Below are positions 1-64,000 of a stretch of 64,000 nt of DNA, piece after piece. The notes below the pieces were generated by a model. That model did not search any database and was not told the DNA's origin. It saw nothing but the letters and a program-made list of their open reading frames with translations. Where the stretch lies: contig JANQRZ010000003.1 in the NCBI GenBank assembly GCA_028284265.1, positions 1 to 64,000 on the forward strand, read 5' to 3'. The DNA is from Rhodothermales bacterium (GTDB taxonomy: Bacteria; Bacteroidota; Rhodothermia; Rhodothermales; JANQRZ01). A program made the position numbers and the translations under genes. Position 1 is the first letter of the stretch. Every line of letters starts with the position of its first letter.

Positions 1-99
1 CTGATCGTGCCGGTGGCGATGGAGCAGGGGTTGCGGTTCGCGATCCGAGAAGGCGGTCGGACGGTGGGCGCGGGTGTCGTCTCCAAAATCCTCGACTAA
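1..99 (+). CDS. tuf: Elongation factor Tu, C-terminal end (partial)
   Basis: The first 32 codons and stop read as the end of EF-Tu domain III, with the family-typical [19 protein letters not shown] stretch and the final [12 protein letters not shown]-Tu delivers aminoacyl-tRNA to the ribosomal A site in the cytosol. The gene begins outside the window. Placement directly before rpsJ is the common str-S10 junction. A strong hairpin with a T run follows 15 nt after the stop. Confidence 0.96.
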
Positions 100-114
100 A
101 CATAGTAGGTAACC

Positions 115-146
115 GCCGGGGCGCACACTGCTGCGCCCCGGCTTTT
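115..146 (+). terminator. Intrinsic terminator or attenuator between tuf and rpsJ
   Basis: An 11-bp perfect stem (GCCGGGGCGCA pairing with TGCGCCCCGGC) encloses a 6-nt loop and is followed directly by TTTT. This has full rho-independent terminator form. Only 11 nt separate the T run from the rpsJ start codon, leaving no room for a separate promoter, so the hairpin must be read through or sit in the rpsJ leader. Confidence 0.85.
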
Positions 147-157
147 CACTAAGCCAT

Positions 158-466
158 ATGGCGAGCCAGAAAATCCGCATCAAGCTCAAGTCCTACGACC
201 ACAACCTCGTGGACAAGAGCGCCGAGAAGATCATCCGCACGGTCAAGCAGACCGGTGCCGTCGTGAGCGGCCCGATCCCGCTGCCGACCAAGAAGTCGGT
301 TTACACCGTGCTTAGTAGCCCGCACGTCGACAAGAAGGCGCGCGACCAGTTCGAACACCGCTCGCACAAGCGGCTGATCGACATCCTCTCGACCTCGTCC
401 AAGACCGTCGATGCCCTGATGAAGCTTGAGCTTCCGAGCGGCGTTGATGTCGAGATCAAAGTCTGA
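158..466 (+). CDS. rpsJ: 30S ribosomal protein S10
   Basis: 102 residues, normal for S10 (uS10), with the family-typical [20 protein letters not shown] opening and the HKRLIDI segment. S10 sits in the 30S head. It is the first gene of the S10 cluster. The start codon follows a terminator-like hairpin so closely that no Shine-Dalgarno sequence is present. The next gene begins 2 nt after the stop, suggesting translational coupling to an unexpected lipoprotein gene. Confidence 0.97.
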
Positions 467-468
467 CC

Positions 469-1050
469 TTGAATCGTTTCGCGCACATAGCCCTCCTGCC
501 GCTGCTCGCGCTGAGTCTCGCCTTCGCAGGCTGTGACTCGGACAGCGACGATGGTGGTCTCACAATAGAGGAGCGTCTTCTCGGTATGTGGGAGGTGTCG
601 GAGGCCAGCGTGCGAGTAAGCACGCTGCTCGGCACGATTCCCGTGCCGGTTTTGGATGCGAGCGACAGCGAGGCGGTGTCGATCTCGTTTATGTCGGGCA
701 GTCGCTTCGCCTTCACGCTCACAGGCCCCGTCGAGGCCGAAGTCGCAGGGCAGAACTTTGTGATCCTCGAGGCGGGGCAGTCCACGACGAACAGCGGCAC
801 CTTCGAGGTCGTCGAGAACGGCGAGCAGATTCGCTTTACGACGACCGAGATTGATGGGCAGACCGTTCCTGTTCCAGGCTCGGCAGAGGCCACGTTTGAG
901 CTTCGGAGCGGCGACAACACGCTGGCTCTCATCGCGGACAACACGCCGGAGGGGCAGGAGATCATCGCCTTCCTATTCGGCGATGCACTGCCAGAAGAAC
1001 TCCTCAACACGATCGAGGGTGGCGAGGCCACCTTCAGTCGAGCTAACTAA
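469..1050 (+). CDS. Predicted lipoprotein inserted between rpsJ and rplC
   Basis: 193 residues from a TTG start 2 nt after the rpsJ stop. The N terminus is a lipoprotein signal peptide: a short basic start, hydrophobic core [12 protein letters not shown], and lipobox AFAGC with Cys about residue 21, followed by an acidic DSDSDDGG linker. The mature part contains [10 protein letters not shown] and alternating beta-type segments, reminiscent of small lipocalin-like lipoproteins, but this is only a resemblance. An envelope protein here is odd because rpsJ-rplC is one of the most conserved bacterial gene pairs. rplC has its own AGGAG ribosome site after it. Function unknown. Confidence 0.85.
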
Positions 1051-1085
1051 CCCACCTTCACGCTTAACTTAATCAGGAGATTACA

Positions 1086-1715
1086 ATGAGCGGAATCCTC
1101 GGCCGGAAGATCGGCATGACGAGCATCTTCGATGACAACGGACGCAACGTCGTCTGTACCGTCATCGAAGCCGGACCTTGCGTCGTGACGCAGGTCAAGA
1201 CCGATGAGACGGACGGCTACCGTGCCGTTCAGCTTGCGTTCGGCGACCGTACAGAGAAAAGCACGACGAAGGCCCTGCAAGGCCACTTCGATGCTGCCAA
1301 GACCTCGCCCAAACGCCACCTCATCGAGTTCCGTCGCTTCGACGGCATGGACGATCTCGGTCTCGGCGATGAAGTCAGCGTCGGCGATGTGTTCGCAGAT
1401 GGTGATGCCGTCCACGTCATCGGCACGTCGAAGGGCAAAGGCTTCCAGGGTGTCGTCAAGCGCCACAACTTCGGCGGCGTTAACGACGCAACCCACGGTC
1501 AGCACAACCGCCAGCGTGCGCCGGGTTCTATCGGCCAAGCCTCGGACCCGAGCCGCGTGTTCAAGGGGACCAAGATGGCGGGCCGCACCGGCGGCGACCG
1601 CGTGACAGTCAAGAACCTCCGCGTCGTCCGCGTCTTCCCCGACAAGAACATGCTGCTCGTGAAGGGTGCCGTGCCCGGTGCCCGGAAGGGGATCGTCGAA
1701 ATCCGCAAAGCCTAA
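1086..1715 (+). CDS. rplC: 50S ribosomal protein L3
   Basis: 209 residues, the usual L3 (uL3) length. The start [13 protein letters not shown], the central [21 protein letters not shown] loop that reaches towards the peptidyl-transferase centre, and the [12 protein letters not shown] segment are diagnostic. An AGGAG sits 8 nt before the ATG. It is followed by rplD after 41 nt, as in the standard S10 operon. Confidence 0.97.
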
Positions 1716-1756
1716 GCGATTGGTCGCTCGCGCGACCGACCTAAGAGAGACAACCG

Positions 1757-2446
1757 ATGAAACTGACCGTTTATACCCGCGAAGGCAGCGACGCTGGTCG
1801 CACCGTCGAACTCGACGAGACCATCTTCGGCATTGAGCCGAACGACCACGCGATCTGGCTCGACGTACGTGCCGCACAGGCACACGCTCGCCAAGGGACG
1901 CACAAAACGAAGGAGCGTGGCGAAGTCCGTGGCTCCACGCGCAAGCTCTACCGGCAGAAAGGGACGGGCCACGCTCGCGTCGGCGATGCCAAAAGCCCGA
2001 CTCGTCGCGGCGGAGGCACCATCTTCGGTCCGCGCCCGCACAGCTACTCTGTCGGTGTCAACCGCAAGACGAAGCAGCTCGCCCGCCGGAGTGCCCTCGC
2101 CTACAAAGCCCAGCAGGAGGGACTTCGTATTGTCGAGAACTTCCAGTTTGACGCCCCGAAAACGCGCGATCTTGCAAGTCTGCTTTCGAGCCACGACCTC
2201 GACGGGCGCAAGGTGCTCCTCCTCACGAGTGAGCACGATGATGTGCTCTACCGCTCCGGGCGCAACATCCCGAAGCTGACCGTCCGCCCCGCTGCTGGTG
2301 CCTCGACGCTTGACCTGATGAACGCGCAGGTGATCCTTCTCCAAGAGGGTGCCCTTGACGCGCTGACCGCTGCCCTCGGCAAGACCGCTGAGCCTGCTCC
2401 GGTCGAGACGGTCGAAGCCGAGCCTGCCGAAGTCGCTGCCGAGTAG
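1757..2446 (+). CDS. rplD: 50S ribosomal protein L4
   Basis: 229 residues. The conserved tunnel-lining loop with RQKGTGHARVGDAKSP and GGTIFGPRPHSY identifies L4 (uL4). The last roughly 25 residues form an Ala/Glu/Val-rich acidic tail not needed for the fold. In some bacteria L4 represses its own operon; whether the leader hairpin before rpsJ serves that here is not shown by the sequence. Confidence 0.97.
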   Translation: MKLTVYTREGSDAGRTVELDETIFGIEPNDHAIWLDVRAAQAHARQGTHKTKERGEVRGSTRKLYRQKGTGHARVGDAKSPTRRGGGTIFGPRPHSYSVGVNRKTKQLARRSALAYKAQQEGLRIVENFQFDAPKTRDLASLLSSHDLDGRKVLLLTSEHDDVLYRSGRNIPKLTVRPAAGASTLDLMNAQVILLQEGALDALTAALGKTAEPAPVETVEAEPAEVAAE

Positions 2447-2471
2447 TTCACCCTTTTAGCCAAGTCCGATC

Positions 2472-2768
2472 ATGGCCCGCTCCATTCTCATCGAACCCAT
2501 TGTCACCGAGAAGATGACCCGTCTCACGGAGGAGGGTCGGCACTACGCTTTCAAGGTGGCGAAGAACGCCAACAAGATCCAGATTCGCAACGCAATCCAG
2601 GCCCGCTATCCCGACGTGGATATCAAAGAGGTGCGAACGATGGTGGTGCGCGGCAAGCGCCGCCGCCAGTTCACCCGCCGGGGCCTGATTGAAGGGCGCA
2701 AGCCTTCCTACAAGAAGGCCATCGTAACCCTCAAGAGCGGCGAGATCGACTTCTTCGAAAGCATCTAG
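2472..2768 (+). CDS. rplW: 50S ribosomal protein L23
   Basis: 98 residues with the uL23 pattern: ILIEPIVTEKMTRL at the start, FKVAKNANKIQI in the middle, and the RRRQFTRRGLIEGRKPSYKKAIVTL segment with the basic loop. L23 lies at the exit of the nascent chain tunnel and contacts trigger factor and SRP. The 63-nt spacer to rplB contains only a small imperfect hairpin without a T run. Confidence 0.96.
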   Translation: MARSILIEPIVTEKMTRLTEEGRHYAFKVAKNANKIQIRNAIQARYPDVDIKEVRTMVVRGKRRRQFTRRGLIEGRKPSYKKAIVTLKSGEIDFFESI

Positions 2769-2831
2769 TTTCACCGGGCGCAAAGCCGCTCGCTTCGGCG
2801 AGTCGGCAGCTATGCCTAGACCCACAGATTC

Positions 2832-3662
<831 letters not shown>

Positions 3663-3665
<3 letters not shown>

Positions 3666-3742
3666 CTCTTAGCTCCTGGCTGTTGGCTTTTGGCCCGGCA
3701 GCCTGAGAACTAAAAGCCAACAGCTAAAAGCAAATAGCCAAT
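3663..3742 (+). repeat. Heptamer-unit inverted repeat against the rpsS start codon
   Basis: The left arm reads as 7-nt units TAGCTCT, TAGCTCC, TGGCTGT, TGGCTTT, TGGC and the right arm as AGCCAAC, AGCTAAA, AGCAAAT, AGCCAAT, so the arms can form an imperfect long hairpin around a roughly 20-nt centre. The left arm starts on the rplB stop codon and the right arm ends 4 nt before the rpsS ATG, leaving no Shine-Dalgarno sequence. It shares GGCTGTTGGC and ACTAAAAGCCAA with the element before rplQ. Confidence 0.85.
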
Positions 3743-3746
3743 CCTT

Positions 3747-4025
3747 ATGGCACGTTCGCTCAAGAAAGGCCCCTACATCTACTACAAGCTCCAGCGCAAG
3801 GTGGACGCGATGAACGAGAGCAGCCGGAAGAAGGTCATCAAGACCTGGAGCCGAGGCTCGATGATCACGCCTGAGTTCGTGGGGCACACGTTCGCCGTAC
3901 ACAACGGCAAGCAGTTCATCCCCGTCTACGTCACCGAGAATATGGTCGGTCACAAGCTCGGCGAGTTCTCGCCGACGCGCCTCTTCCGCGGCCACGCCGG
4001 TACGAAGGCCGACAAGCGCCGCTAG
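3747..4025 (+). CDS. rpsS: 30S ribosomal protein S19
   Basis: 92 residues. [15 protein letters not shown], then [46 protein letters not shown] features, are diagnostic of uS19, a 30S head protein that contacts S13. The spacer in front is filled by a low-complexity inverted repeat instead of an ordinary ribosome binding site. Confidence 0.97.
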
Positions 4026-4066
4026 ACGAAACGACCACAACGCACGTCCTAACAGCAACTCCTGAG

Positions 4067-4429
4067 ATGGAAGCCAGAGCCAAGCTGCGGTTTATCCGCT
4101 CCTCGCCCCGCAAGATGCGCATTGTCGCGGACCAGGTCCGTGGCAAAGGCGTCACCGAGGCCCTCAACACGCTGCACTTCCTGCCGCAGAAAGCGGCGGC
4201 CCCGATCGAGAAGACGATCCAATCGGCGGTGCATAACCTCTTCGATCAGGCCGACGACGAGCGCGTGGACGAAGAAGGCCTCATCGTGAGCGAGATTTTC
4301 GTGGATGAGGCCCCGGTCTTCAAGCGGTTCCGCCCCGTCTCGCGTGGTCGCGCCCACCGGATTAAGAAGCGCAACAGCCACCTCACTGTCGTCGTCGCCT
4401 CGCGCGATGAGGTCGAAGACGACGCCTAG
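4067..4429 (+). CDS. rplV: 50S ribosomal protein L22
   Basis: 120 residues. The uL22 signature is present: [18 protein letters not shown] near the start, [14 protein letters not shown], and the beta-hairpin segment [19 protein letters not shown] that lines the exit tunnel and is the usual site of macrolide-resistance changes. It is followed by rpsC after 38 nt. Confidence 0.97.
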
Positions 4430-4467
4430 CACACCCCTTTCAGAGAAGCAACGCAGAGGATACTACT

Positions 4468-5265
4468 TTGGGTCAGAAGATCAATCCTATCGGGTTTCGC
4501 CTCGGAGTCATCCGTGGTTGGGATTCCAACTGGTACACCGACGGGTCCTACGCTGACAAGCTCGTCGAGGACGAGGAGATCCGCCGCTACCTCGACGCCC
4601 GCCTCAAGCGCGCGGGTCTGAGCCGCGTCGTGATCGAGCGGACGCCGAAGCGGGTCATCCTGACGCTTCACACGAGCCGTCCCGGCGTCGTGATCGGACG
4701 TGGCGGGACCGAGGTCGAGAAGCTGCGCGAAGAGCTGAAGCAGCTTACCGAGAAGGATATCCAGATCAACATTAACGAGATCAAGCGGCCCGAAGTCGAC
4801 GCCTCGCTCGTGGCGCAGAACATCGCCCAGCAGCTCGAAGGTCGCGTTTCGTTCCGCCGCGCGATGAAGCAGTCGCTCTCCGCTGCGATGCGGATGGGCG
4901 CTGAAGGCATTCGCGTTAAGCTCTCCGGCCGCCTCGGCGGTGCCGAGATGAGCCGGACCGAGCAGTACCTCGAAGGCCGCGTCCCGCTCCACACGATGCG
5001 CGCCGACATCGACTACGCCGAGGCGACGGCCTTCACGATCCAAGGCACGACCGGCGTCAAGGTCTGGATCTACCGGGGCGAGATCCTCGGCAAGCCCGAC
5101 CTCAGCCCGAATGCCCAGGTCCAGCGCCAGCAGCAGATGGCGGCTCCGCCGCCGGAGCGCCGCCGTCGCGGTGAGCGCGGCGAGCGTGGTGAACGCGGCG
5201 GGCGGGGCGGTCGCGGAGGCCGAGGCGGTGAAGGCGGCGGTGGCCGTCGCCCGCGCCGCGGCTAA
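4468..5265 (+). CDS. rpsC: 30S ribosomal protein S3 with Arg-Gly-Glu-rich tail
   Basis: 265 residues; core S3 (uS3) is about 210. The TTG start gives [18 protein letters not shown], the family N terminus, preceded by an AGAGGA ribosome site. The KH domain shows [17 protein letters not shown]. After about residue 220 comes a low-complexity tail of repeated RGERGERG and GRGGRGG units ending RRPRRG, resembling RGG-type RNA-binding tails. S3 forms the mRNA entry channel of the 30S subunit. Confidence 0.96.
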
Positions 5266-5315
5266 GCCTCTTTTTCTGAATCCACTTGCACACGCACTAA
5301 ACCGAGTCTACTGTC

Positions 5316-5753
5316 ATGTTGATGCCCAAGCGCACCAAGTTCCGCAAGATGCAGAAGGGGCGCATCAAAGGGAACGCGCAGCGCGGCTCCCGGATCAACT
5401 TCGGCGACTTCGCTATCAAGACCCTCGAGCCGGGCTGGATCACCTCCCGCCAGATCGAAGCCTGCCGTATTGCGATCACCCGTCGGATCAAGCGAACGGG
5501 TAAGGTCTGGATCCGCATCTTCCCGGACAAGCCGATCACGAAGAAGCCTGCCGAGACCCGCATGGGTAAAGGCAAAGGCTCGCCGGAGTACTTCGTTGCG
5601 GTCGTCAAGCCGGGCCGCATTCTTTTCGAGTTGGCCGGTGTGCCGGAAGACCTCGCCCGTGAGGCGATGGCGCTGGCCCAGTACAAGCTGCCGGTCAAAA
5701 CCAAGTTCGTCGTCCGCCCGGACTACGTCGCTCCTGTCGCTACGCGCAAGTAA
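5316..5753 (+). CDS. rplP: 50S ribosomal protein L16
   Basis: 145 residues. The start [16 protein letters not shown], the [19 protein letters not shown] segment and [20 protein letters not shown] are diagnostic of uL16, which contacts tRNA at the A/P sites. An ATG two codons downstream is the alternative start, but homologues normally carry the MLMP form. Placed between rpsC and rpmC as usual. Confidence 0.97.
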
Positions 5754-5780
5754 GCGGCGACGGTCAAACGCACCTGAACC

Positions 5781-5978
5781 ATGAAAGCCAAAGAAGTCCG
5801 CGAACTCTCCGCCGAGGAGATCACGCAGCGCATCAAAGACGAGGAGCACGACCTCGACGTGCTGACCTTCCAGCACGCCATCGCGCAGCTCGAAGACCCG
5901 ATGGTCCTCCGCCGCAAGCGCCGCGAAGTCGCCCGCCTCAAAACCATCCTCAAGCAGAAGCAGACCGCAGCAGCGTAG
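5781..5978 (+). CDS. rpmC: 50S ribosomal protein L29
   Basis: 65 residues forming two helices, typical of uL29: MKAKEVRELSAEEITQRI and the ending VLRRKRREVARLKTIL. L29 lies beside L23 at the tunnel exit. Order rplP-rpmC-rpsQ is canonical. Confidence 0.95.
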   Translation: MKAKEVRELSAEEITQRIKDEEHDLDVLTFQHAIAQLEDPMVLRRKRREVARLKTILKQKQTAAA

Positions 5979-6048
5979 CTACCGCCTGAGCTATTCCTGA
6001 ACCCGTAGTTGGTGAGGTGTCGGCTCACCAAGCGACCTGACAACAGAT

Positions 6049-6348
6049 ATGGAACCCACTACCGAAGAGCAGAAACCCGAAACCGTCGAGCCGAAGGGCC
6101 GCAATGCCCGTAAGGAGCGCGTTGGCCTCGTCGTCTCGGACAAGATGGACAAGACGATCTCCGTCGCCATCGAGCGCCAGGTCAAGCACCCGATCTACGG
6201 CAAGTTCATCAAGCAGACGACCAAGCTGATGGCCCACGATGAGACGAACGACGCAGGCGCTGGCGACACGGTCCGCATCATGGAGATGCGCCCGATGAGC
6301 AAGCACAAGCGCTGGCGGTTGGTCGAGATCATCGAGCGCGCCAAGTAA
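6049..6348 (+). CDS. rpsQ: 30S ribosomal protein S17 with N-terminal extension
   Basis: 99 residues. The S17 (uS17) core begins at [20 protein letters not shown] and contains the signature [16 protein letters not shown] and [18 protein letters not shown]. About 20 Glu/Pro/Lys-rich residues precede the core, longer than in enteric S17. S17 is an early-binding protein of the 30S body. Confidence 0.96.
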
Positions 6349-6403
6349 CCCGTTTCTGGAACCGAACGCGGGGGTGCGCCCTCGCGCTGAATACCACGTA
6401 CCC

Positions 6404-6772
6404 ATGATCCAGCAAGAATCCAGACTCGCGGTGGCGGACAACTCAGGGGCCAAAGAGGTTCTCTGCATCCGCGTCCTCGGCGGCAGCGGCCGTCGCTATG
6501 CCCGCATCGGCGACAAGATCGTCGTCTCGGTCAAGAGCGCGGTCCCCGGTGGCAACGTCAAGAAAGGCGAGGTCTCCCACGCCGTCGTCGTCCGCACGAA
6601 GAAGGAGTACCGCCGCAAGGACGGTTCGTACATCCGCTTCGACGAGAACGCCGCTGTCCTCCTGAACGACGCCGACGAGCCGCGCGGGACCCGCATCTTC
6701 GGCCCCGTCGCCCGCGAGCTGCGCGAGAAGCAGTTCATGCGCATCGTCTCCCTCGCCCCCGAAGTCCTCTAA
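6404..6772 (+). CDS. rplN: 50S ribosomal protein L14
   Basis: 122 residues, exactly the normal uL14 length, starting [21 protein letters not shown]. An in-frame upstream GTG would add 10 residues not seen in the family, so the ATG is chosen. The ending [23 protein letters not shown] is diagnostic. L14 lies at the subunit interface and is the RsfS silencing-factor site. Confidence 0.97.
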
Positions 6773-6783
6773 GCATTCCAGCC

Positions 6784-7137
6784 ATGAAGAAGCTCCACAT
6801 CAAAAAGGGCGATACCGTCGCGCTGACGAAGTCGATCACCGGCATCAATCCGCGTGAGAAGGGATTCGCCGGGCGTGTGTTGAAGGTGTATCCGAAGACC
6901 GATCGCGTGGTCGTCGAAGGCGTCAACGTCCGTATCCGCCACACCAAGCCGAACCAGACCAACCCCAACGGCGGTCGTATCGAGCGCGAGTTCCCAATCC
7001 ACATCTCGAACGTGATGCCGGTCGACGCCGACGGCAACCCGACGCGCGTCGGGCGCAAGCGGATCGAAGACCCCGAAACCGGCAAGGGCCACTGGGTCCG
7101 CGTCGCCAAGACGACCGGCGAAGAACTCGACCGCTAG
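6784..7137 (+). CDS. rplX: 50S ribosomal protein L24
   Basis: 117 residues. The N-terminal KOW segment HIKKGDTVALTKSITGINPREKGFAGRVLKV and the following RVVVEGVNVRIRHTKP identify uL24, a 50S assembly initiator. A roughly 30-residue C-terminal part (RVGRKRIEDPETGKGHWVRV) is typical of the longer versions. The spacer to rplE is 91 nt, unusually long for this cluster, without visible structure. Confidence 0.96.
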   Translation: MKKLHIKKGDTVALTKSITGINPREKGFAGRVLKVYPKTDRVVVEGVNVRIRHTKPNQTNPNGGRIEREFPIHISNVMPVDADGNPTRVGRKRIEDPETGKGHWVRVAKTTGEELDR

Positions 7138-7228
7138 GTTCTAGTCAACCCTTCACGAACACGCACCGCCTCCTACAGTTTTTACTGTCTGCCTCGGGCT
7201 GAACGGCCCCACGCGAACAAAGAAGATC

Positions 7229-7804
7229 ATGGAAGACAAGTACGTCCCCCGGCTGAAGCAGCGCTACCACGACGAAGTCGTTGACGCGCTCACAAAGCAG
7301 TTCGGCTACGACAACACGATGCAGGTCCCGCGCCTCGTCAAGATCTCCGTCAACAAGGGAGTCGGCGAAGCGGCAGTGACGAAGAAAGTCCTCGACGATG
7401 CCGTAGAGGAGCTTCGGACCATCACGGGCCAGCAGCCCGTCGTTCGCCGCGCCCGCAAGAGCATCTCGAACTTCAAACTCCGCGAAGGGATGCCGGTCGG
7501 CGTCAGCGTGACGCTCCGAGACGCCCGGATGTGGGAGTTCTTCGACCGCCTCGTGACGCTCGCCCTTCCCGGCGTGCGCGACTTCCGCGGCGTGCCGGAT
7601 CGCTCGTTCGACGGACGCGGCAACTACACCCTCGGCATCAAGGAGCAGATCATCTTCCCCGAGATCAACATTGACGAGGTGGACTCAGTCAGCGGTCTCG
7701 ATGTGACGTTCGTCACGACCGCCGAGACCGACGCCGAGGCGCTCGCGCTCCTCAAAGCGCTCGGAATGCCGTTCGTCCGCCGCGAAGAAGCCGAAGCGGC
7801 CTAA
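7229..7804 (+). CDS. rplE: 50S ribosomal protein L5
   Basis: 191 residues. [16 protein letters not shown], the [19 protein letters not shown] segment and [20 protein letters not shown] are diagnostic of uL5, which binds 5S rRNA and contacts the P-site tRNA. The order rplX-rplE-rpsN is that of the spc operon. Confidence 0.97.
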
Positions 7805-7828
7805 AGACATTTAGAACCACACGAGACC

Positions 7829-8098
7829 ATGGCAAAGAAAAGCTGGATCGCCCGCGAGACGAAGCGCCGCAAGCTGGTAGCGAAGTACGCCGAGAAGCGC
7901 CGCAAGCTCAAAGCTGCTGGCGACTACGAAGGCCTGCAGAAGCTACCGCGCAACGCAAGCCCCGTCCGCCTCAACAACCGGTGCGCCCTGACGGGTCGCT
8001 CCCGCGCCTACATGCGGAAATTCGGCATTTCGCGCATCGTGTTCCGCGAGATGGCGCTCGCGGGCAAGATCCCCGGCGTCAAGAAAGCAAGCTGGTAG
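7829..8098 (+). CDS. rpsN: 30S ribosomal protein S14, zinc-free type
   Basis: 89 residues of the longer, Cys-poor S14 (uS14) class: [21 protein letters not shown], then [22 protein letters not shown] and the ending [11 protein letters not shown]. It lacks the CxxC pairs of the short zinc-binding form, in line with the zinc-free L36 and L31 in this window. Confidence 0.96.
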
Positions 8099-8182
8099 CG
8101 CCAGAGGCGCATCCGATCACGACATCCTCTAGCGGCTAAGTGTGGGCACGCACTCGCAAACTGGCCGAAGACAACGACTCAC

Positions 8183-8584
8183 ATGAGCGGTATCACCGAT
8201 CCTATTTCGGACTACCTGACGCGGATTCGCAACGCGCAGAAAGCCCGACACCCCTACACCGACATCCCTGCCTCCAAAGTCAAGCGGGCGATGACACAGA
8301 TCCTGATGGACAAGGGGTACGTCAAGAACTACCTCAACGTCGATGACGGCAAGCAGGGCTTGCTCCGCGTCTACCTCAAGTATCAGCGCGGCGGTGTCCC
8401 CGTCATCCACACGATGAAGCGTGTCTCGAAGCCGGGTCTTCGCCGCTACGTCGGTGCTGCCGACCTGCCCCGTGTCCGTAACGGCCTGGGCATCGCCATT
8501 ATCTCGACCTCCCGTGGTGTGATGACCGACAAAGAAGCCCGCCGCGCCGGTATCGGCGGTGAAGTCCTCGCCGAAGTGTTTTAG
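8183..8584 (+). CDS. rpsH: 30S ribosomal protein S8
   Basis: 133 residues. DPISDYLTRIRNAQKA at the start and the end GLGIAIISTSRGVMTDKEARRAGIGGEVLAEVF are standard uS8, a 16S central-domain primary binder and a spc-operon repressor in some bacteria. The 84-nt spacer before it shows no strong structure. Confidence 0.97.
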   Translation: MSGITDPISDYLTRIRNAQKARHPYTDIPASKVKRAMTQILMDKGYVKNYLNVDDGKQGLLRVYLKYQRGGVPVIHTMKRVSKPGLRRYVGAADLPRVRNGLGIAIISTSRGVMTDKEARRAGIGGEVLAEVF

Positions 8585-8629
8585 CCCCGGTCCATCGCCC
8601 GAGTGCGGTGGACCCCTGACAACAGCATT

Positions 8630-9184
8630 ATGTCTCGTATTGGACAACAGCCTATCCCTGTCGGTGACGGTGTCACCGTGACTGTGGCGGCGAATAACGT
8701 CGTGACGGCCAAAGGCCCGAAAGGCGAACTCATGGTTCCCGTCGACCCTGACCTCACGGTCAAGGTCGAAGACGGCGAGGTGCTCGTGGAGCGCCCGACC
8801 GAGCAGCAGCGCCACCGCTCGATGCACGGCCTCTACCGGTCGCTGATCGACAACGCTGTCATCGGCGTCACCGAAGGCTACAAGAAGCAACTCGAGGTCA
8901 TCGGCGTCGGGTACCGCGCCGAGGTCAACAACGGCGTGCTCGAACTTGCCCTCGGCTTCTCGCACCCGATCTACTTCCTCCCGCCGGACGACATTTCGAT
9001 CACAACGGAATCTGCTCGTGGCAAGAACCCCATCATCACGATTGAGGGGATCGACAAGCAGATGGTCGGACAGGTGGCGGCGAAGATCCGCGCCCTCCGT
9101 CCGCCGGAGCCTTACAAGGGCAAGGGTGTCCGCTACGTCGGTGAGTACGTCCGCCGGAAAGCTGGCAAGACGGCTGCTCGCTAA
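8630..9184 (+). CDS. rplF: 50S ribosomal protein L6
   Basis: 184 residues from the ATG giving MSRIGQQPIPVGDGVTV, the family N terminus; an in-frame upstream start 27 nt earlier would add unconserved residues. The second repeat contains GKNPIITIEGIDKQMVGQVAAKIRALRPPEPYKGKG, the L6 (uL6) signature. L6 lies near the factor-binding site. Confidence 0.97.
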   Translation: MSRIGQQPIPVGDGVTVTVAANNVVTAKGPKGELMVPVDPDLTVKVEDGEVLVERPTEQQRHRSMHGLYRSLIDNAVIGVTEGYKKQLEVIGVGYRAEVNNGVLELALGFSHPIYFLPPDDISITTESARGKNPIITIEGIDKQMVGQVAAKIRALRPPEPYKGKGVRYVGEYVRRKAGKTAAR

Positions 9185-9240
9185 CTCCATATCAGATGAG
9201 CGGGAAGGTCGGAAATCTTCCCGCCGAGACCTGAACCAAC

Positions 9241-9597
9241 ATGGCACGACCAAGCAAAAAGGTGCAGAACCGGATGCGTATCAAGCGCCGGGTTCGCGCC
9301 AAAATCCACGGGACGGGCGAGCGCCCGCGCCTGAGCGTCTTCCGCTCGAACAACAACATCTACGCCCAACTCATCAACGACCTCGACGGGCACACGCTCG
9401 CCGCGGCGTCGAGCCTCGAAGACGGCGTCTCCGGTGGCAACCCGACCGAGGTCGGGAAGGCCGTCGGGCAGCGCCTCGCCGAGAAGGCGAAGGAAGCGGG
9501 TGTCGAGACGGCGGTTTTCGACCGGAACGGTTACCGTTACCACGGCCGCGTCAAGGCGCTCGCCGATGGCGCACGCGAAGGCGGACTGAAGTTCTAA
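9241..9597 (+). CDS. rplR: 50S ribosomal protein L18
   Basis: 118 residues. [30 protein letters not shown] and the ending [24 protein letters not shown] are diagnostic of uL18, which binds 5S rRNA with L5. Conventional position between rplF and rpsE. Confidence 0.97.
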
Positions 9598-9630
9598 TCA
9601 ACGCACGCCCAGCGTGCAGCACACACCGAT

Positions 9631-10158
9631 ATGGCAAAGGATAGCAGACGCGGCCGCAAGGCCAAAGCCTCCGAGCAGCAGAACCTGATCGAACGGCTCG
9701 TCCACATCAACCGCGTAGCGAAAGTCGTCAAGGGCGGTCGTCGCTTCTCGTTCAGCGCCGTCGTCGTCGTTGGCGATGGGGCAGGCACGGTCGGCCACGG
9801 CCTCGGCAAGGCCAACGAAGTCGCCGACGCCATTGCGAAGGGCACCGATGCGGCCAAGAAGAACATGTTCAAGGTCCCGATGAAGAAGGGTACGATCCCG
9901 CATGCCGTGATCGGCGTGCAGGATGCCGGGCGTGTGCTCGTCAAGCCTGCAAGCGAGGGTACGGGCGTAATCGCTGGTGGCGGCGTTCGTGCCGTGCTCG
10001 AATGCGCGGGCTACACCGACGTGCTCACCAAGAGCCAAGGATCGAACAACCCGAACAACGTCGTCGGTGCCACGATCAACGCGCTCCAGAGTCTCGAAGA
10101 CCCGGGCGAGGTAGCGAAGCGCCGCGACGTCTCCGTCACCCGCGTCTTTAACGGATAA
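9631..10158 (+). CDS. rpsE: 30S ribosomal protein S5
   Basis: 175 residues. [23 protein letters not shown], the dsRBD-like [18 protein letters not shown], and [31 protein letters not shown] identify uS5, at the mRNA entry and the decoding-fidelity region. Conventional position before rpmD. Confidence 0.97.
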
Positions 10159-10214
10159 TTGGCTCCCGCCTCGACCGTTTGGTCGTTGCTTGGGGAGCAC
10201 CAGATCACGTACAG

Positions 10215-10394
10215 ATGGCAACGCTGAAAATCACGCAGACCAAGAGCACGATCGGCCAGCAGGGCGTACAGAAGCGCACCATTGAGGCGCTCGGCCTCGG
10301 CAAGATCGGCAAGACCAACGAACTCAACGACACCCCGCAGATTCGTGGGATGGTCGAGAAGGTTCGGCACCTCGTTTCCGTTGAGGAAGCGTAG
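10215..10394 (+). CDS. rpmD: 50S ribosomal protein L30
   Basis: 59 residues from the ATG giving MATLKITQTKSTIG; an in-frame start 36 nt upstream is rejected because uL30 is about 60 residues. The segment RTIEALGLGKIGKTNELNDTP fits the family pattern of a short beta-alpha-beta fold. Located between rpsE and rplO. Confidence 0.95.
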   Translation: MATLKITQTKSTIGQQGVQKRTIEALGLGKIGKTNELNDTPQIRGMVEKVRHLVSVEEA

Positions 10395-10453
10395 GCCCTC
10401 TTTTTCTCACGCGAGTCCGTCTCCGATAGACGGGCGTCTAGCCAACACACACG

Positions 10454-10912
10454 ATGGACCTCAGCAACCTGAAGCCTGCCAAAGGCTCAACGAAGTCGAA
10501 GAAGCGAATCGGTCGGGGCGAAGGCTCCGGCAAGGGCGGTACCGCCACGAAGGGGCACAAGGGCCAAAAGAGCCGCGCCGGGGCCAGCATTCCGGCTTGG
10601 TTCGAGGGCGGTCAGATGCCGCTCCAGCGCCGCATCCCGAAAGGCGGCTTCAAGAACCCCAACCGCGTCGAGTACGCGCCGGTCAATATCTCGCGCCTGA
10701 GCCGCCTGCTCGAAGAGGGCCGGATCGAGAGCGGAGCCGATGTGACGCCGGAGACGCTCGTCTCGCTTGGCCTCACCGACAAGCGTGACCGGGTCAAAAT
10801 CCTCGGCGACGGCGAACTCACGGCGAAGCTCGCGGTGGCGGCCCACGCCTTCAGCGCCTCGGCCAAGGAGAAAATCGAAGCGGCTGGCGGCTCTGTCCGC
10901 GTGGTCGAGTAA
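10454..10912 (+). CDS. rplO: 50S ribosomal protein L15
   Basis: 152 residues. The start MDLSNLKPAKGSTKSKKRIGRGEGSGKGGTATKGHKGQ is the Gly/Lys-rich uL15 N terminus that penetrates the 50S core, and GGQMPLQRRIPKGGFKN follows. It is directly followed by secY, as in most bacteria. Confidence 0.97.
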   Translation: MDLSNLKPAKGSTKSKKRIGRGEGSGKGGTATKGHKGQKSRAGASIPAWFEGGQMPLQRRIPKGGFKNPNRVEYAPVNISRLSRLLEEGRIESGADVTPETLVSLGLTDKRDRVKILGDGELTAKLAVAAHAFSASAKEKIEAAGGSVRVVE

Positions 10913-10961
10913 CCGGAACGACGAACCCATTCTGCTCCGGTACTCAAGACTCTACTGAGAC

Positions 10962-12272
10962 ATGTCCTCATTTGCTGAAAGCGTCCGCAACATCTGGAAG
11001 ATCGAAGAGCTGCGCCGCCGCATCCTCTTCACGCTCGGAATCCTCGTCGTCTACCGCATCGGGGCGTATGTGACGCTTCCCGGCGTTGACGCCCGCATTC
11101 TCGCCGATGTCAGCGACCAAACCCGCGACGGCCTCTTTGGGCTGTTCGATATGTTTGTCGGTGGCGCGTTCTTCCAAGCCGGGATATTCGCGCTCGGCAT
11201 CATGCCGTACATCACGGCGTCGATTATCATCCAGCTCCTCGGGGCGGTAGTGCCCTACTTCCAGAAGCTCCAGCGCGAAGGCGAGGACGGGCGACGCAAG
11301 ATCACCCAGCTTACGCGCTACGGAACGGTCGGCATCACGGCGCTCCAGTCGATTGGTTACGCGATCAACCTCCTGAGCGGCGCGACCGGCCAAGCCATCG
11401 TCGTCAACTCGACCTTCTTCATGATCACGACGGTGATCGTGCTGACGGCGGGAACGGTCTTCGTGATGTGGCTCGGCGAGCGGATCACCGAGAAGGGCAT
11501 CGGCAACGGCATCTCGCTCCTCATCATGATCGGGATCATCGCCTTCTTGCCGACCTCCCTGCTCAACGAGTTCCAGCTCAAGAGCAACTTCTTCATCTTC
11601 CTGATCGAGATCGGCGCGCTCGTGCTCGTCACGGCAGGCATCGTGCTCGTCACCCAAGGGACGCGACGGATTCCGGTCCAGTACGCCAAGCGCGTCGTCG
11701 GGCGGCGGGTCTACGGCGGGACGACGCAGTACCTCCCGCTCCGCGTCAACGCGGCAGGCGTCATGCCGATCATCTTCGCGCAGTCGATCATGTTCATCCC
11801 GAGCACGATTGCCGCCTTCTTCCCCGAGAGCAGCTTCTGGCTCGCCGTCGGGACCTGGACGGGCGACATCTTCGGGTGGGGCTACTCGCTCATCTTCTTC
11901 TTTGTCTGCGTCTTCTTTACCTACTTCTATACCGCCATCGCGGTCAACCCGCAGGAGATGGCCGACACGATGAAGCGGCAGGGCGGCTTCATCCCCGGCA
12001 TCCGCCCCGGCAAGCAGACCTCCGAGTTCATCGACAACATTCTGACGCGGATCACGCTTCCCGGCTCGATCTTCCTCGGCCTCGTTGCCATCCTGCCTGC
12101 GTTCGCTGCGCAGGCGGGGATCACGCCGGGCTTCGCCAGTTTCTACGGCGGGACGAGCCTGCTCATCCTCGTCGGTGTCACGCTCGACACGTTGCAGCAG
12201 ATTGAGAGCCACCTGTTGATGCGCCACTACGACGGGTTCATGAAGAGTGGCCGCGTCCGCGGTCGTCGCTAA
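10962..12272 (+). CDS. secY: Protein translocase subunit SecY
   Basis: 436 residues with ten hydrophobic segments, the pore of the inner-membrane Sec translocon working with SecE, SecG and SecA. Diagnostic parts are RILFTLGILVVYRIGAYV, GIMPYITASIIIQLLG, the cytosolic loop QREGEDGRRKITQLTRYGT, GIGNGISLLIMIGI, and the late cytosolic loop with MADTMKRQGGFIPGIRPGK. Map follows after 11 nt. Confidence 0.97.
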   Translation: MSSFAESVRNIWKIEELRRRILFTLGILVVYRIGAYVTLPGVDARILADVSDQTRDGLFGLFDMFVGGAFFQAGIFALGIMPYITASIIIQLLGAVVPYFQKLQREGEDGRRKITQLTRYGTVGITALQSIGYAINLLSGATGQAIVVNSTFFMITTVIVLTAGTVFVMWLGERITEKGIGNGISLLIMIGIIAFLPTSLLNEFQLKSNFFIFLIEIGALVLVTAGIVLVTQGTRRIPVQYAKRVVGRRVYGGTTQYLPLRVNAAGVMPIIFAQSIMFIPSTIAAFFPESSFWLAVGTWTGDIFGWGYSLIFFFVCVFFTYFYTAIAVNPQEMADTMKRQGGFIPGIRPGKQTSEFIDNILTRITLPGSIFLGLVAILPAFAAQAGITPGFASFYGGTSLLILVGVTLDTLQQIESHLLMRHYDGFMKSGRVRGRR

Positions 12273-12283
12273 CCGAGTCCTCA

Positions 12284-13120
12284 ATGGTTCATCTCAAGTC
12301 CGAACGCGATGTGGAAGCCATGCGCCGGAGCGCCGCCCTTGTCGGGCAGGTGCTGACGGAGATGGCACGCCGCGTCGAGCCAGGTGCGCTGACGAGTGAG
12401 ATGAACCGTGTCGCCGAAGAGATGATCGCCGACGCCGGGGCGCGCCCTGCGTTCAAAGGCTACCGGATCGCACGCAATGACATGCCGTTCCCAGCGGCAC
12501 TCTGCGTCTCGGTCAACGATGTCGTGGTCCACGGTTTCCCGAGCGAAGAGCCGCTGAAAGAGGGCGACATCGTCTCCATAGATTGCGGCGTCGAGTTGGA
12601 CGGCTATTTCGGCGACTACGCCTACACCTTCGCAGTCGGTGAAATATCGGCTGAGAAGGCTGCCTTGCTGCGCGATACGAAACAGTCGCTCTACGAAGGC
12701 ATACGGAATGGGCTGCACGGTCGGCGAATTGGCGATATCGGGCACGCGGTGCAGTCGTACTGCGAAGCCCGAGGCTACGGCGTCGTCCGCGACCTCGTCG
12801 GCCACGGTGTCGGCAAGCGCTTGCACGAAGACCCGCAGGTGCCGAATGTGGGACGCCGGGGTGTCGGCAAGAAGCTCAAAGCAGGCATGACGCTCTGCGT
12901 TGAGCCGATGATAACCGGCGGTACGTCGGACATCGTCGTTGATGCCGATGGCTGGACTGTCCGCACCGCCGACGGGTCGCCCGCGGCCCACTACGAACAC
13001 ATGATCCTGATCAACCGAGGCGAGCCGACCGTGCTCTCCTCGTTTGACTCCATAGAGTCCGTCCTCGCCGAGAAGGGAGCCTTCATCCCGAGCGCCGAGA
13101 CCGTACTCGCTGAAACCTGA
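12284..13120 (+). CDS. map: Methionine aminopeptidase, type I
   Basis: 278 residues, the cytosolic enzyme removing initiator Met after deformylation (a deformylase gene lies 7.6 kb downstream). The five metal-ligand motifs are visible: SIDCGVELDGYFGDYAYT with two Asp, GHGVGKRLHEDPQVPN with His, MTLCVEPMITGG with Glu, and the EHMILINRGEPTVLS Glu. The short version lacks the N-terminal zinc region. In many relatives infA follows; here rpmJ follows after 3 nt. Confidence 0.96.
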   Translation: MVHLKSERDVEAMRRSAALVGQVLTEMARRVEPGALTSEMNRVAEEMIADAGARPAFKGYRIARNDMPFPAALCVSVNDVVVHGFPSEEPLKEGDIVSIDCGVELDGYFGDYAYTFAVGEISAEKAALLRDTKQSLYEGIRNGLHGRRIGDIGHAVQSYCEARGYGVVRDLVGHGVGKRLHEDPQVPNVGRRGVGKKLKAGMTLCVEPMITGGTSDIVVDADGWTVRTADGSPAAHYEHMILINRGEPTVLSSFDSIESVLAEKGAFIPSAETVLAET

Positions 13121-13123
13121 GCT

Positions 13124-13240
13124 ATGAAAGTCCGAGCCAGCGTCAAGAAGCGCTCCGCCGACGACAAGATTGTCCGTCGCAAGGGGCGCATCTACGTCAT
13201 CAACAAGAAGAATCCCAAGCACAAGCAGCGCCAAGGCTAA
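13124..13240 (+). CDS. rpmJ: 50S ribosomal protein L36, cysteine-free type
   Basis: 38 codons: [20 protein letters not shown], then [18 protein letters not shown], unmistakably L36 (bL36) by its ends. The zinc-binding CxxC, Cys and His positions of the classical form are replaced (SADDK and INKKN), so this is the C-minus type. It begins 3 nt after the map stop and ends 13 nt before rpsM. Confidence 0.95.
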
Positions 13241-13253
13241 GCCTCTCTGACCT

Positions 13254-13634
13254 ATGCCCCGAATTGCAGGAGTCGACGTTCCGAACAACAAGCGCGGCGA
13301 AGTTGCGCTGACCGACATCTACGGCATCGGCCGCTCACGCGCCAACGAGATCCTCGAGCGTGCCGAGATCGACCCGAATATCCACCCGTCGGAGTGGACC
13401 GAAGATCAGACCCGGACTGTCCGGCGCATGATCGAGGATACCTACACGGTCGAAGGCTCGCTTCGCACCGAGACGCAGCTCAACATCAAGCGCCTGATGG
13501 ACATCGGCTGCTACCGTGGGCTTCGTCACCGACGCGGCCTGCCCGTTCGCGGCCAGCGCACGCAGACCAACGCGCGTACCCGGAAGGGCCGCAAGCGTAC
13601 CGTCGCGGGCAAGAAGAAGGCACCGCGCAAGTAA
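13254..13634 (+). CDS. rpsM: 30S ribosomal protein S13
   Basis: 126 residues. [34 protein letters not shown], and the basic C-terminal [25 protein letters not shown] are diagnostic of uS13, which contacts P-site tRNA and L5. An unusually structured 115-nt spacer follows before rpsK. Confidence 0.97.
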
Positions 13635-13664
13635 GCCGGTTGCCGCTCGTCGGCTCATCTATCC

Positions 13665-13725
13665 GTCCCCGGTCCGCCTCCTCTCGCGGAGCACTTGCTC
13701 CTCGTCACGGGAGGCACGCCGGGAC
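13665..13725 (+). promoter_or_regulatory. Three-tier stem-loop in the rpsM-rpsK spacer
   Basis: Three nested complementary blocks occur in order: GTCCC-c-GG with CCGGGAC, GCCTCC with GGAGGC, and GGAGC with GCTCC around ACTT. Together they could form one long interrupted stem-loop about 25 nt upstream of the rpsK start. There is no T run, so it is not a plain terminator. A role as a translational operator for a ribosomal protein or as a processing site is inferred from its place only. Confidence 0.5.
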
Positions 13726-13749
13726 TGACAACCTCACACAACCCTACGC

Positions 13750-14151
13750 ATGGCAAAGCAGCAAGCACGCGGCGGACGCCGCCAGCAGAAAAAGAAAATA
13801 CAGGTCGAGTCCAACGGCACGGCCTATATCAAGGCGACGTTCAACAACGTCATGGTCACCATCACGGACTCCTACGGCAACACGATCTCGTGGGCTAGCT
13901 CCGGCAAGATGGGCTTCCGTGGCAGCCGGAAGAACACGCCATATGCTGCCGGTGTCGCTGCCGGTGCAGCGGCGAAGGAAGCCTACGACCTCGGTCTTCG
14001 CCGCGTCGATGTTTACGTGAAAGGCCCCGGCTCCGGGCGCGAAGGCGCGATCCGCGCCCTCTCGACGGCTGGCCTCGAACTGCTCACGATCCGCGACATC
14101 ACTCCTATCCCTCACAACGGCTGTCGGCCCCCGAAACGCCGCCGCGTCTGA
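13750..14151 (+). CDS. rpsK: 30S ribosomal protein S11
   Basis: 133 residues. After a basic N terminus, [43 protein letters not shown]-type sequence and the end [17 protein letters not shown] are diagnostic of uS11, part of the 30S platform near the Shine-Dalgarno duplex site. Confidence 0.97.
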
Positions 14152-14257
14152 CACACGGCATCGAGGCATCCAGCCTCGGCATTCGGCATAAGTCCGACGG
14201 GACGTGTCTACAGGGCGCGTTCCACGTCTGTCCACCCTAAGACATACAGAGCATCCT

Positions 14258-14860
14258 ATGGCCCGATACAGAGGCCCCAAGCAGAAGCTAGCCCGCCGCT
14301 TCAACGACCCCATCTTCGGCCCCTCCAAATCGCTTGAGCGGAAGGCGTATCCGCCCGGACAGCATGGGCAGAGCCGCCGCCGCAAGGAGAGCGAGTACGC
14401 TGTGCAGCTCAAGGAGAAGCAGAAGGCCAAGTACACCTACGGTCTGCTGGAGCGGCAATTCCGCAACCTCTTCGAGAAGGCGTCCCGCAAGAAAGGCGTC
14501 ACCGGTGAGAACCTCCTCAAGTTTCTGGAAGCCCGGCTCGACAACGTCGTCTTCCGCCTCGGCTTCGCCCGGACGCGCCGCCAAGCGCGGCAGCTTGTGA
14601 ACCACGGACACGTCATGGTCAACGACCGCGTGTCGTCGATCCCGTCGCACATGCTTCGCCCCGGCGACATCGTCGAGATCCGGCCCAAGAGCAAGAACCT
14701 TGAGGCGATCCGCGAGGCCACCGAGCGCAGCCGTCGGGCGTTCCCGCACCTCGAAGTGGACCGCGAGAAGCTCCGCGGCAAGTTCATCGACTTCCCTGAG
14801 CGTGAGGACATCCCAGAGAATATCCGCGAGCAGCTCATCGTCGAACTCTACTCCAAGTAG
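14258..14860 (+). CDS. rpsD: 30S ribosomal protein S4
   Basis: 200 residues from the ATG giving [15 protein letters not shown]; an in-frame start 54 nt upstream is rejected because it adds unconserved residues. The S4 RNA-binding domain shows [34 protein letters not shown]4 (uS4) nucleates 16S assembly and in some bacteria represses the alpha operon. It has no zinc-binding Cys cluster at its N terminus. Confidence 0.97.
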
Positions 14861-14936
14861 GCCACCTCGACGCAGCCCTCTGCGGAGACCTGACCGGGTC
14901 CCCCGCGCTTCCGCCACCCTTTAGTCCGAATAGCTA

Positions 14937-15929
14937 ATGACCACGACGATGACGAATATCCAGCTTCAGATGCCGGACGGCGTGCAGGTCGAGGAGATGA
15001 ACGAGACCTACGGCCGCTTCACCGTCCAGCCGCTCGAGCGCGGCTACGGCGTGACGATCGGCAACGCGTTCCGCCGCGTACTCCTTTCCTCGCTCGAAGG
15101 CACCGCCATCACGGCCCTCAAAGTCGATGGCGTCCAGCACGAGTTCTCGACCATCCCCGGCGTCACCGAGGATGTAGCCGACATCATCCTCAACCTCAAA
15201 GGCGTACGCTTCCGTGCGGGCGAAGAGGACGAAGGCACCATCACCGTCCAACTCGATGGACCGGCTGAACTCACCGCCGGAACACTCGCCGAGGCCACCG
15301 CCGAGTTCGAGATTCTCAACCCCGACCACCACATCGCCACGCTCTCCGACGAGGCGGACGTGCTGATGGAGTTCCGCGTCGGGCGCGGGCGCGGCTACGT
15401 GCCAGCCGACGAGAACAAGCGGGCTGACGACCCCATCGGCGTCGTTGCTGTGGACTCGATCTTTACGCCGATCCTCAACGTGAAGTACACCGTCAACCCG
15501 GCCCGCGTCGGGGAGAAGATCGACTACGAGCGGCTCACGCTTGAAGTCGAGACCGACGGCTCGATCACGCCGGAGGACGCCCTCACTGCCGCCGCCTCGA
15601 TTCTCCGTGACCACGTCGGCCTCTTTATCTCGGTCGAGCAGGAGCCGGAGCAGCCGGAAGAGGAGAAGGAAGTCGACGCCGAGGTTCAGCGCGTCCGCTC
15701 CCTCCTCAACCAGAGCGTCGACGACCTCGACCTCTCGGTGCGCGCCCAGAACTGCCTCAAGGCCGCCTCGATCAAGACGATCGGCGACCTCGTTGGGCGC
15801 GAGGAGAGCGAGATGCTGAAGTTCCGCAACTTCGGTCGCAAGAGCCTTCAGGAGCTTGTTGCCGTGCTCGAAGACCGCAACCTGCGCTTCGGGATGGACG
15901 TGGACAAGTACGTCGAAGAAACCGCCTGA
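14937..15929 (+). CDS. rpoA: RNA polymerase alpha subunit
   Basis: 330 residues. The N-terminal dimerisation domain contains PLERGYGVTIGNAFRRVLLSSLEGTAIT, and the C-terminal domain has LDLSVRAQNCLKAASIKTIGDLV and FGRKSLQELVAVLEDRNL, the DNA and activator contact region. A Glu-rich linker around residues 235-250 joins them. Followed by rplQ across a repeat element, the usual alpha operon end. Confidence 0.97.
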   Translation: MTTTMTNIQLQMPDGVQVEEMNETYGRFTVQPLERGYGVTIGNAFRRVLLSSLEGTAITALKVDGVQHEFSTIPGVTEDVADIILNLKGVRFRAGEEDEGTITVQLDGPAELTAGTLAEATAEFEILNPDHHIATLSDEADVLMEFRVGRGRGYVPADENKRADDPIGVVAVDSIFTPILNVKYTVNPARVGEKIDYERLTLEVETDGSITPEDALTAAASILRDHVGLFISVEQEPEQPEEEKEVDAEVQRVRSLLNQSVDDLDLSVRAQNCLKAASIKTIGDLVGREESEMLKFRNFGRKSLQELVAVLEDRNLRFGMDVDKYVEETA

Positions 15930-15931
15930 CC

Positions 15932-16004
15932 AGCTTTTGGCTGTTAGTCCTTGGCTGTTGGCCGAGGGCGACGACTAAAAGCCAATAGCCAAAAGCCAAT
16001 AGCA
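15932..16004 (+). repeat. Heptamer-unit inverted repeat against the rplQ start codon
   Basis: The left arm reads AGCTTTT, GGCTGTT, AGTCCTT, GGCTGTT, GGC and the right arm AAAGCCA, ATAGCCA, AAAGCCA, ATAGCAA; the arms are mutually complementary around a GC-rich centre. It starts 2 nt after the rpoA stop and ends 5 nt before the rplQ ATG, replacing any Shine-Dalgarno sequence. Unit sequence and layout match the element before rpsS. Confidence 0.85.
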
Positions 16005-16009
16005 ATACG

Positions 16010-17014
16010 ATGAGACACCAGAAGAAAATCAAGAAGCTCGGGCGCACCGCAGCACACCGCAAAGCCACGCTCGCCGCGATGGGCTCGGCGCTGATCGAGC
16101 ACAAGCGCATCGAGACGACGCTGCCGAAGGCGAAGGCCCTCCGCTCCTTCATCGAACCGCTCATCAACCGGGCTAAGGATGACTCGACGGCCAGTCGTCG
16201 CCAAGTCTTCCGTCACCTCCGCAACAAGGAGGCCGTCAAAGAGCTGTTCGGCGATATCGCCAGCCGCGTCGGCGACCGGCCCGGTGGCTATACGCGCGTC
16301 GTCAAGCTAGGCCTCCGGCAGGGTGATGCGGCAGAGCTTGCTATCATCGAACTCGTTGATTACAACGACGTGCAGCCGGAAGGTGGCTCCAAGCGCACGC
16401 GCCGGACGCGCCGCAGCAGTGGTCGGAGCCGGAGCAAGGGTGCCAGCCAGCAGGCTGCCGCCGCTGCCGCTGTGGAGACCGCAGAGGTTGCAGAGGAGGT
16501 TGTCGAGACCGTGGAGGCTGAAGCCCCCGCCGTTGAGGACGCACCTGCTGCTGAAACGGTAGAAGAGGCTGCTGCTGAGAGCGTGGAGGTCGAAGCGCCC
16601 GCTGATGAAACTCCTGAGGCCGAAGCCGCTGCTGAGGCTCCCGCCGAGGAAGCTCCCGAAGCCGAAGCGGCAACGGAGGCAGCCGACGACCTCACGACGG
16701 TTTGGGGCATCGGTCCTGTCTTCGCCGGCGCACTCAATGACGCAGGCATCACGACCTTCGCCCAACTCGCCGAAGCCGACCTCGACACGCTCCGCAACGC
16801 GATTGCTGAGGGTAGCAACATGTCTGACGCTGCGGCCAACGAAGAGTCGTGGGCCGAGCAAGCGGGCTTCCTCGCCGCCGGTGATGCGGACGCGCACGCG
16901 AGCTACGTCGAGAAGCTGAAGGAGGCGGCGGCAGCGGCCAAACAGGCGGCTGAAGAAGGCGCTGCCGATGATGACTCGGACGATGCTGACAAGAAAGAGG
17001 ACAAACCGGAGTAA
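16010..17014 (+). CDS. rplQ: 50S ribosomal protein L17 fused to acidic linker and helix-hairpin-helix domain
   Basis: 334 residues, against about 120-200 for ordinary bL17. Residues 1-122 are L17: [21 protein letters not shown] and [19 protein letters not shown] basic patch ([17 protein letters not shown]) then an Ala/Glu/Pro-rich acidic stretch run to about residue 225. From 226, [35 protein letters not shown] is a helix-hairpin-helix type segment as found in nucleic-acid-binding helix-3-turn-helix domains. The tail again turns Ala/Glu/Asp rich. The extension's role is unknown; extra rRNA or DNA contact is inference. Confidence 0.93.
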
Positions 17015-17039
17015 CAGATCGGTTCGCTCGCTTTGATTC

Positions 17040-17074
17040 AAGCGGCCCCACCTGTTCATCAGGTGGGGCCGCTT
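17040..17074 (+). terminator. Hairpin terminator of the ribosomal cluster
   Basis: A perfect 15-bp stem (AAGCGGCCCCACCTG with its complement) closes a TTCAT loop 25 nt after the rplQ stop. No T run follows, so efficiency as an intrinsic terminator is uncertain, but position and stability fit the end of the operon. Confidence 0.7.
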
Positions 17075-17088
17075 CCGTATGTACGCGG

Positions 17089-17117
17089 TTGCACGACAGC
17101 ACGGATCGCCGTATCGT
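17089..17117 (+). promoter_or_regulatory. Possible promoter of the rsh gene
   Basis: TTGCAC and TATCGT are separated by 17 nt, just after the rplQ hairpin and 29 nt before the rsh start codon. This is a moderate match to a primary-sigma promoter. Rhodothermota promoters may differ, so the call is tentative. Confidence 0.3.
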
Positions 17118-17145
17118 AGGAATTTCCTCGTCGCCTTTTTAGCGC

Positions 17146-19431
17146 ATGCTCCAAGCCTCTACCTACTTCAGCGCCCAGCTTCGGGATATCCACGTTGAGC
17201 CTGCCTTCGAGCGACGGTTCCGGGTGCTCCTCGAATACTGCCGCCGCAATCTGCCCATCGTGGATGAGGATTACATCCGCCGGGCCTTCGGGGTTGCCTA
17301 CTGGGCGCACCGCGACGACCGCCGCGCTTCGGGCGAGCGCTACATCTCGCACCCGCTCGAAGTCGCCACCATCGTCGCCCGCGATGTCCCGTTCGACGAT
17401 GTGTCCGTCGTCGCCGCACTCTTGCACGACACGGTGGAGGACACCGACATCTCGCTCGAACTGATCGAGGCCGAGTTCGGGCAGGGGATGGCCCGGATCA
17501 TCGACGGGCTGACCAAGATCGACCACGTCTTCGCCAGCCGCGACCTCGGTCAGGCCGAGAACGTCCGCAAGCTGATGCTCTCGATGGCCTCCGACATCCG
17601 GGTCATCATCGTCAAGTTCGCCGACCGGCTGCACAACATGCGGACGCTCGACTCGCTGAACCAGCGTCGGCAACTGAAGATTGCCACCGAAACGCACGAT
17701 CTCTTCGTGCCGCTCGCCCACCGCTTCGGGCTGAACAAGGTCAAGACCGAGTTGGAAGACCTCTGCCTGAAGTACCTCCAACCTGATGCCTACCGCGCCA
17801 TCGCAAACGGGCTAGACAAGACCCGGAAGCAGCGCGAGTCGCACGTCGAGCAGTTCATCGAGCCGGTCAAGGCAGAGCTAGAAGACGCGGGATTTGAGTT
17901 CTCAATCTACGGTCGGCCCAAGAGCATCTCCTCGATCCATCGGAAGATGCAGGTCCAGCAGAAGGGCCTCGACGAGATTTACGACCTGTTCGCCGTCCGC
18001 GTCGTGCTTAAGAGCGAGGGCAAGAAGGGCCGCGAGGATTGCTGGCGCGTCTACTCGATTCTGACCGATCTCTACAAGCCCATTCCGGAGCGCTTCCGCG
18101 ATTTTATCTCTGTCCCGAAGTCCAACGGCTACCAGAGTCTGCACACGACGGTCATCGGTCCCGATGGGCGGCCTGTCGAGATCCAGATTCGGACCGAAGA
18201 GATGCACGCCGTCGCCGAGCAGGGCGTGGCGGCTCACTGGAAATACAAAGAGGGGGGGGGCGGTGGAGACGGCGTGGCGGCGAAGGTACGCAGCGACGAG
18301 GCGCTAGAACAGATCTATACGTGGGTCCGAGAGCTACTGGAGACGCCTGCCTCGGATCGGGCTAGCGACTTCGTCAAGGACTTCCAACTCAGCCTCTATG
18401 ACGAGGAGATCTATGTCTTCACACCACAGGGCGACGTGATGACGCTGCCACGCGGCGCGACGCCTGTAGACTTCGCCTTCCAGGTTCACTCGGAGGTCGG
18501 GTTTCACTGCATCGGGGCCAAGGTGAACGGGCGAATGGTGCCGCTCTCGTCGCACCTCACAAGTGGCGATCAGGTGCAAATCCTAACCTCGAACAAGCAG
18601 AAGCCGAACCCGGACTGGATGCAGTTTGTGGTGACGCACAAAGCACGGACGCGCATCCGGCATTGGATCAAAGAGAAGCGCCGCAAGACTGCCGAACACG
18701 GGCGTGAACTGCTGGAGCGTAAGCTGAAGCGGGCCAAGCTGGAGATCGAAGAGGACGATCTGAATCGGCTGTCGTCCAAGCTCAAGTTTCCTAACACGCA
18801 GCAACTGTTCTACGAAATCGGGTCGGGCCTGTACGATCCAGCTGACTTCGTTCGCTTCGTCAAGGAGGGACGCCGTGTCGAAGACGAAGGAGAGACGGAG
18901 ACTGACGAGACGCCACTGCGGCTTCAGGTCACCGAGTTCACGGAGACCGCCCGCGAGGAAGGCCGTGCCACCCTCGTGATTGACGGCGAGCACCACGCTG
19001 ACCTCGCCACGCAGTACGCAACGTGTTGCAACCCGATTCCCGGTGACGATGTCTTCGGGTTCGTCTCCAAGACGGGCACCATCAACATCCACCGCAACAA
19101 CTGCCGCAACGCCCCGCATCTGCTCATGGACCACGCCGACCGCGTTATCCCGGTTGAATGGAGCAGGCAGAAAGACGTACAGTTCATCTCGGCGCTTCGG
19201 CTTGTGGGGGAAGACCGGGTGGGGATGGTCTCGGACCTGACTACTGTTATCTCGAAAAACCTCAAAACCAACATCCGCTCCATCACCATCGAGAGCGAAG
19301 ACGGCGTGTTCGAGGGAACCATTGTGCTTCTTGTGTCCGACCTCAAGCATCTCCAGCGGCTGATGCAGCGCCTCGGGCGGGTTGAGGGCATCTTTGGGGT
19401 CTATCGATTTGAAAATGAAGGCCATTCATGA
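17146..19431 (+). CDS. Bifunctional (p)ppGpp synthetase/hydrolase (long RSH)
   Basis: 761 residues with full RelA/SpoT architecture. The HD hydrolase has SHPLEVATIVARD and the LLHDTVEDTD motif near residue 93, with its His and Asp intact. The synthetase has GRPKSISSIHRKMQ near 256 and FISVPKSNGYQSLHTT near 320. The TGS domain starts near 421 (EEIYVFTPQGDVM), a conserved-Cys region YATCCNPIPGDD near 624, and an ACT domain from 679. Both active sites look intact, so it should make and degrade the stringent alarmone. It follows the ribosomal cluster after a hairpin. Confidence 0.95.
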   Translation: MLQASTYFSAQLRDIHVEPAFERRFRVLLEYCRRNLPIVDEDYIRRAFGVAYWAHRDDRRASGERYISHPLEVATIVARDVPFDDVSVVAALLHDTVEDTDISLELIEAEFGQGMARIIDGLTKIDHVFASRDLGQAENVRKLMLSMASDIRVIIVKFADRLHNMRTLDSLNQRRQLKIATETHDLFVPLAHRFGLNKVKTELEDLCLKYLQPDAYRAIANGLDKTRKQRESHVEQFIEPVKAELEDAGFEFSIYGRPKSISSIHRKMQVQQKGLDEIYDLFAVRVVLKSEGKKGREDCWRVYSILTDLYKPIPERFRDFISVPKSNGYQSLHTTVIGPDGRPVEIQIRTEEMHAVAEQGVAAHWKYKEGGGGGDGVAAKVRSDEALEQIYTWVRELLETPASDRASDFVKDFQLSLYDEEIYVFTPQGDVMTLPRGATPVDFAFQVHSEVGFHCIGAKVNGRMVPLSSHLTSGDQVQILTSNKQKPNPDWMQFVVTHKARTRIRHWIKEKRRKTAEHGRELLERKLKRAKLEIEEDDLNRLSSKLKFPNTQQLFYEIGSGLYDPADFVRFVKEGRRVEDEGETETDETPLRLQVTEFTETAREEGRATLVIDGEHHADLATQYATCCNPIPGDDVFGFVSKTGTINIHRNNCRNAPHLLMDHADRVIPVEWSRQKDVQFISALRLVGEDRVGMVSDLTTVISKNLKTNIRSITIESEDGVFEGTIVLLVSDLKHLQRLMQRLGRVEGIFGVYRFENEGHS

Positions 19432-19727
19432 AGGTTCTGCGCAATTGATTTTTATGGGACGATAATCATAGTATGAACGTTGTTCATTGGAACATGTGCA
19501 TATACGCATAGTTGAGCGCTCTTGGCGATTCTGGCTGCTACTGAGCAGCAGGCGCTCTACGCATCGAATTGAAAAAATGGCAAACGGTAAGTAGCTTGTC
19601 GATTGTATATAGCAGAATCAGGCCGGATTCTGAGAGTGCTTCAAGCTGAACTATCCGTTTCGTTTCGTTCGTCAAACCTTCGTATGTGTAGCACCACCAC
19701 CATCTACTCACCACCACGGAGAAAATC

Positions 19728-20165
19728 ATGGCTCATAAGCGTGTCCCAACGCTGACAAAGAAAGATGTAGCGCGCCGCGTCGCCGAGTTGCGAGGCGAGC
19801 CGATCTACAAGTCGGAACCCTGGGTGACGGACGTCATCACCGCGCTACGCGAACTGATGCTTGCCGCGGACCCCGAGGTCCGGATCGAGCTACGTGACTT
19901 TGGCGTGTTCGAGGTAAAGAAGACCAAGGCCAAGCCGAAGGCGCGGAATCCCAAGACCAACGAGACGGTCTTCATCCCCAGCCGCCGCAAGACGCACTTC
20001 AAGCCGAGCAAGCGAGTCAAGCAGGAACTACAGCAGCCCCTCGCCGAACTTGGCTACTCGATTCCCGAAGGCAGCGCCGACTATGCGCTGACCAACGGCA
20101 CGTCCAAGAACGGTGCGAAGAAGACCAACGGGACGGCTCGCCAGAAGGAACTGAGCAACGCCTAG
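19728..20165 (+). CDS. HU/IHF-family DNA-binding protein with C-terminal extension
   Basis: 145 residues. The HU fold covers about residues 7-103: LTKKDVARRVAELRG, then RIELRDFGVFEVKKTKAKPKARNPKTNE and VFIPSRRKTHFKPSKRVKQEL, with the beta arm and its NPKT tip. About 40 further residues (Asn/Gly/Lys/Thr rich) extend beyond typical HU. The protein bends and compacts DNA. The 296-nt region before it is distinctly AT-richer than its surroundings and presumably holds the promoter; no convincing -35/-10 pair or gene was found there. Confidence 0.93.
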   Translation: MAHKRVPTLTKKDVARRVAELRGEPIYKSEPWVTDVITALRELMLAADPEVRIELRDFGVFEVKKTKAKPKARNPKTNETVFIPSRRKTHFKPSKRVKQELQQPLAELGYSIPEGSADYALTNGTSKNGAKKTNGTARQKELSNA

Positions 20166-20195
20166 CTGTCCGCCTCAGTCTCTCGTTGTACATTC

Positions 20196-20224
20196 AGGGC
20201 CGGTTCTGCCGGCCCTGTCTTTTA
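20196..20224 (+). terminator. Intrinsic terminator of the HU-like gene
   Basis: An 8-bp stem AGGGCCGG/CCGGCCCT with a TTCTG loop is followed by GTCTTTT, 31 nt after the stop. This is a standard rho-independent terminator. Confidence 0.8.
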
Positions 20225-20236
20225 CCTCTGACCGCA

Positions 20237-20686
20237 ATGCTTCCCACTCGGTCCCGGATCGTTGGCGTGGATTATGGCACCAAGCGAGTTGGCCTCGCGG
20301 TGGCTGATCCGCTCCGGCTGTTCGCCCAACCGCTGGAGACCCACGCGCCGGACGAGGCCGTGACAGCGCTCCGGGTGTTGCACGACCGTGAGGGAATCGA
20401 AACGCTGGTCGTCGGCTGGCCGCTCACGCCGGACGGCGAGGAGGGCGCAGCGACGCAGCGTGTGCAGCCTTTCGTAAACAGGCTGCGCAACGCCTTTCCC
20501 GGCGTTGCCATTGTGACGTGGGACGAGCGATTCTCCTCGGCGCGGGCGCAGGATGCGATTCGTGCTGCCGGTGCAGGGCGTAAAGCCCGCCGCGACCGTG
20601 CCCGCGTAGACCGCGCTGCTGCTGCCGTTATCCTCCAAGAATACCTCGACGAGATGGCTGACGGGCTCCCAACCTCTGACTCCTGA
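20237..20686 (+). CDS. ruvX: RuvX/YqgF-type Holliday junction resolvase family protein
   Basis: 149 residues from the ATG giving MLPTRSRIVGVDYGTKRVGLAVAD; an in-frame upstream start lies inside the preceding terminator and is rejected. The RNase H-like fold is shown by the first strand with the catalytic Asp (GVDYGTKRVGLA), LVVGWPLTPDGEEG, and VTWDERFSSARAQDAI. The family acts in pre-16S rRNA 5-prime end maturation and possibly recombination. It ends 8 nt before def. Confidence 0.93.
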   Translation: MLPTRSRIVGVDYGTKRVGLAVADPLRLFAQPLETHAPDEAVTALRVLHDREGIETLVVGWPLTPDGEEGAATQRVQPFVNRLRNAFPGVAIVTWDERFSSARAQDAIRAAGAGRKARRDRARVDRAAAAVILQEYLDEMADGLPTSDS

Positions 20687-20694
20687 CACATCGC

Positions 20695-21291
20695 ATGATT
20701 CTCCCCATCTACCCTTACGGCAGCCCAGTGCTTCGCACGGAAACGATGCCCATCGAGGCCAACAGCCCTGAGCTCCAGCAGTTGCTCGATGACATGGTTG
20801 AGACGATGCACGGGGCGAGTGGGATTGGTTTGGCCGCGCCCCAAGTGGGGCGGACCGAGCGCCTCTTTGTTGTGGATCTCAGTGCGATGGCTGAGGACAT
20901 CCAAGAGGAGTTGGGCGAGATACCAGACTGGGCGCAGGGGCCGATTGCGTTCATCAACCCAGACATTGTGGAGGCGGACGAAGATGACCTCTGCGACTAC
21001 GAGGAGGGATGTCTCTCCATTCCCGACATCCGCGAGAATGTGATCCGGCCGGATCACATCCGCGTCCGCTTTCTGGACCGCTCGTTCGAGCAGCAGGAGA
21101 TCGAGGCATCGGGGATGCTAGCCCGTGTGGTGCAGCACGAGTTCGATCACCTCAATGGCGTGCTGTTCGTCGACCACATCAGTCCACTTCGGCGGCGGCT
21201 CCTAAAGCGACGGCTCCGCGAGATGGCCCAAGGCCGCGTCGAGGCAGACTATCTACTCGCTGATCCGAAGCAGGCAGGCCAACTGGCCTGA
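20695..21291 (+). CDS. def: Peptide deformylase
   Basis: 198 residues. All three metalloenzyme motifs are present: GIGLAAPQVG, EGCLSIPDI with the metal-ligand Cys, and QHEFDHLNGVLF with two ligand His and the catalytic Glu. It removes the N-formyl group from nascent chains, upstream of the methionine aminopeptidase encoded in this window. The short ruvX-def spacer suggests co-transcription. Confidence 0.96.
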   Translation: MILPIYPYGSPVLRTETMPIEANSPELQQLLDDMVETMHGASGIGLAAPQVGRTERLFVVDLSAMAEDIQEELGEIPDWAQGPIAFINPDIVEADEDDLCDYEEGCLSIPDIRENVIRPDHIRVRFLDRSFEQQEIEASGMLARVVQHEFDHLNGVLFVDHISPLRRRLLKRRLREMAQGRVEADYLLADPKQAGQLA

Positions 21292-21394
21292 GTATCGCAC
21301 TACGGGATCACCCGGTCCGGTATTCTGAGCGAAGGGTTTGAAACCTATGGGCTGTGATGCGTACCCTTAGGTACACACCCAGACCCTACTGCTC

Positions 21395-22381
21395 ATGGAC
21401 GCCCTGTTTGCCACGGGTGGCGTGCTGGTCATCTTCCTGATCGTCGCGCTCCTGATCGTCTTTTTTTATTTCATTCCGCTTGGCCTGTGGGTCTCGGCGA
21501 TCACCGCGGGCGTCCGGGTCCGGCTGACGGAGCTAATCGGGATGCGACTGCGGAAGGTGCCGCCATCGGCCATCATCGGCCCGCTCATCACGGCACGTAA
21601 GGCAGGCATTGATGTGACGGCCAGTCAACTGGAAACGCACTTCTTGGCCCGAGGAAACGTCCGCAACACGGTCCAAGCCTTGATTTCCGCTGACAAGGCT
21701 AACATCGACCTTCCGTTCCAGCAGGCGACGGCCATCGACCTCGCGGGACGCGATGTGTTCGAGGCCGTGCAGGTATCGGTCAATCCCAAGGTCATCGAGA
21801 CGCCGCCGATTTCGGCCATCGCGAAGGACGGTATTCAGGTCCGCGCCATCGCCCGCGTGACGGTCCGCGCCAACATCAACCAACTCGTCGGTGGGGCGGG
21901 GGAGGAGACGATTATCGCCCGCGTCGGTGAGGGGATCGTCTCGACGATTGGATCGTCGGATACGCACCTGATGGTGCTCGAAAACCCAGACAACATCTCG
22001 AAGACGGTGCTCGCGAAGGGTCTCGACAGCGGGACGGCGTTCGAGATTCTCTCTATTGATATCGCTGATGTGGATGTGGGCGAGAACATTGGGGCGAAGC
22101 TCCAGACTGACCAAGCCGAGGCTGACCTCCAAGTGGCCCGTGCCAAGGCTGAGGAACGTCGCGCCGCAGCCGTTGCCGCCGAGCAGGAACAGCGCGCCGC
22201 GGTACAGGAGCAGCGTGCCCGACTCGTCGCTGCTGAAGCCGAAATCCCGCAGGCGATGGCGGAGGCGTTCCGCAAGGGCAACCTCGGCGTGATGGACTAC
22301 TACAACCTTCGCAACGTTGAGGCCGACACGCAGATGCGTCGCTCGATTGGTGGCGATGAAGACCCTGCTGCCGGGGCCTAG
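21395..22381 (+). CDS. floA: Flotillin-like protein FloA
   Basis: 328 residues, the normal FloA length. A hydrophobic N-terminal hairpin (about residues 5-35, with [19 protein letters not shown]) anchors it to the inner membrane. The SPFH region includes [28 protein letters not shown] and [25 protein letters not shown]-like sequence. The C terminus is an Ala/Glu/Arg-rich coiled coil. FloA organises ordered membrane microdomains. A terminator follows; the PspA operon, another membrane-integrity system, lies 3 kb away. Confidence 0.93.
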
Positions 22382-22404
22382 CAGCTACTCGATTTCATTA
22401 GCAT

Positions 22405-22442
22405 CGTAGGGGCGACCAGTCGGTTGCCCCTACGCTTTTCTT
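22405..22442 (+). terminator. Terminator of floA, GGGGC/GCCCC repeat family
   Basis: A 13-bp stem (CGTAGGGGCGACC with GGTTGCCCCTACG, one G-T pair) and AGTC loop is followed by CTTTTCTT. The same TAGGGGC-N-ACC core forms the terminator of the pspA operon on the other strand, and a related hairpin follows the symporter gene. Confidence 0.8.
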
Positions 22443-22448
22443 GACTCT

Positions 22449-22994
22449 ATGTCTTTCGATTCTCGTGTCACTCGCGTCACCGCTTTCGCCTCGCTTGGTA
22501 TCCTCAGTGCTACGCAAGACCTCGTCCGATCCGTTTTGCCGTCGCTGACGGATGCAGCCAGCCCGGAACTCGTCGCCGAGGAGACGCTCGCCCTCGTAGC
22601 GACGGTGACGGCGCGGGCTGCCGAGGTTGGGCTGCAGGGTACGCTAGCCGAGGTTGTGGGAGCGGCGCTCTTGGAGACGCCGTTCCTCTACCACGACTAT
22701 TTGCTCGGCGGTCAACTCGTCGCCGAAGGTAGCGAAGGTGAGGTGGAGGTGGACCAGAGCGTCTACGAGCGACTTGGGCGGAAGATGGAGTTCTACGGTG
22801 TCCACTTCCCGGTCGGTCAGTTTCCCGGCCCGCGCGCGCTGGCCGATAAGCTGCCGCTTTGGATGGGGCGCATCTCGCCGCCGAAGCTTCCGACCACACC
22901 CGGCGAGCGCCTCGGCGAGACCGGCCTCGTAGACCTCCTCACGACACATCTCCGCCTCGTGCTTGCCTTCGCCCAACGTGTTGCCAGCGAGTAG
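22449..22994 (+). CDS. Hypothetical protein
   Basis: 181 residues, not recognised. The sequence is mostly helical in appearance: an N-terminal region with repeated Leu/Ala/Val segments (LVAEETLALVATVTARAAEVG), a middle region with TPFLYHDYLLGGQLVAEG and VYERLGRKMEFYGVHFP, and a Leu-rich end. No signal peptide or clear membrane helix. It begins 7 nt past the floA terminator and is convergent with the CorC-like gene. Confidence 0.7.
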   Translation: MSFDSRVTRVTAFASLGILSATQDLVRSVLPSLTDAASPELVAEETLALVATVTARAAEVGLQGTLAEVVGAALLETPFLYHDYLLGGQLVAEGSEGEVEVDQSVYERLGRKMEFYGVHFPVGQFPGPRALADKLPLWMGRISPPKLPTTPGERLGETGLVDLLTTHLRLVLAFAQRVASE

Positions 22995-22996
22995 TG

Positions 22997-24286
22997 CTAG
23001 AGTGCTCCGGTTTCCAGTCGCCCCGGCGCGTCGCGGATGATCCGGACGGTCTCGACACGATTGGCCGATGCCTTCAAGATCATCACCCGGTAGCCGTCGA
23101 TCTCAAACTCCTCACGCTCCTCGGGGATAGAAGAGAGGCGATCGAGTACGAGGCCAGCGATGGTCTCATAATCGCCTTCGGGGAGACTGAGGCCGTAGTT
23201 GGCATTGAGTGCCTCGACCTCGGCGCGGCCGCTGACAAGGAAGGTGTGGTCGTTGACTTGGCGGATCACTTCGTCCTCCGCGTCGAACTCGTCGCGGATG
23301 TCACCGAACAACTCTTCGAGCAAATCTTCCACGGTGATGAGTCCTGCCGTGCCGCCATACTCGTCGATCACGATGACCATCCCTATGCCGGTTTCGAGGA
23401 ACTCATAGAGCAGGTCTTTGGCGCGCTTCGCCTCGGGCACGAACGTCACCTCGCGGACGATGTCGCTGAGTTGCTTCGGCTGCTGGAACAGGTCGTGCGC
23501 CACGACGATGCCAACGATGTGGTCTACGTTCTCCCGGTAGACCGGCAGTCGGGAGAAGCCCGTCTCGACGAACCGTGCGCGAGCCTCGGCGAGTGTCGCG
23601 CCTTCGTCCACAGCCTCGACATCCGTGCGCGGGACCATCGAGTCCTTGACCCGGAGATTCCGTAGCTCGAACACGTTGGAGAGGATCTCGCTCTCCTCCT
23701 CGTCGAGGTCGAGCGTCCCTGCCTCGCGACTTTCGCGGACAATGGCTTCATAGTCGCTGCGGAGGAACTGCTGGAAGCTCTGCGCCTCCACGCCCGTCAG
23801 CTTGACGAGCAGCGAACTCGCCCACCCGGCGACTTTGATGACCGGTAGAAAAAGGTAGTACGTAAGCTTGAGCGGGAGTGCCGCGGCGAAGACCACCTGA
23901 TCGGCAGGTTCGCGGAAGAGCGACTTCGGGATGATCTCGCCGAAGATGAGGACGATGGTCGAGGCGATAATCGTCTGGAGGACGAGAACGAGGCCCTCCA
24001 CCGCTGCGTCCGGTCCGAGGAGGCTATGCGAGAAGGCACGCAGCGGCTCGTCGAGGGCGAGCGTCATCAGCGCCGAGTAGAGCACGAGCGCGATGTTGTT
24101 GCCGACGAGCGTGGTCGTCAGAAACTTAGCCGGTTCGCGGATGAACTCGCGCACGAGCCGCCCAATGAATCCCTCGCGATGGGCACGTACCTCAGCCTTG
24201 AGCCGATTCGCCGTCACGAACGCGATCTCCGAGCCGGAGAAGAACGCGCTCAGGACGAGCATCAGGGCGATGAGGGCGATCTCCAT
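22997..24286 (-). CDS. CorC/HlyC (CNNM)-type transporter-associated membrane protein
   Basis: 429 residues from the ATG giving MEIALIALMLVLSAFFSGSEIAF, the usual DUF21/CNNM start. Four hydrophobic segments fill the first roughly 170 residues. A CBS pair follows (MVPRTDVEAVDEGATLAEAR, RLPVYRENVDHIVGIVVAHDLF), then the CorC_HlyC domain with EYGGTAGLITVEDLLEELFGDI. The family is linked to Mg/Co efflux or membrane ion homeostasis. An in-frame upstream ATG would translate an octamer repeat and is disfavoured. Confidence 0.92.
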   Translation of the reverse strand: MEIALIALMLVLSAFFSGSEIAFVTANRLKAEVRAHREGFIGRLVREFIREPAKFLTTTLVGNNIALVLYSALMTLALDEPLRAFSHSLLGPDAAVEGLVLVLQTIIASTIVLIFGEIIPKSLFREPADQVVFAAALPLKLTYYLFLPVIKVAGWASSLLVKLTGVEAQSFQQFLRSDYEAIVRESREAGTLDLDEEESEILSNVFELRNLRVKDSMVPRTDVEAVDEGATLAEARARFVETGFSRLPVYRENVDHIVGIVVAHDLFQQPKQLSDIVREVTFVPEAKRAKDLLYEFLETGIGMVIVIDEYGGTAGLITVEDLLEELFGDIRDEFDAEDEVIRQVNDHTFLVSGRAEVEALNANYGLSLPEGDYETIAGLVLDRLSSIPEEREEFEIDGYRVMILKASANRVETVRIIRDAPGRLETGAL

Positions 24287-24292
24287 GGGGGT

Positions 24293-24365
24293 AATTGGGT
24301 GAATCGCTGATTGACTGATTCTGGTGTCATACTCACCCAACCAGTAGATCAGCCAGTCGCTCAAT
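24293..24365 (-). repeat. Octamer-unit inverted repeat before the CorC-like start codon
   Basis: On the plus strand the units run ATTGGGTG, AATCGCTG, ATTGACTG, ATTCTGGT in one arm and CTCACCCA, ACCAGTAG, ATCAGCCA, GTCGCTCA in the other, complementary around a short centre. It ends 6 nt before the chosen start codon. It shares CCCAACCAGT and CTGATTGA-type units with the element before the glycosyltransferase gene, but in opposite orientation relative to the gene. Confidence 0.8.
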
Positions 24366-24369
24366 AAAA

Positions 24370-25167
24370 TTAGCGTCCGCTGAACTCAGGCTTTTGCTTG
24401 TTGAGGAAGGCGTGGACGCCTTCTTGGAAATCCTCCGTCCCGCACGCTTGCCCGAAAAGCGCAGCCTCCATCTGCAAGCCCTGCGCCTGCGGCAAGTCTA
24501 CGGAGCGCAGCGCGTTCAGCGCCATCGCCACGGCCAGCGGTGCCTTCGAGACAATCGTCCCGACGATTTCTTGCGCTTTGGCAAGGAGGTCGCTGCTTGG
24601 TGTGACGTGGTTGACGAGGCCGATGGCGTGGGCGCGCTCCGCCGTGATGCGGTCACCAGTCAGAATCATCTCGGTGGCGAGGCCCTGACCGACAAGGCGC
24701 GGGAGGCGCTGCGTGCCGCCATAGCCGGGGATCAGCCCGAGGCCGACTTCCGGCAAGCCGAACTGCGCGTTCTCGCTTGCTACCCGAAGGTGGCAGGCGA
24801 GGGCCAGCTCGCACCCGCCGCCGAGCGCGTAGCCATTGACCGCCGCCACGACAGGTTTGGGTGAGTTCTCGATGCTGGTGAGGATGGCCTGCCCGCGTAG
24901 CGCAAACCGGTGGCCTTCGAGTGCGTCGAGGTCGGTGAACTCGGCGATGTCGGCTCCGGCGGCGAAGGCTTTCTCGCCGCTGCCCGTCAGGACTACGCCG
25001 CGCACGCGCTCGTCAGACCGGGTCTGGCGGAAGGCGCGCTGGAGGTCGGCGAGGACTTGTGTGTTGATCGCGTTCAGCTTGTCGGGCCGGTTGAGTGTGA
25101 TGACAGCGATGCCATCGGCGTCCACGTTGTAGAGGAGCGTATCGAAGGGGCTAGCGGGAGCTTCCAT
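24370..25167 (-). CDS. Enoyl-CoA hydratase/isomerase family protein
   Basis: 265 residues, the usual crotonase length. ITLNRPDKLNAINTQVL, the oxyanion-hole segment AFAAGADIAEF, and NGYALGGGCELALACHLRVASENAQFGLPEVGLGLIPGYGGTQRLPR-type sequence are diagnostic, including the two Glu positions of hydratases. Likely role is beta-oxidation or butyryl-CoA type metabolism in the cytosol; no other fatty-acid gene is adjacent. Confidence 0.94.
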   Translation of the reverse strand: MEAPASPFDTLLYNVDADGIAVITLNRPDKLNAINTQVLADLQRAFRQTRSDERVRGVVLTGSGEKAFAAGADIAEFTDLDALEGHRFALRGQAILTSIENSPKPVVAAVNGYALGGGCELALACHLRVASENAQFGLPEVGLGLIPGYGGTQRLPRLVGQGLATEMILTGDRITAERAHAIGLVNHVTPSSDLLAKAQEIVGTIVSKAPLAVAMALNALRSVDLPQAQGLQMEAALFGQACGTEDFQEGVHAFLNKQKPEFSGR

Positions 25168-25175
25168 GGGGACGA

Positions 25176-25213
25176 GAGAAAAAGGATAGGGGCAACCAAG
25201 ATGGTCGCCCCTA
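25176..25213 (-). terminator. Terminator of the pspA operon, GGGGC/GCCCC repeat family
   Basis: On the minus strand TAGGGGCGACC pairs with GGTTGCCCCTA around ATCTT and is followed by TCCTTTTTCTC. It lies 20 nt after the last pspA-operon gene and is nearly identical in stem to the floA terminator. Confidence 0.75.
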
Positions 25214-25233
25214 CAAGAATAGGCGTGGCAGGA

Positions 25234-26085
25234 TCAGTTACGCAATCGATCTCGCTTGGCAACGGTGTCGGTGGACGTCGGGTCCTCGAACATGTCTAGA
25301 TCGTCCAACAAGCTCGTCGTCGGCGCGAACACATCTTCGATCTGCTCGATGGACGCTTGCGTCTCCTCAACTTCGCTGACGAGAGTGTCGAGCTGGAAGG
25401 ATATCTCCTCGGGGTTGCGCATCGTGAGCGACTGCTCATGGATGTACTTCGTCACGTCCTCGATGGTCTCTAGCTGGGCCTCGATGACGGCGAGGTTCTC
25501 GTGTGCCTTCTTGAACTTGACGAGCCGCTTTTCGAGGATGTCGAGCCGCTTCTGCTTGATCTGCTGGACCTTCGGCGGGTCGTCTGTCATCTCGCCACGC
25601 AACTGCGCCATTGCGTTGACGACCTCGTTCTCGGTTGCCTGCTGGGCGAAGCGCTCGTACCGTTCTTTCTGCTGGAGCATGTTGAGGTATGAGTCGAGCA
25701 GGTCGTCGATCTTCTTGAGGTGCGATTCGAGCAGCCCCTGCGAGGCGTAGGACATCTTCTCGTAGTTCTCCCGGACCGCCTTTTCGATGTTGCGGAAGCG
25801 AATGTAGCGCTTCTGGCTGCTCTTGGTGAGTTGGCGGAAGACCTCCTTCTCCGTCGGCGGCTTGTTGCGCTCGGCCATCTTGCGCGACCGGACGACACGG
25901 CGGAAGCGCTCCTGACGCGGCATCATGCCGAGGTAGAGCAATTCGAGCGCAGCGGCGAAGAGAAGCACGAAGTTGGCGATTCCGGTTCCCGTGAGGACGA
26001 ACGCCGTCACCATCGCCATGATGAGGAACACGAGGTTCCACGGGCTGAGAAACGCTTCTTTGGTGTAGTTAATCGGCTCGCTCAT
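25234..26085 (-). CDS. Membrane-anchored coiled-coil protein of the pspA operon
   Basis: 283 residues, no recognised family. Two hydrophobic segments lie near the N terminus (LVFLIMAMVTAFVLTGTG and FVLLFAAALELLYLGMM), followed by about 220 residues of charged helix, likely coiled coil in the cytosol (LLESHLKKIDDLLDSYLNML, KRLVKFKKAHENLAVIEAQL). It ends with an acidic LDDLDMFEDPTS segment. It is the third gene after pspA, 8 nt from the middle gene. A membrane partner or scaffold for PspA-like rods is inferred from context. Confidence 0.8.
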   Translation of the reverse strand: MSEPINYTKEAFLSPWNLVFLIMAMVTAFVLTGTGIANFVLLFAAALELLYLGMMPRQERFRRVVRSRKMAERNKPPTEKEVFRQLTKSSQKRYIRFRNIEKAVRENYEKMSYASQGLLESHLKKIDDLLDSYLNMLQQKERYERFAQQATENEVVNAMAQLRGEMTDDPPKVQQIKQKRLDILEKRLVKFKKAHENLAVIEAQLETIEDVTKYIHEQSLTMRNPEEISFQLDTLVSEVEETQASIEQIEDVFAPTTSLLDDLDMFEDPTSTDTVAKRDRLRN

Positions 26086-26093
26086 GGGCCGCG

Positions 26094-26636
26094 TCAGTCC
26101 CTCGTCTGTTGGTCACGCCCGAAGCGGCCAATCGAGCGGGCGGGCGGAGCATCCGGCTCGTCGGCTTGATCGGTGTCGGTGTCTTGGCTTTCTCGGGTGC
26201 CGGGGCCGATGGTTTTGGCCGAAGGCGGTGCAGGCGCTTCATCCGGGGTGGTGTCCTGCTGCTTTGTCTCGGCGACAGGTTCCTGCACATCGCCGAGCAT
26301 CTGGGTCTTCATCTGCTGGACGAGGTCGGCAGCGGCATTCTTCTGGCGCTCGGCTTCGAGGCGGGTCATCTCCTCACGATCTGCCTCTTGCTTGGCGGCT
26401 TCGTCGAGGGCTTCCATCGCAAGCTCATAACGCGCCTCGGAGGTGATGTTCTTCTCCGTGATCTTGCGTAGTGCTTCCTCGTGGGTTGCATCAAGCGCGG
26501 ACGTGTCGAGACTCTGGAGTGCCCCTAGGAGGCCTTGCTTGCGCTTGGCCTCGCGGAGCTGCTGCTTGAGTGCGCGGACCTTGCGGAGGTGAGCTTTTTC
26601 CTCCTCCTTGATCCGGTTGAATTCGTCGCGGTCCAT
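26094..26636 (-). CDS. Half-length PspA-like paralogue
   Basis: 180 residues. Residues about 36-115 can be aligned by eye with residues about 150-220 of the neighbouring PspA: LDATHEEALRKITE against VDQTHDEMLNRINE, then EARYELAMEALD against EARMELALDSID, and AADLVQQMK against AAELVKQFK. The N-terminal amphipathic helix and long hairpin of PspA are missing. The last roughly 60 residues are Pro/Asp/Thr-rich and disordered in appearance. It could correspond to the small PspA-associated proteins (PspAA) reported next to PspA in other phyla, but this is not certain. Confidence 0.75.
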   Translation of the reverse strand: MDRDEFNRIKEEEKAHLRKVRALKQQLREAKRKQGLLGALQSLDTSALDATHEEALRKITEKNITSEARYELAMEALDEAAKQEADREEMTRLEAERQKNAAADLVQQMKTQMLGDVQEPVAETKQQDTTPDEAPAPPSAKTIGPGTRESQDTDTDQADEPDAPPARSIGRFGRDQQTRD

Positions 26637-26648
26637 AGGGAAAGCTCC

Positions 26649-27425
26649 TTACACCGAGTCGCCAGAGGAGGTCCGCTCACGGCCTGCCTGCCCAGCGGTC
26701 TTCTCGATCTCTTCCGGCTCGGGGATCGAAAGCTCCGGCTCGGCGGTAGCGGCGGCAGGTTCGGCCATGCCCATTTCGAGCTTGAACTGCTTGACAAGTT
26801 CGGCAGCCTGAATCTCCTGCGCGTCCTCCTCAATCTGCATCGACTCGGTGTCGATGGAGTCGAGGGCGAGTTCCATGCGCGCTTCTTGCTTGGCCGTCTG
26901 CTCATTGATGCGGTTGAGCATCTCGTCGTGCGTCTGGTCGACGCCCGCAACCTCGAACTGCTCCAGCGTGTCGGCGATTTTGGCCTGCCACTTGGCGCGC
27001 TCGTGGGCGCGGAGGGCTTCCTTGGCCTCGCTGATCTTCTTCTCGCGCTCGCGCATGAACGCCTTCTTGACTTGGAGCGCTTTCTCGTAGGCCTGTTCGG
27101 CGTAGCTCAGTTGCTCGGCGGTGCGGGCTTGGGCCTCCTTGGTTTGCTGAAGCTGAAGGGCATAGCGCTGGGCGATGTCGTCGCGTCCCGCCTGGATGGC
27201 AGCCTTGATTTTCGCCGTGAGGTTCTGCAGTTCCGCCGTGTACTTCTTATGCTCTTTCTGGAGCAGCATCGCGTTGGCCTTCACCGTGGCGATGTTCTCG
27301 TTCATCTTCGGCACCTGATCGTTCAACTCGCGCATATTCTGCTCGAGGATCAGGCGTGGATCTTCCATCGCGGAGATGGCACCGCCGAAGAGGGATTTAA
27401 TGAGTCGCGTAAATCGCTTCCACAT
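26649..27425 (-). CDS. pspA: Phage shock protein A (PspA/IM30/Vipp1 family)
   Basis: 258 residues. The start MWKRFTRLIKSLFGGAISAMEDPRLILEQNMRELND matches the amphipathic membrane-binding helix and conserved EDP region of PspA. A long coiled-coil hairpin follows (about residues 40-150), then the conserved C-terminal helices. The last about 40 residues are an added Ala/Glu/Pro tail. PspA proteins form ESCRT-III-like rods that protect and remodel the inner membrane. No PspF-like regulator is adjacent; it heads a three-gene operon. Confidence 0.94.
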   Translation of the reverse strand: MWKRFTRLIKSLFGGAISAMEDPRLILEQNMRELNDQVPKMNENIATVKANAMLLQKEHKKYTAELQNLTAKIKAAIQAGRDDIAQRYALQLQQTKEAQARTAEQLSYAEQAYEKALQVKKAFMREREKKISEAKEALRAHERAKWQAKIADTLEQFEVAGVDQTHDEMLNRINEQTAKQEARMELALDSIDTESMQIEEDAQEIQAAELVKQFKLEMGMAEPAAATAEPELSIPEPEEIEKTAGQAGRERTSSGDSV

Positions 27426-27541
27426 GGTCAGAGGGGGGCAGGACGAAAAGTGCGTAAGTCAGTCTGAAACTACGAAAAAGGGGCGTCCGGGAGCGTGGAT
27501 TCGCTATGCATCGGGCGCACAGAGAAGACGCAGCGGAGCCG

Positions 27542-28408
27542 CTATTGTTGCATAGGGTCGCTCTTGTCGGTCGCGGAGGGGGCACCAGTAGCTAGGTGAA
27601 ACCGGAAGCCTGCCGTGAACCGAGCGAGCGAGACGGAAAACAGGGCAAGCGGCTGGCCGGACGCTATGACACTCGTCGCCTCCAAGGCAGGCTGGACAAG
27701 GGTAACGGCTCCCTCGCCCGTCACTTTGGCAACGCCGTTCCCATCCACTGCGAGCGCTGTTCGTTCGTCGATCCCGATGCCCTGCACCCACCGGCCGGTT
27801 TGGGCGTGATAGTTTGCCAGCAGCGCGAGGAGCCGCCCGAGCCGACCCCGTTCGGTGAAGTGTGTATCGACGAGTGCGTTTTCGACGAGGCCGAGAAAGT
27901 CATCCGTGAGCGAGAGCACCGGGGCGAGTGGATCGCGTAGGCCCTCCTCCGATGAGAACGAGCCGTGCTTGGCGTCGAAGACGACTGCGCTGAGAATCAT
28001 GGCTCCGGCGCTCGTACCGCCTATGACGCCACCTCGGGCATAGACCTCACGGATCGCTTCGGCGACGAGGGAACCGTGCCACTGCGTGACGTACTTCGCC
28101 TGATCGCCACCCGGCAGGAAGAGGCCGCTGGCAGCCCTTATCGCTTCGGCGTTCGACGGGAGGTTGGCTGCTTCTTCCGAGGTGATTGGGAGGTAAGTCA
28201 CTGCCGCACCTGCGTCTTCTAGGGTCGCGATGGCGGATTGTCCCGGTGCCTTCTCATAGTCGAGCACGAGCACCGACGAATCGGCGTGGGCGACGAACCA
28301 GGCGGTCGCTTCGGGCACCGCACCGCCGCCGCCTAGGAGGAGCAGGTTGCCCTGTGCCCAAGCGGAACCGCTGAGGACAAGAACGACAAGTAGCCAGAAA
28401 ACACGCAT
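27542..28408 (-). CDS. Secreted cyanophycinase-like serine peptidase (family S51)
   Basis: 288 residues from an ATG giving a signal peptide (MRVFWLLVVLVLSGSAWAQ). The enzyme part has LLLLGGGGAVPEA, GLFLPGGDQAKYV, the nucleophile-elbow GGTSAGAM with its Ser near residue 139, and DTHFTERGRLGRLLALL, all typical of cyanophycinases. These cleave beta-Asp-Arg type bonds; with no cyanophycin synthetase here, the substrate may be another isoaspartyl peptide. The start is 11 nt after the upstream gene's stop; an earlier in-frame GTG exists. Confidence 0.9.
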   Translation of the reverse strand: MRVFWLLVVLVLSGSAWAQGNLLLLGGGGAVPEATAWFVAHADSSVLVLDYEKAPGQSAIATLEDAGAAVTYLPITSEEAANLPSNAEAIRAASGLFLPGGDQAKYVTQWHGSLVAEAIREVYARGGVIGGTSAGAMILSAVVFDAKHGSFSSEEGLRDPLAPVLSLTDDFLGLVENALVDTHFTERGRLGRLLALLANYHAQTGRWVQGIGIDERTALAVDGNGVAKVTGEGAVTLVQPALEATSVIASGQPLALFSVSLARFTAGFRFHLATGAPSATDKSDPMQQ

Positions 28409-28419
28409 CGCAGCTTCGG

Positions 28420-29763
28420 TTAGCTCGCCGTACTCGCCCACCCGTCGCGGTCGTACCGGTCGAGCAAGAGGGCGCGTGGCTCCGGCGCTTCATCGGTGAA
28501 CGTGAACGCATCGCGGACAGCGGCCTCGTCCACGCGGCTGCTATCCGAAGCAAAGATGTGAGCGATAGGCTCACCCGGCTCGACGGCCTCGCCAGGCTTC
28601 TTGAGGAGGACGAACCCGGCAGTCGGATCGACATTGTCTTCCTTCTTGGCCCGTCCGGCCCCGAGGCGGACGGCCCCGAGGCCGAGCGCGAGCGAGTCGA
28701 TGTCGGCGACGAACCCGCTGGTGGGTGCCTCAACGGTGGCGACAGGCTGGGCACCCTCGCGGACATCGGGATCGTCGAGGACGGAGGTGTCGCCGCCCTG
28801 GGCTTCGACGAGTTCGCCGAGTTTCTCGAAGGCGCTGCCGTCGGCGAGGGTGATAGTCGCTTGGGCACGACCATCCTCGAAGGAGTCGGCTACGCCGCCG
28901 AGGTGGAGCATCTCGCCTGCGAGCGTGAGGGTGATGTCGAGCAGGTCATCGACCGTGCCGCCTGCCGGTGTTTCACCCCGGAGGATGCGGATGCACTCCG
29001 CCATTTCGGGCCAGTTGCCGATGGCGCGACCCAGCGGCACATCCATCGCCGTCAGTCGCGCGACGGTCGGTTTGCCGAACTCCAAGCCGATCCCGACGAG
29101 CGTCTCGGCGAGGCGTCGAGCATCGGCCTCGTCTTTCATAAAGGCCCCGCGCCCGCTCTTCACATCGAGCACGAGTGCGTCGATCCCCTCGGCGAGCTTC
29201 TTGGACATGATGCTTGCCGCGATGAATGGAATCGATTCGACGGTCGCCGTTACGTCGCGTAGGGCGTAGAGCTTTTTGTCTGCCGGAGCGATCTCTGCCG
29301 TCTGCCCGATCATCACCACACCGAGGTTGGCGAGCTGCTTGCGGTAGGCTGGAATCGCAAGATCGGTACGGAAGCCGGGGAGGCTTTCGAGCTTGTCGAG
29401 TGTGCCTCCCGTATGCCCGAGGCCACGCCCGGAGATCATCGGGACCGGCACGCCGCACGCCGCTACGAGCGGAGCAAGGATGATCGACACCTTGTCACCC
29501 ACGCCGCCCGTCGAGTGCTTGTCAACCTTCGTGCCGGGGAGGTCCGAGAGGTCGAGCACGTCGCCGGAGTAAAGCATGGCGCGGGTGAGCGCGGCAGCCT
29601 CGGTCGCGCTGAGGCCATTCAGGAAGCCCGCCATGAGGAAGGCGCTCATCTGATAGTCCGGCACATCGCCCGCCGTGTAGGCGTCGATGAGATTAGTGAT
29701 TTGCTCGGCAGTGAGGGAGCCGCCATCGCGCTTCGTACGGAGGAGATCATTGATTGAGGACAA
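28420..29763 (-). CDS. Pyrimidine-nucleoside (thymidine) phosphorylase
   Basis: 447 residues from a TTG giving MSSINDLLRTKRDGGSLTAEQ, which matches the family N terminus; no ATG is available nearby. KHSTGGVGDKVSIILAPLVAACGVPVPMISGRGLGHTGGTLDKLES-type sequence holds the phosphate and nucleoside-binding signature. The C-terminal domain contains GFVLLKKPGEAVEPGEP. It phosphorolyses thymidine/uridine in pyrimidine salvage; a upp gene starts at the window end. Choice between deoA and pdp specificity cannot be made by eye. Confidence 0.93.
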   Translation of the reverse strand: MSSINDLLRTKRDGGSLTAEQITNLIDAYTAGDVPDYQMSAFLMAGFLNGLSATEAAALTRAMLYSGDVLDLSDLPGTKVDKHSTGGVGDKVSIILAPLVAACGVPVPMISGRGLGHTGGTLDKLESLPGFRTDLAIPAYRKQLANLGVVMIGQTAEIAPADKKLYALRDVTATVESIPFIAASIMSKKLAEGIDALVLDVKSGRGAFMKDEADARRLAETLVGIGLEFGKPTVARLTAMDVPLGRAIGNWPEMAECIRILRGETPAGGTVDDLLDITLTLAGEMLHLGGVADSFEDGRAQATITLADGSAFEKLGELVEAQGGDTSVLDDPDVREGAQPVATVEAPTSGFVADIDSLALGLGAVRLGAGRAKKEDNVDPTAGFVLLKKPGEAVEPGEPIAHIFASDSSRVDEAAVRDAFTFTDEAPEPRALLLDRYDRDGWASTAS

Positions 29764-29883
29764 GGGGCGTGGAGGGAAAGTGAGGATAGGGAGAGAACTC
29801 GGAATGAGGAATAAGGATACCAACGAGCGCGGGAACGAGAATCTTCTCCGTTCCTTCCTCACCTTCCACGCTCTCTTTCTTCC
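29764..29883. repeat. Purine/pyrimidine imperfect inverted repeat between divergent genes
   Basis: The left part is purine-rich (GCGTGGAGGGAAAGTGAGGA) and the right part pyrimidine-rich, whose complement reads GCGTGGAAGGTGAGGA; further out, GGAATGAGGAA has a partner too. The element fills the whole spacer between the phosphorylase TTG and the oxidoreductase ATG and touches both starts. Periodicity is weaker than in the heptamer and octamer elements. Confidence 0.6.
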
Positions 29884-30918
29884 ATGAACCAAGTCTGGAT
29901 CACCAAGGCAGGTCCTCCCGAGGTACTCGATGTCCGCGAGGCTCCGACGCCGACACCCGGCCCCGGTGAAGTCCTCGTCCACGTTGAGGCGAGCGGGATA
30001 AACTTCGCTGACATCCTTGCCCGGCAGGGCCTCTATCCCGATGCGCCGCCGCTCCCGGCGGTCGTTGGCTACGAGGTGGCAGGTACCATCGAGGCTGTCG
30101 GCGAGGGGGTGACCAAGATCAGCGAAGGCGATGCCGTGCTAGCGCTCACGCGGTTCGGCGGGTACACGTCACATATCGTCCTGCGAGCCGAGCAGGTCTT
30201 CGCCCGACCGGACGGGATGCCTGCCGCGACCGGGGCGGCCATTCCGGTGAACTACCTCACGGCGTTCCAGGCGATGATCGTGATGGGTGGAGTCCGGCAC
30301 GCGCAAGAGTTAGCCGGCCAACGGATGCGCGTGCTCGTCCACGGGGCCTCTGGCGGCGTCGGCACAGCGGCGAGCGATTTGGGTCAAGTGTACGGGGTCG
30401 AGCTATTCGGCACGGCCTCGCCGGGTAAGCACGACTACGTCCGGGAGCGCGGCTACGATCACGCGATCAACTACCGGAACGACGGCTGGGTCGCTGAAGT
30501 CCGCGACCTGACGGACGGGCGTGGCGTTGACCTCGTCCTCGATCCTATCGGCGGCGACCATTGGAGCAAGAGCCTCGACGTGCTAGCTCCGACCGGGCGG
30601 CTTGTGGTCTTCGGCTTCTCGGCAGCGACAGGCGGGGGCAAGCTCGGAATGCTGAAGGCGGCGTCCAAAGTGCCGTGGCTGCGGTTCAGTCCGATCTCGC
30701 TGATGAATGCCAACCACGGCGTGCTCGGCGTCAACCTCGGCCACCTGTGGGGTATGCAGGACGAGGTGAGCGGCTGGATGCGAAAGCTGCTGCGCTACTA
30801 TGAGAAGGGGCAGATTCGCCCCCACGTAGACCGAGTCTTCCCGCTCCACGATACCGTTGCCGCGCACCGCTACATCGAAGAGCGACAGAACATTGGGAAG
30901 GTCGTGCTGGCTCCGTAG
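29884..30918 (+). CDS. NADPH:quinone oxidoreductase-like medium-chain dehydrogenase/reductase
   Basis: 344 residues. The GroES-like N-terminal half has VEASGINFADILARQGLYP and VVGYEVAGTIEAVGEGV; the Rossmann half has the nucleotide-binding VLVHGASGGVGTAASDLGQ near residue 155 and VDLVLDPIGGDHW. Catalytic zinc ligands of alcohol dehydrogenases are absent, fitting the zinc-free quinone oxidoreductase (VAT1-like) group. Substrate unknown. Divergent from the phosphorylase gene. Confidence 0.92.
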   Translation: MNQVWITKAGPPEVLDVREAPTPTPGPGEVLVHVEASGINFADILARQGLYPDAPPLPAVVGYEVAGTIEAVGEGVTKISEGDAVLALTRFGGYTSHIVLRAEQVFARPDGMPAATGAAIPVNYLTAFQAMIVMGGVRHAQELAGQRMRVLVHGASGGVGTAASDLGQVYGVELFGTASPGKHDYVRERGYDHAINYRNDGWVAEVRDLTDGRGVDLVLDPIGGDHWSKSLDVLAPTGRLVVFGFSAATGGGKLGMLKAASKVPWLRFSPISLMNANHGVLGVNLGHLWGMQDEVSGWMRKLLRYYEKGQIRPHVDRVFPLHDTVAAHRYIEERQNIGKVVLAP

Positions 30919-30932
30919 CTCTAAAGCACAAC

Positions 30933-30963
30933 GAGGCGGCCTGCTGCGTGAGCAGACCGCCTC
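30933..30963. terminator. Hairpin between convergent oxidoreductase and rpmE2 genes
   Basis: GAGGCGG-c-CTGCT pairs with AGCAG-a-CCGCCTC around GCGTG, 14 nt after the oxidoreductase stop. There is no T run on either strand. Its right arm is contained in a tandem duplication. Confidence 0.55.
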
Positions 30964-30995
30964 GAAAGAATCGGCAGACCGCCTCGAAAGAATCG
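30952..30995. repeat. Perfect 22-bp tandem duplication
   Basis: Two identical, directly abutting 22-nt copies (30952-30973 and 30974-30995), beginning GCAGACCGCCTC and ending AAAGAATCG. The first copy overlaps the right arm of the hairpin, so the duplication offers an alternative partner for the left arm. Confidence 0.9.
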
Positions 30996-31006
30996 AAGGA
31001 GGCGAG

Positions 31007-31252
31007 CTAGGCGTTCTCTTCGCCTGCGTTCTCGGTGTTTCCGGCGTTCTTGTTGCCGTACCGGCGGCGGAACTTCTCGACGCGGCCCGTGGTGTCCACG
31101 AACTGGCGCTTGCCAGTGTAGAACGGGTGGTTGGTCGAGTCCACCTCAGAATTGTAGGTGTCGCCGCTCATCGTGGAGCGGGTCTGGAATGTGGTCCCGT
31201 CGGCGAGCTTGACGGTGACAAAGTGGTAATCGGGATGAATCTCGGGCTTCAT
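31007..31252 (-). CDS. rpmE2: 50S ribosomal protein L31, type B
   Basis: 81 residues from the ATG giving MKPEIHPDYHFVTVKLADGTTFQTRST; longer in-frame starts add unconserved sequence. STNHPFYTGKRQFVDTTGRVEKFRRRYG is diagnostic of bL31. It lacks the CxxC zinc ligands, so it is the B type. The end NKNAGNTENAGEEN is a low-complexity tail. It lies alone, convergent with the oxidoreductase. Confidence 0.95.
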   Translation of the reverse strand: MKPEIHPDYHFVTVKLADGTTFQTRSTMSGDTYNSEVDSTNHPFYTGKRQFVDTTGRVEKFRRRYGNKNAGNTENAGEENA

Positions 31253-31366
31253 GGCTCTCTGGAATGTCGCTGCGATACGGGCAGACGCGAAAAATACGCA
31301 TAGGTCGGCCTCGGGCCAACGGGCTGTGCTGAGTTCCTTTCGTCTTCGCAAAAGTAACATGGGGCC

Positions 31367-32677
31367 TCATGAGCCATCGAGCCAGCCGCCGGTAAACCCA
31401 CAGCGCCGCAGGCCGTGGGTGATGTACTCGCAGTCCCGCATCAGCCGCCAGAGCAAGCCGTTCCGGTAGTTCTCGATCATCAGCACGACCGGCCCTTGGT
31501 CGATCCCGTAGTAGTCCGTCGAGGTCCAAGGCGAGTTGCCGTTCGGAAACGTGGCATTGAACGAGGCGAAGAACCCGTAGTCGCCTTGGCAGTGCGGCAC
31601 ATTAGCATCGAAGTGGCGCAGCGTCGGGAGGACGATGTCTGGCGCGAAGGGAAGGGAGGCGGCGACAGACCATGGGGCGAGCGTGCCGTCGTCGGGGCCC
31701 CACGGGACGCTGCGGGCGCAGTAGTGGTAGAAATCGATGGCCTTGCCGTTCACGACGTGCTGGGCGGGGCCGGGGCCGTCCGAGGCCGTAATGCCCCAGC
31801 AGCGGTCGCCATAGCCATGCCGCCCGCGTGCGTTGCGCACGGCATACGCCTGCTGGACATACGTCGCCCGCCGCGAGTTCTCGAAATAGTCGATGCCTTT
31901 AGCTCGCATGTAGGCATCTTGGATACCCCGGAAATCGACCCATGCATGAGAGAACTGGTGAACGAAGAGCGGGCCGCACCAGAGGTGCTCGATGCCGTAG
32001 AGCTTCTTCCAGCGGTAGGTGCCCAGCCAGAAGTCGTAGTGCTCGGGGCCGATGGGAAAGGTTGGCGAGCCGAGGGCGAGGATGTAGAGGAGCAGCGACT
32101 CGTTATAGCCCTGCCAGTGAGCCTTGAGGAAGCCTTTCTCGGGGGTCCATCCGTGCGATACACCTGCTTTGTTTCCGTTCGTGGCCCATTGCCAGTCGGC
32201 GCGGCAGTAGAGGGTGTCAGCGAGGGTACGGATGTCGGTCTCAACCGGATCGACACGGTCGAAATACTGCGCCGCGAGGAGGGCACCAGCGAGTAGGAAG
32301 GTCGTGTCGATGGTGGACAGCTCGCACTCCATCGCACGCTGCCCCGTTTCCATGTCGAGGAAGTGGTAGTAGAACCCTCGGTAGCCCGTCGCGTCGGGCG
32401 CGTTGCTCTGCTCGCTGTCGTGGAAGAACTGGAGCGTGGTACGCACGCGCTCCGCCGCTTCGTCTCGGGTGATGTAGCCGTTCTCGACGCCGACGGCGAG
32501 GCAGGCCAGCCCCATCCCGGTGGCCGCGATGCTGGAGGCGGCCCCGTCGCGCGTGCTGTCCGGGACCAGCCCGTTCGCAGGGTTCGACCGCTCGGCGAAG
32601 AATCGGAAGGTGGCTGCTTGGAGCCGGTCCAGCAAGTCGGTGTCGGTCACGTTGTCGGTGCGGGGCGAGGCGGGCAA
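31367..32677 (-). CDS. Glycoamylase-fold glycoside hydrolase, GH144-like (probable beta-1,2-glucanase)
   Basis: 436 residues from a TTG start (a nearby GTG is possible). The (alpha/alpha)6-type glycoamylase domain is shown by GLVPDSTRDGAASSIAATGMGL, GFYYHFLDMETGQR, YNESLLLYILALGSPTFPI near residue 190, FVHQFSHAWVDFRG near 240, and CWGITASDGPGP near 290. These match the family that includes bacterial endo-beta-1,2-glucanases (GH144). No signal peptide is visible, so cytosolic action is likely unless the start is wrong. A beta-1,2-glucan synthase-type gene lies 3 kb upstream on the same strand, supporting the substrate inference. Confidence 0.82.
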   Translation of the reverse strand: MPASPRTDNVTDTDLLDRLQAATFRFFAERSNPANGLVPDSTRDGAASSIAATGMGLACLAVGVENGYITRDEAAERVRTTLQFFHDSEQSNAPDATGYRGFYYHFLDMETGQRAMECELSTIDTTFLLAGALLAAQYFDRVDPVETDIRTLADTLYCRADWQWATNGNKAGVSHGWTPEKGFLKAHWQGYNESLLLYILALGSPTFPIGPEHYDFWLGTYRWKKLYGIEHLWCGPLFVHQFSHAWVDFRGIQDAYMRAKGIDYFENSRRATYVQQAYAVRNARGRHGYGDRCWGITASDGPGPAQHVVNGKAIDFYHYCARSVPWGPDDGTLAPWSVAASLPFAPDIVLPTLRHFDANVPHCQGDYGFFASFNATFPNGNSPWTSTDYYGIDQGPVVLMIENYRNGLLWRLMRDCEYITHGLRRCGFTGGWLDGS

Positions 32678-32747
32678 AGCAGCGCGGCTCGTGTGGATGA
32701 AGGCGGCGGAAAATACCGCGCCCGACCCACCGTATTCGGCACAGCCG

Positions 32748-33335
32748 TTACGAACGCGACCACTGGTTGGCCCGCTCGTTTCGCTGGGCGAGCCGGGCCG
32801 TCTCCTCGATTCGCCTCGCCCGCGTGGCCTCGCGCTTCGCCGTTGCTATCCACTCTAGGATGCCACGCTTCACCGAGCGCGGGAATGCCTCCCAGTGGTT
32901 CGCCGAGCCGGGGTACGCCTCGAATGCCGCCGCGAGGTCGTCCGGCACGACGAGGTTCTCAATGTCGTCGAGCGCGCTCCACGAACCGTCGGCTTTCGCC
33001 GCGTCGATCTTGGCCTGCCCAGCGGGCGTCATCTTGCCTGCTTTCACCATTCGGGCGATGCGCTGCTTGTTCGGGCGACTCCACCCGCTGCCCGGCCTAC
33101 GCGGCGCGACATAGAGCATCGTCCGCTCCTCATCCAGCGAGCGCGGCAGGCTATCGATCCACCCGAAGCAGAGGGCTTCCTCGACCGCTTCATCGTAGCT
33201 CACCGTTGGGGTACCTGCCGCTTTCTTGTTGCGGACGAGCCACACGCCGTCATCGCGCTCGTGGTGCGCCTCCAGCCACGCACGCCACGCGGCACGGTCG
33301 GCGGGGTAGGTCGAGTTATCGGGCGGTTCAGGCAT
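32748..33335 (-). CDS. YdeI/OmpD-associated family protein
   Basis: 195 residues from the ATG giving MPEPPDNSTYPADRAAWRAWL. DEAVEEALCFGWIDSLPRSLDEERTMLYVAPRRPGSGWS-type sequence, MVKAGKMTPAGQAKIDAAK and the C-terminal RSVKRGILEWIATAKREATRARRIEETARLAQ block are the family pattern. The biochemical function is not established. It lies 50 nt after the dehydrogenase gene upstream and may be in its operon. Confidence 0.88.
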   Translation of the reverse strand: MPEPPDNSTYPADRAAWRAWLEAHHERDDGVWLVRNKKAAGTPTVSYDEAVEEALCFGWIDSLPRSLDEERTMLYVAPRRPGSGWSRPNKQRIARMVKAGKMTPAGQAKIDAAKADGSWSALDDIENLVVPDDLAAAFEAYPGSANHWEAFPRSVKRGILEWIATAKREATRARRIEETARLAQRNERANQWSRS

Positions 33336-33385
33336 CGGTCGGGAGGGAGCGTGCGGTTCAGACGGTTTGCCTGTCACCGCGTTCC

Positions 33386-34246
33386 TCACCCGCCGTAGAG
33401 CTGCGCGATGCCGACGATGTCATCGCCTCCGAACCCACGTCCGCTTGCCTCGGCAAAGGCCTCGCGGGTCGCCGCGACGACCATGGCTTCGACGCCGAAT
33501 GCTTGGGCGACCTCGACCGCGTAGCCGAGGTCTTTCTCGACGAGGTCGATGGGGAAGTTCGGTGTGAAGGCCCGCTCGGTCATCAGCGTCGCTACTCGGG
33601 CAGCAGCGGGACTTGCGGTGGGGAGCGCGTTGAGAATGCCGACCGCTTCAGACTCATTGAGGCCTGCGCCGCGCAGCATCGCCAGGAGTTCGGCGAGGGC
33701 GGCGGCCTGTACCGCGAAGACAGCATTGACCGCCAGCTTCATCGTTGCCCCGGCCCCGACCGCTCCGACGTGATGGACCACTCCACCGAGCACATCCAGC
33801 ACGGGCCGGACGTTCTCCAGCGCCGAGGATTCACCGCCGACGAGGAACGTCAGGTTTCCGGCCTCGGCGTGGGGCCGCGACCCGACGACGGGCGCATCGA
33901 GGAATCCTGCGCCGCGCCCTGCCACTGCTTCGCCGAGCCGCCGTGTCCAGTCCGGCGTGACCGTGCTTAACTCGATAGCGATGGCGTTGGCACGAAGGCC
34001 GTGGAGGGCTCCCCCGTCGCCGAGCCAGATGACTTCTGCTGCCTCGTCGTCGCGGACGATAGAGAGGACGAGGTCGTTGCGTTCGGCAGCCTCGCGGGGT
34101 GTGGCAGCGATGTTGGCTCCACGCTCAATCAGCGGTTCCGCTCGCTCGGGTGAGCGGTTCCAGACAGTGACCGTGTGGCCGTGATCGAGCAGTCGGGCGG
34201 CGATCCGCGCGCCCATCGCGCCGAGGCCGAGAATCGAAATGTGCAT
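33386..34246 (-). CDS. NAD(P)-dependent 3-hydroxyisobutyrate dehydrogenase-family oxidoreductase
   Basis: 286 residues. N-terminal Rossmann fold ISILGLGAMGARIAARLLDHGHTVTVWNRSPER, then FLDAPVVGSRPHAEAGNLTFLVGG with the substrate-binding loop, and GAGATMKLAVNAVFAVQAAALAE with the catalytic Lys. The beta-hydroxyacid dehydrogenase family acts on short hydroxyacids or related carbonyls; the true substrate is unknown. It starts 62 nt after the Crp/Fnr-like gene. Confidence 0.93.
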   Translation of the reverse strand: MHISILGLGAMGARIAARLLDHGHTVTVWNRSPERAEPLIERGANIAATPREAAERNDLVLSIVRDDEAAEVIWLGDGGALHGLRANAIAIELSTVTPDWTRRLGEAVAGRGAGFLDAPVVGSRPHAEAGNLTFLVGGESSALENVRPVLDVLGGVVHHVGAVGAGATMKLAVNAVFAVQAAALAELLAMLRGAGLNESEAVGILNALPTASPAAARVATLMTERAFTPNFPIDLVEKDLGYAVEVAQAFGVEAMVVAATREAFAEASGRGFGGDDIVGIAQLYGG

Positions 34247-34308
34247 CGTGGTCTCCAGGTTGGTGAGGTCCGAAGATGCACAGGGCAGCTAGGCTGTCGC
34301 CTTAACCT

Positions 34309-34908
34309 TTATTCAGAACCAACGCCTTCCGCCAACTCGCGGCGGATGCGCGAGAGGTGGACGTCGGTGATGCCGAGGAGCGAGGCGATGTGGTAGAGCG
34401 GGACGCGCTGCACGAGGCCGGGGTGCTGCCGGACGAAGTCGAGGTAGCGCTCCGTCGCGCTCTGGAGCAGGAGCGACCGGGTGCGAAGCTCCTTCCGCGT
34501 CAGGATCAACTCCGCCAGTTTCCGTCCGAGCCGCTCGAACGCCGGGTCGCGGTCCATCAGCGCGACGAAGTCGGTGTACGGCGCGACCAGCACCGTCGTC
34601 GGCTCCAGCGCCTCGACGCCGTAGAGGAGCGGCAGCCCGAGGTTCGCCGCCGCGAGTGCCCCCGCAAACTCGCCCCCGGCGACGAACGCCTTGTTCGACT
34701 CGCGCCCGTCGTCCGAGGGGTAGTAGAACCGCAGCAGGCCCTCGGCGACGAACAGCACCTCGTGCCGGTCGGAGCCCGGCAGCACGAGCATCTCGTGCTC
34801 ATCAAGCGTCTGCTCGCTGAACGCTGCGGCGAGCGCGTCGCGCTGCGTGTCGTCCAGTGTTACCCATTGTTCAGTAGCGCGGATAAGAGGTTCGTGGTGC
34901 TCAGTCAT
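34309..34908 (-). CDS. Crp/Fnr-family transcriptional regulator
   Basis: 199 residues from the ATG giving MTEHHEPLIRATEQWVTLD. The cyclic-nucleotide-binding-like beta roll spans about residues 20-125 (LVLPGSDRHEVLFVAEGLLRFYY), the dimer helix about 125-150, and a short HTH at the end has PLYHIASLLGITDVHLSRIRREL. No Fnr-type Cys cluster is present. It may regulate the downstream dehydrogenase and YdeI-like genes on the same strand. Confidence 0.9.
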   Translation of the reverse strand: MTEHHEPLIRATEQWVTLDDTQRDALAAAFSEQTLDEHEMLVLPGSDRHEVLFVAEGLLRFYYPSDDGRESNKAFVAGGEFAGALAAANLGLPLLYGVEALEPTTVLVAPYTDFVALMDRDPAFERLGRKLAELILTRKELRTRSLLLQSATERYLDFVRQHPGLVQRVPLYHIASLLGITDVHLSRIRRELAEGVGSE

Positions 34909-35061
34909 GGCGAAATGAACCGCTTCTCGAGCCAATCGGCCAGCTTGTCGAAGAGCAGCAAGCTACGGGTAGTAGAGCAGAATATGGCTTACCCACGCAG
35001 GGCGAACCGGCGATGGGTCAGGGTAAGATAGCCGAGCCCAGCGTCGGAGTGCAGCCGCGGG

Positions 35062-35565
35062 TTATACCGCCGACCATCCTGATATCTCGAATTTGGGTTG
35101 TTGAGCCAGCCAGCGAAAGCGAACTGGGTCGGCATAGTAATCGTGCTCTCCTCCAAATTCCACATCATATAGCTGCCCCGGTGCTTCTGCTGAGTTAGGA
35201 TGTTTGTCCAATGCGATCAAGCCGCCAAGCCGTTCAGCCGTTTCACAGGCGATCGTGCTAAGAATGCGAACCGTTCGAGGCATATCAGCGGACTTGAACC
35301 CGTGGAGATCAACTACACCCTTCGGTATCCACCCGAACGCTGCAGTGAACGCCGGATCATCGTCCCACCATATCGAAAACGACACGTCGAACTCCATTGC
35401 TTCCGCTCTGTCCCCGAATACGAGTCTCCACCCTTGTCGGGGTTTCAATCGCGGAAGCTCCGGGAGGTCTGATACATGAGTGGCTAGTTCTGCGAACCGT
35501 GCTCGGAGTGCCGGGAGTTGAGGGGGAGGCCACTCTGGAAGTGCGACTTCTATGCCTGGACCCAT
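35062..35565 (-). CDS. Hypothetical protein, AT-richer than neighbours
   Basis: 167 residues, not recognised. It has RQGWRLVFGDRAEAMEFDVSFSIWWDDDPAFTAAFGWIP and a C-terminal GQLYDVEFGGEHDYYADPVRFRWLAQQPKFEISGW, many aromatic residues and a balanced acidic character, giving the look of a small soluble globular protein. Base composition is lower in GC than flanking genes, suggesting transfer. Immunity proteins of contact toxins can look like this, but no toxin is next to it. Confidence 0.65.
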   Translation of the reverse strand: MGPGIEVALPEWPPPQLPALRARFAELATHVSDLPELPRLKPRQGWRLVFGDRAEAMEFDVSFSIWWDDDPAFTAAFGWIPKGVVDLHGFKSADMPRTVRILSTIACETAERLGGLIALDKHPNSAEAPGQLYDVEFGGEHDYYADPVRFRWLAQQPKFEISGWSAV

Positions 35566-35639
35566 TATATCTCGGCGTGTGGCGGTATAAATCGTATAGT
35601 GTGCGATTGTGGTGGGCAGCCGCGTAAACCCTGTCCGTT

Positions 35640-38600
35640 CTACGGCTGATCTGACACATCGTTATCCGAGGGTCTCGACACGGGTGATGGCTCATTGGCA
35701 TTCTGTGCGCCGTTTGTCGCTACACCCGTCCCGCCGAGGGTGACGGTGACGTTGTGCGTTCCGCCGTCGTCCACGCGGGGGATGCGGGCCGCGCCTTCAA
35801 CGACGGCTCCGTTCGCCCCGTCCACCGCCACCACGCCGTGCTCGACGCCCCGGTTCTCGACGGTGAACACGTAGGTCGTCTTGTCGCTTGGGAGGCGGTA
35901 GCTGATCTTGAAGCCCGGCCAGTCGGCAGGGATGCGTGGGTCGAGCCAGATCGCGTCGGCCTCGACCTTCAGCCCGAGAATCGACTCGACGGCGACGCGG
36001 TACGTCCAGCCTGCCGAGCCGGTATACCACGTCCAGCCGCCACGCCCCTCGTGCGGCGGCACGCTGTACACGTCGGCGGCAATCGCGTAGGGTTCGGTCT
36101 TGTAGTGGTCGGCTTTGGCCTGCGTGCGGGCGTGGTTGACGGGCGAGATCATCCGCAGCAGGTTCAACGCCTTCGTGCCGTGGCCTTGCTCGGCGAAGGC
36201 GCGGATCGCCCAGAGGACGCCGTGGGTGTACTGTCCGCCGTTCTCGCGGACGCCCGGCAGGTAGCCCTTGATGTAGCCGGGGTCGTGCTCCGTCTTGTCA
36301 AAGGGCGGGGTGAGGAGGCGAATGATCCCAGCCTCTTCGTCCACGAGGTGCTCCTCAACGGAGCGGAGCGCCTGCTCCGCGTGCTCCGGCGTGGCGACGC
36401 CCGAGATGATGCTCCAGCCCTGCGCGATGGCGTCGATTCGGCACTCGTCGTTCTGCGCCGAGCCGAGGGGGAAGCCGTCGTCGTAGTAGGCCCGACGGAA
36501 CCATGCCCCGTCCCACCCGGTGTCGTTGAGCGCGACTTCGAGGTCGGCGAGGTAGGTGCGGTAGCGCTCGGCGCGTTCGGTCTCGCCGCGCTGGTCGCAG
36601 ATCGGGATGAACCCCTTGAGGATGTGGGCGAGGAAGAACCCGAGCCAGACGCTCTCGCCCGTGCCATCGTTGCCGACGCGGTTCATGCCGTCGTTCCAGT
36701 CGCCCGATCCCATGAGCGGGATGCCGTGCGCGCCCTTCGTGAGCGAGCGGTCGATGGTCCGCGCCGCGTGCTCGAAGACGGTGCCGGTCTCGTCGGCGAC
36801 GCTCGGCGTGAGGAATGCCTCGTCCTCGCCCGCTTCGAGGGGTCGTGCCGTGAGGAACGGCTCGATCTCGTCCAGAATACTCGCATCGCCCGTCGTTTTG
36901 ACGTAGAACGCGACCGCGTAGGGGAGCCAGAGCAGATCGTCCGAGAAGCGGCTGCGGATGCCCGCCTCGGTGATCGGGTGCCACCAGTGCAGCACGTCGC
37001 CCTCGACGAACTGGTGGGCGGCGTTGCGGCGGATCTGCTGGCGTGTCAGGTCGGGCCGCGTGTAGATCAGCGCGGTCGAGTCCTGCAACTGGTCCCGGTA
37101 GCCGAACGCGCCGCCGGACTGGTAGAACGCGCTCCGGCCCCAGAACCGGCACGAAAGGTTCTGGTACAGTAGCCAGCCGTTGGTGAGCACATCGATCTCC
37201 GGCGCGGGCGTCTCGATGTGCGTTGCCGACAGCAACTCGCGCCAGAACGTTGTGACCTCGTCCAAGGCTTCTTGGACGGCTTCGGCGGTGGCATAGCGCT
37301 TGACGATGGTGCGGGCCGCGTGCGAGTGTTCCGCCTGCCCGATGAGGAAGCGCAGTTCCACTGTCTCGCCCGGCGCGATCTCGACCGGAAGCTGGAACGC
37401 GGCGCACGGGTCGAGGCCTGCGCCAACCGTTCCATTGAGCGTAGCATCGGTCGCAACGCCAGCCGGGAGCACCGTGCTCCCGCCGCGCCCGAGGAAGGCC
37501 GTTCGATCCGAGGTGAAGCCTGCAACGGGAGCACCATGTGCTGCGGCGAAGGCGACGCGGCGAGCGAAGGTGCCGTTGTAGTAGTTACGGGCGAGGAGTG
37601 CGCCCGTCTCGTCGTCGTGGTGCGTCGTGACGTAGGGCACGTTCGGCGGGCGGCGCTCGCCGAGCACCCACTCGTGGTAGCGGAAGACGGAGAGCCGCCG
37701 CACCTTCTTGCCGGTGTTGGTCAGGCGGAGGCGGGCGATCTTGACCGGGTCCTCGCGCGGGACGAACAGACACACCTCCTGCTCGATGCCGTGGCTCGCG
37801 TGGTGGTGGGTCGTATAGCCCCAACCGTGGCGAGTCTCATACGCCTCGCCGTCGGGGACAGGGCGCGGGGTCGGGCTCCAGAAGACACCCTCATCCTCGT
37901 CGCGGAGGTAGAACGCTTCGCCCGCCGGGTCCATCACCGGATCGTTGCTCCACGGGGTCAGCTTGTTCTGCTGCGAGTTGATAGACCACGTATAGCCCTC
38001 GCCACTCTCAGAGGCTGTGAACCCGGCGTTCTCGTTGGCGACGACGTTGATCCACGGCAGCGGTGTCCGGTCGAGGCCGCGCCCGGCGCGGTTTTGCTGG
38101 CGGATGATGTACTCGGTGCCGTCCTTCGAGAAGCCGCCGTAGCCGTTGAAGAACTGCAGGTCTGTCCCGTCCTGCTCGCTGAATGTCTCATCGGACTCGG
38201 GCGCGTGTGCGGCTCGTTGGTACACGCGAGCGGGTTGGCCGTTGGCCGCGATTTGGGCGGCTTCGACCTGCTCGCCTTCCTCTTCTTCGTCGAACCTAGG
38301 CAGTTGTCCGTCGATGACGACGCGGGCCACGGTCAGGATGAGCGTCAGGTCCTCTTCGGCGAGTTGGTCGGTGCGGCGGACGAAGATGCCTGCGCGCTGG
38401 TTGAGAAGACCTCGCTGCGGTGAGGTCTGGATAGCCTGAAGGATCGCGTTTTGCAACTCACTCGCGTAGCTCGGCGGGTGGTCGTTGAGGATGACGAGGT
38501 CGGTCTCCAGTCCGCGCAGCCGCCAGTACTCGTGGGCTTTGAGGAGGAGCCGGAAGTGGGGCATATCCTCGGCGCGGGCGATTCGGTAGACGAGAATCGG

Positions 38601-41600
38601 GAGGTCGCCGGAGATGCCGTGCGCCCAAAGACCGGACTGGGGACGTTTGTTGCGGAGGAGTACGTCCTTGGGAGCACGAAGGTCGGAGCCGCCGTAGAGC
38701 ATGTACGAGGCGAGGCGCTGGAAGTAGAGCGCCCGCTCGCCCGGCAACCCGAGGTGCTTGAGTTCCACGAGTCCGTAGACGGAGGCCAGCTCGAAGGCGC
38801 GCTGCGCGGCGTAGGGGTGGTCGTAGCGCTCGGCGATGCGCTCGGCGTCCTCCCGTGATTCGGCGGTGCCGAGCGAGAACGTGACCGTTACGTTCTCCTT
38901 CGGCATTAGCACCACGATGCGGCGGAGCGAAACCACCGGGTCAAGCACGGCCCCGTCGGTGCCGGAGAGCCGCGTGCTTGGGTCCATCGCTGCCGGGCGG
39001 TCGAGGGTCCGCCCGCGTCCGATGAACTTCGCCCGGTCGGTCTCGAACTGCAACTCCTCGAAGACGGGGCCGAGGGCTTTGTCGGCGACCGCATGGACGA
39101 GCCACGGACGGTGCTCGCCCTCTTTTCGCGGGCGGCGCGTGGCGATGATGGCGTTGTGGTCGGGGACGTACTCGGTCTCGACAAATAGCTTGGAGAACGC
39201 CGGGTGCGCCGCGTCGGCGACGGGCGGGAAGAGCACGACCTCGGCGTAGCTCGTGAGTTCGATGATGCGCGGGCGGTCGGAGTAGTTCGTCAGCGTCACA
39301 CGCCGCACCTCGACATCGTCCTCGGGTGTGACGACGATCTCGGTGAACGTCTCGATCCAGTCGTCCACGCGGGCCATCTCGACCTTGTTGGCGTGGAACC
39401 ACGTCTCGTAGCGGTCCGGCGGTAGGGCTGACTGGACGGGTTGTTGTCCGGCGGACCAGAACCGGTTGCTCTCTAGGTCGCGGACGTAGATGAAGAAGCC
39501 CTGCGCGTCGCGCGTGCGGTCCGGTTGCCAGCGCGTGACGCCCATGCCGTCCTTGCGCGAGTAGCCCGCACCTGCGCTTGTGAGGTAGGTCGTGTAGCGC
39601 CCGTTCGAGAGGAGGATGCCGCGCGGCACCGGATCGGCGAGTGAGTCGCCGGTGAGGTGCTCGACATAAGCCGTAACCGCTTGCACCTCGACCGGTTCTA
39701 GCTCGCCCTCGTCGAACGGAGTCGCGTCGATCTTCTCGACCACGCGGGGGACGCGCTCCTGAAGCAAAAGCTCGCCTGACTGCACGAACGGCTCGCGGTG
39801 GAACCGGTTCTGCACCCGGTTGTCGAGGAGCACGTTTGCCACCGAGAGTAGGCTCATCCCTTGGTGGTGCGCGAAGTACGACCGGACAACCTGGTAGGTC
39901 TCCTCGTCTGCCGCGTCGCCTGCGGTGGCAACGCGGGCCGGGGTAAAGTCGACGGCCTCGTAGTAGCCGTAGGGTCCGTAGGCACCGAGTTCGTCGATCT
40001 TGTTGAGGTTGGAGAGCGCTCGGTCTGGGCGGACCATGAGCGCGAGGATCGTGGCGTAGGGGGCGAGCACGTAGTCTTCGCCAAGGCCGCGCTTGAGGCC
40101 GAGCCACGGCACCCCGAAGGCGCGGTACTGGTATGTCAGGTGGAGGTCGAGCGTGTAGTAGGCACTCTCCGAAATGCCCCACGGTCGGCCCTTCGAGCGC
40201 CCGTAGAAGCGCTGCGTCGAGACGGCGTTGTAGAGCGTTTCGTCAAGGAGCGTCCGGGGGTAGGTCCGCATGAACAGCAGCGGCATTAGGTACTCGAACA
40301 TCGTCCCGCTCCACGAGAGGAGAGTCTTGCGCCCGCGCGTGCTCCGGGTCGGACGGCTGAGGCGGAACCAGTGCTCCGGCGGCACCTCGCCCTTGCCGAT
40401 GGCGAGGTAGGAAGCGAGGCGGGCTTCGGAGGCCAGCAGGTCGTAGGTGCTCTGGTCGAAGGTGCCCCGGTCCACGTCGTAGCCAATCGAGAAGAGGTCG
40501 CGGTCCACGTTGTAGAGCATGGTGAAGTCCATGCCGCGGACGAGCGCATCGGCGCGGGCGGCAAGGTCATCGGCATCGTGGAGCAGCGCGCCCACGGCGT
40601 CGGCGGAGGCGCGGAGGTGCGCCTCGTCCATCGCGCCGTCTTGGTTTTCGAGGAGTGTGGTGGTTCGGTCGAAGAGGGCACCGAGCGTGGTGACCGCGTT
40701 GAGCGCTTCATTGACGGGGCCTCGTTCCACGAGCCACGGAGCGAGGGTGAGTAACTCCTCGCGGGTGTGTTGCAGTTGGACGAGAGGCTGGCCGGCCCAT
40801 GCGCGAAGCTCGTCTACGTCCTGGTCACGCCAGACAGCAGACGGCTCAAACTGGGCGGCAGCGTCGAGTTCGGTGGCAGCGGCTAGGAGAGCGTCGAGCC
40901 GGTCCCGCCATTCGGTGAGGGTCGTCGGGGCCGGTCGGTCGAGGGCGGCTCCGAGGCGAGAGCGGACAGCGACGATTTCTTCGGCGTCGAAGTCGTCAGG
41001 CGGGCATTTCTTGAGCGTTTCGTCGAGTGCGAGGAGCGTATCGCGCAGCCCAGCCGCAAGGGTCGGGTTCGGCCAAGGGGCATCGGCAATCTCGCCTAGG
41101 CCCTGCTTGACCACGATGAGCGACCCGGCGAGGTTGCCCGAGTCAACGGTCGAGACGTAGCGCGGGTGCATCGTCGCGCCAGTCTCGGTGGCATACCAGT
41201 TGTAGAGGTGGCCGCGATGTTTCTCTAGGCCCTCGATGGCGTCGAGCATCGCGCCGAGACGGCGCACCTCTTCCCGGCGCGGGAGATATCCAAAGTCGTG
41301 CGCCACCTGCACGGCGTTGAGGGCGAGGCCGATGTTGGTCGGCGAGGTGCGGCGGGCGAGGCCTTGGGCGGGCTTGACCTGGTAGTTGTCCGGAATCAGC
41401 CAGCGATCCTCCTCGCTGAGAAACTCGTCGAAGTAGCGCCACGTCCGGCGTGCGAGGATGCGAAGTCGCTGCTGCTCGTCGTAGGAGAGGACGTAGCGGT
41501 CGGGCCGGGTCGGGGTGCTGACGGCCTTCGCTATCCACGGTGCGGCGATCCACGCGACCGTAAACGGCAGCGCGACGAGCCACGAGATCGGCTCGGCAAT

Positions 41601-44477
41601 CGAGATCAGCACGAGGGTCAGGATGCCGATGCCCATGGAAAGCCAGAGCGAGTGCGGGATATCTTTCGCACCCTGCTCGGCTTGGTACGCCGTGACCCAT
41701 TCGAGCCGGTTCTTCTTGGAGACGAACAGCCGCCACAGCGTCCGCCCGATAGCATCGAGCATGACGACGGCTTGGTGCGCGAGGAAGACGACCGAGAGGC
41801 CCGTCTGGAGCGCATTCAGCTTGAGGTCTTCCCATGCATGCCGGAAGTAGCTCGATGAAACCGTGTCCGCTGGTCGTCGCAAGAAGGCGTCGATGAACGG
41901 CGCGTAAATCGGGAAGGCGAGGACGAGGAGGGCAATCGCCGTCCACACAAACGGCGAGCCGGGCAGGATCGAGGTCCACGCGAGGACGAGGAAGAGTACA
42001 AGCGAGGGCGGCGTGAGCGACCGCCGCATATTGTCGAAAATCTTCCAGCGCCCGACCACCGAGAGCGGGGTGCGCCGCCACCGGCCGCGCGCGTCGCGGA
42101 CGCGGGGCAGGAGCCACGGCAGGAGTTGCCAGTCGCCGCGCACCCAGCGGTGAAGCCGCATCGCAAACGTGCTGTAGCGGCTCGGGTAGTCGTCGAACAC
42201 CTCGATCTCCGTCACGAGGGCAGCGCGGGCGTGGTTGCCTTCGAGGAGGTCGTGCGAGAGGACCGAGTTTTCCGAGACGGAGTGGGCGAGCGTCCGGCGG
42301 AAGGCGTCGATGTCGTACAGCCCTTTGCCGGTGTAGATGCCCTCGCCGAAGAGGTCTTGGTAGGTGTCGGAGACCGCCGTCGTGTAGGGATCCACGCCGA
42401 TGTTGCCCGAGTAGATACGCGAGAACGGCGAGCGGAGGCTGCCCTCGGGAACAATCGAGACACGGGGCTGAAGGATGCCATAGCCCTCGACTACGCGGCC
42501 TGTGCTCGGATCGTAGCGCGGCACGTTGAGCGGGTGCGCCGCCGTGGCGATCAGGTCCACGGCCCCATCGGGCGGAAGCCGCGTGTCGGCGTCGAGCGTG
42601 ACGACGTAGCGGACGGTGTCGCCTGCTACGGTCTCGCGGAAGTCGCCCTCAATGACGGTATAGGTCGTCTCAGCGTCGGGGTCACGCAGGAGTTCGTTGA
42701 ACTCTTCGAGCTTGCCGCGCTTGCGTTCCCAGCCCATCCATACGCCCTGCCGCTCGTTCCAACGGCGCTCGCGGTGCAGAAGAAAGTATTTGTCAGTGCC
42801 GGGCGCGCCATCGCCTCCGGCTCGGCCTGTGCGGGCGTTGAGGGCACGTACCGTCTCCACGGCGGCCTCGACAATCGCATCGTCGGTGGGTTTGTGCTGC
42901 TCGTCGGCGTCGCGGAAGTCGGAGAGCAGTGCAAAGCGGAGCGCCGGGTCTGGGTTGGCGGCGGCGTGAACTTCGAGAGCCTCAACCTGTGCGCGTGCAT
43001 TCTCCGGGGATGAGATCAGCGTCGGGACGACGACGAACGTCAGGTTCTCGGCAGGCACGCCGTCGCTGAAGTCCATCTTGGGGACCTGCGACGGAGGCAG
43101 CAGGCGCGCCGCGTTGAAGTTGGTAAAGGTGACGGCGAAGTCGAGGAGCGGCAGGAATGCTGCCGCTGCCGTGAGGCCGAGTAAGCCGCCTCTGGCCCCG
43201 GCCTCGAACGCGACCCATAGCACCCCCGCGAGGGTGACGAGCGTGACGGTGGTGATAAACCCGAGGTAGACGGCTGTCGGGTGGCGGTGGGCGATGCGGA
43301 CGAGTCGGTCACGGAGCGGGGCATGGAAGCCGACCTCTTTGCCGAGCGTCCGCTGCCCCGGTCCGACGAGCCAGTACCCGACGTGCCCAGCCGGGTCGGG
43401 TTCACCGGCTTCCTTCGCGGCAGTGGCAAGGGCTATCGCTCGCTCGGCCACGCCGAACTCGGTGTCCGACGAGTAGCGGGCCAGCGTCTCGACCCGGTGC
43501 CGGTAGTGGTCGCGGGTGCCGGGGTCCATCAGCGGGTACACCGCGTCGGGGTCGCCGCGAAGTGTCGTCTCCACAGCGGCGAGGTCTTCGACGAAGTCCG
43601 TCCAGTCGGTCTCGCCGGTGTGGCGGAGCGAGAGGATGGCGTTGGCCATCGAGACCTGCCACTGGGTCTCGCGCTGGGTGACGCGGCGGGCCACGTCTTC
43701 GAGCGTGACGCGGCGCGAGCGGAGACGTTGCTCCAGCCATTCGAGTGCGGGCACGGCACTCGGTCCCTGTGCCTGCAATCGGCTGGAGAACGTCGTCACG
43801 AACGGCCCCGAGAGGGGCGAGTGCTCCTTCGCCATCTCGGCGAGGATGCTCACCACCTCGGACGGGTCTTGGTCGCCGTGCTCGGCGATGCGCGTCGCCC
43901 ACGTCGTGGCGGCTTTGCGCTCCTTGCGCGCCTCGATGATCTGCACCGTCAGCGCCACCACCTTCTCGACGAGCACGAGCCGGAGCATGATCGGGATGGC
44001 CCACAGTTCGGCGAGGGTCAGTAGGTCGACCTCTTGATAGGCCTCGGTGAACGCCGTCAGGTTTTCTTGGTTGAGGGTGTTGTCCGTGTGCGAGGCGAGG
44101 GTGTGGACGAGTTCAAAGACGCGCGGCATCCCGGCGAATGGGCCGGTCCGCAGCTTCGGCAGCAGCTTGTAATAGCTCTTCGGCAGGCTCTCCCCGATAT
44201 CGCGCACCTGATCCCGGACGACGTGGAAGTTGTCGAGCAGCCATTCGGCGGCGGGCGTGACCACCTCGCCCTCGGCTCCGGCAACGGCGAGGGTGCGGTA
44301 GGCGTCTGTGAGGTCGCGGTACGCGCCCCGAAGCAGCGGGCGCAGCGGCTTCGAGACCCGCTTCTCTTCCATGAGCGACTGGTCCCGTGCAAGGCGGCGG
44401 GCGTGCTCGGCGAGTTGGGCGGGCTTGAAGAGATTGGCGACGGCGGGGCCGTCAGGGAGCGTCGTGTCGTCGGCCAT
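35640..44477 (-). CDS. NdvB-type beta-1,2-glucan synthase (GT84-glycoamylase-GH94)
   Basis: 2945 residues, close to the roughly 2800-2900 of cyclic beta-1,2-glucan synthases. Order: conserved N-terminal region, first membrane pair about 405-450, glycosyltransferase with LDADTRLP near 629, HDLLEGNHARAALV and RWVRGDWQLLPWL, more membrane helices to about 980, glycoamylase domain about 1325-1540 (GRPWGISESAYYTLD, YAHHQGMSL-type end), and a long GH94-like part with two sandwich regions, the catalytic core showing GSGDWNDGMNRVG near 2586 and GWTWYTGSAGWTYRVAVESILGL. In rhizobia the GT84 part builds a protein-linked chain and GH94 controls its length before release as periplasmic cyclic glucan. Confidence 0.93.
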   Translation of the reverse strand: MADDTTLPDGPAVANLFKPAQLAEHARRLARDQSLMEEKRVSKPLRPLLRGAYRDLTDAYRTLAVAGAEGEVVTPAAEWLLDNFHVVRDQVRDIGESLPKSYYKLLPKLRTGPFAGMPRVFELVHTLASHTDNTLNQENLTAFTEAYQEVDLLTLAELWAIPIMLRLVLVEKVVALTVQIIEARKERKAATTWATRIAEHGDQDPSEVVSILAEMAKEHSPLSGPFVTTFSSRLQAQGPSAVPALEWLEQRLRSRRVTLEDVARRVTQRETQWQVSMANAILSLRHTGETDWTDFVEDLAAVETTLRGDPDAVYPLMDPGTRDHYRHRVETLARYSSDTEFGVAERAIALATAAKEAGEPDPAGHVGYWLVGPGQRTLGKEVGFHAPLRDRLVRIAHRHPTAVYLGFITTVTLVTLAGVLWVAFEAGARGGLLGLTAAAAFLPLLDFAVTFTNFNAARLLPPSQVPKMDFSDGVPAENLTFVVVPTLISSPENARAQVEALEVHAAANPDPALRFALLSDFRDADEQHKPTDDAIVEAAVETVRALNARTGRAGGDGAPGTDKYFLLHRERRWNERQGVWMGWERKRGKLEEFNELLRDPDAETTYTVIEGDFRETVAGDTVRYVVTLDADTRLPPDGAVDLIATAAHPLNVPRYDPSTGRVVEGYGILQPRVSIVPEGSLRSPFSRIYSGNIGVDPYTTAVSDTYQDLFGEGIYTGKGLYDIDAFRRTLAHSVSENSVLSHDLLEGNHARAALVTEIEVFDDYPSRYSTFAMRLHRWVRGDWQLLPWLLPRVRDARGRWRRTPLSVVGRWKIFDNMRRSLTPPSLVLFLVLAWTSILPGSPFVWTAIALLVLAFPIYAPFIDAFLRRPADTVSSSYFRHAWEDLKLNALQTGLSVVFLAHQAVVMLDAIGRTLWRLFVSKKNRLEWVTAYQAEQGAKDIPHSLWLSMGIGILTLVLISIAEPISWLVALPFTVAWIAAPWIAKAVSTPTRPDRYVLSYDEQQRLRILARRTWRYFDEFLSEEDRWLIPDNYQVKPAQGLARRTSPTNIGLALNAVQVAHDFGYLPRREEVRRLGAMLDAIEGLEKHRGHLYNWYATETGATMHPRYVSTVDSGNLAGSLIVVKQGLGEIADAPWPNPTLAAGLRDTLLALDETLKKCPPDDFDAEEIVAVRSRLGAALDRPAPTTLTEWRDRLDALLAAATELDAAAQFEPSAVWRDQDVDELRAWAGQPLVQLQHTREELLTLAPWLVERGPVNEALNAVTTLGALFDRTTTLLENQDGAMDEAHLRASADAVGALLHDADDLAARADALVRGMDFTMLYNVDRDLFSIGYDVDRGTFDQSTYDLLASEARLASYLAIGKGEVPPEHWFRLSRPTRSTRGRKTLLSWSGTMFEYLMPLLFMRTYPRTLLDETLYNAVSTQRFYGRSKGRPWGISESAYYTLDLHLTYQYRAFGVPWLGLKRGLGEDYVLAPYATILALMVRPDRALSNLNKIDELGAYGPYGYYEAVDFTPARVATAGDAADEETYQVVRSYFAHHQGMSLLSVANVLLDNRVQNRFHREPFVQSGELLLQERVPRVVEKIDATPFDEGELEPVEVQAVTAYVEHLTGDSLADPVPRGILLSNGRYTTYLTSAGAGYSRKDGMGVTRWQPDRTRDAQGFFIYVRDLESNRFWSAGQQPVQSALPPDRYETWFHANKVEMARVDDWIETFTEIVVTPEDDVEVRRVTLTNYSDRPRIIELTSYAEVVLFPPVADAAHPAFSKLFVETEYVPDHNAIIATRRPRKEGEHRPWLVHAVADKALGPVFEELQFETDRAKFIGRGRTLDRPAAMDPSTRLSGTDGAVLDPVVSLRRIVVLMPKENVTVTFSLGTAESREDAERIAERYDHPYAAQRAFELASVYGLVELKHLGLPGERALYFQRLASYMLYGGSDLRAPKDVLLRNKRPQSGLWAHGISGDLPILVYRIARAEDMPHFRLLLKAHEYWRLRGLETDLVILNDHPPSYASELQNAILQAIQTSPQRGLLNQRAGIFVRRTDQLAEEDLTLILTVARVVIDGQLPRFDEEEEGEQVEAAQIAANGQPARVYQRAAHAPESDETFSEQDGTDLQFFNGYGGFSKDGTEYIIRQQNRAGRGLDRTPLPWINVVANENAGFTASESGEGYTWSINSQQNKLTPWSNDPVMDPAGEAFYLRDEDEGVFWSPTPRPVPDGEAYETRHGWGYTTHHHASHGIEQEVCLFVPREDPVKIARLRLTNTGKKVRRLSVFRYHEWVLGERRPPNVPYVTTHHDDETGALLARNYYNGTFARRVAFAAAHGAPVAGFTSDRTAFLGRGGSTVLPAGVATDATLNGTVGAGLDPCAAFQLPVEIAPGETVELRFLIGQAEHSHAARTIVKRYATAEAVQEALDEVTTFWRELLSATHIETPAPEIDVLTNGWLLYQNLSCRFWGRSAFYQSGGAFGYRDQLQDSTALIYTRPDLTRQQIRRNAAHQFVEGDVLHWWHPITEAGIRSRFSDDLLWLPYAVAFYVKTTGDASILDEIEPFLTARPLEAGEDEAFLTPSVADETGTVFEHAARTIDRSLTKGAHGIPLMGSGDWNDGMNRVGNDGTGESVWLGFFLAHILKGFIPICDQRGETERAERYRTYLADLEVALNDTGWDGAWFRRAYYDDGFPLGSAQNDECRIDAIAQGWSIISGVATPEHAEQALRSVEEHLVDEEAGIIRLLTPPFDKTEHDPGYIKGYLPGVRENGGQYTHGVLWAIRAFAEQGHGTKALNLLRMISPVNHARTQAKADHYKTEPYAIAADVYSVPPHEGRGGWTWYTGSAGWTYRVAVESILGLKVEADAIWLDPRIPADWPGFKISYRLPSDKTTYVFTVENRGVEHGVVAVDGANGAVVEGAARIPRVDDGGTHNVTVTLGGTGVATNGAQNANEPSPVSRPSDNDVSDQP

Positions 44478-44711
44478 CGGGGCGGTAGGCGAGGGCGGGA
44501 AGGAGCCGCGTCAGTCCGGGGCAAATCACCCGAACGATACGACTAGAAGCTACGGCGGGGCGGGGGATGCGTGAGGAGGAATACGTGCCTTCAGATTCAT
44601 CGCCTTACGCTGCGTTGCAGACAAGGCCACCGCGTTCACGATTCTTTCCCGGCACGCGGCGTCTACAGGTAGTACGTTTACCGGACCTCCGTTCTAGCCT
44701 TCGCCGATCCC

Positions 44712-45161
44712 ATGCTCCTTCTTAAGACCCTCCTCGTGATTCTGCACATCATCACCGCTGCGGCGTGGTTCGGCCTCGCGCTGCCCATCACCCGACGCGC
44801 CCGCACGGTGGCGGCGGGTGGGCCGGGAGCCGAAGCGCTCGCGGAGGAGGGCGCGCGTATCGTCAAGCTCCTCGGCGTGTTCAGCGTGCTGACCCTCGTC
44901 TTCGCGTTCGGTGCCTTCTCGATGGGTATCTCGGCAGGCGGGAGCGGGACCTATGGCTGGCCCTACCACACGGCGCTGTTGCTCATCGTCGTGCTCATTG
45001 GTGTCCACTTCGTCATCGTCCGGCCCGCGTGGTCGGCGCTGCCCAGCGAAGCGGCGGTCAAGCGCGTGGCGATGGGCGTCGGGATCGGGCACACGCTGTG
45101 GCTTGTAATCCTCGTGCTGATGTTCTGGGTCCAGATCGAAGTCGCCCTCGCCATGCTGTGA
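44712..45161 (+). CDS. Small four-helix membrane protein (CopD/DUF2269-like)
   Basis: 149 residues, four hydrophobic segments: LLLKTLLVILHIITAAAWFGLAL, LLGVFSVLTLVFAFGAFSMGI, TALLLIVVLIGVHFVIV, and HTLWLVILVLMFWVQIEVALAML. The first helix with LHIITAAAWFG resembles the haem or copper-related CopD/UPF0093 integral membrane group, whose His residues can be ligands. No assignment beyond a membrane protein is safe. The 234-nt stretch before it holds no gene. Confidence 0.8.
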   Translation: MLLLKTLLVILHIITAAAWFGLALPITRRARTVAAGGPGAEALAEEGARIVKLLGVFSVLTLVFAFGAFSMGISAGGSGTYGWPYHTALLLIVVLIGVHFVIVRPAWSALPSEAAVKRVAMGVGIGHTLWLVILVLMFWVQIEVALAML

Positions 45162-45173
45162 GCAGGGTATAAA

Positions 45174-45209
45174 CGAACCGCGTGCGCCAGCGGCGACGCA
45201 CGCGGTTCG
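45174..45209. terminator. Bidirectional hairpin between convergent genes
   Basis: A perfect 13-bp stem CGAACCGCGTGCG with its complement and a 10-nt loop lies between the ends of the membrane-protein gene and the protease gene. No strong T run. Confidence 0.6.
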
Positions 45210-45229
45210 AGTCAAGCGAGGAACAAGGC

Positions 45230-48181
45230 CTAGCGCAGCACGGTCACGCGCTGGGTGGCGACGCCCGACGCCGCTTCGACGCGGATGAGGTATGTCCCGT
45301 CGGCGAGGCCCGTGGGCGTGAAGCCGAAAGTCGTCTCGCCTACCGGAAGCTCACCGCTGTGCAGCACCGCCACCCGGCGTCCGAGCAGGTCGTAGACCGA
45401 CACGGTGGCGACCTCCGCCCGGTCGAGGTAGACGCGCACGACGGCGCGGTCTCGCATCGGATTGGGGTAGACCGCCGCGACAGCGAAGCCGTCGGGCGAG
45501 GTCGTTGCGAGTGCCTCGATGGCTTCGTGTTCGGCCCAGCGGTCGCCGACTTCGACGAGCGAGCCGGTGTCGGCGTAGCGAGCCGTCCACGACTGCATTG
45601 CCTCGGAGGCGTCCGTGCCGCGCGGAGGCGGCGACTTGAGGACGGCGAACTCGTCGCTCGCCACGGCACCGTCGGGGTAGTCGCCGACGTAGCCGATGTA
45701 GCGGTAGTCTCCGTTCGGGGCATTCCCCGGTACGTCTTGCGCGAGGGCGCGGGTGACGCTGTTCCCCGCGCCGAGTGTCACGCCGACCGGGCCAAGCACT
45801 GGGCCGAACATACTCCCGTCGGGAAGCTCCGCCATCGCCCATGCCTCGAAGCTCTCAGGAGCCGCGCCGTTGTTGGTGAGTGTCGCCTCGAAGCCGATGG
45901 TGCCGCCGCCGGGACCGACGATGACCGGCGGGTTATCGGGCGTCAGTGCGAGGGTGAGGTCGGCGGGCGTGTTCGGGGTGAAGAACAGGAGCGACCATTG
46001 CACGAGGTTGCCGGTGTCGATCCCGGCATCGTCGCAGATCGAGAGCGTCCAAGTGCCTTGCGGGTCATCGCCGTTGAAGGTGCTGAGGGGCGCGGTGCCA
46101 CTGCCTTGCGTCTGGCCCTCGACCTCGTAGTCCGGCGGGCTAAGGTCATGGCTGCCAGAGCCGAACGCGCCGGACGGGCCTTCGTCGCTGAAGAGCGCAT
46201 CGAGGTTGTTGGCGGTGCCGCCGATACGCTGGAGCAATTCGACCGTCGTGCCTGCGGGGCTTTCGAGTTCGAGGCGGAGGTCGCCCCGGTAGGTGTGGTT
46301 AATCATCACACCCACCTTGAGTTGGTTCCACGCGAACGAGTCCGGCACGTTGATCGCGCTCGTCACATTGGACGGGCAGGCGTTGTCCGGGATTGTGATG
46401 CTCTGGGAGTTCGTGAAGATGAGGTCGGCCTCAACGAACACGTCAATCGTTGCGGCGACTGACACCGGGTTGTCGAGCGACGGGTGGTCATAGGTGGCAA
46501 GGTTGGTGATGTCGCCGTCCACGTTCGAGCCAATCGTGACGTCGTAAGAGACGGTCTCCGTCGCACCGTCGGCGATGTTGAAGGTCCAGGTGACGGTGCC
46601 GCCGCTCTGAGAGACACTGCCCGTGGAGCTAGATGGACTGCCCGCATACGTCAGGCCCGAGGCGAGGTCGTCCTCGAAGCTGACGCCGTTGAGTGCCGCG
46701 CCCGTAGCGTTCGTGAACGTCGCCGTCAGACGGACCGTCGTGCCGGGCGTCGTGCTGGCCGGGTTAGAGGAAAAGGTTCCGAATGCGCCCGTCCCGGCCT
46801 CTTGCCCATCAATGAACGGAGCGCCGGTGTTGGCCGGATCAAGGAACGCCTCGGCCCCCGTCGTCATGTTGCGTGCCATGCGTCCATACCAGTCTGCGGT
46901 CTGGCTCGTGCACGAGGCGAAGCCGCCCGATAGCTGGCCGATGACGCGCTTCTCGGGGCTATAGAGTGGCGAGCCGGAGGAGCCGCCTTCGGTCGTGCCG
47001 AGGTCCCAGTCCTCGACGCGGATGTGGGTGCCGTTCGGGTTCGGCGTGGCGCTGAGGTACGAGGTGATGCTCGTCGGGTCGTTCTCGAACGAGATCCGCT
47101 TCTCCTCCACGCGGGGGTGGTGGATGGCGATGGCGCTCGCTGTGGCTTGGTCGCGGCGGTCCCAGCCGTTGAGGAAGACGTTGTACTCCGGCGGAATCGG
47201 ATCGTCGGTCTCGACGACAGTCCAGTCCGGGCCGCCGGAGGTGCCACCGCCGGAGGTGTCGAGGAAGTTGACCCCGGAGGAGAACTGGCTGAGCGAGCCG
47301 TCGCCATTGCCGCCGCTGGCAGGCGAGCCGGGCGGGCGGCAGGTCGAGTTCTCGTAGTTCCAGTAGATCACCATGCTGGCCGCGTTGCCCGCGCCGACGC
47401 CGCAGTGGTCGGCGGTGAGGAAGAGCGGACGCCCATCGCCCAGCGTGTTGTTCATCGCCGAGCCGGAGCAGGTGTCGAAGCCGTTGAGGGTGTAGGCTCC
47501 GACCGACCGGATGATGTCGCGGTAGGGATCGCCTTCGGGGCAGACCACGTCCACGTTGCACGAACCGGAGCGGGCGAGGTCTTCTTCATTCCACGTCGCT
47601 CGGTCGATCCCGAAGGGTCGGTAGGCGTGGTTGACGCGGAGTACCTCCAACGCGAAGGCAGGCTCGTCGCCCGGCTTCGCAGCGGGCAGGTTGAGTTCGA
47701 TGACCAGCTCATCGCCCGGTACGATAGGCGTCCAGAGTTGCCCGTGCTCTTCGTTGTCAGCAGCCGTGAAGGCACGGAACGACGGTTCGGCCCCAGCGGG
47801 GTAGAGCCACAGCGCCGCTCCCTCCGGTAGCCAGAAGCGGCTGAACCCAACGTTGAGCGAATACGCTCCCGGCGAGCCGACGCGCAGCCGCCAGACGCGG
47901 CGTCCGTCTTTCAGCGTTTCCCATGTCCCATGCGTCTCAGGCGCGAGCGTGATCTCGGTCGGTTCGGCGAAGCGAAGCGGGCGCGGTGTGTCGGCGCGCA
48001 GTAGCGCTTGGTCGCGAGCGACGAGCGCGTCGTTGTCCACGGCAGGAAGCTGGACACGCTCGACCCCAGCGAGGGGAGCGGCAGACAGATCGAGGGTAGC
48101 AGGACGGGCAGACTGTGCGTGTGCGGTGGCAACGCAGCAGACTATCGCGCCCAGAAGCAGGACGGACTGGAAGAGACGCAT
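45230..48181 (-). CDS. Secreted trypsin-like protease with P domain and T9SS sorting signal
   Basis: 983 residues from the ATG giving signal peptide MRLFQSVLLLGAIVCCVATAHAQ. A trypsin-fold protease spans about 190-440: FLTADHCGVGAGN with the His near 257 and TEGGSSGSPLYSPEKRVIGQL with the Ser near 402. A DUF11-type repeat (about 470-567), a proprotein-convertase P domain (about 587-740), a further beta domain, and from about 904 the type A sorting domain (VYPNPMRDRAVVRVY, VYDLLGRRV, GTYLIRV) follow. The last marks export and surface attachment by the type IX system. It is probably an extracellular digestive or lysyl-endopeptidase-like enzyme. Confidence 0.92.
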   Translation of the reverse strand: MRLFQSVLLLGAIVCCVATAHAQSARPATLDLSAAPLAGVERVQLPAVDNDALVARDQALLRADTPRPLRFAEPTEITLAPETHGTWETLKDGRRVWRLRVGSPGAYSLNVGFSRFWLPEGAALWLYPAGAEPSFRAFTAADNEEHGQLWTPIVPGDELVIELNLPAAKPGDEPAFALEVLRVNHAYRPFGIDRATWNEEDLARSGSCNVDVVCPEGDPYRDIIRSVGAYTLNGFDTCSGSAMNNTLGDGRPLFLTADHCGVGAGNAASMVIYWNYENSTCRPPGSPASGGNGDGSLSQFSSGVNFLDTSGGGTSGGPDWTVVETDDPIPPEYNVFLNGWDRRDQATASAIAIHHPRVEEKRISFENDPTSITSYLSATPNPNGTHIRVEDWDLGTTEGGSSGSPLYSPEKRVIGQLSGGFASCTSQTADWYGRMARNMTTGAEAFLDPANTGAPFIDGQEAGTGAFGTFSSNPASTTPGTTVRLTATFTNATGAALNGVSFEDDLASGLTYAGSPSSSTGSVSQSGGTVTWTFNIADGATETVSYDVTIGSNVDGDITNLATYDHPSLDNPVSVAATIDVFVEADLIFTNSQSITIPDNACPSNVTSAINVPDSFAWNQLKVGVMINHTYRGDLRLELESPAGTTVELLQRIGGTANNLDALFSDEGPSGAFGSGSHDLSPPDYEVEGQTQGSGTAPLSTFNGDDPQGTWTLSICDDAGIDTGNLVQWSLLFFTPNTPADLTLALTPDNPPVIVGPGGGTIGFEATLTNNGAAPESFEAWAMAELPDGSMFGPVLGPVGVTLGAGNSVTRALAQDVPGNAPNGDYRYIGYVGDYPDGAVASDEFAVLKSPPPRGTDASEAMQSWTARYADTGSLVEVGDRWAEHEAIEALATTSPDGFAVAAVYPNPMRDRAVVRVYLDRAEVATVSVYDLLGRRVAVLHSGELPVGETTFGFTPTGLADGTYLIRVEAASGVATQRVTVLR

Positions 48182-48326
48182 GGGATCGAAGAAGGCGAAG
48201 GGAAGGAGAAACGACCCGGCGAATATCGCCTTTCCACCTGCTTGGCGCAACGCGCCTATCCCTCAAACCACATAGCACCTCTGGCGCACGCGCGGTGCGC
48301 CCTATCCAACCAACAGTAAATGAACG

Positions 48327-48355
48327 AAAAAAGCCACTCGCAGAAACGAGTGGCT
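48327..48355 (-). terminator. Intrinsic terminator of the tRNA gene
   Basis: On the minus strand AGCCACTCG pairs with CGAGTGGCT around TTTCTG and is followed by a run of T. It starts 1 nt after the encoded CCA. Confidence 0.85.
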
Positions 48356-48431
48356 TGGCTGCCCGGGAAGGACTCGAACCTTCAACCCCCAGACCCAGAA
48401 ACTGGTGCTCTGCCAATTGAGCTACCGGGCA
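48356..48431 (-). tRNA. tRNA-Gln (anticodon CUG)
   Basis: 76 nt including an encoded 3-prime CCA. Acceptor TGCCCGG/CCGGGCA with the U1-A72 pair typical of tRNA-Gln, D stem GCTC/GAGC, anticodon loop TTCTGGG giving CTG, T stem GAAGG/CCTTC with TTCGAGT, discriminator G. The bottom anticodon-stem pair (31-39) is a T-T mismatch. It decodes CAG. PlsC is immediately upstream on the same strand. Confidence 0.93.
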
Positions 48432-48468
48432 ATAGGAGCGCGAAAATACATGTTCGTCTATGCCGCGC

Positions 48469-49296
48469 TCAACCGCGCTGGGGTGTTTTAGCCGTTTCTT
48501 CCACGCCACTGGATAGGGTAGAGGAAGGCTCGTCAGCGGAAGCCGACAGGGCGTCCACGTCTGCTGTACTCGTCCCCCGCCAGTCGGCGATCTGAGAAAT
48601 AATGCGGTCCCGCACTTGGGCAGCAAGTTCGTCGGCATCGCTTGGGTTGAGGCCGTCGGTGGGGATGGGCGGAAGCACCTTGAGGTACGCGTCGATGGCG
48701 TTGCCGAATTTCCAGCCGTTCTTCGGGAGCGCGTCCCGCGTCCCATCGATGGCGAGCGGGAGGATGGGTACTCCGGCTTCAATGGCGAGGCGGAAGGCGC
48801 CGGTTTGGAAGCGTCGCACCCGGCCATCGCGGGAGCGCGTGCCTTCGGGAAAGAACATCACCGAGCAGCGATGCTTGAGAACTTGCTTTGCCGTAGTCAG
48901 CACTCGGGTCCGGCTCGCCCGGTCATTCCGGTTCACGGGTATGTCGCCCGCGAGGCGCATCATCCAGCCCGCGACGGGTAGCTTGAATAGCTCGGCCTTC
49001 GCCACCCACTTCATCTCCCACGGCAGCCGACATACCACGGGAATGTCGGCGTTCGACTGGTGGTTCGACACGACGACATACGGAAGGCGCGGGTCGTCCG
49101 GGAAGGCCCCTTCGATGTGGACGCGCCAGAGCGGGTTGACGCGCGTCATCGCGTTGCCGAGAAGCCGGAAGAGGCGGCCCGTCGTGTAGTGCGCTGGGTC
49201 GCGGTCGAACAGACGGACCACGGCCAAAAGCGGGAGCCAGAGGAGGATCAGGCCCACCTCGGCAGCCCAGATCAGGGCGGACTGAATGGCTTTCAT
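48469..49296 (-). CDS. plsC: 1-acyl-sn-glycerol-3-phosphate acyltransferase
   Basis: 275 residues. A hydrophobic N-terminal segment (ALIWAAEVGLILLWLPLLAVV) anchors it; the acyltransferase motifs are SNHQSNADIPV (NHX4D) near residue 80, MKWVAKAELFKLP, MFFPEGTRSRDG near 150, and VPILPLAIDGTRDAL. It makes phosphatidic acid for membrane lipids. The last about 35 residues are a Ser/Ala-rich tail. The frame stays open far upstream, but those residues are antisense to a real gene. Confidence 0.93.
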   Translation of the reverse strand: MKAIQSALIWAAEVGLILLWLPLLAVVRLFDRDPAHYTTGRLFRLLGNAMTRVNPLWRVHIEGAFPDDPRLPYVVVSNHQSNADIPVVCRLPWEMKWVAKAELFKLPVAGWMMRLAGDIPVNRNDRASRTRVLTTAKQVLKHRCSVMFFPEGTRSRDGRVRRFQTGAFRLAIEAGVPILPLAIDGTRDALPKNGWKFGNAIDAYLKVLPPIPTDGLNPSDADELAAQVRDRIISQIADWRGTSTADVDALSASADEPSSTLSSGVEETAKTPQRG

Positions 49297-49402
49297 GCAA
49301 GCGGGATTCGGAGCGGCGGGCAAACTACGCCGGAACCCCGCTGAAGTGCCGGACAGCGAGAAGTGTCGAGTAAAACCACCAACGCTACTGAGACCGTTAA
49401 TT

Positions 49403-49430
49403 TCTGCCCTCTGCCCTCTGCCCTCTGCCC
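49403..49430 (+). repeat. Four perfect heptamers before a start codon
   Basis: TCTGCCC is repeated exactly four times and ends 1 nt before the ATG of the following gene. Unlike the other elements no complementary arm is found nearby. Confidence 0.95.
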
Positions 49431-49431
49431 G

Positions 49432-50568
49432 ATGGACCCAACGCTCATCGCTATCCTGCTCGTCCTCGCGGTTGCCACCGTCGTGGGGGTGCTCCAAGCG
49501 CGTCGCCGGGACAAGTGCCTCCGCCACTTCGACGGCTACCGCGTCACGCTCGGCGAAGCGGGCGGCGATCTGACGTGGGGCGACCTTGACGCCTACGCGA
49601 CGGGGCTGGAGATTCGCTACGTCACGCCTGTCCACACCGACCAAGGCCACCTCGAACAGTCGTTCCTGATCTACAAGGATCAGTACCCGAGCATCCATGC
49701 GATCTACCGCTATCCGCTCGGCCTGCCATCGGACCAGCGGACCCGCCGCGCCGACGACCTCCGCAACACGGTGCATCCTTCCGTCTGGCGCCGGATGGGA
49801 CGGACGCTCCGCAACTGGCTCAGTATGGTCCGCGACTCGGTGCTTCAAGCCCTCAGTCTCGTGATCGGCATGGCGAAGGCACGCACAGGCGGAGCCGTAA
49901 TTGCCGGGCAGGAAGAAGGACTCAAGTCGCTCTCGAATGAGATCATCGGGTACACCGGCAATGCGTTCGACCCGCTTTTGGAGCGCCACCTCTCGAAGCG
50001 CGTCGTGGTGGAGGTCGGACGCGAGGGGCAGCGACGGAACTACTGCGGCTGGCTCAAGGACTACTCGGCGAACTTCATCGAAATCCTCGATGCCATCGTG
50101 AACGACCGGGAGGCTGTGCCGGTCGCGCCATTTCGGGCGGGTGATGAGCCGGTATCCGGCGTGCTGATCCGCGCCGCGGGCCAGCAGATTGAGGTGTCGA
50201 ATGCAGGCGCGCCGATGGTCTTCGTCCGCGAGGTCCGTCACGGCGACTGGCACCGGGCGATGGACGTCGTCGTCCCCTCCGGCTCCACCGCCGACGTGAC
50301 GCTCCCGCCTGACATTCCTGCCGACGAGACCGAGGTCTGGGTCGGAACCGTGCAGCGCATCGACATGGTACTCCCGCGCTCGCACGCGCTCGTCCGGCAC
50401 GCTGCACTCCTGCTACCGCGGCCCGAGCGCCCCGAGCAACTCACCACTGAAGAGGCTGCGCTCACGGTCGCTGCCGTTGCGCCCGAAGCCGACCCCGCCG
50501 TGGCCGGGCTGCCGACCGATGGCGTCCAGGTCGAGCAGGCCACGCTGCCAACCTCCCCGACGACCTGA
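49432..50568 (+). CDS. Hypothetical membrane-anchored protein upstream of ribD
   Basis: 378 residues, not recognised. One N-terminal membrane helix (LIAILLVLAVATVVGVLQ), then a soluble region with HFDGYRVTLGEAGGDLTWGDLDAYATGLEIRY, SFLIYKDQYPSIHAIYRYP, a middle with GRTLRNWLSMVRDSVLQALSLVIGMAKA-type helix, VEVGREGQRRNYCGWLKDYSANFIEILDA, and an Ala/Glu/Pro tail. The NYCGWLKDYSANFIEI part recalls small beta-barrel RNA- or membrane-channel-like domains, but weakly. 6 nt from the next gene; likely operon with it and ribD. Confidence 0.8.
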   Translation: MDPTLIAILLVLAVATVVGVLQARRRDKCLRHFDGYRVTLGEAGGDLTWGDLDAYATGLEIRYVTPVHTDQGHLEQSFLIYKDQYPSIHAIYRYPLGLPSDQRTRRADDLRNTVHPSVWRRMGRTLRNWLSMVRDSVLQALSLVIGMAKARTGGAVIAGQEEGLKSLSNEIIGYTGNAFDPLLERHLSKRVVVEVGREGQRRNYCGWLKDYSANFIEILDAIVNDREAVPVAPFRAGDEPVSGVLIRAAGQQIEVSNAGAPMVFVREVRHGDWHRAMDVVVPSGSTADVTLPPDIPADETEVWVGTVQRIDMVLPRSHALVRHAALLLPRPERPEQLTTEEAALTVAAVAPEADPAVAGLPTDGVQVEQATLPTSPTT

Positions 50569-50574
50569 ACGCCT

Positions 50575-51228
50575 GTGCCAACCAGCATCATCAAATACTT
50601 CTACGAGGAGCCGGTCCACCTCGAAGCCCTCTCCGCTGAGACCGACCCCGATGCCCGTCGCCGCGCCGCGCCGGAGCTCTCGCTCGATGCGCTCCTGAAC
50701 CCGACGAGCTACTACCGAGGCTACCTCGCCGGAAGTGTCCGCAACCACGTCGGGCTGACGGCAATCACGGAAACAGAAGCCTTTGTCGTTCCCTTACTCG
50801 ATGTGTTCGGGGAAGTGCGATGGACGACCGTGCAGTCGAGCGGTGAGATCAAGGAGGCCGATCCTGCAACCGTACTATGCGATCCGTTTGATGTCTCGGT
50901 GCTCGTCGGGGCGGTAGCGGAGGCGGATGCAGCGGACCTGAGGACGGTGGCAACGGAGGAGCGACGCTACGCCGTTTCAGCGCTCACGCGGCTGCTCGAC
51001 GCAGGTGTGACTGTGCTCTTTCCCGAGCCAGCCCACGACGGGTATGACTGGAGTCTGTTTTCCTCCACCCCGATGAAAGACCGACTCGTCACTGCGTTTC
51101 TGTCGCATCCGGTCGAAGACGTGCGTCGGTTTGTCTTGCCCTACCAGCAGGCCCGGTCCGAGCACAAGTTCTACTTCGAGCGATGGGCACTGGACGCGTT
51201 GCCTGATTATGTCGAGGAGGTCGAATGA
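50575..51228 (+). CDS. Hypothetical protein coupled to ribD
   Basis: 217 residues from a GTG start. Not recognised; soluble, with LSLDALLNPTSYYRGYLAGSVRN, VVPLLDVFGEVRW, and a C-terminal DRLVTAFLSHPVEDVRRFVLPYQQARSEHKFYFERWALD. Its stop overlaps the ribD ATG by 4 nt (ATGA), so translation is probably coupled. Link to riboflavin synthesis is by position only. Confidence 0.75.
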   Translation: MPTSIIKYFYEEPVHLEALSAETDPDARRRAAPELSLDALLNPTSYYRGYLAGSVRNHVGLTAITETEAFVVPLLDVFGEVRWTTVQSSGEIKEADPATVLCDPFDVSVLVGAVAEADAADLRTVATEERRYAVSALTRLLDAGVTVLFPEPAHDGYDWSLFSSTPMKDRLVTAFLSHPVEDVRRFVLPYQQARSEHKFYFERWALDALPDYVEEVE

Positions 51229-52370
51229 GCGGGCACGAAACATGGATGCGGCGTGCCCTCGTCCTCGCTCAGCGTGGGGCTGGATCGGTCAGCCCAAATC
51301 CACTCGTCGGGTGCGTGATTGTCGGATCGAGTGGGAAGGTGCTCGGTGAGGGGTGGCATGGTGCCTATGGCGGGCCGCACGCCGAGGTATGGGCCATTCG
51401 CGACGCCGAGCGAAAGCATGGCACGGAGGCATTGCGCAATTGCACGCTGTACGTCAACCTCGAACCGTGCAGCCACCACGGTAAGACGCCGCCGTGTGCC
51501 GACCTCATCATGGAGAAAGGCATTCCGCGCGTCGTCGTCGGGATGGAGGACCCGTTTCCGAGGGTGTCGGGCAGTGGCATCGAGCGGCTGCGGGCGCACG
51601 GGGTAGAGGTGACGGTCGGCGTGCTGGAGCACGAGGCGAAGCGGCTCAACGAGGCGTTCACCCACCACATCTCGACAGGTCGCCCGCTCGTCACGCTCAA
51701 AATCGCCCAGTCGCTCGACGGGTCGGTGGCGACGGCGAGCGGCGACAGTCGGTGGGTCTCGGGCGAGGCGGCCCGCACCCTCGTTCACCGGTGGCGGGCG
51801 GAGCAGGATGCGGTACTTGTCGGCAGCGGCACGGCGCGAGCCGATGATCCGGCGCTTACGGTGCGTCACGTCGAAGGCAGGCAACCCATTCGTGTCGTGC
51901 TTGACCGCGAGGGGATGTTGCCCTCAACTCTTAAGCTGTTCACCGATGAGCAGGCGGGCGAAACCATTGCTGTCGTCGGCGAGGGCGTGAGTCCTGATTA
52001 CGCCGGGGCGCTCAGCGAGCGTGGTGGCCTCGTCCTGCCGATTCCCGAGCGGAACGGGCACCTCGATCTCGACACGCTCCTCGACCGACTCGGGGCAGGA
52101 CTGGGGATGTATCGCCCGATGCAGTCGCTCCTCGTCGAAGCCGGACCGGGGTTGGCGACGGCGCTGCTGCGCGCTGATCCTTCGGCAGGCTCAGGACAGG
52201 CTCTCGTGGATCGGCTCGCGCTGTTCATCGCCCCCAAACTCGTCGGTGGGCAGCGGTCGGTCGGTGATCTCAGTATCAAGCGGATGGCCGAGGCGCTTAC
52301 GTTTGCCGAGCACCGATGGGAGCCGGTCGGGGACGATATCTTGTTCTTCGGCTATCGGCACTCGGTCTAG
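51225..52370 (+). CDS. ribD: Riboflavin biosynthesis deaminase/reductase RibD
   Basis: 381 residues. The deaminase half has the zinc motifs HAEVWAI near residue 52 and PCSHHGKTPPCADLI near 81; the reductase half begins about 150 with TLKIAQSLDGSVATASGDSRWVSG and has ILVEAGPGLATALL-type sequence. It performs two steps from the GTP-derived pyrimidine to the ribitylamino compound. A 24-nt repeat sequence is inserted in frame near residue 320, adding PSAGSGQA before LVDRLALFIAPKLVGG, which seems tolerated between helices. RibE follows after 79 nt. Confidence 0.95.
   Translation: MSGHETWMRRALVLAQRGAGSVSPNPLVGCVIVGSSGKVLGEGWHGAYGGPHAEVWAIRDAERKHGTEALRNCTLYVNLEPCSHHGKTPPCADLIMEKGIPRVVVGMEDPFPRVSGSGIERLRAHGVEVTVGVLEHEAKRLNEAFTHHISTGRPLVTLKIAQSLDGSVATASGDSRWVSGEAARTLVHRWRAEQDAVLVGSGTARADDPALTVRHVEGRQPIRVVLDREGMLPSTLKLFTDEQAGETIAVVGEGVSPDYAGALSERGGLVLPIPERNGHLDLDTLLDRLGAGLGMYRPMQSLLVEAGPGLATALLRADPSAGSGQALVDRLALFIAPKLVGGQRSVGDLSIKRMAEALTFAEHRWEPVGDDILFFGYRHSV
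52179..52202 (+). repeat. Dispersed repeat-like insertion inside ribD
   Basis: The 24-nt sequence beginning CCTTCGGCAGGCTCAGG and ending ACAGGCT resembles a short dispersed repeat seen in many bacterial genomes (the AGCCTGTCCTGAGCCTGCCGAAGG type). It encodes PSAGSGQA in frame. Only one copy is in this window. Confidence 0.55.
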
Positions 52371-52423
52371 CCAGATTTCCTCAGCGTTACCCGTGTGTTA
52401 CCGCAACGTTAGTGTACACCGGG

Positions 52424-52432
52424 TTATCCACA
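52424..52432 (+). promoter_or_regulatory. Perfect DnaA box upstream of ribE
   Basis: TTATCCACA is the consensus DnaA box, 17 nt before the ribE start in an AT-richer spacer that also holds GTGTTA-type inverted repeats. A single box does not make an origin. It may be chance or regulatory. Confidence 0.4.
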
Positions 52433-52449
52433 GTGTGCGTACTAACACT

Positions 52450-53076
52450 ATGTTTACAGGCATCATCGAAGAGGTCGGACGGATCGCAACGGTCGAGGCG
52501 CTGGAAGGCGGAAAGCGCCTCACCATCGAGGCGTCGTTCGCAGCGGAGCTGCGGGTGGATCAGAGCGTAGCGGTCAACGGAGCCTGTCAAACCGTTATTG
52601 CAAATGATAAAAAGACCTTCTCCGTCGTCGCGGTCGAGGAGACCCTCGCCAAGACCAATTTCAGCGACCTCCGCGATGGGAGCCGCGTCAACCTCGAACG
52701 GGCGATGCGCCCCGACGGGCGGCTCGACGGGCACTTCGTCCAGGGCCACGTCGACGTCACGGGCGAGGTCGCGAGCATTGAGGCCCTTGCTGACAGTTGG
52801 CTGGTCCGCGTGCGCTATCCGTCGCGGTTCGGGTCGTACCTCATCCCCGTCGGCTCGATCACGCTCGACGGCATCTCGCTGACCGTCGCCCGGCTCGACG
52901 ACGATGCGCTGACGGTCGCTATCATCCCGCATACCTGGACGCACACGACGATTTCGGATTGGGAAGTAGGCCGCGCCGTCAATCTGGAGTTCGATCTGAT
53001 CGGGAAGTACGTCGTCCGGGCGCTCCAGCGCGGGGTCGGGGACGCGCAGCCGGACCGTCGCTTCCTCTCAGGCTGA
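52450..53076 (+). CDS. ribE: Riboflavin synthase alpha subunit
   Basis: 208 residues. The two lumazine-binding repeats are clear: MFTGIIEEVGRIATVE with VNGACQTVI, and GHFVQGHVDVTGEVAS with LDGISLTVARL. It dismutates lumazine to riboflavin. The order ribD-ribE is common; ribA/B and ribH are not in the window and no FMN riboswitch is seen. Confidence 0.96.
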   Translation: MFTGIIEEVGRIATVEALEGGKRLTIEASFAAELRVDQSVAVNGACQTVIANDKKTFSVVAVEETLAKTNFSDLRDGSRVNLERAMRPDGRLDGHFVQGHVDVTGEVASIEALADSWLVRVRYPSRFGSYLIPVGSITLDGISLTVARLDDDALTVAIIPHTWTHTTISDWEVGRAVNLEFDLIGKYVVRALQRGVGDAQPDRRFLSG

Positions 53077-53148
53077 TCGAAAAACCGGCAAACCGGCGAG
53101 GTAGGGTAGGGTAGGCCGTAGATTCTGCGCTCACCGACCCCTCGCTCC

Positions 53149-54618
53149 ATGCAGCCGATTCCTGACCTCGACATTTTGCAGCCCACCTCGTCCGCGCCGG
53201 ATTTGGCCGAGGGCATCGACGCGCCGCGCACGCTCGGGCAGGAGACCGACGCCCGCGACGGGCAGCGCCGGGTCTACATCGAGACGTACGGCTGCCAGAT
53301 GAACGTCGCCGACTCTGAACTTGTCGCCTCGATTCTCGGGGCCGAAGGCTATGGGCTGACGCAGCAGGAGGACGAGGCCGACGTAGTGCTCATCAACACC
53401 TGCGCCATCCGCGAGAAGGCCGAGGACCGAGTGCGGGGCCGCCTCGCCAAGTTCCGGGCGAAGAAGGTCCAGACCAAGCCCGACCTCACGATCGGTGTCC
53501 TCGGCTGTATGGCCGAGCGGCTGCGGACGAAGTTGCTCGATCAGGAAAAGCTCGTCGATGTGGTCGTCGGGCCGGACGCCTACCGCGACCTGCCGCGCCT
53601 CCTCGCTGAGACCGCCGAGACCGGGCAGGCGGCGGTCAACGTCCACCTCTCGCGCGAGGAGACCTACGCCGACCTCGCGCCCGTCCGCTACGACTCGAAC
53701 GGCATCAGCGCCTTCGTCTCGATCATGCGCGGGTGCGACAATATGTGTGCCTTCTGCGTCGTCCCCTTTACGCGGGGCCGCGAGCGCAGCCGCCCCGTGA
53801 CGAGCATCCTCGCCGAGTGCAGCCAGCTCGTCGATCTCGGCTACAAAGAGGTCACCGTTCTCGGCCAGAACGTCAACTCGTATCGCGTCGACGCCGACGG
53901 ACACGCGGTCGATTTCGCCGAACTGCTCTACCGGATCAGCCTGCTCTCGCCCGAGCTTCGCATCCGCTACTCGACGAGCCACCCCAAAGACTGCTCCGAC
54001 GCGCTGCTCCACGTCCACCGCGAGCGCCCGACCGTCTGCGACTTCATCCACCTCCCCGTCCAGCACGGCTCGACCGAGGTGCTCCGCCGGATGCGCCGGA
54101 CCTACACCCGCGAGCAGTACCTCGACCTCATCGAGCGCGCCCGGTCCATCGTCCCCGGCATCGCGTTCTCGACGGACATCATCGCGGGCTTCTGCGGCGA
54201 GACCGACGAAGAACACGCCGAGACGCTCTCGCTCATGGAGCAGGTACGCTACGACCATGCTTTCATGTTCGCTTACTCCGAGCGGCCCCACACTTACGCC
54301 GCCCGCAAGTTCGAGGACAACGTGCCCGAGGCCGTGAAGAAGCGCCGCCTCGCCGAGATCATCACGCTCCAGAACCAAACCTCGCTGGACTTGAACCGGC
54401 AGCGCATCGGGCAGCGCTACACCGTCCTCGTCGAAGGCCTGAGCCGGAAGAGCGACGCCCAACTCTGCGGGCGCACCGACACCAACCACATGGTCGTCTT
54501 CGACCGCGAGGACTACGCGCCGGGCGAGTACGTCGAGGTTGAGGTCACCGGCTGCACCTCCGCCACGCTCCTCGGCCACGCGATTCGCCAGACGACGCTG
54601 GTTGAGGAAGCTGTCTAA
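53149..54618 (+). CDS. miaB: tRNA-2-methylthio-N6-dimethylallyladenosine synthase
   Basis: 489 residues. The N-terminal UPF0004 domain has [15 protein letters not shown] near residue 46, [15 protein letters not shown] and [10 protein letters not shown] with its three cluster Cys; the radical-SAM core has [17 protein letters not shown] near 195; a TRAM domain ends the protein ([12 protein letters not shown]). It methylthiolates A37 of tRNAs reading UNN codons. The next gene's ATG touches its stop codon. Confidence 0.96.
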
Positions 54619-55071
54619 ATGCAACGGGTGGAGTTCAATGGCTGGGTGCTCGAAGTAGATAAGACTGCGACTGAGGACGCCTACGCAGAGATTGAGTTTG
54701 GTGGTGCAGTTGGTTGTGGGTGCAATGACTGTGTACGCTTTGACATCATTCGCATGGAGCTATTGCCGCCCTCAGTTCTGAATCTGTTTAGCGAACTGAG
54801 GATTGAGCCGTCGAAAGAAGCTGAGACCGCGAGCTTCGGGCCAGACGAAGAGGGACGCGATATTTGGAGTTGGTGGTATCATTTCGTCGGTCGGATTGTG
54901 GAAGTGCCTGAGTCGGCTAAGTCGGAGGGAGATGCCTCTTCCATTGCGTTGTCTACTGACTTCGCAATAGGGTTTGTCGAGTCAGCGTTTTGTGCCTCCG
55001 AGTCCCTCTTCAGTCGTGGTAGCCTAGTTCAAGTAGAGTGCTTCTACTACAAAGGGAAAGCCGTTGTCTAA
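54619..55071 (+). CDS. Hypothetical protein, low GC
   Basis: 150 residues starting directly after the miaB stop. Not recognised. It has GGAVGCGCNDCVRFDIIRMELLPP with three close Cys, DEEGRDIWSWWYHFVGRIVE, and the end LVQVECFYYKGKAVV. Small acidic beta-type protein, possibly metal-binding through the CGCNDC motif. Its base composition is clearly AT-richer than miaB, pointing to recent acquisition. Confidence 0.7.
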   Translation: MQRVEFNGWVLEVDKTATEDAYAEIEFGGAVGCGCNDCVRFDIIRMELLPPSVLNLFSELRIEPSKEAETASFGPDEEGRDIWSWWYHFVGRIVEVPESAKSEGDASSIALSTDFAIGFVESAFCASESLFSRGSLVQVECFYYKGKAVV

Positions 55072-55085
55072 TCACAATCTGAGAC

Positions 55086-55412
55086 ATGATTATCTACGAA
55101 GTCAACCTCACTGTGGACCACAACATCGCGGATGAGTACGCCGAGTGGCTCGCCGAGCACGTCCGCGAGATGCTGACGCTGCCGGGGTTCGTCTCCGCCG
55201 AGTGGCTCGTGGACACGCACTACAACGAAGAGGAGGGAGCCGACACGCGCTGGTCGATCCAGTATCGCCTCGGCTCGCACGATGACTTGCAGCGCTACTT
55301 CGACGAGCACGCCGAGCGGATGCGCGCCGAGGGGCTGGAGCGCTTCGGCGATCGGTTCTCTGCGACCCGTCGCATACTGCGAGCAAGGCAGAGTGAGGAA
55401 GCAATAGAGTAG
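55086..55412 (+). CDS. DUF4286 family protein
   Basis: 108 residues. MIIYEVNLTVDHNIADEYAEWLAEHVREMLTLPGF-type start and the YNEEEGADTRWSIQYRLGSHDDLQRYFDEHAERMRAEG body match the small ferredoxin-like alpha+beta DUF4286 family common in Bacteroidota. Function unknown. It lies 6 nt before the next gene. Confidence 0.88.
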   Translation: MIIYEVNLTVDHNIADEYAEWLAEHVREMLTLPGFVSAEWLVDTHYNEEEGADTRWSIQYRLGSHDDLQRYFDEHAERMRAEGLERFGDRFSATRRILRARQSEEAIE

Positions 55413-55418
55413 ATCGAC

Positions 55419-55793
55419 ATGACCCACATTATTGCCTCGCTTTATATCTTGGCCATCGTTGGTGTGATTGGATTCCAGATTGCCCTGATCGCGGGCGCGC
55501 CTTGGGGTCATATAACGCAGGGTGGTCGGAACTCAGGGGCACTGCCGACGTCCGGGCGTGTTGCCGCCGGTGTGTCGATCCTGGTGCTGGCTTTCATGGG
55601 GGCGAGTGTTGCGTCTGCTGCAGGACTGCCGCCGCACTGGCCTGCTTGGACCGGATGGGTGACGCTGGGCGTGCAGGCCCTGAGCGCGCTGGCAAACTGG
55701 ATCACGCCGTCTCGCCCTGAGCGGCGGCTATGGGGGCCGATCGTCACGCTCATGCTGGCGTTGGCAGCCTACGTGGTCCTGACGAGTCCATAA
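55419..55793 (+). CDS. Small membrane protein
   Basis: 124 residues with four hydrophobic segments: IIASLYILAIVGVIGFQIALIAG, VAAGVSILVLAFMGASVASAAG, GWVTLGVQALSALANWIT, and WGPIVTLMLALAAYVVLT. The motif GAPWGHITQGGR is shared by small uncharacterised membrane proteins of many bacteria. Function unknown. Confidence 0.8.
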   Translation: MTHIIASLYILAIVGVIGFQIALIAGAPWGHITQGGRNSGALPTSGRVAAGVSILVLAFMGASVASAAGLPPHWPAWTGWVTLGVQALSALANWITPSRPERRLWGPIVTLMLALAAYVVLTSP

Positions 55794-55900
55794 CCTCCGC
55801 GAGTGGGCAACGTCAGGGTTCCACGCCTCGAACCTCCACTCGGGAGCCGACGCGCTGGTGCCGCGTATGTCCGGGGCATCATTCAGTCAGACTCCCAGCA

Positions 55901-57238
55901 ATGGACAGGCAGGCCCTACAGGAACGCTTCGGCATCATCGGCACCTCGGACGCGCTGCGGCGCGTGATCGACCGGGTGCGGCAGGTCGCACGGACGGACA
56001 TCACCGTGCTTCTCGAAGGCGAGAGCGGCGTCGGCAAGGAACTCTTCGCGCAGGCCATCCACGGCATCGGCGACCGGAAGCACAAGAAGCTCGTCGTGGT
56101 CAACTGCGGGGCGATTCCCGAAGGGCTGATCGAGGCCGAACTGTTCGGGGCTGAGAAGGGTGCCTACACCGGATCGGTCGAGCGCCGCACCGGCTACTTC
56201 GAGGAGGCCGACGGCGGAACCATCTTTCTCGACGAAATCGGTGAGCTGCCGGTGCAGGCGCAGGTGCGGTTGCTGCGTGTGTTAGAGAACGGCACCTTCA
56301 GCCGCGTAGGGTCGAGCACGCAGCAGCAGGTCGATGTCCGGGTCGTCGCGGCGACCAATAAAGACCTCGGACGCGAGGTTGGGGCGGGGCGCTTCCGTGA
56401 AGACCTCTACTACCGCCTCTCAACGGTTGTGGTCCGCATCCCGCCGATTCGCCGCCGCGCCGAGGACATCGTCCCGATCTTCGAGACACTCCTCTATCGC
56501 GCCGCGCAGCGCTACGACGCGCCGCTCCGCAAGCTCGACGCTGAGGCGCGCGACCTGCTGACGCGCTACAACTGGCCCGGCAACGTCCGCGAGATCCGCA
56601 ACGTCGCCGAGCAGGCCGCCGTGCTCGTCCGGGGCGAGACAGTCACCGCCGACGATCTCCGCCCCTTCCTGCGCGGCGTCAGCGCGGGCAGCCTAGTGGT
56701 GCTCCCGAAAGCCGACACCGAGGCACAGGAGCGGCAGATGCTCTACCGCGCCCTGCTGGAGCTTCGCACCGAGGTCAATGACATCAAAGATGTGCTCCGC
56801 CGTCTCCTCGGATCGGGGGAGGCCATCCCGCTGCCCGCCTCGTTCTCGATGCCCGACGCCGAACCGTCCATCACCGATGTGGACCTGTTCGATGAGCGGC
56901 GCGACGACTTCGCGTTCGCCACGCCATCGGAAGGGGCGGACTACGACCGCAACGTGGAAGACGTGCCCTATGTACTGGAAGAAGACGAGGTCGTGGATAC
57001 TGCACCCGACACCGAGCCAGAGGAGGTTGCGGCCACCGAATTGCTAACCGAGGGCAGCGCCCTCCGCCTCGGCCCCGGCCCGCTCCCGACGATGGAGGAG
57101 ACCGAGCAAGCCCTCATCGCCGAGGCGCTCCGCCGCTTCGACGGCAACCGCCGCGAGACCGCCAAGGCGCTCGGCATTTCGGAGCGGACGCTCTACCGCA
57201 AGATCAAGGACCTCGAAGCGATGGGGGTGGAGGTTTGA
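55901..57238 (+). CDS. Sigma-54-type AAA+ transcriptional regulator without receiver domain
   Basis: 445 residues from the ATG giving [16 protein letters not shown]; in-frame upstream sequence is unconserved. AAA+ domain with Walker [12 protein letters not shown] near residue 40, the L1 loop [16 protein letters not shown] (GAFTGA variant), Walker [13 protein letters not shown] near 106, and [19 protein letters not shown] Glu/Asp-rich linker of about 90 residues precedes a Fis-type HTH ([22 protein letters not shown]). No receiver, GAF or PAS sensor precedes the ATPase. It overlaps lptE by 4 nt, hinting at envelope-linked control. Confidence 0.92.
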
Positions 57239-57786
57239 AGGTGCGAAGAGGAAAGAGAAGAGCAGGAAGAGATAGAAGAGAGAGACGCTCTCTCCTCCCT
57301 CTCCTCTCTCTTTTCCTTCTCTTCTCCCAAACGGGCTGCTGGTTCTACAGCTTCAGCGGAGCCTCCATCCCAGGGCATCTCGACACCATAGCAATCCCCA
57401 TCGTGGAGGACCGGAGTCTGGGCGGGACGCCGGGGCTGGATCAGACGTTGACGGATCTGTTGGTCGAGCGCTTCGCCCAGCAGACGCGCCTCGCGCTGGA
57501 GCCGGACGAGAACGCCGCCGACGCCGTGCTGACCGTTGCCATCGAGAGCTACCGCAACGAACCGGTCGCTGTGACCGGCGACGAGGTCGCCGCGCTCAAC
57601 CGCGTCACGATCAGCGTGCAGGTCTTGTATGTCGATCAGGTAGAGGATGACGAGGTGCTGGCGCGCAGCTTCAGCCAGTCCGACCAGTACGATGCCGCCG
57701 ACATCGACCGCGAGACCGAGACCGCCGCTGACATTCTTCGCCAGATCGCCGACGATATCTTTACCGCCTCCACGTCCGACTGGTAA
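57235..57786 (+). CDS. lptE: LPS assembly lipoprotein LptE
   Basis: 183 residues from a TTG overlapping the regulator's stop. A lipoprotein signal is formed by a strongly basic start (RRGKRRAGRDRRERR), hydrophobic LLPLLSLFLLF and lipobox SQTGC with Cys near residue 35. The mature part has WFYSFSGASIPGHLDTIAIPIVED, LLVERFAQQTRLAL, VLTVAIESYRNEPVAVTGDE and LARSFSQSDQYDA, matching LptE. It plugs LptD at the outer membrane for LPS insertion. The signal peptide is encoded wholly by a purine/pyrimidine inverted repeat. Confidence 0.9.
   Translation: MKVRRGKRRAGRDRRERRSLLPLLSLFLLFSQTGCWFYSFSGASIPGHLDTIAIPIVEDRSLGGTPGLDQTLTDLLVERFAQQTRLALEPDENAADAVLTVAIESYRNEPVAVTGDEVAALNRVTISVQVLYVDQVEDDEVLARSFSQSDQYDAADIDRETETAADILRQIADDIFTASTSDW
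57245..57327 (+). repeat. Purine/pyrimidine inverted repeat encoding the LptE signal peptide
   Basis: About 40 nt of almost pure G/A (units such as GAAGAGG, AAAGAGA, GAAGAGA) are followed after ACGC by about 38 nt of pure C/T (CTCTCTC, CTCCCTC, TCTTTTC), so the two halves are complementary. Translated, the purine half gives Arg/Lys/Glu and the pyrimidine half gives Leu/Ser/Phe. Confidence 0.85.
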
Positions 57787-57795
57787 CTGTTACCA

Positions 57796-57871
57796 ATTAG
57801 TGATTCACCGATTGGCTGATTGAGTGATTGTGTCTCCCAATCGCCCAACCAGTGACTCACCCAATCAGCCC
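57796..57871 (+). repeat. Octamer-unit inverted repeat against the GT2 start codon
   Basis: Left arm units GATTCACC, GATTGGCT, GATTGAGT, GATTGTGT and right arm units CCAATCGC, CCAACCAG, TGACTCAC, CCAATCAG are complementary. The right arm runs to the ATG itself. It shares CCCAACCAGT with the element before the CorC-like gene. Confidence 0.85.
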
Positions 57872-59389
57872 ATGCTTTTCCTCGCTATCGTCTACGCCGC
57901 CGCTATGGTGGTGCTGCTCGTCTTCGGGCTGAACCAGTTCTGGCTGGCGTGGCGCTGGGCGCGCGCCGACGGGCTTCGGTCCGGCCCGGTCCCCGAGCCA
58001 GACCATCTACCCGGCGACGACGAGACGGCATGGCCGATGCTCACGCTCCAACTCCCGCTCTACAACGAGCGTTGGGTCGCCGCTCGCCTCATCGACACCT
58101 GTGCGACGCTCGACTACCCGGCGGGCCGCCTCGAAATTCAGGTGCTCGACGACTCGACCGACGAGACGACCGCCGTCGTCGCCGAGCGCGTGGCGTACTG
58201 GCAGAAGCGCGGGCTAGACATCGTCCACGTCTGCCGCACCGCGCGGACGGGCTACAAAGCGGGGGCGCTCGCCAACGGGCTGACCTTCGCCCGTGGCGAC
58301 CTCATCGCCATCTTCGACGCTGACTTCGTGCCGCCACAGGATTTCCTCTTACAGACCGTGCCGCACTTCGCCGACGAAGGCATCGGGCTAGTGCAGGCGC
58401 GGTGGGGGCACCTCAACGCAGACACCTCGATGCTGACCACGGCGCAGTCGGCGCTGCTCGACGCCCACTTCGTGATCGAGCAGGGGGTCCGCAACGAGAC
58501 TGGGTGCTTTATGAACTTCAACGGCACGGCGGGCGTGTGGCGTCGCGCCTGCATCGACGACGCGGGCGGCTGGAAGGCAGACACACTGACGGAAGACCTC
58601 GACCTCTCGTACCGTGCCCAGCTTCGCGGCTGGCGCTTTCAGTTTCTGCCCGACCTCGGCGTTCCGGCGGAGTTGCCGGTGAGCATCGCCGCGTGGCGGC
58701 AGCAGCAGTTTCGCTGGACGAAAGGCACCGCCGAGACGGCTCGCAAAACGCTCCGCCGCCTCTGGACCACGAAGCTCCCGCTCCGGGTCCGGCTCGAAGG
58801 CACACTTCATCTCACCGGTTGGCTCGTCTTCCCAGCCATCCTGCTGGCGGCGCTCGTCCACGCCCCGCTCCTGACGGCGCACGCGCTCGGGTTCGGCGTG
58901 CCGGATGCCTACCTCGGCGTGATGGGTTTCGGCCTGTTCGCCTTTACCGGGATGACACTGGCGCACCTCTTTGCGCAGCGCGCCCTCTACGCTGACTGGC
59001 CGCGCCGGATGCTGCTCTTTCCGTGGTTCCTCACCGCGTCGATGGGCCTTGCGCTCTCCAATACGAAAGGCATGGCCGAGGCGCTCATGCAGCGACGCTC
59101 CCCGTTCGTCCGCACGCCGAAGTTGAGCGTGGCCCCGCAGGGCGCGTGGTGGCGGCGGAGCAGCGTTACGTGGCTGACCGTGCTGGAGGTCGTCATGGCG
59201 CTCTACTGCGCGGCGGGCCTCGTCGCGCTCGCGTGGAGCGGCGAGTGGGTGGCGGCCCCATTCCAACTCATGTTCACCATCGGATTTGGATTCGTCTGTT
59301 TCCATGATGCGGTGCAGCGCCGCCGGGCAGCGAACCGTCGTACCTTCTCTGCCGACCCCGTGTTGAGCCAGGACGCGCCCCACTCATGA
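57872..59389 (+). CDS. Membrane glycosyltransferase family 2 (CesA-like)
   Basis: 505 residues from the ATG giving MLFLAIVYAAAMVVLLVFGLNQF, one N-terminal helix; an earlier in-frame start would translate the octamer repeat. Processive-type GT2 motifs are complete: LQLPLYNERWVAARLI, VLDDSTDETT, IFDADFVPP near 149, TEDLDLSYRAQLRGW near 240 and QQFRW near 279. About five membrane helices follow. It probably transfers sugars at the inner membrane, on polysaccharide or glycolipid; position after lptE suggests envelope use. The next gene overlaps its stop by 4 nt. Confidence 0.92.
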   Translation: MLFLAIVYAAAMVVLLVFGLNQFWLAWRWARADGLRSGPVPEPDHLPGDDETAWPMLTLQLPLYNERWVAARLIDTCATLDYPAGRLEIQVLDDSTDETTAVVAERVAYWQKRGLDIVHVCRTARTGYKAGALANGLTFARGDLIAIFDADFVPPQDFLLQTVPHFADEGIGLVQARWGHLNADTSMLTTAQSALLDAHFVIEQGVRNETGCFMNFNGTAGVWRRACIDDAGGWKADTLTEDLDLSYRAQLRGWRFQFLPDLGVPAELPVSIAAWRQQQFRWTKGTAETARKTLRRLWTTKLPLRVRLEGTLHLTGWLVFPAILLAALVHAPLLTAHALGFGVPDAYLGVMGFGLFAFTGMTLAHLFAQRALYADWPRRMLLFPWFLTASMGLALSNTKGMAEALMQRRSPFVRTPKLSVAPQGAWWRRSSVTWLTVLEVVMALYCAAGLVALAWSGEWVAAPFQLMFTIGFGFVCFHDAVQRRRAANRRTFSADPVLSQDAPHS

Positions 59390-60060
59390 CCGATACGCCC
59401 CCTGCTGGGATTCAGGATGCCGCCCGCCACCTCGCCGAGAACCGGGCAGGCGAAGCCGTCGCCGTGCTCGAACGGCTGGTCGAGGAGTTCCCGGCGTATG
59501 TGACCGCGCACGTTCTGCTGGCGAAGGCCTACGAGGCGCACGGTCGAACGGCAGACGCCCTCAGCGCGTGGCACCACGCCTACTTCCTGATGCCCGGAAG
59601 CCCGCTCGTGCTCCGCGAGCGTGCCCGCCTGCTCCGGGCCGAGCCGCAAACGCTCGCGTCGCCGGTCTCCAATGGCACTGCCGCTCTTTCTGTTGAGGAA
59701 GCACCTTCTGTTTCGGAGATGCTGCCTTCCGAAGAACAGACGGTTGATTCCCCGGACACAGACCGTTCGCTGATTGATGAGGTGGACGATCTTGACGGTC
59801 TCATCGAGCGGCTCGAAAACGCACCGCGCATCCGGCCCGATGCAGACTTTGAAGACGACAGTGTGGGCTTCGATTGGGTGGATGAGGAGGAGGACAATAT
59901 GGTCTCCGAAACCCTCGCCCGCATCTATGAATCGCAGGGTGAGCACGAGGCTGCCGCCCGCGCCTATGAGCAACTCGCTGAGTTGAATCCCGAGCGAGCC
60001 GACGAGATGCGAGCCAAAGCGACCGCGCTCCGTCGCCTCGCTGAAGACCCTAAGAGGTGA
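59386..60060 (+). CDS. TPR-repeat protein
   Basis: 224 residues. Helical repeats occur at the start (AARHLAENRAGEAVAVLERLVEEFPAYVTAHVLLAKAYEAHGRTADALSA-type, two TPR units within residues 10-75) and at the end (SETLARIYESQGEHEAAARAYEQLAELNPE). Between them is an acidic Ser/Glu/Asp-rich linker of about 90 residues. Probably a scaffold. Translationally coupled to the glycosyltransferase gene. Confidence 0.88.
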   Translation: MTDTPPAGIQDAARHLAENRAGEAVAVLERLVEEFPAYVTAHVLLAKAYEAHGRTADALSAWHHAYFLMPGSPLVLRERARLLRAEPQTLASPVSNGTAALSVEEAPSVSEMLPSEEQTVDSPDTDRSLIDEVDDLDGLIERLENAPRIRPDADFEDDSVGFDWVDEEEDNMVSETLARIYESQGEHEAAARAYEQLAELNPERADEMRAKATALRRLAEDPKR

Positions 60061-60069
60061 CGCTAGCGC

Positions 60070-61233
60070 ATGGACACCTTGCGGCGGTTGCTGGACCAGC
60101 CGGAACGCCTTGTCGCCGGGGTGATGAGTGGCACCTCGCTCGACGGGATTGATGTGGCGATTGCCCGAATCGTAGGCACTGGGCGGAACATCAAGATGGA
60201 GACACTAGCTTTCGCCTCGACGCCCTATCCGGCGGCGCTGCGCGAGGTGCTCCACCGCAACACCGAAGCCGCTACCTCGAACGTCCGCGACCTCTCTCAA
60301 CTCAACGCGCTGCTCGGTCGGCTTTTCGCTGAGGCTGTCGCCACCACAGCCGAAGCAGTGGGTGTGACGCTCGACCTCATCGGCTCGCACGGGCATACGG
60401 TGCATCACGTCCCCGTGCCGGAGCACTTCGCCGGACAGGAAGGCGTGGCTTCGACATTTCAACTTGGCGATCCGGTAGTGATGGCGGTCCGACTCGGCGT
60501 GCCGGTCGTGGGCGACTTTCGGACGCCGGATGTCGCGCTCGGCGGGCAGGGCGCGCCGCTCGTGCCGTACTTCGACTATGCTCTTTTCGCCGATGCCGAC
60601 GAGCATCGGGCGCTCCTCAACCTCGGCGGGATCGCCAACGTGACGATCCTTCCAGCGGGGTGCGAGCCGGGGAACGTGACGGCTTTTGACACCGGCCCAG
60701 CCAACATGGTCCTCGACGCGCTCGCCGCCCGACTCTTCGGCGAGCCGTTCGACCGCGACGGGCAGCACGCTGCCGCCGGGACGGTCGATGAGACGCTACT
60801 CGGTGAGCTACTCGCCGACGATTATTTCCATCGCCCGCCGCCGAAATCGACGGGCCGCGAGGCGTTCGGGACCGACTATGTGGATGCGCTCCTTGCCCGC
60901 GACCTCGCACCGAACGATCTGCTTGCCACGGCCTCGGCTCTGACGGCTCGCTCTATCGCTGATGCCCTCACCCGGTTTGCGCCGGTGCGGCCCGATGTCG
61001 TCATCGCCTCCGGCGGAGGCGTCCACAACCGCGACCTCATGCGCCGCCTCGCCGACGCCCTCGCCCCGGTTCGCGTTCGCACGACAGCCGAGTTCGGCGT
61101 AGACCCCGACGCCAAAGAAGCCCTCTGCTTCGCCCTCCTCGCCCACGAGTTCGTCAACGGCGTCCCAACGAATTTGCCCTCCGTCACGGGTGCGGCGCGT
61201 CCGGTGCTGCTTGGTACTCTCTGTATCAGCTAA
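60070..61233 (+). CDS. anmK: Anhydro-N-acetylmuramic acid kinase
   Basis: 387 residues. The ATP-binding start VAGVMSGTSLDGIDVAIARI, LIGSHGHTVHHVP, GDFRTPDVALGGQGAPLVPYFDYALF with the catalytic Asp, and ALLNLGGIANVTIL are diagnostic. It phosphorylates and opens anhydroMurNAc during peptidoglycan recycling, giving MurNAc-6-phosphate. It lies 9 nt after the TPR gene. Confidence 0.95.
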   Translation: MDTLRRLLDQPERLVAGVMSGTSLDGIDVAIARIVGTGRNIKMETLAFASTPYPAALREVLHRNTEAATSNVRDLSQLNALLGRLFAEAVATTAEAVGVTLDLIGSHGHTVHHVPVPEHFAGQEGVASTFQLGDPVVMAVRLGVPVVGDFRTPDVALGGQGAPLVPYFDYALFADADEHRALLNLGGIANVTILPAGCEPGNVTAFDTGPANMVLDALAARLFGEPFDRDGQHAAAGTVDETLLGELLADDYFHRPPPKSTGREAFGTDYVDALLARDLAPNDLLATASALTARSIADALTRFAPVRPDVVIASGGGVHNRDLMRRLADALAPVRVRTTAEFGVDPDAKEALCFALLAHEFVNGVPTNLPSVTGAARPVLLGTLCIS

Positions 61234-61254
61234 AAGCGATAAGTCACATTCTTC

Positions 61255-61536
61255 TCAGAAGAGACCGTATTCAGTTCTCTGTTTGATCCAGTCCCAAGCC
61301 TCTTGAGGAAGCCATCCGTTGTAATCTTTGCCTATAACTGTGATGAGAACAAAGTCGTTCTTGTCAATGTGAGGGGACAAATGCTTGAATATTGCTTCGG
61401 CGTTTGCTTGGCTGTATACCAGCCATGTAGAATCTAGGTAGTGCCACCAGTCGCCAATCTGTTTGATGGCTTCGTATAAACCAGTATAGTCACGTCCTGG
61501 TGTCTTTAGGTCGTATGAGATAGAATAGACGTTCAT
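61255..61536 (-). CDS. SinR-family / Cas2-like small protein
   Basis: 93 residues. MNVYSISYDLKTPGRDYTGL, then IKQIGDWWHYLDSTWLVYS and NDFVLITVIGKDYNGWLP fit the Cas2/VapD-like ferredoxin fold of proteins annotated as SinR family. The first strand carries the YSISYDL Asp typical of Cas2-like folds. No cas1 or CRISPR array is nearby. It overlaps the preceding membrane-protein gene by 4 nt and has much lower GC than its surroundings, suggesting a mobile two-gene cassette. Confidence 0.8.
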   Translation of the reverse strand: MNVYSISYDLKTPGRDYTGLYEAIKQIGDWWHYLDSTWLVYSQANAEAIFKHLSPHIDKNDFVLITVIGKDYNGWLPQEAWDWIKQRTEYGLF

Positions 61537-61916
61537 GAGCCGTCTTTCGTCAGATCAGTCGGCGGTTCGCGTGGTGGAAGAGCATCGATTTCGTCCTCGC
61601 TGCGAGGATTTATACTGCTGCCGAATTCAGGGCGGTGTAGAGATTCCTCTAGGTGGGAGCTTTCGCTATAAGTCAGATTTCTTGGCTTGTGCCAAGAGAA
61701 GAATGTTACTATAAATATGTCTAGTATAAATAATAAAATGCCAATGATGGTAAGAGTAAACTTCTGATCGATACTAAAGCCTCCCATGATTATTACTGTT
61801 GCGATAAAGGCTTCCACAACCAGAAGCGCTAGGACATAGAATCCAATCGGCGTGTTCGCTTTAGCGAGGATGTCCGAGCGTTTCTCCTTCACTTGTGATT
61901 GCTGATCGGTATACAC
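61533..61916 (-). CDS. Two-helix membrane protein paired with the Cas2/SinR-like gene
   Basis: 127 residues, not recognised. A charged N terminus (QQSQVKEKRSDILAKANT), two membrane helices (GFYVLALLVVEAFIATVIIMGG and FTLTIIGILLFILDIFIVTFF), then SWHKPRNLTYSESSHLEESL and a disordered Glu/Pro-rich tail. The AT-rich composition and ATGA overlap with the next gene indicate a coupled pair. A 2TM partner recalls small membrane effectors of defence modules, but this is inference. Confidence 0.75.
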   Translation of the reverse strand: MYTDQQSQVKEKRSDILAKANTPIGFYVLALLVVEAFIATVIIMGGFSIDQKFTLTIIGILLFILDIFIVTFFSWHKPRNLTYSESSHLEESLHRPEFGSSINPRSEDEIDALPPREPPTDLTKDGS

Positions 61917-62067
61917 TTGGACGTTGGGTGGCAGTCATACAGTTGCAATGTACGCTCGGCAGAGGGGATATCCTGCGAGATGTGCCTATGCCCGGTTTGT
62001 GCGTGCGCGCTATATTCGGCGGACGCTTGGACACGCTGCCCTCATTCGCTAACGCACCGCCCGCCCC

Positions 62068-63822
62068 ATGGAAACCTTTGAGCATATCGTCGAACGACTC
62101 GAATACTTCGTCTGGTCGTGGCCGGAAATCGGAGGCGAACTGTCGTTCATCGTTCTCGCGCTCCTCGGAACGGGCGTCTTTCTGACGCTTCGCCTCGCAT
62201 TCGTCCAGCTTCGCTACCTCGGGCACGGCATTGCCGTCACGACGGGCAAGTACGACGACCCCGACGAGCCGGGCGACGTGCCGCACTTCCAGGCGCTCAC
62301 GACGGCCCTCTCGGCGACAGTCGGGATCGGCAACATCGCAGGCGTGGCGATTGCGATTCACTGGGGTGGGCCGGGCGCGCTCTTCTGGATGTGGGTCACC
62401 GCGCTCCTCGGCATGGCGGTGAAGTATTCCGAGGTCACGCTCGCGCAGCACTACCGCGTCGTCGAGTTTCCCGACGGCGATGGCAAAGCGTGGGAAGGCT
62501 CGGTCTCGGGCGGGCCGATGTACTACATCGAGAAGGGCCTCGGCCCAGCGTGGAAGCCGCTCGCCGTGTTCTTCGCCGGGGCGCTCATGATTACGAGCTT
62601 CCTGACCGGCAACGCCGTCCAGGCCAACACCGTCGCCGACATCGTCAACACCGAGTTTGGCATCGCCACCTGGATCACGGGTCTCATCACGGCGGCGGTC
62701 GTCGGCATGGTCATCATCGGCGGGATCGGGCGGATCGGTAAAGTGACCGGCGTGCTCGCGCCCGCGATGGCGCTGATCTACGTGCTGGGTGCGCTCGTCA
62801 TCATCTTCGCCAACATCACTGAGGTCCCGGCAGCGTTCGCTCTCATTCTCACCGAAGCGTTCAACCCGTCGGCAGGCGTGGCGGGCACGGGGACCGGTGT
62901 TTTCCTTCTCACGATGATGTGGGGCGTTCGGCGCGGGTTGTTCTCGAACGAGGCAGGGCAGGGGTCGGCCCCGATTGCTCACGCCGCGGCCAAGACCGAC
63001 GAGCCGGTCAGCGAGGGCGTCGTCGCGCTCCTCGAACCGCTCATCGACACGATCATCATCTGCACGATGACCGGCCTCGTCATCCTCACGACCGGCGTCT
63101 GGAACACCCCGATCCCGACGGCGATGGACTTGGGTTCGGGCGACATTACTTACGTGGCTCCCGACGAGCGCGGAGTCTTTGCGGGCGGCGAGCCGGAGGC
63201 TGAGATTTTCGTCGAGGGCGGCATCCCGCGCTACGAAGAGGGTGAGCGCGCCTTTGCGTGGCACGATGTGGCGGTCGAGCAACTCTGGATCGACGAGGAC
63301 CGGACGACGCCGTTCTCGGGCCGGATTCTGACCGGCGAGGGACAGGCTGTGGACGCCGAGGGTAATGCCTACACGATGCTCTTCGGTGATGCGGTCGAGA
63401 CCGCTGCACCGCTGACGAGTGCAGCCTTTGAACTCGGCCTCGGGCAGTTCGGCCTCGGCGGCCTCGGTAAACTCATCGTGCTCGTTTCGGTCCTGCTGTT
63501 CGCCATCTCGACGAGCATCTCGTGGAGCTACTACGGCGACCGCTGCGCCAACTACCTCTTCGGCTCGAAGGGCATCCTGCCGTTCAAGGCGGTCTTCGTG
63601 GTGATGCACTTCGTCGGTGCGGTGGCGAGCCTCGCGACGATCTGGATCATCGGCGACATCGCGCTCGGCATGGTGACGTTCCCGAACCTGATCGCGCTCA
63701 TCATGCTCTCGGGCGTCGTGGCGAAGCTCACCAAGAGCTACTTCGAGCGCAAGCCATGGATCGAGAACGCTGAGGTCCACAAGCGCGTCGTGGCCGAGAA
63801 GAAGGCCGGGAAACAGAAATAA
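62068..63822 (+). CDS. Sodium:alanine symporter family (AGCS) protein with inserted loop
   Basis: 584 residues, longer than the usual 450-500. GDVPHFQALTTALSATVGIGNIAGVAIAI, the GGPMYYIEKGLG segment, and RRGLFSNEAGQGSAPIAHAAAKTDEPVSEG are the AGCS signatures. About ten membrane helices. A hydrophilic, acidic insertion of roughly 100 residues (about 355-450, with GDITYVAPDERGVFAGGEPEAE and AEGNAYTMLFGDA) separates the helix LVILTTGVWN from the last helices. It imports a small amino acid with Na+. Confidence 0.93.
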   Translation: METFEHIVERLEYFVWSWPEIGGELSFIVLALLGTGVFLTLRLAFVQLRYLGHGIAVTTGKYDDPDEPGDVPHFQALTTALSATVGIGNIAGVAIAIHWGGPGALFWMWVTALLGMAVKYSEVTLAQHYRVVEFPDGDGKAWEGSVSGGPMYYIEKGLGPAWKPLAVFFAGALMITSFLTGNAVQANTVADIVNTEFGIATWITGLITAAVVGMVIIGGIGRIGKVTGVLAPAMALIYVLGALVIIFANITEVPAAFALILTEAFNPSAGVAGTGTGVFLLTMMWGVRRGLFSNEAGQGSAPIAHAAAKTDEPVSEGVVALLEPLIDTIIICTMTGLVILTTGVWNTPIPTAMDLGSGDITYVAPDERGVFAGGEPEAEIFVEGGIPRYEEGERAFAWHDVAVEQLWIDEDRTTPFSGRILTGEGQAVDAEGNAYTMLFGDAVETAAPLTSAAFELGLGQFGLGGLGKLIVLVSVLLFAISTSISWSYYGDRCANYLFGSKGILPFKAVFVVMHFVGAVASLATIWIIGDIALGMVTFPNLIALIMLSGVVAKLTKSYFERKPWIENAEVHKRVVAEKKAGKQK

Positions 63823-63830
63823 ACCTCGTA

Positions 63831-63858
63831 GCAGGGGCACGGTGCACCATGCCCCTGC
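63831..63858 (+). repeat. GGGGC/GCCCC hairpin after the symporter gene
   Basis: GCAGGGGCA pairs with TGCCCCTGC around an inner GGTGCACC palindrome, 9 nt after the stop. It resembles the stems of the floA and pspA-operon terminators but has no T run. Confidence 0.7.
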
Positions 63859-63866
63859 CTCCGCTT

Positions 63867-64000
63867 ATGCTCACCGTCGTCGATCACCCGCTGCTCCGGC
63901 GCGACCTCACGATTCTCCGGGACCGGACCACGCCGCACGGCCAGTTCCGCCGGACGGTCAATGACGCCGCCGCCATCCTCGCCTACGAAGCGCTGCGCGA
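63867..64000 (+). CDS. upp: Uracil phosphoribosyltransferase, N-terminal part
   Basis: 44 codons to the window end: MLTVVDHPLLRRDLTILRDR and QFRRTVNDAAAILAYEAL match the Upp N terminus (HPL, LTxLRD, F, LAYEA). It makes UMP from uracil and PRPP. An in-frame ATG 18 nt earlier lies inside the preceding hairpin, so the inner ATG is preferred. The catalytic domain lies beyond the window. Confidence 0.85.
   Translation, partial: MLTVVDHPLLRRDLTILRDRTTPHGQFRRTVNDAAAILAYEALR

Follow-up and report, generated by a model that had tools for sequence, protein, structure and literature searches.

In E. coli, PspA relays a stress signal together with PspF. PspA and Snf7 co-occur in conserved gene neighbourhoods, and one of these, in Bacteroidetes (CBH24266.1), adds a third gene whose coiled-coil product recalls PspA (Ravi et al. 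2024, PMC11237479). Some bacterial PspA genes have next to them the gene of a double-AAA ATPase whose N-terminal copy is inactive, and Snf7 homologues bearing transmembrane segments also exist (accessions AEY64321.1 and OGG56892.1) (Ravi et al. 2024, PMC11237479). CBH24266.1 belongs to the accession series of Salinibacter ruber M8, of which CBH24765 and CBH24767 are proteins (PMC3989265), and its neighbourhood is therefore very probably the locus described here, as found in that strain. A first-pass annotation had called this locus undescribed; that holds in part, since the neighbourhood and the PspA-linked double-AAA ATPase each appear in single sentences of Ravi et al. (PMC11237479).

The window analysed (the whole stretch of DNA, 64,000 nucleotides) comes from a member of the Rhodothermales with a genome of 3.69 Mb, whose named relatives include Rhodothermaceae, Rubricoccaceae and Salinibacter. 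Rhodothermia are salt- and heat-loving bacteria. The genes of the locus are the following:

26649..27425, minus strand: gene A, PspA/IM30 family, 258 aa (Pfam PF04012, E 4.5e-15)
26094..26636, minus strand: gene B, half-PspA paralogue, 180 aa (hhalign against A)
25234..26085, minus strand: gene C, membrane protein, 283 aa (hydropathy and conservation)
25918..26043, minus strand: the two hydrophobic segments of C, at about residues 15-56 (hydropathy)
24370..25167, minus strand: ech, enoyl-CoA hydratase gene (Pfam ECH_1), next downstream of C
22997..24364, minus strand: corC, CorC/CNNM-type membrane protein (Pfam CNNM, CBS and CorC_HlyC)
21395..22381, plus strand: floA, SPFH/flotillin-like (Pfam FloA, E 2.5e-159)

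The genes A, B and C follow one another in this order on the minus strand, separated by 12 bases (A-B) and 8 bases (B-C), and the three open reading frames of the PspA operon annotated at first pass were thus all found. Among 72 named loci, ech was kept as a neighbour in 41 and corC in 52. The floA gene reported near the trio is real, and it lies near the trio in 37/72 loci, several of these loci ending at contig ends; being convergent and not universal, it was not adopted as a member of the system. Also convergent to the trio, on the opposite strand, is hyp181 (181 aa, 22449-22994, plus strand), which lies near corC/floA in 41/72 loci and has no Pfam family.

Gene A encodes a PspA, of the ESCRT-III superfamily. 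It scored 56.3 bits against PspA_IM30 (curated cut-off 33.9), matched Vipp1/PspA chains of the PDB and is conserved in the order. This PspA is divergent, as the majority of full-length copies from the rest of the phylum reach 114-187 bits. Its layout comprises an N-terminal amphipathic-type helix, a long hairpin, helices 4-5 and a disordered tail.

Gene B encodes a paralogue of part of PspA and is not itself a PspA, judging from the alignments. BLASTP aligned A and B with 31% identity over 136 aa (E 9e-11), and their profiles (33-34 sequences each) aligned over A128-258, up to the end of A, with 99.5% hhalign probability (E 7.4e-23). Passing through the conserved helix-5 region, which reads ..RAxELVKQFKLEMG in A and ..RAxxLVRQMKxxxG in B, the profile alignment continues as far as the terminal KTIGR. 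Kinship with the C-terminal third of PspA had been proposed; the homology was borne out and its extent was not, the matched part being really half of PspA (residues ~128-258), tail included. Set against the helices of PspA/Vipp1, B covers the end of helix 3, then helices 4 and 5, the linker and the tail. The N-terminal membrane helix is missing, as had been proposed, and so is the helix 1-2 hairpin; this, together with the match to A128-258 only, is why B does not count as a full PspA. The B model consists of helices 3-42 and 45-115 followed by a disordered tail, with block means of 86-98 pLDDT through residue 110 and a low pTM (0.39). PspA_IM30 was absent among the Pfam families listed for 33 B members, B had no usable match in Pfam and NCBIfam, and neither its profile against the PDB nor its model in Foldseek returned anything credible.

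A tree built from the shared region placed the 81 B sequences together on one side of a branch with a support of 1.0, with no A among them; as the root is arbitrary and the outgroup PspA (from an outlier genome in another class, G364) lies on the B side, this is a separate grouping and not a date. Such a grouping apparently fits a single origin of B. Mean column identity was 35% in B and 73% in A, and B thus diverges much faster than A. This rate, and the loss of B in one family (see below), are what would be expected if B were a functionless leftover of a tandem pspA duplication; as B is open and in place throughout the class, with conserved N-terminal and tail residues, we find that reading hardly credible. 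Residues K10, E13, K14, H16 and L17 are invariant near the N-terminus in the B alignment, and the first 14 residues fall outside the PspA-aligned part. B might accordingly be read as acting in signalling or as an adaptor, by sequestering PspA or relaying stress, with no direct role in rod length: its N-terminal residues, among the most conserved and partly outside the PspA-aligned part, may bind another partner. This seems distinctly unlikely to us, as no regulator gene was seen recurring beside the trio and B keeps the helices for polymer contact.

Gene C encodes a protein with the sequence features of a membrane anchor made of a transmembrane hairpin and a long, putatively cytosolic coiled coil, in line with the two-TM coiled-coil protein that had been proposed. 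Helices are predicted at residues 15-30 and 35-57, with long helices after them, and the two hydrophobic segments (about residues 11-33 and 35-57) are followed by the basic RQERFRRVVRSRK, which is cytosolic by the positive-inside rule. C was found in 77/77 good genomes of the order, with an identity of 48-92% between relatives. In one genome (G171, L099:3041-3939), the C gene is split between two frames that overlap, probably owing to a frameshift or an assembly error. No homology between C and A or B was detectable (hhalign C-A 0.3%), and C matched no family in Pfam and NCBIfam. Pfam Snf7 matched 1/31 C members, at E 0.011, and C is not assigned to Snf7 by sequence. The C model, built from a shallow alignment, reached a pTM of 0.59, and Foldseek returned Vipp1 and CdvB at E ~1.4-1.5 and nothing below E 0.1; the C profile found nothing credible in the PDB. 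By the main text of Ravi et al., their "Snf7" may be either C or B.

The order A-B-C was the rule across the 72 named loci and 20 loci of the wider phylum, and the three genes are therefore conserved neighbours through the class, as the first-pass annotation supposed. B was present in 65 loci of the order and 17 of the class (a first B search also matches PspA, and its tally of 108/114 was set aside as evidence for B). A was directly followed by C, without B, in five loci of the order, all from one family (L136, L137, L138, L143 and L184); these are nested within B-bearing lineages on the C tree, which indicates that B was lost there. Two loci of another family of the class (L093 and L100) also lack B; they lie at the base of the class with weak branch support, and from the tree loss and original absence cannot be told apart. 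The nested family without B keeps A, C and D, the AAA+ ATPase described below. A and C can thus be maintained together in the absence of B, which may be better seen as a modulator than as a core part.

A and B share a common end, [KR][TS][ILMVF]G, with an R or K after it in most members of the order, while the linkers before it are variable and otherwise unalignable. The motif lies in the last 25 residues of A in 62/69 loci of the order and 19/19 of the class, and in those of B in 64/65 and 14/17, respectively, lying slightly further in in the other B proteins. No C protein carries it in its last 25 residues. In the window it occurs as follows:

26691..26702, minus strand: degenerate motif KTAG in the tail of A, residues 242-245 (intact and KTIG-type in most relatives)
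26205..26216, minus strand: first motif copy KTIG in the tail of B, residues 141-144 (B has two copies where A lacks the motif)
26127..26138, minus strand: second motif copy RSIG in the tail of B, residues 167-170 (G170 and R171 are invariant in the B alignment)

Two copies were carried by B in 13/13 loci without the motif in A (these include several cases of one genome listed under two locus identifiers), compared to 10/98 where A has it. The window is one such case, with KTAG in A and KTIG plus RSIG in B. On the C tree, the losses in A amount to about two events, and for this reason compensation between A and B, as read from these sequences, is only suggestive.

Chance occurrence of the tail motif was considered and rejected: of the genome-wide [ED]KTIG matches, those read outside A and B (40 loci) were not real tails but lay in folded proteins (for example FtsA-like, isocitrate dehydrogenase) or in spurious frames, bar one DinB-like tail. 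The latter belongs to a 247 aa open reading frame (L253) ending in DEKTIGSMPPEA, and is the single further tail with part of the motif. One recurrent exception was the tails of DUF4342, a family unrelated to PspA. The DUF4342 protein of the host genome (L212, G000:C14:264144-264454, outside the window) ends in EKTIGK; among its relatives, KTMGR and KTVGK occur in part of family f11 and DKTIG inside a longer tail in family f2, and the other DUF4342 members read lack the motif. The window's family, f11 and f2 are among the lineages where A lost or weakened the motif. A search for another protein family with the motif found none.

The locus had been described as a three-part module, and this is probably incomplete, as an AAA+ ATPase (D) co-occurs with C without exception in our sample and shares its cluster in sister lineages. 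In the host genome, D lies outside the window (G000:C16:298492-300285). Its C-terminal AAA domain, the only one that Pfam recognises, contains a single Walker A (343) and a single Walker B (396), and no Walker A occurs earlier in the protein; by inference from the double-AAA ATPases of Ravi et al., an AAA fold without a P-loop may precede this domain. Pfam found no MIT domain in D, which scored 39 bits against the CdvC model (cut-off 650) and best against CDC48/FtsH models; D is thus not classed as a Vps4.

Of 296 genomes of the phylum, 75 had C, and exactly these 75 had D, while PspA was matched in 125 of the 296, about 50 of which lack both C and D. A D relative was present in 13/13 class genomes first tested. 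Outside the order, D lies ~2-3 kb from C on the same contig in 40/43 genomes of the class (from the coordinates of both searches, compared by hand), and five regions that were read have the order deoA-A-B-C-ech-corC-D (in one, L304, B was read by homology and is overlapped by another open reading frame). D is away from the cluster in 31/31 sampled Rhodothermales genomes, the host included. As the shared distribution is mostly that of one class plus one outlier, it represents few independent C-D events.

That outlier, the genome in another class mentioned above, encodes a C relative (98.5% by hhalign) with no relatives in 97 other genomes of its class. Its C relative is followed by a D relative and then by a coiled-coil gene, with no ech or corC between C and D; on another contig, a second, near-identical version of the coiled-coil gene stands before pspA, so that this operon is pieced together from two contigs. 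This genome has D, yet its PspA is without the tail motif. The same genome has a second C-like copy beside an efflux-type operon (L278:269-1183), 46% identical to the first, and a long SPFH-like (flotillin-type) gene (L275:1659-3632) ~10 kb upstream of the C-like/AAA+ genes.

In sister lineages of the class, ech and corC sit between C and D, and D might be linked to ech-corC instead of PspA, its nearness to A-B-C being incidental. We judge this very unlikely, since C is directly followed by D in the outlier genome, with neither gene in between, and D persists with C where the trio has no adjoining ech/corC (Salinibacter-type loci).

Taken together, we put at even chances the proposal that the cluster provides the polymer and the anchor for an ESCRT-III/Vps4-like system of membrane remodelling in bacteria. 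The homology and order of A and B, the identical distribution of C and D, the position of D near C and the shared tail motif support reading these genes as a module, as do the genes of the outlier genome, the two-copy B, the loss of B with A, C and D kept, and the domain swap known from Vipp1 and CHMP1B, in which a subunit's helix 5 docks on the hairpin tip of a second subunit (PMC8281802). Counted against it are the position of D elsewhere in the order, the lack of an MIT domain, the outlier PspA without the motif and the few independent events. In the proposed mechanism, A would polymerise on the inner membrane, where C would anchor or nucleate it, and B would join the A polymer through the helix-5/hairpin contact. 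Without a hairpin for the next subunit, B would limit or end growth, and it would add tail motifs. D would recognise the tails of A and B, as Vps4 does MIM tails, and pull the subunits out. For B, an end-capping or length-limiting role, close to the cap or regulator supposed at first pass, is favoured by analogy, as its helices 4-5 could occupy the site with no hairpin to offer. This role and the recruitment of the ATPase by the tails are both tentative, and each of them we would sooner doubt than accept.

The main rival of ATPase recruitment is recruitment of the tails to C: the motif would serve to attach A and B to C, or to anionic lipid, instead of D, and B would be an extra tether and not a cap. 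C adjoins A in every lineage, A keeps the motif where B is missing, and basic residues follow the motif; moreover, C and D are equal in distribution, and co-occurrence cannot choose between them. The conserved non-basic T, I/V/L and G nevertheless fit a specific pocket better than a charge effect, and we consider docking on C or lipid rather unlikely. A fuller version of the proposal with D as the reader of the tails, towards which we are somewhat sceptical as a whole, is that Rhodothermia have a complete dedicated ESCRT-III/ATPase machine, in which D reads the KTIGR tail of both PspA-type subunits, B ends or remodels the polymer, C is the TM-hairpin anchor, and the contact between the tail and D is a counterpart, of separate origin, of the MIM-Vps4 interaction.

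A class with a PspA-linked ATPase and anchor that are invariable in our sample, a conserved tail motif and a naturally truncated subunit would allow this question to be tested directly. Two species of the group, Rhodothermus marinus and Salinibacter ruber, can be cultivated.

Compared with known systems, the locus shares with E. coli PspFABC PspA as the effector; however, the genes inspected around the trio included no recognisable PspF, PspB or PspC, and the partners are B, C and D. With archaeal and eukaryotic ESCRT-III/Vps4 it shares an AAA+ ATPase, short C-terminal motifs and a polymer protein of the ESCRT-III superfamily, together with a paralogue of that protein; by contrast, D is not a Vps4 according to the libraries, which found no MIT domain in it. 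To our knowledge, KTIGR is not a known MIM. The Bacteroidetes locus of Ravi et al. likewise has PspA, a gene called Snf7 and a third coiled-coil gene, whereas their main text gives for it no C-terminal half-PspA, tail motif, class-wide distribution or ATPase link. Their double-AAA/PspA association resembles the outlier genome, with its C relative, AAA+ gene, coiled coil, PspA and a solute-binding protein with a LysM-like end. To that arrangement, as far as it is set out in their main text, the Rhodothermia add B and the KTIGR tails, and in the Rhodothermales the ATPase gene lies outside the cluster.
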